From Aldrovandia affinis (taxonomy: Eukaryota; Chordata; Actinopteri; Notacanthiformes; Halosauridae): DNA of 64,000 bases. Numbering within the stretch: the first letter of the stretch is position 1; the number at the start of each line of letters is the position of its first letter. The position numbers and the translations under genes were made by a program. The notes under the pieces were generated by a model. It had not been told where the DNA came from and ran no database searches. It saw only the letters and a list, made by a program, of their open reading frames with translations. Positions 1-64,000 of the stretch are shown piece after piece. The stretch is from assembly GCA_029706075.1 (NCBI GenBank), contig JAINUG010000109.1, forward strand, positions 2,927,501 through 2,991,500. The letters run 5' to 3'.

Positions 1-1427
1 AAAATGGAAGCCTCATCACTGCGGATAATGGCCTCTTTATCTGCTGCGGCTGATTGCTCCTTTGCATTTATTTAAAGTACTAAACCAGTGGTCTGTTTAA
101 ATGTATCTCCCCCCCCCCCCAATCTATGAACTGTTCAGCTGAATAAATCCACATCTGTACTTTCCAAGGGCAACAATCTATGTTAAAATATGAAATTAGA
201 AATAAATGTTAAAAATGTATTTCATATCTCAGATCAGATAATACATCAACTAATATATTGCATTCATAGTAACTGTATGAATACATTATGTATATTTACA
301 TATACAGTATATGATGTACATTTTATTTAAAAAATATATAAAAAATATATATCCGTACTGTGCGTATCATGAAAGTTAGGCATTTAACTGCGTAAGTGAA
401 AGTGATGCATTTTTTAACAATTGAAGCATTTTGCAATACATAGTGTATTGTTTGTTTGATATTAAATGTGTATGGGTGGGTATGTGTTTGGATTTTATAA
501 TCCCCACATTCTCAGCAGACGATCAGCAGACAAACATATTTTTATCATACAGACAAGAAGAACAGAATGACAATCACTAACTAGCTAGATAACCAATTAA
601 AGGTGTTGTCAGTTCTAAACTAGATGCCAAGCATTGCATTTTTGACATGAACATAAACATAATTGTTACAATGTTATTTTGGCTAGCTAGCACTTGAACT
701 CCAATTTTAATCATAAATGTAAACTACAACTTGCAAATGCCCTTTAGGAAGTTGTGTCAGTGCAGCCAGTGCTCTGCCCAGGGAAAGAAGAATGAAGATA
801 ATTGGATTATCAGAGCTGACTTCTGGGGATGAGCCTCCTGTTACAGGACTATCGTTGTAAAGCACACACAATAACCATTTGCCTTAAACCATGCAGACCT
901 CAAGTTTGTACTCCTGCAAGATGATATCAATGACACATGGCCACACATGAGGTAAACACATCATTAACAGGGATAGACAGATATAGCTGCAGAGCTGGTG
1001 TGGATCCAAGATACCCAGATCATTGATTCATCATTTTCTCCTAATTGGTTTAACTGGTTTCATTACACCCAGCATGATCAGAAACCCTGGCCTTGACTCA
1101 AGAATGAGGCATGCCGTCTGTGATGGTTTCTGCACTGTACACAACTTCCTGTTTATCAGGGCAGCCATTTTGTACAAGTTTATTTTTAGTCTGACATATT
1201 AGGAACATTCAGTAATATTTTGATGTTGTTCTTTGGGGACCATGAGAGACCCCACTCATGGATAAAGATTTCAATTGCAATCATTTTCTGGTGGAACCAC
1301 ATACAGCAATGGCTGGTCTAGATATCCAGCATGAACAAAGCCAATGGTCTACTAAAATTATAGGGGCTTATATTTGAGCTATTTCATATTGCAGCATGCA
1401 CACATTATGGCATCAATCATGCAATAG
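1..1427. other. Upstream intergenic DNA, no gene seen
   Basis: AT-rich sequence without a recognisable gene, exon or transposon. It has a short C run near 109-120 and AT-rich low-complexity DNA around 290-350. Confidence 0.6.
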
Positions 1428-1628
1428 GTGGTAGTGTAGTATAATAGTTTGGCAACTGGGTTTGTAATGGTAAGGTTGCAGGTTCAATCCCCAGGTGGGA
1501 CACTGCCATTGTACACTTGAGTAAGGTACTTAACCTGACTTATCTCAGTTAATATCCAGTTGTATAAATGGATTGTAAACTGTGTAAGTTGCACTAGGTA
1601 AGAGAATCTCCTAAATGCCTAAATATGT
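1428..1628 (+). repeat. tRNA-derived SINE (V-SINE-like)
   Basis: The head has a tRNA-like B-box, GGTTCAATCC, after GTGTAGTATAATAG. The body contains CTTAACCTGA and ATATCCAGTTGTATAAATGG, and the end is a worn LINE-type tail (TAAGAGAATCTCCTAAATGCC). The same order of blocks occurs at 21203-21416 (reverse) and 52448-52598. Confidence 0.75.
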
Positions 1629-1880
1629 TTCATTTGACTGGTGTGACTGTCAGTGGAAAGTGTATTATACTGTGTAAGTTTTATGTGTATTTCATGACCC
1701 ACTGCACTACAGAATATGACATTACCTATTTAGTCTATTTTGTGTGGATAGAGGTCTTCAATAAGACTGATTTGATTCCTTCCACCTAGAATTGATCCCG
1801 CCAATGGACCCTACCGAAGGAGAGAAGGGAAAGAATGGCCTCAGCTCAGTGAACCAAATTTTGTGTATAAATTATATCAC

Positions 1881-2020
1881 TTGTTGTTCAGTGAGCTAAT
1901 CATATCGCTTGTTGTTCAGTGAGCCAATCATATCCATTGTTGTTCAGTGAGCCAATAATATCGCTTGTTGTCCAGTGAGCCAATCATAACACTTGTTGTC
2001 TGCTAAATGCCTGTAGTTTG
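1881..2020 (+). repeat. 28-bp tandem repeat, about five units
   Basis: TTGTTGTTCAGTGAG and close variants start at 1881, 1909, 1937, 1965 and 1993, an exact 28-bp period. Units carry AGCCAATCATATC between them. Degenerate pieces (CACTTGTTGTTCAGTGA, CCATTGTTGTTGTGAGCCAA) continue to about 2090. Confidence 0.85.
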
Positions 2021-2284
2021 TCAGTGACAATCACTTGTTGTTCAGTGACTAAATAGATGGTGAATCATATCCATTGTTGTTGTGAGCCAATTACACTAGC
2101 CCATATTGCCTCAGAAATGTCATATGTTGATACCGAGGAAAATAGATGGTGAAATGGTTTCAGAAATGCAATGTTGATACCATTACACCTTGTTACCTCA
2201 ATACCTACTGTATAAAAAGCCCTCCACTTTAAGTGTACAGTAATTACACATGTGGACCTACATAGTTCTTACATTATATCCATA

Positions 2285-2790
2285 GTTAGCTGCCAAAATA
2301 AAGGAAAAACCAACATGAAGTGTCTTAATAGGGCGTTGGGCCACCAGAACAACTTCAATGCACCTTGGCAGAGATTCTGAAAGAGTTTGGAAATCTACTG
2401 GAGGGATGCAACACCTTCAAGAAGAACACCCTCCCCTTCTTCAAGAAGTTCCATAATTTGGTTTTCTGTTGATGGTGGTGGAAAATGCTGTCTCAGGTGC
2501 CACTCCAGAATCTCCAATTCAGTTGAGATATGTCATGGCATATGGTTTACATTTTGTTCATGCTCATCAAACCATTCAGTGACCACTCGTGCCCTGTGGA
2601 TTGGAGCATTGTCATCCTGGAAGAGACTACTCCCATCAGGATATAAATGTTTCACCATAGGATGAAGTTTATCACTCAGAATAGCTTTGTATTTATTTAC
2701 ATTTACTTTGCTCTCTAAGGGGATGAGTGGACCTAAACCATGTCAGGAAAATGCACCCAGCACCATAACAGAGGTCCAGTATCCCTCATT
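2285..2790 (-). pseudogene. Tc1-like transposase remnant (3' half)
   Basis: On the reverse strand the fragment reads as the C-terminal half of a Tc1-family transposase: [20 protein letters not shown] followed by a damaged NHMP and a worn PPPSTENQIMELL region. The catalytic second Asp motif is visible but the frame is broken. A terminal-like AAAACCAACATGAAGTGTCT lies at the left end. A second copy of part of the same family is at 30268-30475. Confidence 0.75.
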
Positions 2791-3879
2791 GTACTCAAAT
2801 GTTTACTTTATTTTAGCAGTTACCTCTACATAAGCACTGTGCAAGCACAGCACCATATAGTAAGTAAGTATTTTGCACAAAGTCCCTGTCCTATGAAATA
2901 ACAGGATGAATAACAATGCAGGGTTGTGTGAGGACGCAGGATGGCTGTTATGTTTATCTTACATCTGAGTGTGGGATATTTACTGACTCACAAATCCCGT
3001 TTAACATTACAAGCAAATCGATATGTTGGAAATTTATGGAAATATACATTTCTTAAAAAAGGTGGGTGATGTATTTGTCTTCAGTAGTCCAGGACAGGGC
3101 TCGCCTCTTATGTGTTCTCCAGTTACCTAATCCAAAAACGTACTGAAACTAAAACACAGTGTACAGTATTTTATAAATTGGGGTAAACTTACTATCACTG
3201 CCCTCTAGTGGACCCTGTGCGTACGAAGGGTTAAGGGAATGTGCGTTTAGTCAGGGCCTCGCGCTGACGGGGCTGTTGTGTTTTATGGTACTATACATTT
3301 CAAAAACCCTAATACACATAGACGTGAGAAACAAAATAGTATATCTGCTGCAGCAGTCTAGTCTAGTAGTCATATGTTGCCCTATACACATATATTTGCC
3401 TACTTAAAGTAATGAATAGCTACATGGACTCAAAATAAATTAAATGATAGATATCATTACAAATTTTCAGTCAACATAAAACTATTTATCATTGATATTC
3501 ATAGATAAAATACTTATATTTCGAACATGCTTTTGGGTAAGAATGATGGTATTGCTACTTTTGCTACAACTAAGAAGAAGAAGACACTGCACATATTACG
3601 TATTGTATTTAAAATGCTAACATCGTAGCAATTATTGTCGTGTTTCTGGAAGCAAAACAGGGTCCTGGTGTTACATTGCGGCGCGTTCCACCCTTACTGG
3701 AACCGTATACAGTAGCTTGGCACGCGAGCCAAGATGTCATGACGCCGATCTGTGCGCAGTCCAGAAGGGGAGTGTTATTACATGCTGCGCTGTTGGGGGT
3801 TCGGAAGCGCACAGCGCACGCGCTCTCAGGAGAGGTATGGTTGAAAACCACCAGCTATGCCACTGAGTACTGGAACTAG
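2791..3879. other. Upstream flank, no gene seen
   Basis: No gene or clear transposon is recognised. The right part, from about 3650, becomes CpG-richer toward the start of mmp16 and may include its promoter. Confidence 0.5.
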
Positions 3880-4171
3880 CAGTAGCTGCCAAATGTGACT
3901 GGTGAGAATATCGAACCTGCAACCCGACGAACAGAACCGACTGCGGACAAAAATAAGGAAGGGGGAACCGCAATATAGCTACGAGTCGCGACGTATCCCC
4001 GGAATATCTCTTCCCCCACACTCTCTCCATCTGAAACTCGACTGGGCAGCGCTACGTTCTCTTGACTAATGTTTTTCTTCATCTGAGACACGGGGATATA
4101 TTCCATTTCAGTTTTGTTTCGTTGACTTTTTTTGTAAATAAAAAAAGAACAATACCAATAAAGGGGTCATT
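3880..4171 (+). other. Probable 5' UTR and proximal upstream region of mmp16
   Basis: This stretch lies directly before the mmp16 start codon and has an in-frame stop at 4139-4141. No splice acceptor is needed to connect it to exon 1, so it is probably transcribed leader. No TATA box or transcription start can be assigned. The wider 3650-4040 interval is richer in CpG than the AT-rich DNA on either side, as expected near a promoter. Confidence 0.35.
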
Positions 4172-4297
4172 ATGATTTTGTTAACATTCAATAGTAGAAG
4201 ACATTTGAATTGTTTTTATCCAGGGGTGTTGTGCTTGCAGTTTTTGCTGTGGATTTTATGTGCCGTGTATGGCGAGGAGCAGCCGTTCAGCGTGGAG
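4172..4297 (+). CDS. mmp16: mmp16 exon 1: signal peptide and start of prodomain
   Basis: This exon has 42 codons beginning MILLTF and ending FSVE, followed by donor GTAAGA (phase 0). Residues about 19-33 form the hydrophobic core of a signal peptide ([15 protein letters not shown]), which directs the protein to the secretory pathway. The start is supported by an in-frame stop at 4139-4141, an A at position -3, and agreement with the MILLTF start of human MMP16. The next exon lies 18.3 kb away. Confidence 0.93.
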
Positions 4298-5818
4298 GTA
4301 AGACGGGGGATGATGCTCAAATCGGCCATCCTTGCTAGAATGAATTAAAGTCTTTTTTCTGTGTGTGTTGCCTGTGGCCAGTCATCCTCTTCTCGTGCAT
4401 GCAAATATTATTATATGGCAACTTGGATTCGCTTATGTGATATCATTAAGCCCCCACTTTTCAATTCTGCATTATAAGCTTTGTGGATACTACGACTAAT
4501 ACATACACAAGCGTAGATGCTCTTGGGGTGAATTTCGGTCACGTGCCGTATTTATAGCTCAAGGGTTTGTATTGTTTCAACGTATGATATGTTGCATGTG
4601 TTGTAAACTAAACGTTTGGATGAAGGTAAGATCTTACGATGAAACTTCTAGGACATTGTGCTGAATCTTGAATTGTCCGTCCTATTTTTAATTCATTCTG
4701 TTCACTCACGAAGGACAGCTTCCATTGTATATCTGTGGGGGGAAAGTCTTAATTGTTGGCGCATATTTCTTAAACTTACTGTACATTTTGAAGGTAAAGG
4801 TATTTAAACTTCAATCCTATCATTGGATACACGTCTGATTTTGTTGACTTAGGCCCTATGTTATGTTTTGATGTTGTGTGTTTCTTGCAAATGTATTTAT
4901 GCTTCTTGTGATGAAGATGAATCTGTTCTAATCTTCTGATATAGCCTATATTCTATTGCACTACAGTAAATCGAATATAACATTGCACTCTATCGGTAAA
5001 CCTTTCTAACTCCAGTGTTAAGAAGGCGTCATTTGTATCGTCTTCAATCGAGCTACATAAATGAATGTTTTCAGTATGCCAGTGATGGCACGCCGTTTTA
5101 ATTAAGAGTTCGGCAGTGGAGTTCTGCAGCATATTTGCACTTTTGGTTAAAAAGGCAAAAGTAGTCAAAGAATGGTTAGGATACTTATATGTAGACAGAG
5201 TGGTGGTGTTGACTCCTTGATCGGAAACCACAGGTTTAACTCTTAAGCGTGGGCAATGTACGTTAGTTGCGCGTAACGGAAATCGCTCACACCCCGACCC
5301 TCACCTAAACTAAATACTTAACAAAAACACAACTTAAAAACGAAGTCGCTGACATCGGTGTCAACCACCTAATAAATGCATTCTCTGGACTAATTGAGCA
5401 ATTACTGATATTGGCATTTATTGTTCATGGATTCTCTGTCAGGACAGCATTCCATATTGCCTGATTGTGTTAGAACACACAGCTAGACAATCTGTTCCCT
5501 TGGCCCTGGAGTAACTTGATTTTCGCTCTTTGTTGTAGGCCGCAGAAATGTGTTTCTTTAATGACAGATGGAGGTCTGAGTCCATATGTATATAGCATCT
5601 AGGAGTAGGAGTACTGATCTAGAATCAGGTTTCCCCTGTCCATAACCTAACCTTTTCCATCATGGGCTAAAAGGTTAAACTGATCCTAGATCAGCACTCA
5701 TACATATGGGCCCAGGTCTTGTTCCCATTTAAAGCTGAGGGTGACACAGGAAGGATTGTGTCATAACCATAGGGTTTATAAGGGGTGGCGCACATAAAAC
5801 TACTGGAAAGACTAATGC

Positions 5819-5855
<37 letters not shown>

Positions 5856-8800
5856 CTGGTGTGGTGGGTCCACAGGTCGATTCAGACTAGACTGTTGTAT
5901 GCACACCATCTACACCAGCATCAGCACAGAAACCTGAGCTGTGTAGAAACCCAATAGCGCTGACTTCATTTTTAATGACTTTCTTTTGTTGTTTATTTTT
6001 GAATAAGTGAAATAAGGATTGAGCAGACACCTGGTGTTGGTGCAGATACAGCTACGCAAGAAAGCAGAGAGGAGGGGAGGGGAGGGGTGGGGAGGGTGGC
6101 GAGGATGCCTGGCGTGTGCCAACTATCCTCATCCATCCCGACGCGGTCACGTGTCGCGTCCCGTGGAGCTCCAGTTACGTGGGATATCAGGTGGACAGAC
6201 GCTGACGTGAAAACAATCTGCCCTTTACTGTTATCTAATTACTGTCATCCTGGGTGCCATGGAGCTGGGCAGCTGTGTTTAGTAGTCAGAGCTCCGCACC
6301 GGAAGGTTGTGAGTTTGAGTTCCCTGTGTTAGTACCTGAGTTTTTTTTTTAAACCCTTTTAAGCCAGTGAGCATCCAGCTGTAGGACAGGTACAGGTGAT
6401 ATGTTCAGTCCGCATCTAAGCAGGATTCCCCTTGACCTCATCCGCCATGTAAATAAATCATATACTATATATATATATATATATACACATGAATTTTCCC
6501 TCTTTTTTTATGTTGCCTTTTCATCTTTCTGAAGCAAGATTAGTCTAGTTCTGGCAATAAATATATTCATCACAAACTGAAATTCAGTGTGACACAGATG
6601 GCAAAAAAATGCATCACCATATCAGCACATTTTCCACCCTATGCACATATTTTTCATCCATATGGCCCTGTTCTCTGTATACTCTGGGATCTGGATTACT
6701 CTGTAAATGTGACTTATTTACCGTGTGTAGATAAGTCAGTTATTTAGTTGTGTCCCATTTAATTGTTAAAAATCACACCTGGTTTGATGTTTCCGTTCAC
6801 AGAACGCTGAGAGAGGACTTTTTTCCTAACTCGCCGTGCTGAGTTTGAACATTCAACCGAGGCAGCCCATTCCTGCTCACGTCCAGAAATGATGTAGCTC
6901 TCGCATCGTTGCCTTCACAACGTGAAAGTGTTGTAGGAAAACGTTATCAGATCTCTCCCCGTTCCCCACCCTTTTTCTGCTTTCCATGTGTCTCAGTAAA
7001 GGGACATCATGTGGACAGATGAGCAGAGGCTTGTGTGGAAAGGATAGGATTTGGGCCTTGCCAGGCTCAGCGGAGAGCAGGGATTTAGCTCCGTACCTCC
7101 GCAGCTCTCCGTGATGGTAGGAAGGGCAGTGCCAGCTGGTTAGTGCAGTGACAGCTGCAGCCAGCGCGGCCGCCCTGTGCTTTGGCCAGCCTGCGATTGG
7201 CTGATGATGACCCCTGGGTGAGGTTGGCCGGGATTGGATGAGTCAGACGATGACCTTTGGCTGAGGCTCCCCGCATCGCTGAGCGGGGCCGGATGACGGC
7301 AGGATGTCTCCTCTCATCCAAATAACAGAGGGCCAGAGGGAGGGAGAAACCGAGCCTGTGATTGGTGGCGAGACAGAGGTCGTGAGCTCTTGGAAGACAT
7401 CAGACTTCTTTTTAATTATAATTTTTTAATTGGAAATTGACCGTGTTTATGTGGGCTTGCTCTGCTGTTGTTTTTATTGTACACTTTAGGCGATCTTTGC
7501 ATTCTCTCTGAGGAACCGCATATGTGAAGATCATATCTGGTTCATATGTTACATTGTGAGAGCAGCACAATGCTACTCATAATTGTGGCAAGGGAGGAGA
7601 CATTTTCGTGCAACTATTTAACTATGCTGGGGAAGCCATAGAACATACAAAACTTAATGTGAACTATTTAACTATGCACAGCAAGAAGGTCTCGGGAAGC
7701 CAGTTTAGAACATAGGCAAAACTTAATGTGAATCATAGTACACACCCTGACCAGGAATCTTGGATGGAATGGACATCTCTTAAAGGTGGTCAAATAGGGG
7801 TTGTGGTACTTGTTGTATATGTATACATATTGTATTAATGATTGCATTACAGTACAGAACCTCCCATACATATTTTTTATGTTATTGGGATCAGAAGTCC
7901 AGACTTGAAACTATTCTGCAGCCTGATCGATCCCCATAGAGAGCTTGACTTGTTGGTTAACAGGGAGACATGTACAGACCAGAAAAAAACGTACAGTATT
8001 ATTTTTTTATAAGCTACGTCCACTGTAACATATCAAGATATGGAGATAGCTTTGATTTCATTGACGTTGTCAATGATATTGTTTAACACCTGCAGCCAGG
8101 GAGGCCTGCTCACACGCACACACACCACACACATGCACGCGCACACATTCAAGCAGTCTGTGATTGTTGGAATCATCTTCGGGAGCTGCTGTTAATGTTT
8201 GTTTTCTGGTCGAGGGAACGGGTGACCACAGGTCTGGACATAGAGCAGCAAATCAGGAGAGCTTGTGCTTCAGTCAGAATCCTATCCCGCCCATGCAAGT
8301 CTCCGTTTGTGAACTTGAAAAATCCAGATATATGGCGAAAGGCGTCAGTGATACTGTCTCTTCACGTCTCGGAATTTTTCTGAATGGGGAGCCGTGCAGC
8401 AGTAGTAGCAAATCTGAGAGTGCAGAGCCTTTGTTTTCATTCATCAGTGTGTGTGTGTGTGAACATTAACAGTTGTCTTACTTCTTTCCCCTTGTCACGT
8501 GCCAGTCGCATGCTTTTATGTGGATATGCCTGAGGAAAACCAGACAGCCTAGTTAAGTGAACCAACAACCCAAAATCTAATTTTCATGACGTACATCACA
8601 AGATCTCATCACACATGTAAGCTCACACTGTAGAAGCCAGACTGCGTTCGTGCAACTCTACAGACCCCCACCAATGACAGGAAAAGGGTTCAAACCAGGA
8701 CACAACCAAACAAACCGTGCATGACTCTGCTAATCATGTGTGGCCGAGAATTCAGACAACGCTTCACAATGGCAGAGGAGTCCGAACAGAAGCAAGGCCG

Positions 8801-10554
8801 ACAGATTTTTAAATATATAAATATAACGACGGAGAAGCGTTTTTTTGTGTCAAGCCGTAGCGAGCATCGGCAGGCCATTGTGTAGCCCTTGCGTTCACTG
8901 CTAGGGTAACAATGGGCCACATTTCTGAATGCTGTTTAGCACTTGTGTTACCGTCGCTGTGCCTGACCGCAAAGGCCAGGCTGAATAATTGAAACCCGGT
9001 GCTGGCATTGTGGTACTCTGCTATGAGACAGGCCAACAGTGAGTGGTCTCATAATTACTTTTAAATGAACAGGGCCTGTGTTTATTTATTCTGTTCTACC
9101 CTAGATTAGCGGTGGTAACGTTATACCAACGTTGGGCCCCGCGCTAGGTGGTGGTTCTGTACGGTCTTAATTCCGGTGAAAACATTTTTTTTCCTGTTTT
9201 TTATTATTTTGAACTGGCAACATATAAAGGGGCGTGCTTAAACTTTCTTTTAAAGTTTCTCTGCTGATAAAGGGTTGACTGTTGTGATGCAACAATCTTT
9301 CATGCAAATGGATTGACTCACTGTTATGATCTGTATATTTCCAGCCCTTTGGGAAGTCGTAGTTTAATTGCTGTAGCATTATTGCAGGCAAAGAAAAGTG
9401 TTTTACCGCCAATGTGTATCACTCCTTGTAAAACTGCTTGCTTAATTTCATAGAACGGCCCTCACAAGAGGTTAAAGAAATAATTGATGCAATGATGTCA
9501 CAATGAAAGAATGAAGGAGGCTTCTGTACATAGATAAAGATTAAGATTAAGACTTGACGATTTGACGTTGGTGATCAGTGTTCTTCCCTCAAAATTTGTT
9601 TTGTATTTTGTCTCTGGACACAGGTTCAATAATATGTTATATTATATGGGAAGAAAAGGTCATGTTTATAGTCAGGGAGTGGGTGGCAGCACAGCTGTTG
9701 TTTCACCATGTGAAGAAGGCACGAGGAGAAGTCGACACAAGCTCCTATCTTACTAGATACCAAAGGATAATTAAAGCCACAGGGTTAGTTTTTGCTTCAG
9801 TTTCCTCGCCGTCTCTTCAGGTACATGCTTAAAAAAGGTGTCTGGTCTCTGGAAACCATGCGGTCTTCTTTAATCTCTGATGAAAACCCTCAGTTTTTAT
9901 CAACACAGACCCGAGATGAAAAAAGACTGCAATAAGCAGTAGGCAGTGTGGGATTGGCCAGCTCAGATGACAGCCACTTCGCGTTAAAACCTTCTGTGAT
10001 ACATGCCCCCAGAGAGGCATCGGGAGAGGGTGAGATGATCTGTTGCCAAGGCGACCCTGGCAGTGCCTCCTGCTGAATTAGTCAAATATAACAGTGATGT
10101 CCTGGCAAGTCCGTGAGCTAAGAGAGCACTCGGGTGACACAGGGAGGTCTCCAGCCACTGGCCAATCAGAGCTCTTATATAATAATGGGTCTGAGCTCTG
10201 GGGGAATTTACTGTCAAAGTGGGGTAGCCACACAAACACACACACACACACACACACAGGCATGCGCACATACACAAACACACGCACCCAAACACACACA
10301 TGCACACGCACACACACACACACAGGCATGCGTACATATGCACACAGGCATGCATGTACATACACACACATGCAGGCACACACACTCAAATATTAATATA
10401 TACAGCACACACAAATGCAAACACACACACACACACACACACAATCACACACGTACACACACATTTTTAGTATGAATATATACAGCACACATACATGCAT
10501 GCACACCTTCAAATACAAATACATACAGCACACTCACATACAAATACATCCAGG

Positions 10555-10595
<41 letters not shown>

Positions 10596-13500
10596 TACAT
10601 ACAGCACACATACACACACACATACACACAGATACATTCAGTGCCCACACACAAATACATACAGCATGCACACAAAGAAAGACACACACACACACACATA
10701 CACAAATTTAACACACAAACACTACCCCCTGTGACAGAATTGCAACCATTTTCAACAGCTGCTGTGAATGTGTGGCACACTACCCCATCGTTATACAGGG
10801 TATACACCTGAGAATGTGCAGCACTTGCTCAGGGAACCTATTCTCTCAGCTCCTCCTCACTCCATCCCACAATGTTGCTCTTTGTGTCCAGTGTTTCGGT
10901 CCTTAATCCCTGGTATTCAGTAATGACCCGGAGAAAACAAGGCTGACAGCCAGCTGTTGTCACAGGAGCGCGGGCTGTCACTGCCGCTAACAAGCCTCTC
11001 TGCGTTGCCATGGACACGGCCCTGAGTGAGGTCCTTAGAGATAATTAAGTATTCACAGTGGGGGGGCTTCGCCTTAATTTTTCCTCAAGGCTAATTAAGC
11101 CGTTTCACTCATTAACTTCTGACCTCTCTCTGATTGGGACAGACACGTTAACATCATGGCTCATTAGTAATCTGCGATTGGGTGCTGTGAGCTTGCAGAT
11201 GCCAACCAATCCTGTTCTATCGGGCTGCTTGTGGGTCAGGTTAGACCCCCCCACACGCTAAATGATGTCTGCCTTGCAAGTGGTTGGCTGAGGGTTGATG
11301 TCGGCCAGTAACATGGATTTAACTGTAAGATTCACACTGTATACTTCAGCTGTAAAATGCATTTTGGTAGACAGCTTAGCCAGCATATTTCTATATGAAT
11401 GAAGTGAGTGGTCTGTTTTCGGGTCAAAATGATGCCTTATTCACGGTGTCCGGTGGTGTTGGTTCTCTGGTGGTCAGTGTTCTGCTGCAGTCTTGCACTG
11501 GACAGTGGTCACTGGTCAGTTTGCTCCATAGCAGGTCCACCGGTCAAGATCTCATCATGAGCAAGCTTAGGATGTGGCTGTGCCGAGATATTGATTCAGT
11601 TGAAAATTGTGATTCTATTTTTCATGATAGAGATAGAGTTGCAGTACTCCAAGTATTGTCTATATGTTCTTAATATGTGAACTGCAACGACATTTTATGT
11701 GTGTTGCTCTGTTAAGATTACATAATTACACACAGAAGATCCTTCCATTCCATTAAATTCCATTAAAGTAATTTCTAATTGACTCATTGTGCTGTCCTCT
11801 ATATATGCCACTGAGTATATTTTGACATATGGCTCCATTCATCAAGACTCATGCCCATAGGTTAATTTGATGAAGAAAGGCATGAAACTGAGAAAAGTTT
11901 TTTTATTCCTAAATTGACATAAGAAACAATAGAATCTCCTATGTGAAATTGAGGAGTAAAATATAGCAATACTGATGACAGAGAAACTACAATCTCTTGA
12001 TTGAAGGCACTATTAACTTTTTAACATGAAGAAACAAGCTACATGGCTGAGTAACAAAGCTACAAGTAGCAATGATAGGTAATATAACAACTATACTGAC
12101 ATTTAGCATCTTGGCTAACACAACATAGCTAACTTATATCAACTTCCCAAATATAACAAGATGTATCAAATTCCTAAAAATAATAGAAGGTAAGTGTAAT
12201 AAGAACAAGATACATACCGATGATGCAACCAAAGGCTTAAAACATTTGCAGATGGAATCTGATTGTAACAGGTAAGAGCAAACAATTCACAGTACTCTCC
12301 ATATGGCAAAGAACAGCTTCCTGATTACAGATCACATGATAGGTCACTAGTCACATGCTAAATGAGTGAACTACAGATAGCCAAAATGGGTAAGAACAAT
12401 GAGGTGAGTAATTAATACAACTTTAACAGAACACTCCCCACCTGGCATGATTGAATGCCACTTAACAATGCTATAGAGTATGTGAACCAGAATTAAAGTA
12501 CTAGTTTGTCTAGTTTGTCAAAGCCTCTGGAGAGAAGAGAAGGACAGCCTCTGTGACAGGTCTTAGAAAGAGTTAAGGTCCCTTGTTGAGACCTTGATCT
12601 CGACCTTGCAAACTTTGCCGTCCTTGCTGGGGAAGACCAGAGTCACTAATCTATTTGATTATTTACTTGATTGTCTTTGAGGAGCAAAATGCTTCCTGGC
12701 TCGATATTAGGCTGATCTACTTGCCATTTCCATCTTGTCTGAAATGAGGATAGATACTGATTCCTCCATTTGCTCCAGAATGTGTTTACTAGGTGCTGAA
12801 CTTGGAGCCATTAGTGCTTGAAGAGGTTCTTTATGCCTAAATTGCCAGAAGGAGTACTAACTTTCTGTGTGAGAAGAGTGGTAGGTGTGAGTATTAACGG
12901 GTCTTCCGGATCCGTAGATACCGGAATGAGAGGTCTGGCATTGACGATGGCTATGAGAGTTATGAGAGCTTTGTGTGTTAGCTTGGAGTGTCCCAGCTGG
13001 AGGAACATGGAGTCTTCCTTGCTATATCGATCATTCTCTACCAGGCCCTGCCCATATGCCCATACTGGAGGCATGAGGGGGTTGAATCTCCAGATGCAGC
13101 CCTGCTCTGACAGGTACTTCTCTACAGAGGTTTTGTCAATGTTTGAAGAGATCTTGAGCTCCTTGCAGGTGCTAATTAAATTGGTTCTGCAGTTTGAGCG
13201 GATCTGTTTAGCTGGGCCTCGGATAGAGAAGAAATGCCTGAGGGTATTAATGAAGCTTAACGTATCCAGAGACTCCATGACTTTCATATGAACAGCTTTC
13301 ATGAATATGACAGCCCACTTTTTGATGTGGGCGAGGCCTCCTCTTGTCCAACGTGAGGCGACAGATCAGAGGGAAACATTTATAGGCTGAAATTGGTGAA
13401 TGGACGTTCAGTGCAGAGAATACCTGCTGGAAGATTAGTCACCTTCTGAGTTTGAAGAGGGCCACAAAGTTTCCGGCAAATGACACATTGATGAATGATG

Positions 13501-16500
13501 CTGCTCACACACCTTTTACTACCAACTATTCACAGACCTGCTGTAAGGATCCCTCTGTGAAAAGGCAGCCTTGGTATTGAGTCTATCCATGATGATACTT
13601 CACCAGTAAGGATGCAATGTGATGCTTGCCAGGGATGATCAGAGGCTTCTTTTCATTATGTTCATGTTTTGCCTCTGTGATGTGACCTCTGACTCTCAGA
13701 ATATCATGTTTGCCAATGTATGGATCTAAAGCTCTGAGCGAGCTGTCTTTGGGAACCTTTTCCTGATTCCTGAGGCACTCCAACTCTCTAGCATACAGTA
13801 TACTTCCTCTTGAACAATGTGAATGATGATGTCTCTTGACTGGGAGAGTTTGTCAACTTTGCATTCTTTCTGACAGTAATGCCAGCCCTTGCAGTTGCAA
13901 ATTATAGCTGCTGGAGTTTTTTGAAAAGGCGAGAAATGTGTATGAGAATACTGATAGCACAAGTCAATGACTTTCAAATAGAGAACCTTGAGAAATGCTG
14001 AGATCCCAGTTGCTTGATTGAAGCTGTGGTGTGGACTGTGTGGGGACACTTGGGGGCAAACTTTAGCATCTGAGGAGGAGTTAATGAGGTGTCAAAGGTG
14101 ATATCAGAAATCTGGGACCTGGAGAGTATGGATATGTCAGAAAATGTGGGAGCAGGGTTCTGCTCAGTAGAGCACCACTGCACTGGGTAGTATCCAGGAG
14201 ATGTGCCAGAGGAACAGATCTTGTGGCATGAATCTGCGGGGGGTTCAGTCTCTTTTCCAGCATTGGTTTCTGGTTGAGTTTGCTTTGTTTTTTAGAAATG
14301 CCTTTCTGGGAGGCAGTTTTTTAGAAACGGAACTGAATTAAATAAAATGTAAAAATTTGCTATCTTTACATTTTTTATTAAATTCATTAAGACCACCCTA
14401 GTTAAATCGCCTAAAGGCGTACTGAATCTAAAAATGTATTTTGTGAAATTTTTGAATAAAGATTTAGTGAAATATAGGCAATTTATGGTGGACATGACCA
14501 AAACCAGCATGACTTGAATGTCCTCCATGTTCTAGGTGGTTGCAGTGACGCACAAATATGACGTCAGTCCATCGCGTTAATTTGGCGTTCACCCCGGACT
14601 AATGGATTGAAGGAACCTTTTAATTCCTTGAAAATAATCAAGTTCCTGGCAATTTTTGGTTCTTTAGACTTAAAAATGCCTGGTTTCATTATAGATGTAG
14701 TCTAGTACTACCTTGCTGTCTTTGTGGAAGGAACCTTTTAATGTCTATCTCTGAAAATAGTTCACTGCCAAGACTGCCAAGTGTGATTTTGGCATAGAAC
14801 CAGTTAACAAAGCCTATGTGGCTGTCTTCATTTGTGTCTGTGACCTTGAAACACGCCTATTGCTTTTGTAGACTCAGAGAAGACAAAATGCCTCTTAAGG
14901 TGATAATTTGGTGTAGGACCATGAGATTTGAAGGCTGCATAGCTCTTTCAAAGAGTTCCTCCATGCGACCCATGACTCTTCCATTTCTTGAGGTAACAGG
15001 AGGTCCCAGTCACTATTCACCATTGTAAGCTCCCGCAGGATGGACATGCCTTGGATGGTGATTGGAGCAACAAATCCCAAAAGATCATACAGACTGTTCA
15101 CAGTTGATAAAATACCTTGCTGTGTGAAGGGTTTCTCTTCGTCAGCTAGCTTGAAGGTGAAGGTGTCTGTCTTGAGGTCCCAGTTTAGACCCAGACTGTG
15201 TTGCACAGGCAATGTATATTTTAAGTCTAGGCAAAAGTCATTTGCGTGATCCTGAGATGGAAAAGCTTCCATAACCTCTTTCCTGTTTGAGGCAATTTTG
15301 TGTCACCTCGGATTGGAATTGGTGAGAATGTCTTGTGTTATCTTTAGCAAGCTAATGGCATCCTCAATTGTACGGAGTGACTGGTGGTTTAGAGAACCCA
15401 AGCGCAGATATGAGGTCAAAACAGAGATGTGATGAAAAAATGAAAATCTTTACTCAAATAATAAAAGCTCTGGGCAGTACAGACAAGATGACACAAAAAC
15501 CAAACGGCTAACAAACCAAAAGTGGAACAAACAAGGTTCCCAAAACATAAAGCTCAAAAACAGTGAACCAAAATAACACAAAGACAAAACAGGTAAACAC
15601 AAAAGAGTCCTGGTAGGCATAACAAACACTGGCAGTAACTCTGGGCAAGAGAAACTCAAGACTGAGCACAGATCTCAGCAAACAGACAACTTAAATAATG
15701 AATGCAAATGAGACACAGGTGAAAACACTGAGACAATAATCCACTCAAACAATAAAACCATTAAACAATAATACAATAAGGCAATTAAGGAATAATCAAA
15801 TGTCCAATGCCGCCCTGTGCCTTCACAACTTCAAGCCATTGTCAACATAGAAGTCATGCTCCACAAATTGTTTGACATCAGGGTCGTAGTTTGGTTCTCC
15901 CTCTTTAACAAACTATTTGAGGCTGTAGATAGCCACTACCGGGGATGGACTGTTTCCAAATACGTGGACCTTCATACGATACTCAGTGATGTCTTTGTAA
16001 AGGTCACTTTGTCTTCCTTCACACAGAAGAGATTGGGGCACAGCTGGAAGAGGGTAGGGTGTCCTCTTTCCAGAATGTTAGTATAGAGCAGGGGTGCCCA
16101 AGTTCGGTCCTGGAGATCTACTGGGTGTGCAGGCTTTAGTTCCAGGTGTGTTAGTGAAGGGCTGGAACAAAAGCCTGCACACCCAGTAGATCTCCAGGAC
16201 CGAACTTGGGCGCCTGGTATAGAGGGTGACCACAGTGAGCAGCTTGTGAACACTCCTGAGGCAGACATTGCCTATGACAACCCATCTCAGATCAAGTGTC
16301 TGGGCATACAAAGAGTCATGAGAGCCACTGACTTTGCTCATCAAGGATAGCATGCAGCTTTGTCTCAGCACCCTGACAGATAGACCTTTACGAGGCATAT
16401 TTTAGAGCAGGACCTGTCAGTGAGGTTGCAACTGAGACTTGTGTGCACTGAGAGATCATGTCAGAGGATGGTGTGGGCTCTTCCTCCCAACATGCTTTGA

Positions 16501-19500
16501 AGCAGGGCCTGTTTCTTTAGTCCATGGGCTAGGCCTGGATGGAGTGCTGTAGATGCCCCTCGCTTTCACACTCTGAGCATTTCACACTTGACCGGCAGTT
16601 CTTGGTGATATACGATGAGGATGTGCAACATCTAAAGCTAATTCTGTTCTCCTTCAGGAAAGCCTTCTGTTCTTCAAGAAGCTTCTTGCAGATGGTGCAA
16701 CATTTAAGTAATGGGTGAAGCTTATTGTGTATGGGACACTGCTTACTAGTCCTCAGTCTTCTTGGTAGGCCTATCTGAGACAGAAGAAGCAGTGGGGGAC
16801 ACCTCTGTTTTGTGGACTGAGATTTATCTCGGTTTGCTTTGCTTGCAAGTGGCTCTATCATCTTTGAGTGTGTGAGTGATGAGGTTGAAGCTTGGATTAT
16901 TCCTGATTCTAGCTTGCTGACTGACAAAGTCAACAAAGGAGAAAGGAGTGAAAGGAACTGGAGCCCAGTTACATCCACTTTTCCTGTAGACTGAAGGGTA
17001 GTTTTTGGACTATGGGGTTGACACCTTGAGCCATTTCAAGATAAATTAAGCCAGGTAGATCTCCTTTGGTATTAGCTCAAGCTCCATAAGCAGATCACTC
17101 AACTCTCTAAGTTTTGAGTAATCTTTGTTGGAGATCTTTGGGAAGCTATCAACTCGTTTGAAGAGTGTGCTTTTTATCATCTCAGGTGAGCCATAGCATT
17201 CTTCAAGTCTGTCCCAAACCATCCTCAGACCTTTCTCTGGATGGTTTACATGGACAGCCCAGATCCTCTTGACATATGCTGTAGACTCATTTCCTAGCCA
17301 CTTGACCAAGAGATCCATTTCCTCACTGGACATAATTTCCAAGCCTCTGATGGAATTATAGAAGGAGCGCCATCCAGATCTATAGCTATCTGGCTGGTCG
17401 TTGAATTGGAGTAGACCTGTAGCCACAAGCTCACGGCAAACCATACAAAGTCCGTCATACCGGAGTCCTCGTCTCGGGGGCTGTGCTGTGTGTGGCTGCA
17501 CTGAGGAGGTGGTGGACAACTGCGGTTGTTGAGTAGTTCTCCATTTATCCAGCTGCCACCCTGAACACCTCTGGAAGGAGAGGCTATGTTGGGGGTGAGG
17601 ACAGTGTGTTGGGCTCCTCCTGTCCTTGATCTGTAGAAATGGCAGTCGACAGCAGTAGTGTTGTGAGTGTGGTGAGAGTTGTTTTCAAGTTGGAGACCTG
17701 AAATTAGGGTGTCATCTGCATGTTGTAGTTTGCTGCGCCCCCACCTTGACTCGTTATTGGAGAATGGCTCTACACCTGGCATTGACTGAGGAGTGTTATG
17801 CAACTTGGCTTAGTCTAGAAGATACTGCTTTGTACATTGTGCAGGGTCAGGTGGAGTAAGGTCCAGTTTTAAACTGCAACTGTGTATTTTACTGATTGAG
17901 TCAACAGCTGCCTCCAAGACCTTTGCTTTGGCTAAGGCTGAAGATGTTTAATTTTCGAGTGTCAACATGTCTATAGATGCTTCCAAATGTGCTTTCTCTA
18001 TTTTCATTAGGAGAGACATATTTTTGCAGCTTCTGCATTCAGCCAAGCCATAGCAGTGGCGCCGCCTGTAGATGAACTGCTATGCAAGTTGACATAAGAA
18101 ATAATAGAATCTCCCATGTGAGTTTGAGGAGCAAAATATAACGATCATCTCTTGAATGATGGCACTATTAACTTTTTTACATGAAGAAACAAGCTACATG
18201 GCTGCATAACAAAGCTACAAGTAGCTATAATATTGGCTAACACAGAGTAGCTAACTTACTGAATATCAACTTCCCAAATATAACAATATGTACCAAATTC
18301 TTAAATATAATACTTTGCAATAGAAAGTAAGTGTAATAAGAATCAGATACATACCAACGATGCAACCAAAGGCATAAACGTTTGCAGATGGAAACTGATT
18401 GTAACAGGTAAGAGCACACAATTCACTGATGTACCATATGGCAAACAACTTCCTGATTACAGATCACATGACAGGTCACTGGTCACACGCTAAATGAGTG
18501 TACTACAGATAGCCCAGATAGCCACCAAGGGGAGACAAAACAGGTAATAATAATGAGGTGAGTAATTAATTACCCTAAACTGTAGCAGAACACTCATGTT
18601 TTTTTTATTTTTGGTTGTTAATGGATTTTTGATTCAAATTTGTCTGATGAGTCATAAAGGTTTCTGTACCTTTGAACTTCTTAAGCCAATCTTTCCTGAA
18701 GCTGGTTCATTTTATACCATGTCGAACAAATTATGCTAGCTATCTATATCGTTAGCTACTAGTTCGATGAACTGTGACCTATGAACTATGACTATGACAG
18801 CTCCGCCTCCATTCGCTAACCAACCAATCAATGATGCGCAACATCTCCGTGAACGGCTGCGCTGCAGTTGCGAGATTTTTGTGCTTGTTATGCGACACCC
18901 ACTGAAACCCCCCTCTGCGTAGGTCGCAAAGGTTGCGTTGATGTTGCAGAGCCCTGAAAGGTCTGCGTATCTCACAGCGTTGCCACGACATGGCAAGTAA
19001 CATGACATCATTGCTACAAATAATCTAAATTCAATTATTTTAAGATAATGTGCAATTTGGTATCACCAGGCCTCTTGGTATTGTGGGCAACCTCCAAGGG
19101 TCAACATCAGTGCAGAGAAACATAGCATCTCACAAGGGTGCACTCCATAAATCTTTCCCCTTCCTGCATGTGTGGCATACTGTAAGGTTCCTACCTAAGG
19201 TTACAACAGAGACATGCCTCACATGGTTGTGGAACTGTGGAAAGGTTATTTTAGGTGTGCTACTCAGAAAGGGAAGGAGGGTTGGAGGCAAATGCCCTGA
19301 CACGAGAGAAGGAGGTATGGTAAGAGTAGCTGAGGTGTTAGGGAAGAGTGGGGCTAAAGGAGCAGGGAATGCAACCCAGAACAAACCTATCTTCTTCTTT
19401 GGTTGTGCTGCCTATCTTTATATCACATATCACCTATTTTTTATGAACATGATTTTATTTTTATTCAATGATACCAACAAGCCACCCATCGTTTATGAAC

Positions 19501-22302
19501 CATTGATTCATTTGTATCCAATGATATCAACGAATCACCCATCTTTTACCAACATAATGACATTTTGTGACTCACACATTATTTTTTGGGACCTCTGCCC
19601 TTGCTTCTCTGGTTTGTTCATTGTGCTACTGTTAATCCTGGTTCTGTGCATTAATGTTGTGTGGGGAAGATGGCTCTTTCCTCCCATTGGTATATTTTAT
19701 GAGGGCTCTGAAGGGCAGAATGGAAGGTTCATCTCTGCTGAAGTGGGGGACTGGGCTCTGAATGGCCCATCTTGCAAATGTGCATGTGTGTTATCATGTG
19801 GGTTTGTCTGTGTGCAAGTGCCTTTTGTGTGTTCACTTGTGTGGGTGCTTGAGCATATACACACATGTGTGTGTATGTGTGTGTGTGTGTGTGTGGTGTC
19901 ATTGCTATGGCCAGCTTCTTTGAGATTGTGTGCTTTTCATGGTGTATTCTGTAAATCTGCCCCCTCCCAATTAATTATAATCATTGCTGTATTTGTTGTG
20001 ATTGAGTGAAGCTCTGTTACTGTGAACTCCTTTTGCACCATAAATGATACAACTATTTTTTAAAGGTGATTTTAAGTAATTAAATTTTGATTATTTGTAG
20101 CAATGCTATCATGTTAATTGCTATGTCATGGCAAGGCTGTGAGAGTGCTATGTGTGAAACGGGCAGACTTGTACCAAGCGCATGATAATGCCAGCCTTCT
20201 TTCTTCTACGATCTTAAGAACTTAAGTATTGAGCATAAATCAAAGGAGGGTTCATGGATTTTTGATTCCATTTTGTCATTTGAAGTGTATTATAGTAATA
20301 TGAATTGAGATATTGTATTGCGATTCTTTTGTTACCGTCATTCAATCAAGAAATGATGATGAATAGTGATGCATTGAGTTGTGACGTGATATAAATTGTA
20401 TTGTGAGGTACTTGCTGATACCCAGAACACACACATTATATTGATGTTTTATAATGCCTTTGTCAGACCTCACTTACAGCACTGTGTGCAGTTCTGAGTA
20501 CCACACTACAAGAAAGATAAAGAAGTTCATTAAAAGGTACAAAGAAGGGCAACTAAATTGGTACCTAGTATAAAAGGAATGAAAGTTCAAAGGAAAGATT
20601 TAAGATCCTTAATCTATTCAAGTTTAGCAAAAGGAGACTAAGGGGGGATTTGATTGAGGTTTTTAAATTCATAAAAGGGATTAACAAAGTGAACTACTAA
20701 AGATGAGTTCAGTTAGCAGAACAAGAGATGGAAATTAGTTAAAGTTCAATTCCACACAGATATCAGGAAGTCTTTTTTGCACAGAGAGTTGTCAATGCAT
20801 GGAAGAACTTTCAAGTCTTTCATTATAGATATAATACCCAAAGCGTTAGTAGTTTATTAGGCCGTGCCACCATTTTTGGGGGGCTTTTACTTTTACTATG
20901 CTTTTGTGCTGATTCGGAGGGACGTTCATTTTTAACGACGTGTCAGATTTAGATTTATGCTCACAAGGAGTGTTTTGAAAGCACTGTAATAACTGCAGAA
21001 GCAGCTCTGTTCCATTGGGGATTGAGTTACCTTTTTTATTTATTGTTTTTATATTTACCCTCTTGGAATATTTGGCTTCAGGTTCAGAGTTTCAAGAGGC
21101 AAACCAGAGTTGTTCTGTGAGAAGATGAAACCTGGGGGAAGGTGTTTGGTGTTGCGTGTAGCATGCTCGTGAAGACCTGTACCCTCGGGGTGACCTCTCA
21201 CCACATTTACATTTGACATTTTAGCAGTTTATCAGACGGTCTTATCCAGAGCGACTTACACAGTTTACATACAATCCATTTATACAGCTGGATATTTTAC
21301 TGAAGCAATTCAGGTTAAGTACCTTGCTCAAGGGTACAACAGCAGTGCCCCACCTGGGAATTGAACCTGTAACCTCTGAGTTACAAGCCCAGCTCCCTAA
21401 CCATTACACTACACTCACCAGGAGGCAAACGTCTCCAGGAGGGTGCTCATACTTCAACCCACCTCCTGGGCGCCTTGTAATTTGTTTCAAATGAGAGTGA
21501 ATGGGGGAAAAGAGTGTTTCGCAGACAGCAGCAGGGTAATCTGTGATTTTTAGGTGTCATAGTATGTCAGCCCGTGAGAGCAAGGGGGACGCAGTGGAGT
21601 TCCATTGTAACTGACGATCACAGTGGGAGGTTGTTGTTAATGAACATCACTTTCTAGATGTGTGTGGGAAAAAATCTCACAAAATACAGTGTAGCAGGAT
21701 TTCTGCCTTCACTTTCACAGACTAATTGAATTGCTAATTGTCAACTCAGTTCAAATGGACGTGAAGCGTAAAATTACAGAGCAAAATGGGAGTCCGTGGC
21801 GAGTCGCATACACACAAACTATATATAGATGGTAGTATTCACTATAAATGGAGTATGTCAGTTCTGACACATGCATGTCTAAATTGCTTTGTATTGGGTA
21901 GATTGGCCTACATGAAATACTACTTATGTGTGCTATTGTTTAATGTATGTTTGCACATATATAGTTGTGTGTGATTTTATCATGATTTGGGTGTGTGTTA
22001 TTATGTGTGTGTATATACAGTATGTGTACTTGTATATATGTGCGTGTGGAGGTGTGGGGTTGTGCAGTTCTGTTTGTGTGTCTGTGTGTGGGCTTGCATA
22101 TGGTCGTACACAATAAGTGTGCACTTGCATGGTTGTTTGTGTGATTGCTTGTTGTGTGTATATGTGTCAGTGTGTGTGTGAGTTTGTGTGTGTGTGTGTG
22201 TGTGTATGAGCGTGCATACGTTTTGTGTGTGTGTGCGTGTGTGTGAGTATGTGTGTCTGTGCATGAGTGTTTGTGTGAATGTGTGATTGCATACTGTGTA
22301 TG

Positions 22303-22336
<34 letters not shown>

Positions 22337-22938
22337 TAACACCCTCCTCTCTCCTCAGGCCTGGCTGTGTGTGTGTGGTTGTATACCGTGTGTGTGTGTG
22401 CTTGCATGCATTTGTGTCTGTGCATGTGTCTGAGTGTGTGTGACTGTGTGCATACGTACTTGCCTGTGCGTGTGTGTGCATGCATGCGTGTGTGTGTGTG
22501 TGTGTGTGTGTTTAACACACTTGTCTCTCCTCAGGCCTGGCTGTGTTTGTGTGAGTGCGGTTGTATACTTTGTGTGTGTGTGCGCATGTGTGCACGTGCT
22601 TGTGTGTGTGAGTGAGTGTGTGTAATGCATTCCTATCTCCTCAGGCCTGGCTGCAGAGATACGGGTACCTGCCCCCTACAGACCCCCGCATGTCGGTCCT
22701 GCGCTCCACCCACACCATGCAGTCTGCTATCGCTGCCATGCAGCGCCTGTATGGGCTCAACATCACCGGAGCGTTGGACAAGAAGACAATAGAGTGAGTA
22801 CCCCCTCCCCCTCGCCCCGCCCAGCACACTTACCTGCCCCACATGTGACCTGCATCCAGGAAGGGGGGGTAGCAACCACAGTAATGGCAACATCACCCCC
22901 ACACCCGGCTCACAGAAATTCTGTGGCTGTGTGTAGCA

Positions 22939-23020
<82 letters not shown>

Positions 23021-26000
23021 GGTCTCAGGTCTCAGGTCTCAGGTCTCAGGTCTCAGGTCTCAGGTCTCAGGTCTCAGGTCTCAGGTTTCGGTCTCGGTCT
23101 CGGTCTCGCACTGAAGGCTGCATTTGTTCCAGCCGAGCACTGACTACACCTGATGCCACTGATAACTATAACTTATTGGTTTAAGAGGTGAGCTAATTGA
23201 TACCTGGTGGTTCAGTTGATTGGTTAGAGGAAGTACCAGCAGCCACTGCGGCCTGTAGGACAGAGAGTTGGCTATGTTGGGCGTAGAGCAAAGTTACTGA
23301 AATCACGGTCCTCATGGGCTGCTGCTGTTTTTGACCCTCCCTTTCCTGGGATTCAGGTGTGAAGACACTCTGGCCAATCAATTGCACTAATTGTTTAGTT
23401 ACCTACCTGAGAGAAAAGAAAACCAGAACCAAATTTGTATTCGTGGTCCAGATTTGAGTAACCCTGGTGTAGAGTTTCAATCATAGCCTGAAGTGAGGTG
23501 GTCACATTGTACTGGTGGACTGTACTTAGACATAGGTACATATGGTGCATATTCCTCTGTCTGAAACCCTTTGGATTGAATGGTCTAAAGCCACTAGCCA
23601 CAGCTGAAACCTTTTTCTTTTTTCCTTTTTGATTTATTAATAAAGTTCCATGGCAGGAGTTTCTCGATCCTGGGGGCCCACTGTGTGCTGGTTTTTGTTC
23701 CAACCAATCTTTAGATTAATTAAGGCTGTTGAAAACGTGTTTAGCCTCCATAATTTTGAGTTCTTAACACAATGCAGGTTAGGCTCATTACTATTTGCTA
23801 AAAGACCATTTGTCTTTTAACTCTGACTTTTGAACAAAATAGGTTAAAACAATTACCAATGTAACTACTTTCACAGTAAATGAAAGCAATAGTTGTCTGA
23901 GAGCTAATCTGACTAATTATGTCCTCAAATTAAAATAGAATATTAATTCTTTGCAACATGAATATCTGTTTCTGACATAATGTGGCATTAAGAGGGTAAA
24001 TCGTACCTCACTGGACATTAAACGTGTCTTTAATAATGAAACAATGAAACAATTACTTTCTTCCTTTCTACTTCAAGTGTAGCTGGATAATTCTTTATGT
24101 TTATTGCTACTGTTTCCTATTCTTTTTAGTTTGGTGAAGTAGCACCAGAGCACTCTATTGTTTTTAATCAAAAACAATTAACAGCTTGTTATGATTTCAG
24201 AAATTACAATTATGGTTGAACTAAAACCAGCATACACAGTGGGCCCCCAGGACTGAGGTTGAAAGTCTCTGGTCTATGGCATACTTTTTAGAGAGATGAA
24301 TACAGTTGCTGGTGGTCACTTCACCCGCCCCCCCCCAATATACTGTGTACATAAGTTCATAATCAGTTTATAAAAGCAATAGAAATCCAAGACCTACTTA
24401 AATTTGAGTTATTGCATTTTATAAATCAAAGAGCTGATAAAAAAATATATCTGATGTTTAATTTCCTCAATCTAACACTGCCTCCCTGTAAGGTTTTAAT
24501 CCTTGCTTCTTCTTTTTTCTCCTTTTTTGCTTCTTAATATTGATGTAGTGATATCACGCTGAGGTGAGCCTATGTCTTTTACTATGTCTGTTTTATTTGC
24601 TGTAAAAACAGGCTGTGTGTGGAGACTAGTGGGACTTAGCTTCCCTGCTGGAACTTTGACCCCATTTACAAAATCCAGCTGTGCAGCTAGCTCCATGCTA
24701 GCTGGGATATAGCCAAACAGACTACTCTGGATAGTAGTAGTATTAGTAGTAGTGAGTAGGAATAGTTGTAACATTTGTAGTTGATTGATGGTACCTATAC
24801 TGTTATAACTACACATGTCCCATAGACAATTTTACATACACATAGATAATACATGTGTCCGTGGTTCTCCAAAAATGTGGCTACCCTGTCAGCATTACAA
24901 CACTATTTTGTGTACACTGACTAGTATGCACAATCAGGAAAATCAAACCTGGTGCCAAATAAACCTCCATGCAGAGGCTGTGAATTGTGGTGGATAAAGT
25001 ATATGTGTTTTTGTTTTTTTCCTGAAATGTACTTACGGGGAACAAACTGTAAAACTTCAAAACTACATGGGTTCATCCCATGTTTTAACCCCTTGAGGAG
25101 TGAGTTTTCTGAAAGTTCTAGTTCTAATTCCCAGTGTTCTATTCTCAAAATGTAAAGTTCTTTGTGGATGCCATTAGGAGCTCTTTATTATGTCACTAAT
25201 TAGAACCAACTAGAATGTTATTGTGTGTTCTAGAATAAACATTAAACATCACAGTGTGACTGTACTCCACAAAGGGTAAAAAAATTAAGGAAAAAAGAAA
25301 CAGACATTAAAGTTATGGAAAAACAAGTGGTGGATAAAATCTGCAAGGTGACAAACTGCAAAAGTGCAAGGTCCCATGGGAGGCAGTGCAGTGCAGCATG
25401 GGACTGTGAACCACAACCCCCCCTTTACCCACCTGCTCTGGCCTGTTGCTGTGCTAATGCTAGCCCTTATGGAAAACAAATCACATGAATTCAGCACGTG
25501 CTTCACACATATATTACACATTTCCATGCAACATATTGTCACATGTTTGTTACTTGTATTCACATATTATCATATACAGTATATACATGGGGGGTTTGGG
25601 GACATTGCACATGTGAAATTCATGCAATTTTTTTGTGCCGGGAGCAGCGCTGGTGGTTCTGCGGGTGGTGTGACAGGAATGTCACAGATTCTATAGTCTA
25701 ACCAGATGGTCAGCTCCTTCCTTCCGCCCCCTCCAGTTCTTAACGACAGGAGGTTCTGGATGGCAACAGGAGTTTCCGGTGCTCTTTTACAGTACAGAAT
25801 GTCCATTTCCACAGTACTGTACTGTGACAGTAACCCCCCTTCCTGAATTTTCACAAAATTCAACCGATCGGATTGTTTCAGTTTCAGCGGTAGGAAGAGT
25901 GTTCAGTATTTAAGCATACAGAGCAGAGTATCCAGTGGGGTCTATAGGTTTGTGATGTGATGTGAATGTGGAGGTGGGTCGCAGTGATTTCATAAGGAAG

Positions 26001-29000
26001 CGCCAGCCCCCCCAAGCCTAACGGTGTGTGTGTCCCCACAGCTGGATGAAGAAGCCACGGTGTGGTGTCCCAGACCAGCAGGGGGGCGCGTCCAAGCTGA
26101 ACATACGGCGGCGACGCTATGCCCTGACGGGACAGAAGTGGCAGCACAAGCACATCACATACAGGTGAGTGTGTGAGGAGCGGGGGCTCTCTTCACTACA
26201 ACACAAAATCTTACACCCTTAATTGACCAAGAAAGAGGTGGGCATAATAATAATACATTTTAGTGTGTCCCAAAGTGAAATCCCAAAGTGCCGTATAATA
26301 GTGTGTATGATAAAAAAAAAAAATCAATTAAAAAACACAAAACAAACACAAAACACAAACAAATGAAGAGAACGTGGTACAAGACCTATGGAAAGGCAGC
26401 TCGGAAGAGGAGGGTCTTTAGGTCCCGATTTAAATGAGGACAGGCTATAGGCTGTCTTTAGGTGAATAGGGAGTGCATTCCAAAGGCATGGGACAGCAGA
26501 GCACAAACCATGATCCTCCATAGAGTGGGGCTTGGTCCTGGGCACATGCAATCGCAAGGTGACCCCAGACCTACGAGTGCAGGAAGGAGCCAAAGGCTGT
26601 AGCAGCTCTTTGAAATCCAGAGACAAATATGGCCCTCTTTGCTCAACCCTGATGTCAGGCTTTCTGAGTAAATGAATGAAGAATTTGGGATATTGTGTGG
26701 TGGTGCTGAGTATGTGTATTGTTAACTTTATAAAGGTTTACAGGTATACTTTTGAGAGATAGAGATAGATAGAGCCAACAATCATTCATGAGCTTATCAG
26801 TACATTTAACTAAAATGTCAGATCACTTGCTCTTGTGTCTCAAAATTAAATGTTTTATTGTTGTTTATTCTACAAGTTAATTGGCATATTTGTTGTATAC
26901 AGATAATTAGTTGTATGATCCAGGGGTAATTGGAAGGGAGTTGCCAACCACTGCCTTAGATCAGCCTTAGAAGTTCCAGTTCACATTTGAGAAATTGATG
27001 CCTTTATCAAAGGCAAACAAGTGCTTTGTCCTCCCTGGGATTCGAACATACATTAATGTAGATGATTGCCCTTAAGCCGATCCGGAAGAGGAGGCGTTTT
27101 AAGTCCCTGCTGAACCCCATCTATCCCAGTCCCTCATAGGCAGAGATTGTAGCTGGGGATATGTAGTATGAAAGGATTCAGAGGTTGAGCGGGGCGGCTA
27201 TATTTCTTGGCCATGGCTCATTTACCTTTCTGAACTGGGAGTCTCGGTGCACAGGGATATGTTTTTCCTCCTGCAGAATTGATCTGAACCATTCTGAATG
27301 GTGGAAGTACAGGTGTGATTTTTATTATTATTTTTGTCCCTGCCAAAATTAATAACGCAAACCTTCCAGCCCTTAGGCTGAGATTTAGTTATACAAAATG
27401 ATGTTGTAATTATCCATGCTGTAGGTCTGTGGTAGGTGCGTCTTCTCACAATGGATGGAGATCTCATATCGGTTCCCACAGCAGAACGTGTTTACTGGAA
27501 GACAATGTGCAGTCATGTCTGGCCCTTAGAGTTAACAAATCAGCCTTGCGGGTCTAATTAAGAGCTCCATTCTTGTGCTTTCAAAAGTCTTTGATTCTAA
27601 TCCAGCAGGCATATACTGCCACCATGTCATTTGTTTTTGTTTTGTTTTTGACTTCTTTTCAGTGTCCTTCACATTTTATTTACATTTATTCACCTCCCCC
27701 TTTTGTGAAGCCAAGTGCAACAAAGATTGCAAGAGTCAAACCTGCGCGTGATCTAAATTTAACAGTCATCTATTGCACAGACAACATTCATTAAAGACTA
27801 AAGATGCAATCAAAGAATTGTTACCGATGAGTAAAAGTTTTGTTAAAAAAGGAACGTTTAAATCCATGTATATTCTTTTAAAATAATGTCAGAGTTCTGT
27901 TGAAAATGTGCAAACGGGAACATAACCCTGAAGTTTGGTTTGTTACCCCGGGGGAGACAGGGCCATTTTCTGATGTGTTGTGAGTGTGTGTGCGTGTGGT
28001 GCATGGTACGGTATCGCAAAGGCTCAATCTCTGGATTCCCTGTATGATTCAGAGCTACGGGTTTACGTCATGGTGCATTCCTAGACAGGTGTGATCCATA
28101 CCACAATAATCTAAAACACAAACAAAACAGTCATGAGAAAAATAGCAATTTAGTGCTCTCTGAGGAAGTCTCACACAACAGGATTTAAAAAAATAAATAC
28201 TAATTATATACGGAGGGCGAATGGTATGCCTCATACAGTCAAGACGAGCATACTGTGTTCTCATTTTGCCAAGCCCCGCCACATCTGTGTATCTAGTCTA
28301 CGAGTTTGTTTTGTGTTTTGTACTGATACTATCTCACGGAGAGTCTACACCTATTTTTAGTGTGATGTGTCCAAAATTAGCCTCGCTAGCTCCAGTATAG
28401 ATTCCATTTAAGGGAAGAGAGGATGGATATATTTTATGGCTTTTATCTTTTCAACTGGTATTGAATTTAGAGGGCGCCCCTCCCCCCTCCGCAATCGTGG
28501 AATGATCACAGGGTAATGTGATAGCGCGAAATTGTAAAGCCTCATTTATCTTTGCCGGTTCCACTCAGTCGAAGCAAAGCAATGTAATGGCTATAAAATG
28601 AGCGTATTCATTCTTCCCTATTTTTCTCTTCTGTCGCAAATGCGCATTTGATGATCACAATTGATGGTTGCAGTCGTTTTAGCACATGATTCATTCTCCT
28701 GCTAGATGAAAACAAATATCATGTTTTGTTCGAATCAAAGTCCCCTTCTTTCAAATGGCAACTTCTCAAAGCTTTTCACTCAACGGTTCCTCTCAGTAAA
28801 TTCCGCTCTTCCTTGTTATAGCGTTCGGTTTACTCACCACTGTCAACGTCTGCTTCTCTGAGTCTAATCAGCACCTCCACGTGCGCCGGACATCCTTGTA
28901 CCTAAGCTGTCAGTAAAATGTCTGCGGACAATGTTACCGGAATCTGACAAGGAGAGTTAGCAAACCCTGAAGCCGTGTGTGCGCGCGTGTGTCCATATGC

Positions 29001-32000
29001 ATCTCCACAGACCAGAAAGCATCAACAGCATTGCACCCTGAGTGACACCCTGAGGCAAAGCACCAACAGTTGAGCAAATTAAGACCCAAACGGCTGTGAT
29101 TGGCTGCCACTTCACAATACAAAGATATTGTCATTCACAGGTAATAGGTCAATGCACATTGACTGGGGGCAAAGGTTTCATTTTGAACATCAATGGGGCT
29201 TTGAAGGTAGGGAGGTTTGAGAAGGTGTGGTGTGGGAATATCCTCACCCCCATTGATGCATGACCACAGGAGTAGATAATTTTTTTTTAAAGACATTATT
29301 CAAATTTGGGCCCTCTTTTAATTTGATCAGATGCTGGGCTCTTCAGATGAAATGTGAAACAGTGGAAAACCGTCTGTACGTGATGGATTACTGTCTGAGA
29401 CAAACGGCGGACTCCCTGAATCTGCCGAGGAGCGATAAAAGACCAGACACTAAATTTCAGCCCGAGCCGCTGGGATTTGCAATTTTAATAGTAAACTTTG
29501 AACTTTCCATTCCTTCTTTTTCAGAGGCTACAAACTGTTGATTTGTAAGCCCAGGGGATTCAGAAAATCAAGAGAGGAAAGGCAGAGCTGAGAGCTGTTT
29601 CTGCAATATGTTGTTTTTCATCTTAAAAAGGAATATTCAAGCCTCTCTCTCTCGGCACCCTCTCTTTCTGCTGCTAGCAAAGATGAGTTTTAAAGTTATG
29701 TTTTAAAAGTCCTCACGCTCGACTGAACTAGACTGAGAGAATGATTTGTTGATCCTCATAAATATTCTTGACACAGCTCTCCAAAACAGATTAATTTAAT
29801 TCCAGGTTGTGTTTTGAACAGTGCATAGTGGTAAAACTCCTTGGGGAGAACAGAAACAACTCACCGGTGTTCATTTTAAACGTATATGATATTACATTAT
29901 TTTTCTTTTTTAATTACAGCTAATGACTTGTTGAAGTCTGCTTGCCTCGGTGCTTCACATGAACGTGTAATCCGATGAGAAGAATGCACTTACTGAATTT
30001 GAGACGCAGTATGCTGGGGGCTTGAGATTGAAGCACAACATTTACACGCAGCAACACAAATGTCCTAATAACATGGGAGACAGAAGAGGGGTCATGATTG
30101 AACTCACAAAGACAAAGAGAAATACAAATGGCTCTGTTGCCATGGACAATTATTATTAGTATGTAAATCTTACGTGTGTGTGTGTGTGTGTAGGTGGGGT
30201 GGTTACTATTTGGCTGGCTAGTAGGAAGAGGTTCTTGGGGTCTGTGGCTTTCAGGTCATTATCTAGAGCTCATCAAACCATTCAGTGACCACTTGGATGT
30301 GGGCATTTGTCATCCTGGAAGAGACTGCCCCCATTAAGATAGAAATGCTTCACCGTAGGATGAAGGTGATCACTCAGAATGTCTTTGTTTGTATTGGCAT
30401 TTACATTGCCCTCTAAGGGTTTGAGTGGACCTAAACCATACAAGGAAAATACCATAACCGACACCCCACAGAACTCATTTACTGTTCCCTTTATTTTACC
30501 TTTATTTTATCTGAAGTTACCTGTATGTTCTCCTAAATGTGTTCTACATATGTTCTCATCCTGCATCCTACATCTGTGATCACCCGGACCTGCCGATTCT
30601 CCCTCCACAACATCCAGAGGATCCGACCGTTCCTCACCCAAGAGGCCACACAACTCCTGGTCCAGGCCCTGGTGATCTCGCATCTGGACTACTGCAATTC
30701 CTTGCTGGCAGGCCTACCGGCCTGTGCCATCAAGCCATTGCAACTAGTCCAGAATGCTGCCGCACGTCTGGTGTTCAATCAACCAAAGTTCACCCACGTC
30801 ACCCCTTTACTCTCCTCTCTGCACTGGCTCCCCGTCACAGCACGCATCAGATTCAAATCACTGGTGCTTGCTTTTCAAGCGGCTAGAGGAACTGCTCCCC
30901 CTTACCTCCAGACACTCATCACACCCTACACCCCAGCCAGACCCCTCTGCTCAGCCTCCTCTGGCAAACTGACTGTCCCATGTCCTGACCCCTCGGTGGT
31001 GGAATGACCTTCCGCAATCAGTCAGGACCGCGGAATCACTTGCAGTCTTCCGACTAAAAACCCACCCTTTCAGACTCCACTACCACTGAATTCTGTACAT
31101 CTACCCAATTGTCATCACCACTGCCTACTTGTCTTGTATATGTATCCCTGCCTACTCATTTAATTTTTTATTTTTAATTAACATTTTCCTTCCCAGTGTT
31201 ACAGGTATGGTATGCAGCTGCCTACAACGATGTCTATCGCTCTATTACTGCACTGATCTCTTGCGCAAACTATGATTGTTTCCATGTTTTAATGCACATC
31301 TTGTAAGTTGCTCTGGATAAGAGCATCTGCTAAATGCTTAAAATGTCAATGTTAAATGTTCTCCTACGTGTTTTGTTGTTCTACATGTCGTTGCTCCAGC
31401 CCTAATGTTGTTTTGCATGCTCTCGCTCCCGCAGCATAAAGAACGTCACGCCCAAGGTGGGCGTGGCCGAGACCCACGACGCCATCCGCCGTGCCTTTGA
31501 CGTGTGGCAGAATGTCACCCCACTGCGCTTCGAGGCAGTCCCCTACAGTGCCCTGGAGAATGGCAAAAGGGACGTGGACATCACCATCATATTCGCCTCA
31601 GGTTTCCATGGCGACAGCTCGCCCTTCGATGGGGAGGGTGGCTTCCTTGCACATGCCTACTTCCCGGGCCCGGGAATTGGCGGGGACACGCATTTCGATT
31701 CGGATGAGCCCTGGACCCTGGGGAACCCCAACCACGATGGTGAGCGATTGAGCGACCACAATCCACCCCTGAGTCTGAGCCGGGAGACATGAGAAACGGC
31801 CAATAGGCATCATTTTAAAATAACACCTAAACTCTCCCCTGCCACTACATTTCTATATTTAAGAATACTCCTGCACACTGTGTCTCTTGCAAAATTCACC
31901 AAACTTTATTATAACAATAATCTAAAACAAAATAGCTAGCGTTTCAGTCGGTACTGTTCTGGGACTTGGATCTGTTCTTAAAGACAACTCTTAAAGGGAC

Positions 32001-35000
32001 ACTCTCTGTGTTTCTGCTTCTCTGAAAGGTGGTGCTGCCACTGGGGGTTTCTGATTCGCTGTTGCGTGACACGGTAGAACAACGTCACCAAGAACGCTTA
32101 AATAAACTGAAAATAGGGTGAGAGGGAGGGATGCAGAGATGGATATGGGAGAGAGGGTAAGATGAGTCGACACACATAATGGACTTGTACAGTAGTAGTA
32201 ATTGTAGTTCAGATGTAGTTTGGTGAACTCAAGACACCTTTTTGGTGAATTGTCTTCAAAAGAGGCTTCCTTCTTGCAACTCTGCCATAAGGCCATTGTC
32301 ATGTAGGTGTTGTCGAATGGTAGCTTTAGACACCTTGTAACTCCAAGCAGCCAGGTTGTTTTTGAGATCTTGAACTGTGCCCCTTGGACTTCTTTTTGCC
32401 TTTCGAACCATCTGTCTCACTACATGTGGGGGCAAGATAGACTTGTGTCCTCTACCTGGCAGGTTAGCCACTGTTCCAGTAGCCTTAAACTTCCTAATAA
32501 TTGACAGAACAGTTGAAAGTGTTATAACCTTTTAGTTTTTTGTAGCCATCTCCTGATCTGTAGAGGTCAGTAACCTTTTGTCTGATGCTTTCAGGGAGTT
32601 ATTTGCCTTTCACCATGATGATGGCTGACCACAGTATTTCAAACATGTGTTCCCTCCTTTTTATACCCTAGTGAAACAGGAAACTATTGTAGACCACTGC
32701 ATAGTTCCATAACCTCCCAATAAACTTCAAATACGTTTTTAATATTTATGAAGATTTGTTTTTGTTGTATACAATTTAAAATAATTAGGGGTATGAATAA
32801 TTGTGATCCAGATGTTTTCTGGAAAAACAATATTATTAATAAAATAAAATGGGTATGAATAAAAACGGAGCCTGCTGTATATCAGCTGTGACTGGTTGTG
32901 GACACACCTTCCCCCAGCTGACTCACAAGCAGCACACAGCCTTATTTCACTGCTGACTGCTATGAGCGGATGAGACACAGAACACTAATCTACAGGCACA
33001 GCTGTCCAGGGTGGCTCCATTTATTGCTCAGTAGATTAAACCAGTTCTTAGCGGTGAGTTAGCACTGGGGTCTTTGAGGGTAATAACAGTGAAAAGAGGA
33101 AATGGCAACAGGGGTACCCTGCCTGGAAGCTGAACTTCAGCTTAGACAAATATTACACCTCACACATTGCTCTATGGGCCATGGACATAGCCACACTGTA
33201 AAAATATTGACTTAACTCCCACAAGGACTATAATAGAAAGGATGTATAAAGTTGTTTGTCTCTGAATAAAAATAGTCCAAAAAGAGGTGTGTGGGAATGT
33301 GGATGTAACTGGATCAATTTGCTGAGTCAGGGAGAAGAAGCAGGTTTGGGGAAAGTTGTTGTAAACAGATGCTATAAATGCAATGCGGCTAATACATGGT
33401 GGTGGCTCCTTAAATATATGTAATAATAAATAAATGTCCTCCTTTGATGCTGAAGTGCGTCATTATTCCAGCATATCAGAATCAGAATCAGAATCAGAAA
33501 TACTTTATTGATCCCCGAGGGGAAATAGGTTACGCTGCAGTTGCTCACATGTACACAAGTGGGGAAATAAATAAGAATAGAGAAATACTAAATACTAAAT
33601 ATAACTAAATAATAAAGACAATAAAATAAGGATAAATATGTACAGTAAATCAAAATGTCAAGTCAAGTATGTGCAATACAAAGAGATAACGAGATATGTA
33701 CTATAGAAATATATACAACAATGTGAATAAATTATTGCAATAGTAAAGTGCAGTAAGTGGGTCTCAGTTATTTAATTGCACATCAGTCAGTACAGTATAT
33801 ACATTAAATAAATAAAATATGGGTGCAGTAAGTCCGGGGGACAGTCTATTGACTCAGAGTGTCTGACACTCTGAGGGAGGAGTTGTAGAGTTTGATGGCC
33901 ACAGGCAGGAATGACTTCCTGAGGTGATCTGTGGTGCATCTCAGTTGAAGGAGTCTTGCACTGAATGTACTCCTTTGATTGGCCAGCACGCCATGGAGTG
34001 GGTGGGAGACGCTGTCCAGGATAGCACGTAGCTTGGACAGAATCCTCCTCTCTGACACTGCCGCCAGAGAGCCCAGCTCCACCCCCACAATGCTACTGGC
34101 CTTGCGGATCAGTTTGTTGAGTCTGTTGGCATCCACCGCCCTCAGCCTGCTGCCCCAGCACACGACAGCAAACAGGAAGGCACTGGCCACCACAGACTCA
34201 TAGACCATCCGCAGCATTGTCCGGCAGATGTTGAAGGACCTGAGCCTCCTCAGAAAGTAGAGGCGGCTCTGGCCCTTCTTGTAGAGAGCTTCAGTGTTCT
34301 TAGCCCAGTCCAGTTTATTGTCAATGTACACTCCCAGGTACTTGTAGTCCTCCACAATGTCCACGCTGACCCCCTGGATGGAAACGGGGGTCACCGGTGC
34401 CTTGGTCCTTTTCAGGTCCACCACCAGCTCCTTTGTCTTTGTCACATTGAGCTGCAAATGGTTCTGCTCACACCATGTGACGAAGTTGACCACCACAGCT
34501 CTGTACTCAGCCTCTTCACCCTTGCTGATACATCCAACTATGGCAGAGTCATCAGAAATCTTCTGAAGGTGGCAGGACTCTGTCTGGTAGTTGAAGTCAG
34601 TGGTGTAGATGGTGAAGAGGAAGGGAGAGAGGACTGTCCCCTGCGGGGCCCCAGTGTTGCTGACCACTCTGTCTGACACACAGTGCTGTAGGCGTACATA
34701 CTGTGGTCTGCCAGACAGGTAGTCGACAATCCAGGACATCCATTTCCATCTGGCGAGGATGTAAAGTAAAATTGTATTATTTTTTGAAGAACCATACGTG
34801 AACATATTCCACGAGGCCATCGACTCATTACATTACAATAATTTGGCAGATGCTTTTATCCAAAGCAACTAAGAGAAGGTGCATCCAGCTGAAGTAGGTA
34901 AAGAACAACCACATGTCGGTATAACTTCAAGCACACCCCTCCCTCAAGTAAACAGCCATATACAACACTAGTGTTAAAGCAAGTTGAATAAGATTAGAAT

Positions 35001-38000
35001 CAAATAAGTATGACTAGGAGTAGGTTTCACATAAATAACAAGGGCAGTGAGATTTAGCTGCCAAAACAAGCCCTGTGCATGTATTCATAATATAATACAG
35101 TATTAATGTGGTCGATTTTCTCAGTTTGCTGATTAGAGCAAACACTCTGTTCAGTGTCCAGTTAAATGATGTACTCAAAATCTTAATTAAATATGATAAA
35201 GCATTTGCTTCACAGTCTTTTTGACATAAGTTGCATGGATTCTCAACTTGCAACAGGTTCAATTTGGTTGCCCTTCTTGCTGCTGCATTTGCTTGTCTTC
35301 AAATATGATTTGAGTCAGATTGGGTTAATAGCAAAAAATTCAGTTTGATAGTTCAGCTTCTCTTGTTCATGTCAATGGGATTATGTAGGCGTGCAGGGTT
35401 GCTAAAAGGATTAAATCACAGTGCAGAATAAGAGTTGAACTGAAGACACCACATACTCCATACCACAGAGGATCATGAGAGGCTAGTTACCATTGTTCCA
35501 GGACATCAAGAATCTGCTTCAGTCAGTCCTTGGCTTTGATTGGATAAGCACTCTATTGAGATTCAACTGCTTCATGCTGCTCCAAACTGCTCCATGCTGC
35601 TGTTTGCTGCTCCAAACTGCTGTTTGCTGCTCCAACCTACTCCATGCTGCTCCAAACTGCTCCATTCTGTTCCAAACCGCTGCTGTTACTATGGTCCTTC
35701 TCTCTGCAGCCACGCACCACTGGAGCTGCCAGCCCCTAGGATACCATATAATGAATACAGGCATACAATGTGGGCTATCGCTATTGACGTTTTTAATGTT
35801 GCTGTTTGGATGATAATAGCAGTCAACTCTTTAACTTTTATTTCTTTCAATTCATAGTTTGTAAAAATAACACAAGCCCCTAGTCACGAATCCATTTCAC
35901 GACCTGGAATAGGAAGTGTGATGTATGTCGGCTCAGATAGCAGGTCTGTTCTGATTGGATTGTCATGGTTGCCGTAGCAGCCGCTGTGGTGGCTGGTGTG
36001 CGTTGCATATCGTGGCGATGGTTGGCGTCGATAGGGATCTGGCCAGGGTCTCGGGGAGTCTTGGTACCCCTGATAATGACATGTTTGTATGATAAGACCG
36101 GGCTCACATTGGGCTGAGCATAGGTTTTAAATAGGTTGAACATATTTATTTATTTTGCTTAAGTTGGTTATTGGGTGGCACGGCACTGTGGTCTTAGTGG
36201 ATAGCACTGTCGCCACACAGCAAGAAGGTCCCGGGATCGATCCTGGCCGGGACCTTTCTGTGAAGAGTTTGCATGTTCTCCCCGTGTCCGCGTGGGTTTC
36301 CTCCGGGTATTACGGTTTCCTCCCACAGTCCAAAGACATGCACGTTAGCCTAATTGGAGAGTCTAAATTGCCCATAGGTATGAGTGAGTGAATTATGTAT
36401 GTGCCCTGCGATGAATTGGCGACCTGTCCAGGGTGTATTCCTGCCTCTTGCCCAATGCATGCTGTGATAGGCTCCAGCCCCCCCGTGACCCTGACCAGGA
36501 ATAAGCGGGTTAGATAATGAATGAATGAATGTTTTTTTTTTTCTGTGATGTATGGAATGGAGTGTCTGTTATGTTCTTTTTTGTCTGTTTTACTGCCTAA
36601 ATAAAGGATGCTTAAAGTCAGAAGTATGATCTAAAACGGACTATTGGTATTTGAGCTTCACAACTGGACATCCTCATCAATAGTGGAAAATGTATTTCCT
36701 TTACAAAGGTAAATCAAAATGATATTTTAATAATCTGCATAATTTTTCAATAACTTTTGTAAAGAAAGTAAGTGAACCTGGCATTGGGTCTAATGTCACT
36801 GGCTCAATACCAGGGCCTTGATTTGTGCAGGATGTAAAAGCAGAGCAAATCATGAGATTTATTGATGAATCAAGTTAAACAAATGCCCCCCCCACATCTC
36901 TCAAATACCAAATATTTTTTTCCCCACTTTCCTATCCCTGGCACGAAATCAGACGCATCGCCCCGGGTGCGACAGAAGGAGTAGAGATTTATTCTCGGCA
37001 GTCGCTCAGGGATCCATACGGATGGCATGTTGTGGATATACCCTGAGGTGTCGCCGCAGTGCATTGAGCAGTCGCCAGATGAACACAGCTCTCCAAGACA
37101 TTTAATTTTTCTCCGTTTTTTTAACCTGGATGCCCGAGGTGGAGCCTCACTTCTCCAGTCTTGCTCCGGCTCAGTGTCTTGCCACGCCTCTACAGGTTTC
37201 CTGGCCTGGGTCTCTTCTAGCTATTTATAACATATTTCCTGGCACTTGATTGGTAGAAAGTTGTCTTGTTTACTGGCCTCACGTCAGGTCCGGCCCTGTT
37301 CAGGCCCTGTTCAGGAAGCCCCTGCGTACAGCTGGTACGCAGGGGCTGGTACGACAACGCTCTTAAGCATGAATTAGACTTGATCCAACATTCACAACGT
37401 TCACGGTCGAGCCCGGTCTCAAAAAAAATCTGGGCATTCATGTTTTTTGCACTCCAAAGAGTGGAGTGCGTTGTTACACTCCAGGACAATAGGTGGCGGT
37501 ATAGATGATTTATGAAGAAAGCAACGTAAACAACCGAAAACACCTCACCCATCTTGCTAATCATCCAATTATCCACATAGTCAGCAGCCAATCCACGGGC
37601 AGAAAGGCGAACATGGACTGCCACTCAGGGCTCCGATTTCGCAGCTCCGTTATATTCCAGAATCAGTTAATTTGTTTGGTGCTAAACAGCTTCATTTGGT
37701 GTCCTTTCTTTCGGTGGTTGCATCCATTTTTCTTGTTAACGTGGCGCATTCTGGTTTTGACTCATTTTCTTTTCTGTTAGCCCATCTGCCACCTGCTCAA
37801 ACAGCTTCATTTGGTGTCCTTTTGATTGGACAGATGTGGTTTATTTGCATCCATTTTTCAGATGGGTTGTTAACGGTGGTGCAGTGGATAGCACTGTCAC
37901 CTCACAGTTTTGGATACCCTCATTTTCTTTTCTTTTTGTTCTACATTCTGTGCCACCTGCTCAGCTTGCTATAGCAAAGCGCTAACAAGCTCAGTTGACT

Positions 38001-41000
38001 CACCCAATGAATTTGATTGGACAGATGAAAAGGAGTTTATTTGAAATTACCCTGACTAGGAAAGCTTAGATAATTTGGATGGATGGATGGGTGGTTGGGT
38101 ACGTATACGGATACAAAAAAAATGTGTCTAAGTGCCGATTCGTTAATGCTGCTGCGTTAAAAAAAGAAAAGCTGGATGTGTTTCGTGTGACCTAGCTCAA
38201 ATTATTATTTGACACTCTTTAACCCTTTAGGCACCACTACCTCACAACTGTAAAAGAAAGATCTATTTTCACCGATATTCAGAACAAAATTGTTTTGTTT
38301 TGTTTAAAATGATCTGGGATCTGCTGGAATGTTTTCACATTTTTAATTAAAGTTGAAAATATTTCAAATAATTACTTTATTTGACCCGGGTCTGCTTGAC
38401 ATACATAGTTATGTGACAGAAGAGTGCTCACCTCCCTTGACCCATGACTTTACCGGGGATGGGGCTGGAGCGCAGTTCACAACAGGTCTTCTCTAGCCCC
38501 AGAGGGAGCAAATCTTTCTTGCTGACTTCACCCCACAAATCTATTATTCACATTCACCTTTCCAAGGCAACAAGAGTGACATTTATGAGGCACTTTTACA
38601 CATTTGGAAAAGGAAGGAGTTCAAGAAACACAAACACGTCTCCTTTTCTCATATACTCTCTTTCTTTTTTCTCTCTTCACTTTAATTTCTCCCTCCCTGT
38701 GATTTTTAATTAAAGTAAAAGAATCCTTTACAGAATGTTCCTTTCCAAATATACTTTTAAATGCTTTTTAACCTTTTTATTTGAGGAGTAATGGTTTACT
38801 TGATGATGTCATTGCTGTTTGGCGTTAGTTGCTGTTCAGTTGATAACTTTATTCACAACCAGAGAAGTGATAAAGAACATGTTGAAAAGAAAGAGGCCCC
38901 ATGTTGTCATCTTCTTTTTTTTAACAGCAAAGCCATTAAAGTTGTCTTGACAACCCTCTAAACCCTGCCTTTGTGGGGGCTTATGTTTCTACGGAAAATG
39001 TCCCAGAGGATTTAAGCCCTCCATTCACGTCCTAGAGTTTGAGCATATTAATAAATGCATAAGTACAGTAATGAATAGATAAATGAGCTGTGCCGAACAT
39101 ACATATCCCCAGGGTCTGTGTTTTTGGGGAGGGGGGTTCTGAGAGTGAGTCAGGGGAGATTATATCCTCAAACTCCCTTTTTTTGCTCCTACTATGGCAC
39201 TTAACAAAATGTGATGTTACGTAATGACACATATGTTCAGGGGTGTAATACAAAACAGTAAAATACAATACAATCATTTAACAGATGCTTTTATCCAAAT
39301 GACTTAAAAAAGTGCATTTACCTTGAGTAAACGAGCAACCACTTGATGCTATAATGCCTAACCACATCATTCATCAATTACGCCACAAAAACAGCACAAG
39401 CGCTTGTCACACGCTGTGTGACACACCCCCGAGTGGAATAGAACAGCAGGACACAAGGACTGGAGTTATCAGTCTGCAGACCATGTTTTATTGTCCTCCC
39501 TCACAGGAGATGGGGGGAGAGAGACAGCGAGCACAGATAAATAAAATAAATAACAAAAATATCTTCAGCAGGCCTCCCGGGTGGTCTAGTGGTTACAACA
39601 TTTGACGCTGGCCACTGTGACCGGGGTTAGATTCCACCGGTTGCACCAGAGTCGGTTCTGGCCGGGAGTGCCACCAGGGGGGAGTCTGCCCCAGGGAGGG
39701 GGGAGGGAAGCTGACATTAAGTTTGCTGTGTATAGGAGTGGCTCTGGAGTGCTGGAGTTACGGTCGACAGCTTGGCAAATGCCGTCTCGGAGGAGACGAT
39801 ACTTTGCCCATGTAACTGCCGGTCACAGGGCTATGGCAGCAAACTCACAATACAAGGGGGGGATTGACATGAAAAATAGAGGGTGTAATTGGCTACTAAA
39901 TTGGGAGAAAATGGGAGAAAATCTGAAACAAATGCAAAAAAAAAAAAAAAAAACATCTTCAGCCTGGTTCTGGTCACAAATAACAAACTAAAATAATAAA
40001 CTAAATCAAACCCGCCTTTCAGCAAAACACTAAACATAAATACATACAGACGCTCTGCAACTTTTCAGTTGCCGTTGCTTTCTCAGTTTTTGGTCTCACT
40101 ATTCTCTCTCTCTGCATTCAGCTTCCTTGTTCCAGCCACCTACTAAGAGAGCAGAGCAGTTTTAAGCGCACAGGTATGATTAACAAATGTCAGATAGGTG
40201 TCTGCGCTGGCTGCCCTGCCAGTAGGCATGGCCACTAATCACCCCAATTCCCCTGCGGAGACCGACGCCTTCCACAGTGCTAAACAATGCAAGTGTATGG
40301 TGTAATTTATGTCTCGTAATTGTTGCTTCTTGTTGCCTAACCTTCTTGTATGTACTTTTGTAAGTTGCTCTGCATAAGAGCGTCTATTAAATACCTAAAT
40401 GTAAATGGTCAACAGATGTCCCCCAAAGCTTCCTCAAACACACACTCACCCAGCCTGAGATGCCCCTGCTTCAGGACCTCCTTAATAACAAGGTTGACCG
40501 CCACTCCGTTCTGCCACAAACAGTCTCAGGTGGCACTGGAGAGGGAGTTTGTGAGAGAAATGTTGTATTCAAAACAACATCATTCTTATCATCTTATCAT
40601 TATTAACATCGTGCCATCATCGTCATTGTTGTTATACAGGGAAAATCCTCCGAAAACTATAGTTGCACAGTCTTAATGCCATTCCCCTGTACTGCCACTG
40701 TCTCTAGTGCAGTGTGATAGTTGTGTATCATTGCAGTTCTTGTCTTCTGAAGTGCTAGCCTCACCCCCCACCCCCTCCACCCACACCCACACACACCGGT
40801 GTCCTCACAGCTCCTCCTAACCCTAGCCAAACGGTCATCTGAGGAGATGATTTTAACGCTTTTGGTTCCCCTGTGGTTCTCTCCCTGACCGGGACCGTTT
40901 GCAAGCCGTGCTTTCGGGCCAGGGAACACCTCCTCAATTCCACTCCTCTATCCTCCTTTCAAACTCTACCAGGGGAATAGAGTAGAGTGTCTCAGAGTGC

Positions 41001-43733
41001 TCAATTTACATATTAAATATGACCCCCCCCCCCCCAGTTTCCTTATTTCCCCCCAAATCATACTCCCACCCACGACTCGTTCGCTTCGCGTTTCCATAGA
41101 TACGCTCTCCATTATCCCGCCATGCTTCTGTGGTGATGTCATCATGGTGTAACCTTACTGTAAAGATGTGCGAGAAGCCATGCTGAATTTTGAGATCATT
41201 TTGCATGTTATTAACCTTAACCGGGAATGTTCTATAAAATGTGTCATACCACGGCTGTCAAAGAGAATAGTGTAACAAAAGCAACTCAAAGCCATTAAAT
41301 ACCATACTTGAGTTGGTCAATATGACCATGGGATCACTGCAATTAATTCAGTTCATTTCAGAAATGATGTCATAGGTTAAAGGTACCTCTCACCTCTGAT
41401 GATGGATTAGGTGATAATAGAGCTCTGGCGTTCGATTGGTCCAGCTGGTTATTCTGCTTGGTTTAACCCGATTCCTTGGGCTAGTTCGGTCAAGTCGGGG
41501 TGGGGTGGTATTGGATTTATGGAGTGGACCAGAATGTAGGTGGGATAGTATAGTTCTGGAATGGATGGAAAGAGAAAATTGCTGATTGCACTGCTCCCTG
41601 TCCATTTCCTGTAGGTCTGTCCTCCTGGGACTCAATAAAGAAAGAACTGACATATGGAGCGCTTCATTGCCATACATATAATGTTGTTTTTTCTTGCTTC
41701 CAATCCTGGGTCAGTGGGTCACCAGCTATAAAACCCTGGCCTTAATTATGAGAGAGCCGACAAGCGCTTAAGAGCAGTGTTTCAATATGACCTCCAGGAG
41801 GTCCTCCGTGGGCCTGAGACTGTGTGGGCTCTGACTAACGTGGAGTTACCAACACAGATACCATAATCTAGACACAGTATATGTAATCTGTATATGTCTC
41901 CAAGTCAACACAGCTGTGGTGGACCGGTTACTCCTCTGTGTGAATGTGTATGTGTGTGTTCTGCACTTTGGCCAGGGTAACCACCTTAGCTTCTCTAGTT
42001 TTCTAGTTCCTACCATGTATTAATGCACATCTTGTAAGTCGCTCTGGATAAGAGCGTCTGCTAAATGCTTAAAATGTCAATGTAAAATGTAGTCTAGTTG
42101 TGATCCCTGGTGGTTGCCATGGCACAGGTCTCACCTGTCTCGCTCTGTGTCTGTCTCTGCAGGAAACGACCTCTTCCTGGTAGCGGTGCATGAGCTGGGC
42201 CATGCCCTGGGCCTGGAACATTCCAATGACCCGACCGCCATCATGGCACCCTTCTACCAGTACATGGATACCGAGAACTTCAAGCTGCCTTACGACGACC
42301 TGCAGGGGATTCAGAAAATCTATGGTACGGAATTATGTGGGCAGGGCCATGTGACGGCCTGTGCGGTGCTGTGGGCGGAGTTGTGGATGGGACAGTGGGC
42401 GGAGCCTGTGAGCAGGATAGTAGAGCCATGGATGGAATCTTTTGCTGGAGCTGTGGGCAGAGCGGTGGGTGGGGCAGTGGGAGAAGCCTTCTAAGGCAGA
42501 TCATTCAGGAGAGATGTCGAGCGGGTGCGCATAGGGGTCATTCACAGTGAAACAGCAACTGGCGGTGGCAGGGGCAGGGCTTTGGTTCCAGTAATGGCGT
42601 TGAGTTCCTTGAAGTTTGTTTCCACCTCCAGAGGCCATTACAAGCACATTCACACATCCATTCACAGCTGAATCACTGCTTTATCCAGCTCTCCTGCCTC
42701 TGCCAGTGAGAGCATTCAGGCTGCTAACGCTCTCCCTGTGCTGTTTCCTGTCTTCCCCAATAGGACCATCCCTGAAAAGGATTATTCCATCCACACAGAA
42801 TGTACAGTAAGAGTGTTCGCTTGGTCATGTAGTGTTGGACTTTGACTCTGTGTGTGCGTGTGTGTTTGTGCGTGTGCTTGGGATGTCCAACAAAGCATGT
42901 TCCCAGGGGTTCATAGTCCTCGATACCTGAAAAAGAACTCCCACTAGACACACATTAGCTGATAAAGGGCACACTAAAACGCTGATCTCTTTCTCTTCTA
43001 TCTGAGAGCAAGCTCGCATGCTCTTTTTATACAGCTGTGTTTCCAAACAGCGCCGTCCATAAGAGGCAAAAACTAAAAGTATTACAAAAAATGAAAAATT
43101 AATAAAAAGAGATTCTCATGAGCCCGAGGCCCCTGGGGGACGCCACTCGCTGCCATGACACGGCTGGTGTAACACGCAAACTCCTCCACCTCCTCCACCT
43201 CTCCAAGAGCAGGTCAGTGACCTATGCAAAAGGGGTGCAATCTCCATGGAGAGAGAGGGAGGGAGGTTAGATGGGTAGGGGGGTAGAGAGGGAGGGTGAG
43301 AAAGGGACAGAGTGAGAGAGAAAGGGATGGGGATGGAGAGAGAGGGGAAGATAGAAGGATAGGGAGGGAAAGAGAGGAGTAGGGAGATGTTGACAGAGAG
43401 AGGCAGTGATTGAGTGGGAGAGATAAACAGAGAAGAGTGGGAAAGAGATAGAAAGAGTGGTAGGAAAGAGAGATAGAAAGGATGAGCTGCAGGGGGGTGG
43501 GGCACTCAGGGGAAGAAGGGTTCTGTGTTCTGGGAAGGGGGTTGTTGGTCTGTGATCCTGAGAATAGGAGCCAGAGCCGTAAGCCAGCTCTGATTGGCCT
43601 CTCTTGTCTCAGCGAGGACCCCAAGATCAAACACCGCCATGTGGTGTTACCGCTGTACTGTACTGCGCAGATATTTTATGCAAGCGAGTGTGTCTGTCAT
43701 TTTAATAGCAGTAAGATTAAGAAGTTGCTGCAT

Positions 43734-43791
<58 letters not shown>

Positions 43792-44265
43792 ATCTTCTTT
43801 GGGAACGGGAACAGGAAGTTTCAGTGTGTGAGATGTGAGAGGTGTCCTGCAAACTAATTTGTTCTAGCAAGTTTTACCCAGCTAAAACTGACCACTAGTT
43901 CTTGTTTCAAATCTCTCTTTCTCTGCCCCCTCCCCCTCTCAAATTCGATTTCTAATTCAAACTCTAATTCAAATATTCTTTATTGGCATGACCAGACAGT
44001 GTATTGCCAAAGCAATTGTTTACATAAAATGTTGATAGCAATAACAACAATATAAATTTGAAACAAATTAAAATAAAACGTTTTTACATACACTACTGGT
44101 CAAAAGTAGAACACCCCCATTTTCTAGTTTTTACTGAAATTTAAGCAGTTCAAGTCCAGTGAATAACCTGAAATGGTACAAAGGTAAGCTGTAAACAGAG
44201 GCTAACAACAAAAAAGTTAAAATAAAAAGTTTTTAATTAATTAATTGATTCATACATAACATAAA

Positions 44266-44347
<82 letters not shown>

Positions 44348-47300
44348 GGACTGTATCAAAGTGAAACACTATGCATCTGCCCGTTTCAGGAGATTTCATT
44401 CAGCCAGTGAACACGACTCCCTGTCGTGGCTGATCCTCAGGTTTTATATCAGAGGTTTCACCCAAGGGGATTATTTCTTAATCCATTAGTTCCTTCATTC
44501 ATTCATTCATCACACTCATTGTCTGAACCACAGCGGGGGTGTCACTGTTGTGATGAACGCATCATGATGATTGGCTGTGTCAAACCCGTCTCTGATTGGT
44601 GGTAATCCCTTTTGATTGATAGGCTGGGTTTTAGGTATCAACAGTAACTACAGAGTCTTAGCAACCAGAGCTGAGCGTAAGAATATAATTAATTTTATTA
44701 CGAAGAGGAATTTGTCTGAATATGTTTTTTTTACCGCAGTTATAACTGACTTTCCAGGTGTAATGCGATTTGGATTATTTGATTTTACAGTTTGGTGGAA
44801 TTTTGAGTAGACCAGTTTCTTTTTGAGATGGGGAGATAATTTGAGAATGTGCCTCTCATACAGCTGTAGGTGAATGTGTAAATCATTGTGCCAATTTTGC
44901 ACCCAATTAACAGCTTTCTATACACAGTTAATGACTTTTCTAAGTGAATATAATTTTGTCTCCATAATTACGTTTCTTCTGAGATAGCATGTGCATTACA
45001 AAAAAAAAAAAGAATATAAAAACTGATTTTCCCTGCAGCTGTCTTTGGGGCAAAGGGAGTCTTTGAAAACCCTGATGGTAAATTTTAAAGAGATTTTTTT
45101 TTCCTACCACGCTTATCTGACTGTGACCAGACAGTATGATTTGTAATAACATCCCACAGTTATACAGTAGTGCTTCCATTCTCATAACCTCTACAATAAC
45201 TTGACTCTTTATTTGCTCAGTAATGGGGGATTTTTATTCATCAGTTTATTGGTTTATTATTTCTCAGTGTATATTATTATTGTTATATTTTTTTTTGTGG
45301 AAACAAAGCACAGTCCCCTGCAGAAATATGGATGTCTGTGACTCTTTGTTCAGCTCCATGGGGGTTAGATGCTTCAGATTGGCGTTATATACTCAATGAC
45401 ACTAGGTGATTTAAAATGGCAATCACTGTTGTGCAAAAAGAGTGCATTGCTCTGCTCCTCTTTCCTAACAGCGATTGTTTTTTAAAATCAGGACTTGGCC
45501 TAGGGTCATTGGGATGGGTATAGTAGTATAATATGCCATTTAACTTGAATGTCTATGTTTTATGTGGTTTTATGTTTTTATGTATTGTCTGTGTTGATTT
45601 TATGTTTTTATGCTGCAAAGCAAATTGCACTCTGGGACAATAAAGATTTATTCTACGCTATGGTTTGTGGAAATTAGGCTCAGAGAGTCGCAGTGATGGT
45701 GAAATGTCCCCATGATTACCGACTGTATGACAATCTGTGTGTTTCCTTTGTCCAGGGAAAAAGTTCAGCTCATCCCAACTTAGAACTATTGCATTCAGAA
45801 CAATAAAACAGAAAAACTGTAGTTTTTTTATTTTTATTCACCTGAAGCTTCGTTTCATTTTAATTTCACAGGTTTCATCATGATCCTATTCAAAGGCTAA
45901 AAAGCTACATGATCTACAGCAACAGAGCTACAGAGCTGACCTTAGTGTACGAGCCTGACAAGTGAGGCTACCTATTGATTTGTGTATTCATGTCTTTTTT
46001 TTTTCTTTTTCGTTGTTGTTGTCGTTTCAGGTCCTCCAGACAAGGCCACCCAGCCGACCCGGCCCTTGCCCACAGCCCCGCCCCCGCTCGCCCCCCCAGG
46101 ACCCCCGAAAGCATGACCGGCAGACCCGCCCACCACGACTCCCTGCGGGGGACAAGCCCTCCCACCCCAACGCCAAGCCCAACATCTGTGATGGCGGTTT
46201 CAACACGCTGGCCATCCTGCGCAGGGAGATGTTCGTCTTCAAGGTATGCAGCTAATGGAAGGCCAGCGGAGGGAGGAGGGGAGAGGTGACACCTATATAA
46301 GGGAAGCATTGTGTTTTCCAGATGCATTCTGGGTATTTTATTTTTCTTCAACAAAATATCAGTCTCAAGCCCTTGACAATGAAGCCTATCACCCAAAGAT
46401 ACATCACTCACTTTGGGCCCAACGTTAAGTCCTTGTTTTTCTGTTTTTTTGAGTTCAGCCAGAAGAACAACAGGCACAGGTGGAAATTAGATAAAGGTAA
46501 ATTCTACATTGCATTTTACATTTTACATTTTAGGCATTTATCAGACGCTCTTATCCAGAGCGACTTACAAAAAGTGCATTTATACATGGTAAAATTAATC
46601 ATAGTTTAGTGTAAGAGATCAGTGTAGTAACACTGCAATAGACATCATTGTTGGCAGCTGCACATTGTACCTGTAACACAGAGAAAGAAAAGTTTGCATT
46701 TTTTTTGTTTCTTTGTTATTACATTATTAAACATGTAAAGAGTGGTGATGGCAGTTCATTAATGTATAGAATCAGTGGTAGTGGAGTCTGAAGAGGTGGG
46801 TTTTTAGTCTCTTGCCAAAGATGGCCAGTGATTATGCGGTCCTGACCGAGTGAGGAAGATCATTCCACCACCAAGGGGTCAGGACAGAGAAGAGGCGAGA
46901 CCACGAGGAATGGCTGCCGGGTGCCTAAAGGGATGTCAGTCAGTTTGCCAGAGGAGGCAGAACGGATGGGTCTAGCTGGAGAATTGATATGGGGAAGTAT
47001 TTTTTTTTACAGAGAGAGTTGTCAACATGTGGAACAGCTTGGCAGGTCATGTAGTGGAGGCAGAGACACTTGAGGTATTCAGGTCCATGCTTGATGCTGG
47101 GCCGGAAGAGGGGGTGGGGCATAAACTCTCCCTCTTCATCCCTGGAGATGGCGTCTCCATAGAAATGCCTATTTCATCGCTCCCACCAGTACCCACCCCC
47201 CACCTCCCCCCCTGGCAACCACAGCCAAGCCCAGAGACAGAAAGGAAAGGAAACAGGACATTTTAAAAGCCCACACTGATCACACCCTGGGGGTTCAGTG

Positions 47301-49524
47301 TGGATGGATGGTTGTTTCAGAGTTTCCCTTTCGGCCCGGCGACCGGTCGCAGGGTCTCGTGGGCGCATGATCACACAGCGGGTGATGATTTACGTGCAGC
47401 ATCTTGGGAGAGGTTATCTTTGCTTTTATTTATTTGGAAAACCTCCCACAGCACCTCCTCCACAGCCTCGTCTCGGGTTGTGCCATTTTGGTGGCTGGCT
47501 TGTCCTATGCCCCTTTCCGTCCGCAGTGGGAAAGCTTGGCCGCCCAGCTCGTTTAGATCACGTACGCACCGTCCCTCCTGACGGACACGCCTTTTCTCCG
47601 GCGTACAAGGCCTTGTCTCTGGGTGAATCTGTCTGTAATTATAACATTACATTGTTTACATTATTATACAGGAAAGTTTATTTTGTGATTTATCACAATG
47701 CAAATGCTCTTATAACATATGTAATGTCTCTTACAGCATACCTTGTACCTCACCATATTTTAGGGCATATGGGCAGGGATCCCCAACTCTGGTCCTGGAG
47801 AGCCACAGGGTGTGCTGGTTCTTATTGTTACTTAGAACTTAATTGATCAATTAAATCAGGTGATTACAGCTGATTACCTCACCTGAAATCTTCTGATTCT
47901 CCGCCCTTTGTAGATAAATTGCCTATTTCATGTGTGGAACTGTCCGCTTCTGAACCAAGTTTCTCACTGTGAGAGAGAGCACTAACACCAACCGGGAACA
48001 GATTCACGTAGGGGTCGATTAAGGACGAGAATGGAGTAAATGAGGTGGGATATTTATTTAATTCAAACTGTTTTTTTTCTTATTTCTTCTGTAGCTGATC
48101 CAGTCATTTAGCCTGACTCGTTTTAGGAGATTTACTTCAGAGTACAACACTGTGTTCAGGGATCAAAGCAGAGCAGAGACGGGTGATTGCGGTCTGTCAC
48201 TGTTGTGCTCTGTGACTTTCAGAGGAGAGGGTTTTTTTTCTTTGTTAAGCAGCCAGGACCATCATGAGGCCTCTGCCTGTCTCCATATGAAGCCAAGCTC
48301 TTTCTCTTGCTCTCTCTCCATCTTTCTCTCTCGCTCTTTCCCTCTATCTCTCTCTCTCTCCCTCCCTTTCTCTCTCTCTCTCCTCCCTCACTCCCCCTCT
48401 CTGAGTGTGAATGTTTGCCGCTGTGCTCTGTGTGTTAGTAGGATGGGAGAACAGACTACTGGGCCTCCTGCTGAAGCCCTGTTCTATTTCGAGCCTATCT
48501 CTGCCCCTGGCAGGCAATGCGGGCGGCCCTCCAGGCACTGCCCTGTCACACACCTGCCACTCTGATACCCATGAAGCCAGTGAGGCGGGTGAAGCCATCC
48601 TGTACCACTCCACACCGGCTGAGCCCTCTCTTTCCTGCTGCTTAAAGCTCTTTCTTTTTCCTCTTTTGCCTCTACTGGTAGACATCCTATTGCCTTAAAT
48701 GTCTTCTTGCTCCGATTTTTTCTGCCGGCGCTTACAGCTGCATGCTCCCTCTCATCAGCTTAACTGATAAACTCTCACTCACCTTATAGTTCTTTCACTC
48801 ACTGAGCACTGATTCACTTCTGCGTTTTATTCTTCATCTGTCCCTTCATTGCCATCACCCGTGAAGAGACTGTCAACACCTTAGTTTAGTGTGTGTGTGT
48901 GTGCGTGCGTGCATGCATGGTTGTGCATCTGTGTGCTGACCAGAGTAGTAATAAATTAACTGTGATATCACTGCTTTTAAACCATGCCGTCATGGTAACA
49001 CCACTCGAAACGGGTGACAGGTGGGGGGACAGGTATCACTCCTTCTCAGTCAGGTGAGAGCTCAAGAGAGTAAAAAAAAAAAAAAAAGGAGAAATGGTCG
49101 GACAGTCGACTTCTGCAAACACCCAGCTGAATACTCTTTCGTGTCATGCCTTCCAGTCATTCCTCATCGGACAGCAACTTTAACCAATTGCTTCTCAGCA
49201 CCCCTCTGCTGCAGCCTATCAGGGCACAGTGCCATCTCTGCTGAGTTGGCAGTCTGGCTTCATTCAGATGGCAGCGCTTCACTCACGTGATCCTGCCCCT
49301 GAGGGCATGTGGATAGCGGGAATGCAGGTGAACTCTGAAATGCCAGACTGAGAGCTGTGAGTGTGGGTGCAGTTACCTCTGAGTTACCAGTCACCAGACA
49401 ACACATCTCACAATTAAGGGACACACCCAACCAATACTTAACAAGGTGAAAGTAGACCAACCCCGTGGGCAGAGGGAAGGGGGGGCGAGGGCATGTAGCC
49501 TGATCTCCCCAGGGGAGCCTTGAC

Positions 49525-49559
<35 letters not shown>

Positions 49560-52500
49560 TTTGTGTCTATGTGCCTCGTCAAACAAGCACAGATTGCTTA
49601 AAAAGCATCTCCACTGTGCGGCAGTTAAAAATTATCTTTAGTCAATCTTACCATTAGCCTTTCACTTGTCAGACCCTAAATCTACTGTGAGTTGACCTTG
49701 GGAAGTTTTTCCGAGAATAAAAAAAGCTTTTTCATAATTGTATTAAATAAATGTATTTTATATACTGTATATATAATATATATATATATATATTATGGTG
49801 TATATTGGGTGTCTCTTTGAGTTGGGACACTCACAGACCTTTGCAGAGGGTATAGGCCAGGGGTGTCCAATCTTATCCGAGAAGGGCCGGTGTGGGTGCA
49901 GGCTTTTGTTCTAGCCCTGCACTAAAACACCTGATTCAACTAATTTACCAATCATGGTCTACAAATCAAGACCTTGATTAGTTTAATCAGTTGTTTAGTG
50001 CTGGGCTAGAACAAAAGCCTGCACCCACACTGGCCCTTCTCGGATAAGATTGGATACCCCTGGTATAGGCAGTTAAATAACCCAGAGGAAGCAGTAATAT
50101 AAACAAAGCAATGGTTTTATTAAACGTAATCTTGACAAACACAAAAGGTTGGGGTATTCAAAACACAGACAGTCCACAATCCTTATCTTTGTTGTTGTCT
50201 GTATTCCGTAGCCCAAATCCAATCCAGTTCCTCAAATAGTCCAAAGTTGGTACAGAAGCAGGGTCCTCAAACAATCCACTCCCTTAGCACTTACTCTCAG
50301 TGAGACACACAAGAGTCCTTTAAATAGGCCTCTAAATGGCCTTCAGCTGTCCGTAGTCCCAATCGCTTGACTTGTTTCAGGTGCAGGACTGCAGGCTGCT
50401 GGGAAATGTAGTCTTTTCCTCTCCAATAGCTCCCAATAATTAAAGAGGCAGGCAGCCATTTCCTCATCCTGCCCCTTGGGATGCCACAATATACACTGCT
50501 CAAAGAAATGAAGGGAACACTTAAATCACACATCGCGGATCTCGATGAACTAAATATTCAACTGGAAAATCTTTATTGATTACGTTGTGTACTTCGTCGA
50601 GAACAAAATGACGTAAGAACGGTCAATGGAAACCAAAATCATTACCCCATTGAGGGCTGGATTCAAAATCACACCGAAAATCTAAGTGAAAAATTTAGAT
50701 CACAGACTGATCCAACCTGTGTGAATTTAATCACGACAACTCATAATGTGTCTCAGTAGTGTGTATGGCCCCCATGTGCCTGTATGCACTCCCGACAATG
50801 TCTGGGCATGCTCCTGATGAGACAGTGGATGGTGTCCTGGGGGATCTCCTCCCAGACCTGGATCAGGGCATCACTGAGCTCCTGGACAGTCTATGGCACT
50901 TAGTGGCGGCGGATGCACCGATACATAACGTCCCAGAGGTGCTCAATTGGATTCAGGTCTGGGGAACGTGCCAATCAATGGCATCAATGCCTTCATCATC
51001 CAGGAACTGCCTACACACTCTGGCCACATGAGGCCGGGCATTGTCCTGCACCCAGGGCCCACTGCACCAGCGTAAGGTCTGACAATGGGTCTGCGGATTT
51101 CATCCCGGTACCTAACAGCAGTCAGGGTACCGTTGACTAGCACGTGGAGGTTTGTGCGGCCCTCCAAGGATATGCCTCCCCAGACCATCACTGACCCACC
51201 GTCTCCAGACTCTTTCACGTCTGTCACATGTGCTCAGTGTGAACCTGCTCTCATCTGTGAAGAGAACGGCGCCAATGGCGAACCTGCCAATTCTGGTGTT
51301 CTCTGGCAAATGCCAATCGAGCTGCACGGTGCTGGGCTGTGAGCACAGGTCCCACTACAGGACGTCGGGCCCTCATGCCACCCTCACGGAGTCTGTTTCT
51401 GACAGTTTGGTCAGAAACATGCACACGAGTAGCCCGCTGGAGGTCATTTTGTAGGGCTCTGGCAGTGCTCCTCCTGTTCCTCCTCGCACAAAGGAGCAGA
51501 TACCAGTCCTGCCGCTGTGTTGTTGCCCTTCTACGGCCCTGTCCAGCTCTCCTTGTGTAATGACCCGTCTCCCGGTATCTCCTCCACGCTCTTGAGACTG
51601 TGCTGGGAGACACAGCAAACCTTCTTGCGACAGCACGTATGGATGTGCCATCCTGGAGGAGCTGGACTACCTGTGCAACCTGAATGGGCTGCAGGTACTG
51701 TCTCATGTTACCAGTAGTGACAAGGGCACTAGCAAAATGCTAAACTAGAGAAAAATCAGTCAGGAAGGATAAGGAGAGAGAAATGGTCTGTGGCCACCAC
51801 CTGCAAAACCATTTACTTTTTGGTGGTTGTCTTGCTCTTGCCTCTCCTGTCCACCTGTTGTCACTTTCATTTGCACCAAAGCAGGTGAAATTGATTCACA
51901 ATCGTTTCTGCTTCCTAACTGGACAGATCGATATCCCATAAGTTTAATTGACTTGGTGTTATACTGTGATGATTAAGTGTTCCCTTCATTTCTTTGAGCA
52001 GTGTATATATATATATATATATATAATTTAAATTTTTTATTTTATATATATTACTTAATAATGAACTCACTTGGAAAGCATTTAACCAGACCCTCCTATT
52101 CATTTGTGAAATGTTAAGTGCTGTAAGTCCCCATGCAAATAAGCAATTAGCACAGGGACGATAAGGTAGGAGACAAGAGGAAGAGCAGAAACACTCTTGC
52201 TCCCAGAGCCTCTCAGCTCTGCGCAAACAGAAGCCATGTCTGGATCAGAGCCTCTTCATGTTCGTATGTTTCCACTGCAAATAAAAGAAGCAGAGCTAGT
52301 TCCTGGCTTTTGGAAAAGCTTACTTGCATTTTTTGGTTTTCCTCTTGGGTTATGCTGTGGGAACCATGTGTGCGCTCTTCTCCTCCACTGTAGGAATCCT
52401 TATAAATTGTAGTGATCTTAAATAACACATCCGGTGCTGTGGGCAACAGTGTAGTATAATAGTTAGGGAACTGGGCTTGTAATTCCGAGATTACAGGTTC

Positions 52501-55500
52501 AATTCCCAGGTGGGGCACTGCCGTTGTACCATTGGGCAACGTACTTAACCTGTATTTCTTCAGTAAATATCCAGCTGTATAGATAGATTGTATGTTAAAG
52601 GCCTCTACATGCTTCTGCGTAACTTGTGCGACATCTTTGCGGTTCGCGCAATGCAACATGTCGCAAGCACTCTGCAATTTATACTTCTGCGCAACCTATG
52701 TGACATGGTGTCCTTACACTTCTGTACACTAGTAGGCGTCAATGTATTGAACAAGGTCGGTAAAGTTTTCATGGAAGCAGGGAAACTCCTGTACCTTCAA
52801 ACTTCATCAGCCAATTTTTCCTGAAGCTGGTTCATTTTATATCGTGTCAAACAAATGATGCTAGCTATCTATATCGTTAGCTACTGTTAGCCGCTTTATT
52901 TGGGCGTGATGCCAGGTTGCTAGCTAGATAGATATCGATAGTTTTGCTTAGCTAACATTAACATAGATATATACAGGTATGGTATGCAGCTGCCAACAAT
53001 GATGTCTATTGCTGTATTACTGCACTGATCTCTTGCGCGAACTATGGTTGTTCTTACCATGTATTCATGCACATCTGTTAAGTTGCTCTGGATAAGAGCG
53101 TCTACTAAATGCTTAAAATGTAAAATGTTAAAAAATTATGTACTAGCTCGATGAACTATGACTAGGACAGCTCCTTCTCCATTCACTAACCAACCAATCA
53201 ATGCTGTGCAACATTTATGTGACATGTTGCACTGTGGTCGCGAGTTAAGATTTTTATGCTAGGTAAACAACATCCTCTGCAACATCAATGCAACATCTGC
53301 GACGTGTTGCAGAGGATGTCGCGTTGCAGTTGCTCGAGCATGTACAGGTCTTAAGAAGTGCTGACTGTGTAAGTCACTGTGGATGAGAGTGTTTGCTAAA
53401 TGCCTAAAATGTAATGTAACATCCACCAGCTGACGCAGAGGCAGTCTTCCATTCATAATGTAATAAAGGTAGACTATTAGGGATTTCACCATTTCCCTTA
53501 CTGTACAGCACCGGTCTGTGCTTGTTGTTTGAGTGTAATTAACAGGGATTCGGGTCTAGCAATGAGCAATGTTTGTTAACAGTGCTGGGGTCTTAGGGTG
53601 AGCAACATGAGCAACACTAAATGGTGGTCGGGTCCATCTGTGGGAGATTGATTAGAAATGGGAGGCTTGGGGTCGAGCAACATCTATTATCAGGGATGGG
53701 GTCTGCCGGTGATGATTTGTATTTAAACAAGATGGGAAATTGGGGTGAGCAATGTGCGTAAACAGGGATGGGGAGCAAGTTAGCAGAGAGAACAATGTTT
53801 ATGACGAGAGATAGAGTCTGCTTTTAAAAGGGGATAAGCTCTGATGGTATTTTACACCATGGCCAAGTGGTGTTGTCTATTATGTTTGTTGGCTTGGCTT
53901 GTTTTTGGTATTGGGTTTTGGTTATTTTCTTATTTTAATGTAGGAAAAGCTTTGGGCTGTAACTGAGTCCTGTTTTAACAGAGAGGGGGTCTAATGATGA
54001 GGGCTTTCTCTCTCTGTCTCTCCTCAGGACCAGTGTATCTGGAGGGGTCTAGTGATGAGCACTCTCTCTCTCTCCTCAGGACCAGTGTATCTGGAGGGGT
54101 CTAGTGATGAGCGCTCTCTCTCTCTCCTCAGGACCAGTGTATCTGGAGTGGGGTCTCAGGACCAGTGTATCTGAGGGCTTTCTTTCTCTCTCTGTCTCTC
54201 CTCAGGACCAGTGTATCTGGGGGGTCTAGTGATGAGCGCTCTCTCTCTCTCCTCAGGACCAGTGGTTCTGGAGGGGTCTAGTGATGAGCTCTCTCTCTCT
54301 CTCCTCAGGACCAATGGTTCTGGAGGGTTCGGGACAATGCTGTGATGCCAGGGTACCCCATGCAGATCGCCTACTTCTGGAGGGGTCTCCCGCCCAAGAT
54401 TGACGCCGTGTATGAGAACAGCGAGGGGAAGTTTGTGTTCTTCAAAGGTGAGAGAGGGTTCCTTACAGCCCTCAACCTTTTATTGATGTGTTTTATTTAT
54501 GTATTTATATATGTGTAGACTCTGACTACACAGCTGTATCCTTCGTATGAGGTCACACAAAGTGGGGATGGACTCAGTTTGTTTCTTTAGTGTCTCCAAA
54601 AACAAAAGTCCTTCCACCTTTTTCCTCATTTCTTTGTTTTGTTTGTTTTGTTTTTGCATTGTTGTCTTACTTTTGGTCTGCTGTGCTGTTATTTCCAGGC
54701 TGCAGTCATGCTATATAAACTGTCTCAGTTGTGCTCCAGAGTGGTTTGGCATACAATGATTTCAAAAAAAGGAAAAGAGAAAAAGGAATAATAAAGAAAT
54801 AAAGAAGTTGTGGTGGTAGCCTTTTTTGAGAAATAATTTAAACAAGACGGTGCATTTTCGCATCACAATATTTCATATAATGTCAAAATATTTTCAGTGT
54901 GTGCCAACATTTTCTTTTACCCCCGCTGTTGATAATTATTTCTTAGAAGAAAAAAAAGACAGTTGATGCGGAGAGTGACTTGCTAACCTTTTTCCCGGGA
55001 CACCCTGCGGATGTTACTGCTGTTGCCATAGGGATCAGATATCAGGGAGTGGGGGCGATAAGCCACAGCCAGAAACATATCCCGCCTGCTCCCCCTTATC
55101 ACTACTAGTGTTAGAATGATTGCTTTGCTGGCCTGGTTGCCAGGTTCTTAGAGAGAAATACCTCCCCCTTTGGGTTTATTCTCTCACAGATAGCGATTGG
55201 CTACGTGCTCTTAATGTGAAGATCGCATAGGAGCCTTCCTATGTGCCCGTTTTCTTGAAGAGTGCCGCTCGGGTCACCTGATTAAAAGCTTCCCTCTAAA
55301 CCCTGTCCAATGAAAGTAACTTAGATATTCTGATAACCGTGCTGGCCTTTGCCTTCTTCTTGAGTGTGCTAAGAGGCACATGTGTGTGAGCACGCCAGGG
55401 TTGGGGTTGAAATTCAATTCACGAATTGGAAAAAATGTAATGTTAATTAATTCATGAATTTTCCTGAATTGACTGACTTGAAATTAAACCGACCCCAACC

Positions 55501-58500
55501 ATGGTACACACTTGGCTGGATTTAATTTAACCACAGTACAGTTTGCCCTCTGCTATGAATCATTATTTAAACCAGTGCTCTTTGAATTACCAGTGCTGGT
55601 TGAACTGATTTTCATCAATCCAGCCACCAAAACAAACTCATGATAATGTGTAACCAAATCAAAATAAAAAATAGTATTTGCTTAAAGTTATGAAAAGTAA
55701 AGGTCAAAGTGCATTGCGTTCAGCAATCACTGTTGTCATCTAAATTCACACCACAAAGCACTGTAATGCAAAGAGAGAAAGACTTGTTTTTATTTCATTT
55801 TATTTCAATGTCGTTTTTTTTCTTCAACTGAGGTGTACTCCCAGAAGTCTTACCCAGACATCAGGGATCAACCAGCTAGGGACACGTTTTCCCCAAAGCA
55901 CACAAGCGCGACTGAAGCTTCAGTCTCCCTGGTTCACTTTGCTCAGATCACTCTCAGCTCCAATGCCCACAGCGGCAGTTCTGAGTCTGCTCAGCCACTG
56001 AGATCTTGTGACATTTGGAAATTGCTGTTTGAACGGCACCAGTCATCAGTCCCTATCACCGGAGATAGCTGCAGGTTATTTCTGGGGATGAAACTCAAAC
56101 AGCGGAGCTGTCTGTGAAATAGGCTTTCTTGTTTTTTCTGGAAACTGAGAGCCGTCTCAGATGAATGTCAGTGTCTGTGTTCGGGAGGAAGTGACAGCAG
56201 TAAACGTACATGGAGCTATGGAGTCCATAAGTTTGCCACTCTGTATGGAAGACACCTCCTCCAGTTTACCACTGAGCATATACTGTATTTTGGCATCTAA
56301 TGGCGTTTTTCCATGGCACAGTACGGTATGGTACGACATGGTAACCATCTGTACCCATAACTATCCCCTTCACGGGTCGACTCCCTGTGTCGTTTTTCCA
56401 TCGCACAGCAGAACTGTGAAGATAGGAGGAGTTATCTTGTGACAAAAAAGAATGGTACCGCAATATATATATATTGGCAAGTTATAAAGTATATCGTATC
56501 ATATCATATAATATACTTATTATTCACTGTTGGTCCTCCAAAGAATTGCAATTTACCAAGATTATGTTTACACTTTCCAGTACAATTTCCACTTACACAT
56601 TGACACTGTCCAGTTCAGATCCTGGGTTTACCTTGAGCATCAGAATGCATTGAATTGATTCCTATATCTTTCTAAAAATCAATTTATGTGACGAATGAAA
56701 ATGTTTTACAATGAAAATCTAATTCTAATTGTGACAATACTATACTTTCAAAGAAAACATGTTTATTGAATTTTTAGTAACACAAACCTAACTTGTACAA
56801 TCATGCAAACATGACAATAATGCCAAACTCTAGATAAAGCTGGAAAAAATACATGGCGGTTGTGTCTTAGAAGGGGATTGAGATTTAGCGTGACAATTCT
56901 GTGATGATTGCGTTTGACCATGGTCTGAAGTATTGTTAGCTCCACCCTTAGGTCCCTGTTCGGCTCACTAGTACCTAAACAGAGCAGTAGCTAAATTCAG
57001 CATGGATACTTAGGTTACCGTGCCGTTCCATAGTGTACTGTGTGGTGGAAAAGCACCATAATTATCGGTCTGAATTCGGTTGTTGTGATTGTACATTTTG
57101 CAGGGAGCAGGTTCTGGGTGTTCAAGGACACAACTCTGCAGCCCACATACCCCCAGGACATCTCCATGTTTGGGAGCGGCATGCCAGGGCAGAGCATCGA
57201 GACCGCCGTCTGGTGGGAGGATGTCTCCAAGACATACTTCTTCAAAGGGGACAGGTGAGTCCCGGCACAGTCAATCACACTGCCCCATTGACCCATTTAC
57301 CCCCCTTTCTTTGTCAGCTCATTAGTCTGCATGTGGTTGTGGATGATGGCATCTCTGTACTGTGTTGTTTTGGATGATGACATCACTGTTCTGATGTGGT
57401 TGTAGAGGATGAGCTCACTGCTTTCTGTGGTTTGTGTAAAATGACCTCGCTGTTCTGTGCAGTTATGCATATTTATTTCACTGCCCTGCTTTTGTGTGCT
57501 GTTGAGGACAACAGCCACAGAGCATTGTGACCATAGATGATGATGACCATAGTCTTGTTTGCAGTCAGGGACATTAACCTTACCCTTGTTTGCGGTTTGG
57601 CGAAGGTACTGGCGGTACAATGAGGAGATGAGGACCATGGACCCTGGGTACCCCAAACCCATTACAGTGTGGAAGGGAGTCCCCGACTCTCCCCAAGGGG
57701 CCTTCGTAGACAAAGCCAACGGTACGACACTCCGCCCCTCAACAAAACACCCCTGGAGCTTGGGACTGGGGGACACCAGTGGCTTTAATAGTGTACCAGG
57801 CCAAATAATTTCTGTACTCCCTCACAAGTTTCATTAAATACGATTGAAAGTCTCATTCGTTAATGTTTTCATCATTACTGCACTGTACTGCACTGCATTA
57901 TATCACTGTAAGCACCAATGTGTGATAAAGGGCAACCATCACAACATCACAACTAACATCATCGCCTATAAATGATCAATATTATAACCCATCAAAATGT
58001 ATATTAACAAATCAATAATTAATTAACATTCCCAAGTCTTAAAAGCCTGTTTGGGTTTGACTGCATTTCCCTGAGGTTAGTTCATTAATTAATTGATGGT
58101 TTAAATGAATTTCACAGAGGAACAGGTTGGGCTGGCTAAGACAGCTTGTCAGGAAATGGAAACTGAGATGCAATCTGGCATTGTTAGGGTAGAAGGAAGT
58201 GTGGGAGTGGCCACACTCTGAGGGTTTGAGAGGTGCTCTCATTGGATGGGGTGAGTCACATGATGAGGATGATGAGGCGGACACTTGAGGGACGGGGCGG
58301 TGTTAACGTGGCCCTGTTTTAACAGGCAGACAGGTGGAGAGACATAGGCACTGTGTGCCACTCTCTTTCTCTGCACGTGCCAAGATTGTGGCTCTGGCAG
58401 CAGCTGAGCCTGTCCATGCGTGAAGGGTGGCTCGGCCCTGCCGGACATGGTTTAGCCAACCGCATGTCCTCATGTCCGCAGGTTTTAAACGTCCACAGCT

Positions 58501-60033
58501 GACGTCGTCAATAGGGCTGTTTCAATATATAGATTCAGTTGAAAATCATGATTATATTTTTCACAATGTCATATTGATACTCTGACCCCGGGAGTAGTTT
58601 ATATGCCCATAATTTGTGATCTGCAATAACGTTACAGGGGTTGACATTTTATGTATGCTGGTCTGTTAAGATGACATAATTACACACTGTTGTTCAGTTT
58701 GTATATGTTTACTTAAAGTGTTGAACCTGAAGGTGCAAAAGATCCTTCTATTCCATTATATTTCTCAAGGCTAATTAAAAACCAATAGAAAGTTAAAGTA
58801 ATTTCAACTTGACTCATGCTTTTTTTATTATGGGGTGTTAATGGGTTTTTGATTCAATTTTGTACTTTGAAGTATATTGTAATAATATTATTTGAGGTAT
58901 TGAATCATGATTCAATCGAGAAACCGCGATCAATCGTGATGTATCGAATCTTGACATCATGTGCATCATGATATAAATTGTATCTTATCGAGGTACTTAT
59001 ACCCAGCCCTAGTCGTCACCCAAGACTTACAGCCGGTTATTGTTGGCATTCTTAGCGCTGTTAAAGGGGGCAGTGCTGTCCCAAACCGGGGGCTCTCCCT
59101 GTCCTTCGCTCCACACTGCGGTGCCCCAGAGCTGGAAGCAACACTCACAGACAAATGTTGAGATCTGCACGGTCTGGGCGCACAGAAAGTTCTGGAAAAA
59201 CCAGCTGGGCCTGCTGAATGAACTCTTCCTGTCCTCTACGGCTCCTATTGGAAAAAACCATCGGTCCTCCAGGCATTTTATTGCCACTGTCACACCAAAC
59301 CCCTCCCCTCCACGCTCCCAAAATTGTGAGCAGCAGCGTGGAGTAGCGGCTAGAATGCTGGACTGAGGGAGGGGGAGTAGTAATGGGGGATGGGGGTGTA
59401 GACTATGAATCACCCCTGGATGAGTTTTGCGTCAGTCTTTCCCTTTTCCCAGAGTCCATCAAGCAGAAATGAGCTTCCATGATTTACGGTCTGTTTGCCG
59501 TTCATGGCTCCTCTGAATAGACAAACCCCACTGCCTCTCGCAACAGCAAAGCAGAACCACAGCAAGAACACTCTGATGACAAACAGAACCAAGGCAAGAA
59601 TGCTCCAATAACAAACAGAACCACAGAATCTTCAATGGCAAACAGAACCAGGGAGAAAACGCTTCGATAACAAACAGAACCACAGAACCTCCGATGGCAA
59701 ACAGAACCAGTGCAAAAACGCTTCGATAACAAACAGAACCAGGGCGAGAATGCTCCGATGACAAACAGAACCAGGGCGAGAACAGCAGTGGACAGGCCCG
59801 CTACTGGGCCTGGGGTGCTTCTATTTTTAGCTTTATGTTCTCACTTGTCTTCTGATGTAGGCCATTTATCTGTCTGTTACACTAAATTGTAAATCAGAGT
59901 GACACCTTTCAGCTATGTGTTAAGTGCTTGTTTCATTGTGTTTTTGTGTGTTTTTTTCTCACAGAGCTCATAATGGAGTGTTAGTTTTAATTCAGGTGTC
60001 AGTTTGGAGAAAAGCTTGAATACACACACACAT

Positions 60034-60116
<83 letters not shown>

Positions 60117-61242
60117 CAGTCTACTTAAACAATAAATGGCTTAGGCATTGGCAAATCCTTATTATCTGAGAATCAATACAGGACAAAAATGCATAAACAT
60201 AGCTACGTCTCCATTAAAATATCACATTGTTTAGCATATTTACTTGGGAACACTGAACTACTACTCCTACTACTATGCAAAACACCCACCAAGACTTCAG
60301 TGTATTTTCAGGAGAAGTCGCATGACATGAACTGAGCATGCTCCACACATTGTGACACAAAACAATGATGACTTAACTAAAGATTTGCATTTTAATTCAA
60401 CTAGCATGTGGGATGTGTTTTGTGTGGAATTTTCCATTTGCTTTCACAAATTTTTTGTGTTTATTCCTGTTATTTCACATGCACTAGAATAAAAGTAGAA
60501 AAGGCCTAGCTTTTTGGGACATTGACATATTTTTATTTTTATGTGCCCAATGTTTGTAACCATGAGGCAACCTCAACTTCCTGAAGTCTTATGAATTAAA
60601 AATACTAATTGTAAACCTCACAAATGAGAACTGGAAGTGGTTACCTATTGTGACACCAAAAATGGGTGGAGCTACCATATGCTACAGAGTAACTCATTGA
60701 TTTGAACCATTGAATAATTGTGATTTGTTGTGAAGAGCAAAACCTTTTGATGAGTTCAAACAAGCCATTGATTGGCAGATAATTGTAGCTCCACCCATTT
60801 TTGATGTCACGGCACCTCGTTCTCCCATCACTATGGAAACGATGTGCCAACAAGGATTGTGACGTGTGTGCATTTTGTTTTTCCCCTTTGTTGTCTCAAA
60901 CCCACAGGTTTCACTTACTTCTATAAGGGGAAGGAGTACTGGAAGTTCAACAACCAGAAGCTGCGTGTGGAGCCGGGCTTCCCCAGGTCAATCCTGAAGG
61001 ACTTCATGGGCTGCGATGGGCTGCTGGACCCTGACAGGGACTGGCGCCCCCCGGAGGAGGATGTGGACATTGTCATCAAGCTGGACAACACGGCAGGAAC
61101 GGTGAAGGCAGTGGCCATCGTCATCCCCTGCATCCTGGCTCTGTGCCTGCTCGTGCTGGTGTACACAATCTTTCAGTTCAAGAGAATGGGCACATCCCGA
61201 CACATCCTGTACTGCAAACGCTCCATGCAGGAGTGGGTCTGA
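4172..61242 (+). CDS. mmp16: MMP16 (MT3-MMP), membrane-type matrix metalloproteinase, ten coding exons
   Basis: This is the whole coding span of a zinc endopeptidase anchored at the cell surface; the family cleaves extracellular matrix and activates pro-MMP2. Ten exons with consistent phases join to 605 codons once one surplus base in exon 6 is discounted; human MMP16 has 607. Domains in order: signal peptide about 1-34, prodomain with PRCGVPD (97-103), furin site RRRR (114-117), catalytic domain from Y118 with [11 protein letters not shown] (244-254) and Met-turn M262, proline-rich hinge about 289-338, hemopexin domain bounded by C341 and C530, transmembrane segment about 562-585, and cytoplasmic tail ending QEWV. 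The start MILLTF and the tail [14 protein letters not shown] match MMP16 rather than MMP14, MMP15 or MMP24. Exons: 4172-4297, 22645-22793, 26042-26164, 31435-31739, 42163-42324, 46031-46243, 54309-54447, 57104-57254, 57606-57721, 60908-61242. Paralogue a or b is undetermined. As printed, exon 6 contains a frameshift. Confidence 0.95.
5818..5850. repeat. (CA)n microsatellite
   Basis: A run of AC dinucleotides, about 15 units, in intron 1. Confidence 0.9.
6067..6100 (+). other. G-rich tract with G-quadruplex pattern
   Basis: Five runs of three or four G separated by single bases (GGGGAGGGGAGGGGTGGGG and onward) fit the G-quadruplex motif on the + strand. Function is not shown by the sequence. 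Confidence 0.6.
6255..6420 (+). repeat. Decayed tRNA-derived SINE
   Basis: AGTAGTCAGAGCTCCGC followed by GGTTGTGAGTTTGAGTTCC resembles A- and B-box spacing of a tRNA head. A T run and CATCCAGCTGTAG follow, as in the SINE body elsewhere in this window. It is strongly diverged. Confidence 0.45.
6463..6486. repeat. (AT)n microsatellite
   Basis: Short run of TA dinucleotides ending in ATACACAT. Confidence 0.85.
7616..7738 (+). repeat. Local direct duplication
   Basis: AACTATTTAACTATGC, GGGAAGCCA and CAAAACTTAATGTGAA each occur twice in the same order with a spacing of roughly 50-80 bp. This indicates an imperfect local duplication. Confidence 0.6.
10228..10720. repeat. CA-rich compound microsatellite
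   Basis: Nearly 500 bp of CACACA with interruptions such as GCATGC, AAATACATACAG and ATATATACAGCACA. Interspersed units of about 40 bp containing AATACATACAGCACAC suggest a higher-order repeat. Open frames here (His/Thr-rich forward, Cys/Val-rich reverse) are repeat artefacts. Confidence 0.92.
11580..11803 (+). repeat. hAT-like nonautonomous element, 5' piece
   Basis: GATTCAGTTGAAAATTGTGATT and the following 200 bp align with the left half of the 500-bp element at 58512-59011, including ACATTTTATGTGTG, GTTAAGATTACATAATTACACAC and AAGATCCTTC. A related right-half piece is at 20245-20430, after the BEL element. Confidence 0.65.
11915..12436 (-). repeat. BEL/Pao LTR, left copy (3' LTR of element)
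   Basis: It aligns over its length with 18090-18596: shared blocks include AAGAAACAAGCTACATGGCTG, AACTTCCCAAATATAACAA, GATGCAACCAAAGGC and CTTCCTGATTACAGATCACA. The inner edge is followed by CCCCACCTGG, a purine tract on the element strand, as expected beside a 3' LTR. Confidence 0.82.
12811..13302 (-). pseudogene. BEL/Pao integrase C-terminal fragment
   Basis: The reverse strand reads a 163-codon frame with [31 protein letters not shown] and [14 protein letters not shown]. This is the conserved C-terminal integrase region of Pao-type polyproteins. It is separated by stops from the upstream pol fragments at 13583-13783 and beyond. Confidence 0.85.
13583..14263 (-). pseudogene. BEL/Pao pol fragments (RNase H to integrase junction)
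   Basis: Short reverse frames include [20 protein letters not shown] and [20 protein letters not shown], the zinc-binding N-terminal part of Pao integrase. Adjoining frames with SPGPRF and CKVDKL are worn pol sequence. Several frameshifts are evident. Confidence 0.75.
14895..15272 (-). pseudogene. BEL/Pao reverse transcriptase fragment
   Basis: The reverse strand reads [20 protein letters not shown], then [20 protein letters not shown] and [20 protein letters not shown]. These motifs lie downstream of the polymerase active site in Pao-type RT. The frame spans 125 codons and is truncated at both ends by stops. Confidence 0.85.
15380..15815. repeat. Unclassified insertion inside BEL/Pao
   Basis: Low-GC, A-rich sequence interrupts the pol region, with BEL-like sequence recognisable on both sides (RT left, pol fragments right). 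It begins near AACCCAAGCGCAGATATGAG and ends near CAATGCCGCCCTGTG. Its family is not identified. Confidence 0.45.
16089..16214. mobile_element. Palindromic MITE inside BEL/Pao
   Basis: Two arms of about 50 bp are near-perfect inverted repeats (AGATCTACTGGGTGTGCAGG and its complement) around a short centre. TATAG occurs on both outer sides, consistent with a target duplication. It shares the AGGGGTG end with the MITE at 49861-50059. Confidence 0.8.
16529..17519 (-). pseudogene. BEL/Pao gag remnant with zinc knuckle
   Basis: Two reverse frames cover gag. The upstream one (17046-17519) reads [35 protein letters not shown] and [11 protein letters not shown]. The next (16529-16978) reads [13 protein letters not shown] and [14 protein letters not shown] followed by [11 protein letters not shown], a Pao-type cysteine/histidine nucleocapsid region. 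Stops separate the parts. Confidence 0.83.
18090..18596 (-). repeat. BEL/Pao LTR, right copy (5' LTR of element)
   Basis: It is similar to 11915-12436 with many substitutions and small indels, including a short extra segment near 18290-18330. On the element strand it starts TGAGTGTTCT and ends TTATGTCA. The divergence between the two LTRs points to an old insertion. Confidence 0.82.
18640..18990. repeat. Fragment of TTAA-flanked DNA element
   Basis: It matches the element at 52599-53350: CCTGAAGCTGGTTCATTTTA, TATCTATATCGTTAGCTACT, GATGAACT and CCATTCACTAACC-like blocks occur in the same order. The ends are not preserved. Confidence 0.7.
20245..20430 (+). repeat. hAT-like nonautonomous element, 3' piece
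   Basis: GGATTTTTGATTCCATTTTG, TGAAGTGTATTATAGTAATA and GATATAAATTGTAT followed by GAGGTACTTGCTGATACCCAG align with the right half of 58512-59011. The terminal CAGCCCTA is lost. Confidence 0.65.
20455..20830 (+). pseudogene. Non-LTR retrotransposon RT C-terminal remnant
   Basis: Conceptual reading gives [10 protein letters not shown], a stop, then VPHYKKD, and later [16 protein letters not shown]. This is the worn C-terminal region of a CR1/L2-like LINE reverse transcriptase. It ends with AGAGAGTTGTCAATGCATGGA, also present at 46995-47040. Confidence 0.7.
21203..21416 (-). repeat. tRNA-derived SINE (V-SINE-like), reverse
   Basis: Read on the reverse strand it starts GTGTAGTGTAATGG and has B-box GGTTCAATTCC, then CTTAACCTGAATTGC and ATATCCAGCTGTATAAATGG. 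It ends with the LINE-type tail TAAGTCGCTCTGGATAAGAC. It is the best preserved copy in the window. Confidence 0.85.
21950..22644. repeat. TG-rich array with embedded copies of the exon 2 acceptor
   Basis: About 690 bp dominated by TG dinucleotides. Within it, TCTCCTCAGGCCTGGCTG occurs at about 22351, 22527 and 22637; the last is the real exon 2 acceptor. The two upstream copies also share TAACAC before the pyrimidines and GGTTGTATAC after the exon-like bases. Frames read from here are repeat artefacts. Confidence 0.9.
22645..22793 (+). CDS. mmp16: mmp16 exon 2: prodomain
   Basis: The exon reads [20 protein letters not shown] and onward to LDKKTI. It is the peptidoglycan-binding-like prodomain fold of MMPs and closely matches human MMP16. 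It is 149 nt long, enters in phase 0, and ends after GA of a split Asp codon before donor GTGAGT. The acceptor TCTCCTCAG and the first nine exon bases also occur twice upstream (AG at 22357-22358 and 22533-22534) inside TG-rich DNA. The third copy, used here, is the only one followed by the conserved prodomain coding sequence. Confidence 0.94.
22941..23106 (+). repeat. Three-part minisatellite TCTCAAC / TCTCAGG / TCTCGG
   Basis: Roughly eleven copies of TCTCAAC (to 23015) are followed by ten exact copies of TCTCAGG (23016-23085), then about three copies of a 6-bp TCTCGG-like unit. The change of unit is abrupt at each boundary. Confidence 0.95.
23658..24268. mobile_element. MITE-like element with long inverted ends
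   Basis: The left end CCTGGGGGCCCACTGTGTGC and the right end, whose complement is CCTGGGGGCCCACTGTGTAT, form imperfect inverted repeats of about 45 bp. The 500-bp interior is AT-rich and noncoding. Confidence 0.7.
26042..26164 (+). CDS. mmp16: mmp16 exon 3: cysteine switch and furin site
   Basis: The exon encodes [13 protein letters not shown] and then the [12 protein letters not shown] junction. PRCGVPD is the cysteine switch whose thiol holds the active-site zinc in the zymogen. RRRR (residues 114-117) is a proprotein-convertase site, so activation probably occurs in the Golgi, as is established for membrane-type MMPs. The acceptor is CCCCACAG and the donor AG/GTGAGT. The exon is 123 nt long and completes the Asp codon split from exon 2. 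Confidence 0.94.
26375..26610 (-). pseudogene. Non-LTR retrotransposon RT C-terminal fragment
   Basis: The reverse strand reads [20 protein letters not shown], then [20 protein letters not shown] and FKSGPKD. This fits the end of a CR1/L2-type reverse transcriptase ORF (the LWNSLP motif). Only about 80 codons survive. Confidence 0.7.
30268..30475 (-). pseudogene. Tc1-like transposase fragment
   Basis: It shares CATCAAACCATTCAGTGACC, CATCCTGGAAGAGACT, CACTCAGAAT and GAGTGGACCTAAACCAT with 2575-2750, so it belongs to the same Tc1-like family. It is shorter and more diverged. Confidence 0.75.
30545..31345 (+). mobile_element. L2-like LINE, 3' end with RT C-terminus and tail
   Basis: The frame at 30537-31007 reads [40 protein letters not shown] and [13 protein letters not shown], the C-terminal RT region of fish L2-type LINEs. 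After a shift it continues [19 protein letters not shown] and stops. The noncoding end finishes with GTAAGTTGCTCTGGATAAGA and GCATCTGCTAAATGC, the tail also found on the SINEs. The element is 5'-truncated. Confidence 0.85.
31435..31739 (+). CDS. mmp16: mmp16 exon 4: first part of catalytic domain
   Basis: This 305-nt exon encodes [10 protein letters not shown] through LGNPNHDG. It contains the MT-MMP insertion around [11 protein letters not shown] (169-179), which is present in transmembrane MMPs and absent from most secreted ones. It also contains structural zinc and calcium ligands, including HGD (191-193), H206 and H219. The stretch from DVDITIIF to PNHDG is nearly identical to human MMP16. 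The acceptor follows CTCCCGCAG and the donor is GTGAGC. An L2-type LINE fragment ends about 90 bp upstream. Confidence 0.95.
32245..32880 (-). pseudogene. Tc1-like transposase N-terminal remnant
   Basis: The reverse strand reads [20 protein letters not shown], then [20 protein letters not shown] and [15 protein letters not shown]. This is the helix-turn-helix DNA-binding part of a Tc1 transposase. The right side (32780-32830) resembles a Tc1 end (GGGTATGAATAATTGTGATCC). The catalytic half is missing. Confidence 0.75.
33478..34760 (-). mobile_element. Non-LTR retrotransposon (LINE) RT remnant with 3' tail
   Basis: The reverse strand holds a long frame (33846-34820) reading [39 protein letters not shown] and SDDSAIVG, then [30 protein letters not shown] and a C-terminal region ending [17 protein letters not shown] and SDD are core RT motifs. 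The 5' half of the polymerase and any endonuclease are missing. The noncoding end carries TACTTTATTGATCCCCGAGG followed by a short TCAGAA repeat, typical of a LINE 3' terminus. The first ~25 codons of the open frame are probably flanking DNA. Confidence 0.88.
34833..34940 (-). repeat. LINE/SINE tail fragment
   Basis: Its complement contains GCTTTGGATAAAAGCATCTG and CCAAATTATTGTAATGTAATG, the tail type shared by SINEs here. A related piece is at 39268-39350. Confidence 0.6.
35570..35690. repeat. TGCTGCTCCAAAC tandem repeat
   Basis: Units of 10-20 bp built from CTGCTCCAAACTG and CCATGCTGC alternate over about 120 bp. Confidence 0.85.
36165..36535 (+). repeat. Fish SINE with (GAAT)n tail
   Basis: The head GTGGATAGCACTGTCGCC with GGGATCGATCC resembles a tRNA promoter. 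The long body includes GTTTGCATGTTCTCCCCGTG, CCTCCCACAGTCCAAAGACA and GGCGACCTGTCCAGGGTGTA, and it ends in GAATGAATGAATG. This body is a familiar high-copy repeat in teleost genomes. Confidence 0.8.
37317..37347. other. Perfect 13-bp hairpin
   Basis: AGCCCCTGCGTAC is followed by five bases (AGCTG) and its exact complement GTACGCAGGGGCT. The stem is GC-rich and has no mismatch. It lies deep in intron 4 and has no assigned role. Confidence 0.8.
37685..38095. repeat. Local duplication with SINE pieces
   Basis: CAGCTTCATTTGGTGTCC occurs at about 37688 and 37802, and GCATCCATTTTTC follows each. GGTGGTGCAGTGGATAGCAC at about 37875 is a SINE head, and GGATGGATGGATGG near 38080 fits a SINE tail. The segment is scrambled. 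Confidence 0.6.
39268..39350 (-). repeat. LINE/SINE tail fragment
   Basis: CATTTAACAGATGCTTTTAT and CCAAATGACTTA match the reverse of the tail at 34833-34940. Confidence 0.55.
39570..39953 (+). repeat. tRNA-derived SINE with poly(A) tail
   Basis: It begins GGCCTCCCGGGTGGTCTAGT, has a B-box-like GGGGTTAGATTCC, and ends CTACTAAATTGGGAGAAAAT before a 17-bp A run. The type is distinct from the other two SINE families here. A 129-codon open frame across it is incidental. Confidence 0.78.
40340..40412 (+). repeat. LINE/SINE tail fragment
   Basis: GTAAGTTGCTCTGCATAAGA then GCGTCTATTAAATACC, the tail shared with the L2-like LINE at 31290-31345. Confidence 0.7.
42005..42092 (+). repeat. L2-like LINE tail, 70 bp before exon 5
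   Basis: TACCATGTATTAATGCACAT then GTAAGTCGCTCTGGATAAGA and TGCTAAATGCTTAAAATGTC match the final 80 bp of the LINE at 30545-31345. It is an extremely 5'-truncated insertion. Confidence 0.8.
42163..42324 (+). CDS. mmp16: mmp16 exon 5: catalytic zinc site
   Basis: The exon encodes [20 protein letters not shown], then [13 protein letters not shown] through [20 protein letters not shown] (244-254) supplies the three zinc-binding histidines and the catalytic Glu245. M262 in TAIMAP is the Met-turn that defines metzincins. The acceptor is TCTCTGCAG. The donor is GTACGG, which departs from the GTRAGT consensus at +5. All key active-site residues are present. Confidence 0.95.
43235..43480. repeat. 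Purine-rich (GA)n tract
   Basis: About 245 bp made almost wholly of A and G (GAGAGAGGGAGGG, GGAAAGAGAGGAG). Such mirror-like purine tracts can adopt triplex structure, but no function is shown. Confidence 0.85.
43738..43792. repeat. (CT)n microsatellite
   Basis: About 24 CT units. Confidence 0.92.
44092..44200. repeat. Tc1-like transposon end fragment
   Basis: ACACTACTGGTCAAAAGTAG then AACACCCCCATTTTCTAG matches the terminal inverted repeat type of a fish Tc1 family. No transposase or opposite end follows; the sequence runs on toward a CT microsatellite. Confidence 0.65.
44269..44345. repeat. (TC)38 microsatellite
   Basis: 77 bp of uninterrupted TC dinucleotide. Confidence 0.95.
46031..46243 (+). 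CDS. mmp16: mmp16 exon 6: hinge and start of hemopexin domain, with apparent +1 frameshift
   Basis: The first part reads [22 protein letters not shown] in the frame set by exon 5. The last part reads [15 protein letters not shown] and then [20 protein letters not shown] in the next frame, the frame exon 7 needs. The shift falls at the C7 run 46091-46097; a C6 run would restore a continuous hinge. Read literally, translation stops at TGA 46114-46116 after about 316 residues, giving prodomain plus catalytic domain with no hemopexin or membrane anchor. C341 in NICDGG is the first Cys of the hemopexin disulfide. The donor is GTATGC. No alternative acceptor in the exon repairs the frame. A sequencing error in the homopolymer is likelier than a real allele. 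Confidence 0.88.
46511..46985 (-). mobile_element. L2-like LINE 3' end, reverse
   Basis: The complement begins in GCCTCCTCTGGCAAACTGAC, continues CCCCTTGGTGGTGGAATGAT, and ends in GTAAGTCGCTCTGGATAAGA, in the same order as 30950-31345. It belongs to the same family as the forward LINE in intron 3. Confidence 0.8.
46986..47110 (+). pseudogene. Short LINE RT C-terminal piece
   Basis: It reads [20 protein letters not shown] and FRSMLDAG, the C-terminal end of a LINE RT frame. It shares AGAGAGTTGTCAA with the remnant at 20455-20830. Confidence 0.65.
47771..47890. repeat. Half of a MITE
   Basis: CAGGGATCCCCAACTCTGGT, CCTGGAGAGCCACAGGGTGT and GCTGGTTCTTATTG resemble one arm of the inverted-repeat elements at 23658 and 49861. 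The opposite arm is absent. Confidence 0.55.
48296..48400. repeat. Impure (CT)n tract
   Basis: CT-rich with CCC and TTT interruptions. Confidence 0.8.
49526..49556. repeat. (GT)n microsatellite
   Basis: About 15 TG units. Confidence 0.9.
49861..50059. mobile_element. Palindromic MITE
   Basis: The left arm (CCAATCTTATCCGAGAAGGG onward) and right arm are inverted repeats of about 90 bp with few differences, including GTGCAGGCTTTTGTTCTAGC. TATAGG flanks both sides, suggesting a target duplication. No coding sequence. Confidence 0.85.
50494..52003 (-). mobile_element. Full-length Tc1-like transposon with broken transposase
   Basis: Both ends carry CACTGCTCAAAGAAATGAAG and the next 11 bases as a perfect 31-bp inverted repeat, flanked by TA on each side. 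That is the Tc1/mariner target duplication. The element is 1,510 bp. The reverse strand encodes a Tc1 transposase in several frames, so it cannot make an intact protein. With ends conserved, the DNA could be mobilised only by a transposase supplied elsewhere. Confidence 0.92.
50885..51706 (-). pseudogene. Tc1-like transposase pseudogene (frameshifted)
   Basis: From 51706 leftward: an N-terminal helix-turn-helix region ([30 protein letters not shown]). It ends near NWQVRHWR and resumes in another frame with [15 protein letters not shown], the first catalytic Asp. Then, in further frames, [33 protein letters not shown] (second Asp) and [11 protein letters not shown] (Glu). At least three frameshifts separate these parts. 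All three catalytic motifs can still be seen, consistent with a recent loss. Confidence 0.9.
52448..52598 (+). repeat. V-SINE-like SINE, left part, split by a TTAA insertion
   Basis: It contains GTGTAGTATAATAGTTAGGG, B-box GGTTCAATTCC, ACTTAACCTG and ATATCCAGCTGTATAGATAG. The element stops at GTTAA (52594-52598), and its tail resumes at 53351 with TTAAGAAGTGCTGACTGTG and TAAGTCACTGTGGATGAGAG. Confidence 0.82.
52599..53350. mobile_element. TTAA-flanked DNA element inserted in the SINE
   Basis: TTAA lies at 52595-52598 and 53351-53354. The ends, AGGCCTCTACATGCTTCTGC and the complement of the right end GACCTGTACATGCTCGAGCA, form an imperfect inverted repeat. TTAA duplication is the habit of piggyBac- and Kolobok-type transposons. 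No transposase is present. A LINE tail is nested at 52974-53135. Confidence 0.7.
52974..53135 (+). repeat. L2-like LINE tail nested in the TTAA element
   Basis: CAGGTATGGTATGCAGCTGC, GATCTCTTGCGCGAACTATG and GTTGCTCTGGATAAGAGCGT match 31203-31345 in order. Confidence 0.85.
53351..53420 (+). repeat. V-SINE-like SINE, right part
   Basis: This is the tail of the SINE that starts at 52448: GACTGTGTAAGTCACTGTGG and GTTTGCTAAATGCCTAAAAT. Confidence 0.75.
54012..54308 (+). repeat. Splice-acceptor minisatellite before exon 7
   Basis: A pyrimidine-rich CTCTCTCTCCTCAG then GACCAGTGTATCTGGAGGGG is repeated. Exon-like GACCA begins at 54028, 54080, 54132, 54160, 54206, 54257 and, for the true exon, 54309. 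Steps are 52, 52, 28, 46, 51 and 52 bp. The 54160 copy lacks the pyrimidine tract. The copy nearest exon 7 (GACCAGTGGTTCTGGAGGG) differs from the real exon start by one base over 19. The rest of each unit, GTCTAGTGATGAGC, is not in exon 7. Confidence 0.95.
54309..54447 (+). CDS. mmp16: mmp16 exon 7: hemopexin repeat
   Basis: The exon encodes [19 protein letters not shown] through [12 protein letters not shown], the hemopexin blade that begins with the typical WFWR motif. It is 139 nt long, enters in phase 0 and leaves in phase 1, with donor GTGAGA. The true acceptor is the last of seven related CTCAG sites. Only this copy continues into conserved MMP16 coding sequence. The upstream copies share roughly the first 19 exon bases with one to four changes and then diverge. 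Confidence 0.94.
54448..57103 (+). other. mmp16 intron 7 (2.7 kb)
   Basis: Bounded by GTGAGA and TTTTGCAG. No gene and no clearly recognised transposon are seen; a short (AT)n run lies near 56463-56475. Confidence 0.8.
57104..57254 (+). CDS. mmp16: mmp16 exon 8: hemopexin repeat
   Basis: The exon encodes [19 protein letters not shown] through [16 protein letters not shown], a hemopexin blade clearly related to the corresponding human MMP16 segment. It is 151 nt long with acceptor TTTTGCAG and donor GTGAGT. It ends after AG of the split Arg codon. Intron 8 that follows is short, 351 bp. Confidence 0.94.
57255..57605 (+). other. mmp16 intron 8 (351 bp)
   Basis: Bounded by GTGAGT and GGCGAAG. 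It contains a degenerate repeat of 40-50 bp units with GATGATGACATCACTGTTCTG-like cores (57340-57480). The acceptor end lacks a clean pyrimidine tract. Confidence 0.85.
57606..57721 (+). CDS. mmp16: mmp16 exon 9: hemopexin repeat
   Basis: The exon encodes [20 protein letters not shown] through GAFVDKANG, part of the hemopexin domain. It is 116 nt long. The acceptor TTTGGCGAAG is weak: purines lie directly before the AG and the pyrimidine tract is interrupted. The donor GTACGA is also weak. Reading through this donor would add 37 further codons and stop at 57835-57837, giving a form without a membrane anchor. The exon boundaries are fixed by protein similarity and phase. Confidence 0.92.
58512..59011. 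mobile_element. hAT-like nonautonomous element (500 bp)
   Basis: The ends are TAGGGCTG and CAGCCCTA, an 8-bp perfect inverted repeat. They are flanked by GTCGTCAA (58504-58511) and GTCGTCAC (59012-59019), an 8-bp target duplication with one mismatch. Eight-base duplications and TAGGGCTG ends are typical of hAT elements. No transposase. Confidence 0.82.
59550..59785. repeat. Minisatellite with AACAGAACCA core
   Basis: ACAAACAGAACCA or GCAAACAGAACCA recurs about every 27-36 bp, at least seven times, followed alternately by GGGCGAGAATGCTCCGAT and CAGAACCTCCGATGG variants. Confidence 0.88.
60022..60115. repeat. (CA)n microsatellite
   Basis: About 90 bp of CA with one GCA interruption near the left end; the pure run is close to 40 units. 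Confidence 0.95.
60908..61242 (+). CDS. mmp16: mmp16 exon 10: last hemopexin blade, transmembrane segment, cytoplasmic tail
   Basis: The exon encodes [20 protein letters not shown], then MGCDG with the closing hemopexin cysteine (C530). An acidic stalk ([13 protein letters not shown]) follows, then the hydrophobic transmembrane segment [19 protein letters not shown]. The 20-residue tail is [20 protein letters not shown] and ends at TGA 61240-61242. The acceptor is CCCACAG. The tail cysteine and C-terminal EWV are typical of transmembrane MT-MMPs; the exact tail identifies MMP16. Confidence 0.96.
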
Positions 61243-61712
61243 TCTTGCCCCCCAACCTTCCCCACCCCCCCGGTGAGGCATGTCCACCTGCAGGTGTGAC
61301 CTCCCCCCACCACCCCTCTTCGTTTTGAAAAGGAGGGGGTGCTGGCCTTTGCCTCCACCCCCAAACATCACCCTTCCCCACACTTGAGATGGGAGAGGCT
61401 AATTGCCTCCTTCCCGACACCTGAACACTGCACCTGTGCAGCAGGGAACGGGTTTCAGCTTGGACTCTTCCCACAATGCTCTGCGGCGTCTCTAACATCA
61501 GGACTTTCTGCTGGCTGGGAGAAGGTCTTACTCAACCTGCACGCTAAAAAATAAGCACTAGCTAAAATCGCTAGTTAGCAAGATATAATTTCAAATTATT
61601 TAATTTTTTTTTCATCTTAAATTTTTTTTCAATAATTTATTATATACGTTTTATCCTTTTTTTAATCCCTTTAACCATCTTACTTCTTTAGACAATTCAC
61701 ACACCCTTACCA

Positions 61713-61718
61713 AATAAA
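61713..61718 (+). terminator. Candidate poly(A) signal AATAAA
   Basis: First AATAAA after the stop codon, 471 bp downstream, in AT-rich sequence with T-rich DNA following. Confidence 0.4.
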
Positions 61719-62624
61719 ACCTTTGTCTCCAAAGAAGTTTTTTATTTTATTTAGATTTTATCAATCACTGTTTATTATTTTTCTTTTTCATTATTTATTT
61801 CCATCTTTCTTTCCTCTCTTGATCCTGATTGGGGGTCAAGCACTCTGACTGTTCTGGCAGTCTGTCTCTAAACAGGGGCCAAAATTCTTTGCAATATTTT
61901 TAACCGCCTTAATTATAGATTGGGTTTTTATCTCTTTCTTTATATTTTTTTCCCCCTTGTATGCCGCTTTGTCTGTTTTGTTTGTTGAGTGAGCCAGTGC
62001 GGTGGGACACGTATTTAGACATAGCAGCCTTGCCCCTTCTGTCACCACTGATTTATAGACTTCGGTTGGTGTCTTCCGAAGTTTTCCGAGGGCCACGGCG
62101 CGAGTCAGCGGAGCCGAGGACAAAGAGACGCCTGGCCGTATTTAAAGGGAAATATAACAGGGAGCTGCGTTCCATGTCCGAGAGATCAACCAAGACTATG
62201 TGATCAAACATAACTACTGGCTGCTGGACTCTATCAGTGAGAAACACAAGGTTATAAGGGAAAGGACAAAAATGTGAAACTGTTTGTGAACGGACAATTG
62301 TGTTCCCACTCTCCCTCACCTCCTTCGTCAGTGGTCCGAGCGTCGTTCCAAAACCCATGTTTTACTGTGACATCGCCTGGACTTGTGCCATTCTGGACCT
62401 TTTAAAGGATGTCTTTTGTCTTTTTTTCCCCAAGTTTCTCCGGGTCACCTGGTCAGGACACATCTTTGGCAGTGACGTCGGTTTTGACCTGGGAGCCGCG
62501 GCAAACATTTTTCCCCATCAGTGCTCACTAGCTTCCTGTTCCATTCGGACTCGGCTTCACTTGACCTACTGTTGCATTGACAAATGAATGAATTAAACAT
62601 TTACAGGATAACAACAAAGGACAA

Positions 62625-62630
62625 AATAAA
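62625..62630 (+). terminator. Candidate poly(A) signal AATAAA
   Basis: AATAAA in an A-rich context, 1.4 kb after the stop codon. Confidence 0.35.
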
Positions 62631-63294
62631 GAAGAGGAAGTGAAACTTTGAGAAGCATTTGCGAAATGTTTGAAAACGTCATCACCAACCTCGGACTACC
62701 GCTCAGGCCTCGAGGCAGGCCTCTTGTTTCCCAAATATTCAGCGTTCCTCCTTTCTCTTTGCCCCTCTTCTTTTGATTTTCCTGGTACAGTTTATTAAAA
62801 GAAAAATAAGTTGCAATGAAACCTCACCATTGAAGTGGTACATTGGATCATCTCAAATGGGGGCAGAGCTCGGACTTTGGGCTCACCCTGCTGCTGTCTA
62901 ACAGGGCCCCTGGTTTGAGTGACAACTGTCCCGATTCTTCATATCAGTTTCCGGTTGCTATGGCAGCATCCCCCTCGGAGACTCTGAACAGCCTCTGTGT
63001 TGTGATTGGCTGGGGCGGTGGGTGTGTGGGGGGGGGTGCGAGGCGTGGCCTTTAATCAGAAATGAATGAACGCAGTTCCATCAGCACATGACTAAAATGC
63101 CTTGAACCTCGTTTGCGTATTGTATCATATGTATGTACTGTAGAGGTTGTGAACAGTTAAGGAGAATCTATCAGTCACATTTAACATTATCTTGAATATG
63201 TATGGGCAGTCTTTCCTGTGGGCTCTCTGACCTATTGGCACTGTGAGTGGCTGTACTGTATGTTATTCGCCTCTCTCTAGGGAAAAAAAAGATG

Positions 63295-63300
63295 AATAAA
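63295..63300 (+). terminator. Candidate poly(A) signal AATAAA
   Basis: AATAAA 2.1 kb after the stop codon; a GT- and T-rich stretch follows about 70-120 bp later. Confidence 0.35.
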
Positions 63301-63639
63301 CCCATCCTGTGCCGATCATATCTTTCCCAGGCAACAGGAGACAGATTGTGTTGTGCTCACTTTAAAGTAAGGGGTGTTCTTTATGTGTTTTCTTTTCCTT
63401 CTGTTTTTTTTTTTTTTTTTTTTAAACAATCAGGAAAGCTGTTGCTTTTCGATGTACGTCCATCACTCCTGAATCACACATAGATGTGATTTGCATCATG
63501 TTGCGTAAGTGATACCGACTACTTAAAATGTTACTTCAAAGGGAAAGGATCAGGGAATTTTAGCATCGTTCTTTTCCTAATGTGATCAGTAACAGGAAGC
63601 TGTCATCAGTAACAGGAATCTGTTTCGGTTTACACTGCT

Positions 63640-63645
63640 AATAAA
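63640..63645 (+). terminator. Candidate poly(A) signal AATAAA
   Basis: AATAAA in GCTAATAAAGCC, 2.4 kb after the stop codon. Confidence 0.3.
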
Positions 63646-64000
63646 GCCAGAGAGCCATCAGATCACACTCCAACAGGAAGTGGGTGCAGGAATGACAGTT
63701 GGAATAAGATTATTAAAAAAGAAGAGTTTTAATGTTTACAAATTAAAATTTGCTGATGTACCTTGGGAATGCAGTGGACTGTCTGTTTTTGTGGCATAGC
63801 ATCACAGTCTTGAATTTCTCTCCCTTACGCCCCCCAAAAGAAAAAATCCCCCATATCATTCAGAGAGAAAGGACTGTGCATGTTTGGTGCTTCATTTTTT
63901 TTCTTTTGTTATCATTTAGGAGATGGGAAATGATCCCCCACTCCTCTTAGTTTTTTTGTCGGTGTGATTTGTTCTTTTGGGGGGCCTATACAGCTTTTAT
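63646..64000. other. End of window, no gene seen
   Basis: AT-rich DNA with no recognisable feature; it may still be 3' UTR. Confidence 0.5.

Follow-up and report, generated by a model that had tools for sequence, protein, structure and literature searches.

Immediately upstream of exon 7 of a probable metalloproteinase gene in Aldrovandia affinis, the splice acceptor of that exon is found repeated six times in tandem. The question raised by such a locus is whether an array of near-identical acceptors alters the output of the gene, or whether it is a repeat that the gene tolerates. The stretch analysed, referred to here as the window, is 64,000 nt long and lies on contig C102 of a 1.22-Gb genome.

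The gene at the locus

On the + strand of the window, matrixin exons are found at 31436 and 42165, and the exons at 54309, 57106 and 60910 have hemopexin matches. The Pfam families matched are PF00413, PF00045 and, at the C-terminal end, PF11857, which is presumably a marker of membrane-type MMPs; the nearest solved chain for the exon 7 product is MMP14. With its matrixin catalytic exons, hemopexin exons and membrane-type C-terminal part, the gene appears to encode a membrane-type MMP, probably an MMP16-like one. Sequence likeness, a close paralogue in the genome and the UnaL2 LINE ends given below, rather than a database entry, underlie both this name and the placing of the gene in a probable ray-finned fish. 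Exons are numbered as in the original prediction, exon 1 not having been located.

The reading frame is open in exons 3 to 5, in exons 7 to 10 and in the visible part of exon 2. However, exon 6 as assembled is 2 nt shorter than the equivalent exon of a paralogue, in which the frame is intact, and hits a TGA at 46114-46116, 8.2 kb before exon 7. Either an error of sequencing in a C-rich tract or a real lesion, with a damaged allele, could account for this, and with the assembled frame broken in this way the sequence alone gives no measure of how much full-length protease is made.

The only Rfam matches in the window at gathering thresholds were three UnaL2-type LINE 3' ends (RF00436) in the region of the gene, at 31291-31343, 42022-42074 and 46528-46582, and ARAGORN detected no tRNA in the window. 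Downstream of the propeptide exon, at 22939-23107, an array of TCTCAAC units (11.7 copies, 100%) adjoins one of TCTCAGG units (13.6 copies, 96%), the two units differing by two bases.

Structure of the array

Seven acceptor-like junctions are present at exon 7, the last of which is the true one (Table 1), with spacings of 52, 52, 28, 46, 51 and 52 bp from each to the next. The six upstream copies each consist of the end of intron 6 followed by about 19 bases of exon 7. The original prediction had termed them tandem decoy copies of the exon 7 acceptor, which is a fair description of the array, and the six copy starts, the true start and the six distances to the true site that it gave (281, 229, 177, 149, 103 and 52 bp) were confirmed in the sequence.

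Table 1. Coordinates of the array and of the surrounding exons and intron, in window positions.
Feature	Position	Strand	Remarks
Exon 6, linker exon	46031..46243	+	213 nt; ends ..MFVFK then gt, phase 0
Intron 6	46244..54308	+	array at 3' end
Left edge of array	53983..53988	+	carries GAGGG
CTAAT, consensus branch-site candidate	53991..53995	+	A at 53994, 34 nt before 54028
Copy 1	53985..54046	+	branch site, pyrimidine tract and CAG; exon-like start 54028; read-through stop 54172
Copy 2	54047..54098	+	exon-like start 54080; read-through stop 54227
Copy 3	54099..54150	+	exon-like start 54132, in frame with exon 7; stop 54279
Copy 4	54151..54178	+	28-bp remnant lacking branch site and pyrimidine tract; exon-like start 54160; stop 54172
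Copy 5	54179..54224	+	copy-1-type tract, lacking the CTARTGATG part; exon-like start 54206; stop 54227
Copy 6	54225..54275	+	exon-like start 54257; frame shifted; stop 54401
Last unit	54276..54327	+	true acceptor (AG 54307-54308) with exon 7 bases 1-19
Exon 7, hemopexin repeat	54309..54447	+	139 nt; exon-like start 54309 is the true start; peptide ends FVFFK; donor AAAG then GTGAGA

The array greatly exceeds chance expectation: the 13-mer CTCAGGACCARTG, with at most one mismatch allowed, matches seven times in the 64-kb window, always inside the array, as against a mean of 0.22 and a largest count of 2 in 100 shuffles. Two periods were detected by TRF, one of 52 bp (5.7 copies) and one of 177 bp (1.8 copies, 94% matches), the block of the second pairing copies 1 to 3 with copies 5 and 6 and the last unit. 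The exon-like parts of copies 1 to 5 have three differences from exon 7 in common (GACCAGTGTATCTGG versus GACCAATGGTTCTGG), and copies 3 to 5 differ further at the 3' edge of this part. Copy 6 has only one difference there, and is the nearest of the copies to both exon 7 and the paralogue; in the one haplotype available, TGTATC is common to copies 1 to 5, and TGGTTC is found in copy 6 and exon 7. The GAGGG at the left edge of the array (from 53983) recurs within exon 7, at 54323-54327. The array folds no better than its shuffles, 91 of 100 of which are at least as stable (z +1.18); nothing therefore points to a selected RNA structure, and this candidate role was rejected.

Splice signals and reading frames

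All six copies have an AG, and five have a pyrimidine tract of acceptor grade. On a rough matrix with approximate frequencies, these five score 13.4-14.1, the true site 15.4 and copy 4 (54160) 1.7, with six other acceptors of the same gene, exon 9 being left out, scoring 4.1-11.5. The true acceptor also has the longest uninterrupted pyrimidine tract, of 18 Y.

The distribution of putative branch sites is less even. The consensus CTAAT is kept before copy 1 only, with CTAGT in its place in copies 2, 3 and 6 and in the last unit; 50 nt upstream of copy 1 there is also a consensus-like TTAAC. In copies 2, 3 and 6, as in the true unit, the best candidate is a GTGAT 25 nt before the exon, its A at 54284 in the case of the true acceptor. 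With weights that are again rough approximations, CTAAT before copy 1 scores 5.0 and GTGAT at the true site 2.2. For the true exon 7 acceptor, the AG exclusion zone measures 20 nt. Under the scanning rule for acceptor choice, as set out in PMC1431707, a zone of this length implies that the true branch point should sit in the last unit, so that the true acceptor should have to rely on the weak GTGAT candidate.

Every one of the six copy acceptors is followed by a premature stop (Table 1). The original prediction held that five of the six copies look usable as acceptors, and our scores agree. It had also described stops within eight codons of the copies at 54160 and 54206, an in-frame TAG before exon 7 for the copy at 54132, and a shift of frame into a TGA inside exon 7 for the copy at 54257, all of which proved correct on re-reading of the frames. 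The two copies for which it gave no stop, at 54028 and 54080, also end early, at 54172 and 54227 respectively.

Comparison with the paralogue and with other exons

When the 481 bp at 53980-54460 were used as a genome query, one other place was matched: exon 7 of the paralogue, on contig C968, with 86% identity over the matched part. Hence no family of such arrays was detected beyond the locus itself and the plain paralogue, in a search limited to the best-scoring candidates, with simple repeats and very common words passed over. Exon 7 of the paralogue encodes the same 46 residues with a single acceptor and has no array of junction copies, showing that one acceptor suffices. The same intron of the paralogue has a 40-bp minisatellite of 4.4 copies (L003, 7600-7777), which stops just short of the acceptor and is free of exon bases.

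The two genes were compared over 218 codons (48 from the 3' part of exon 6, 46 from exon 7, 48 from exon 8, 39 from exon 9 and the first 37 of exon 10), giving a dN of 0.029 and a dS of 0.70, from which it follows that the pair has long been constrained. This would fit long-run use of the true exon 7 acceptor, although such constraint is averaged over a long time and is hardly informative on the period since the array arose.

The edges of 93 exon matches at 80 loci were surveyed for junction copies: 30 hemopexin matches (of 32 found), among which are three exons of the gene in the window and two belonging to the paralogue, together with 63 trypsin matches (of 159 found), the latter not being a random sample. 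Junction copies were found at one of the 93, which is exon 7 of the window, and at none of the other 92. Self-comparison flagged 14 rows, in three of which the coding part lies within a local repeat; two of these, L050 and L062, were rejected by eye as junction copies, the third being the window's own exon 7 (L027). The remaining 11 have repeats nearby which on inspection, mostly of one repeat pair each, comprised only simple or intronic repeats and no junction copy. Those near the hemopexin exons L007, L023, L024 and L026 were likewise simple or intronic, without exon bases. Arrays with a period of at least 10 cover 4.9% of the 260,020 bases around the sampled exons (77 loci). Given the small sample and unannotated exon edges, these figures do no more than hint that this genome has few junction copies.

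Two further repeats were observed beside trypsin-family exons. Most of one intron is taken up by degenerate, arrayed units of the CTGTAACTCTGGTGTGTA type (L084, 446-1050), and a 23-bp minisatellite, with about 90-95% identity between copies, stops around 20 bases before an exon (L064, 1329-1484).

Relation to known systems

Arrays of this kind are already known, if rarely reported, under the name of mirages, which are minisatellites spanning intron-exon boundaries in genes of amphioxus, with units of 10-160 bp (PMC3087553). The genes with mirages named in PMC3087553 and PMC3902484 are Adh3, troponin C, the globins BflGb6 and BflGb9, and PGBD5, the repeats of which also overlap splice sites (PMC3902484). 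In BflGb6 (PMC3087553), the repeated unit joins the 3' end of an intron to the 5' part of an exon and is present six times in one haplotype and three times in another; RT-PCR suggests that regular splicing is undisturbed, and many, not all, mirage copies keep their splice signals. The Adh and troponin C mirages are reported to give no aberrant mRNAs (PMC3902484). Homogenisation within the cluster that spares its edges, and length differences between haplotypes or tissues, are further traits of mirages.

The array upstream of exon 7 resembles these in being a tandem repeat across an intron-exon boundary, in the retention of splice signals by most of its copies (the AG in six of six, the tract in five of six), and in the 52-bp length of its unit, which falls within the range given in PMC3087553. 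It differs in belonging to a probable fish gene, in having about 19 exon bases in a 52-bp unit, in the common GAGGG that hints at its origin, and in the branch-site consensus being found before one copy only. No acceptor-side mirage in a vertebrate was recognised among the literature matches listed (the best 20 of 45 and the best 10 of 2,615 in two listings), a coverage outside which most subscription papers fall.

A donor-side counterpart is intron 7 of human F7, in which several 37-bp repeats begin with the donor itself, the most upstream copy being the only one in normal use (PMC6627357). Both systems have near-identical splice-site copies at an exon edge, variable in number in F7, with the exon-proximal site being the one used there; the copies are of the acceptor in the present array and of the donor in F7. 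NAGNAG tandem acceptors likewise provide one exon with more than one usable AG, but were ruled out as a description of this locus because whole splice-site units are repeated, with AGs 28-52 nt apart rather than three. A strong branch-site candidate 315 nt from the true acceptor recalls exons with distant branch points; however, the AGs of the six copies and others lie in between, and an exclusion zone of only 20 nt rules out this class as defined in PMC1431707. Recursive splice sites were ruled out too, since the copies read CAG then GACC, with no donor GT.

Origin and effect of the array

We consider it probable that the array is a mirage-type minisatellite which the gene tolerates, having no selected role, with the last acceptor mostly used and minor leakage to those upstream. 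The array would have begun as a tandem duplication across the junction, taking in the end of intron 6 plus 19 bases of exon 7, probably at the GAGGG present both at the left edge and in exon 7, which would explain this first step. Growth of the array may then have involved further duplications, including one of the block of about 177 bp, as well as small internal deletions and homogenisation between copies. The spliceosome would mostly pick the last acceptor, as this has the longest pyrimidine tract, adjoins the real exon and its donor, so favouring it through exon definition, and has a branch-site candidate in its own unit; a minor fraction of transcripts would be spliced to upstream copies, gain premature stops and be degraded.

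The anatomy of the repeat, its excess over chance, the common GAGGG, the single acceptor of the paralogue and the unexceptional folding of the array all favour this best reading, as do, on the basis of predicted signals, the superior score of the true acceptor and the stops after all the upstream copies. Precedent and long-term constraint would point the same way, in that amphioxus mirages reportedly leave regular mRNA and F7 reportedly uses its exon-proximal donor. The original prediction had offered two alternatives, a lowering or regulation of protease output by the array, or silence because the last acceptor wins; the second appears the better supported.

Two observations run counter to this reading. 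The lone consensus CTAAT before copy 1, with only a weak GTGAT at the true site, would speak against dominance of the last acceptor, as by the first-AG rule a strong CTAAT would lead to 54028 being picked. Against harmlessness is the survey, in which arrays cover 4.9% of the sequence near sampled exons, yet none of the 92 other exon matches has junction copies, as if these were usually purged by selection. Both would fit a working brake, in which CTAAT captures the spliceosome before copy 1 and many transcripts are spliced to 54028 or other copies, five of them near-equal acceptors, each copy leading to a stop and decay, with array length setting the output. We regard this as unlikely, in view of the higher score of the true acceptor, the approximations on which the acceptor and branch-site weights rest, and the regular mRNA or exon-proximal site use reported for the amphioxus and F7 precedents.

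It is rather less probable that the gene copy on this haplotype was already damaged in exon 6, and that the array spread under relaxed selection whilst the paralogue remained functional. The TGA in the assembled exon, set against the intact paralogue frame, would suggest as much, but the other visible exons are open, those downstream are constrained, and faulty sequencing or polishing of the C-rich tract may account for the 2-nt difference. An assembly artefact, either a joining of two haplotypes or a wrong number of repeats, seems improbable: the 177-bp block repeat could be a leftover of such a join, but the genome search, which scored the best candidates, revealed no second allele, and the sampled contigs of 0.5-14 Mb suggest long reads able to span 324 bp, even if the copy number could still be off. 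Least credible is that the CUCUCU tracts, six of them long and within about 300 nt, are a platform for a pyrimidine-tract repressor of the PTBP1 type governing tissue-dependent inclusion of exon 7, the skipping of whose 139 nt, not a multiple of three, would shift the frame, as other TC arrays in the window (43737, 44269 and 48298) show such tracts not to be special to the array, and they are missing from the intron end of the paralogue.

Implications

Exon 7 may have been cut off from its original branch site, leaving self-sufficient decoys to compete for splicing and making copy number a heritable dial on the amount of full-length mRNA that survives decay. We hold this to be a distinctly unlikely outcome; were it true, an easily changing copy number would tune the mRNA of the full-length protease. 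Whatever its effect, the locus provides one natural intron with seven acceptors, six of them nearly identical, and with branch-site candidates of which one is strong and several are weak: the classical duplicated-3'-splice-site experiment, here set up by nature, in which first-AG scanning, exon proximity and exon definition can be separated in living tissue. Short RNA reads from such a locus call for caution, since alignment programs may report spurious junctions between repeat copies (PMC10632439). The array also bears on the models by which such repeats seed new introns (PMC3087553), and adds to the mirages described in amphioxus an acceptor-side case in a probable vertebrate gene.
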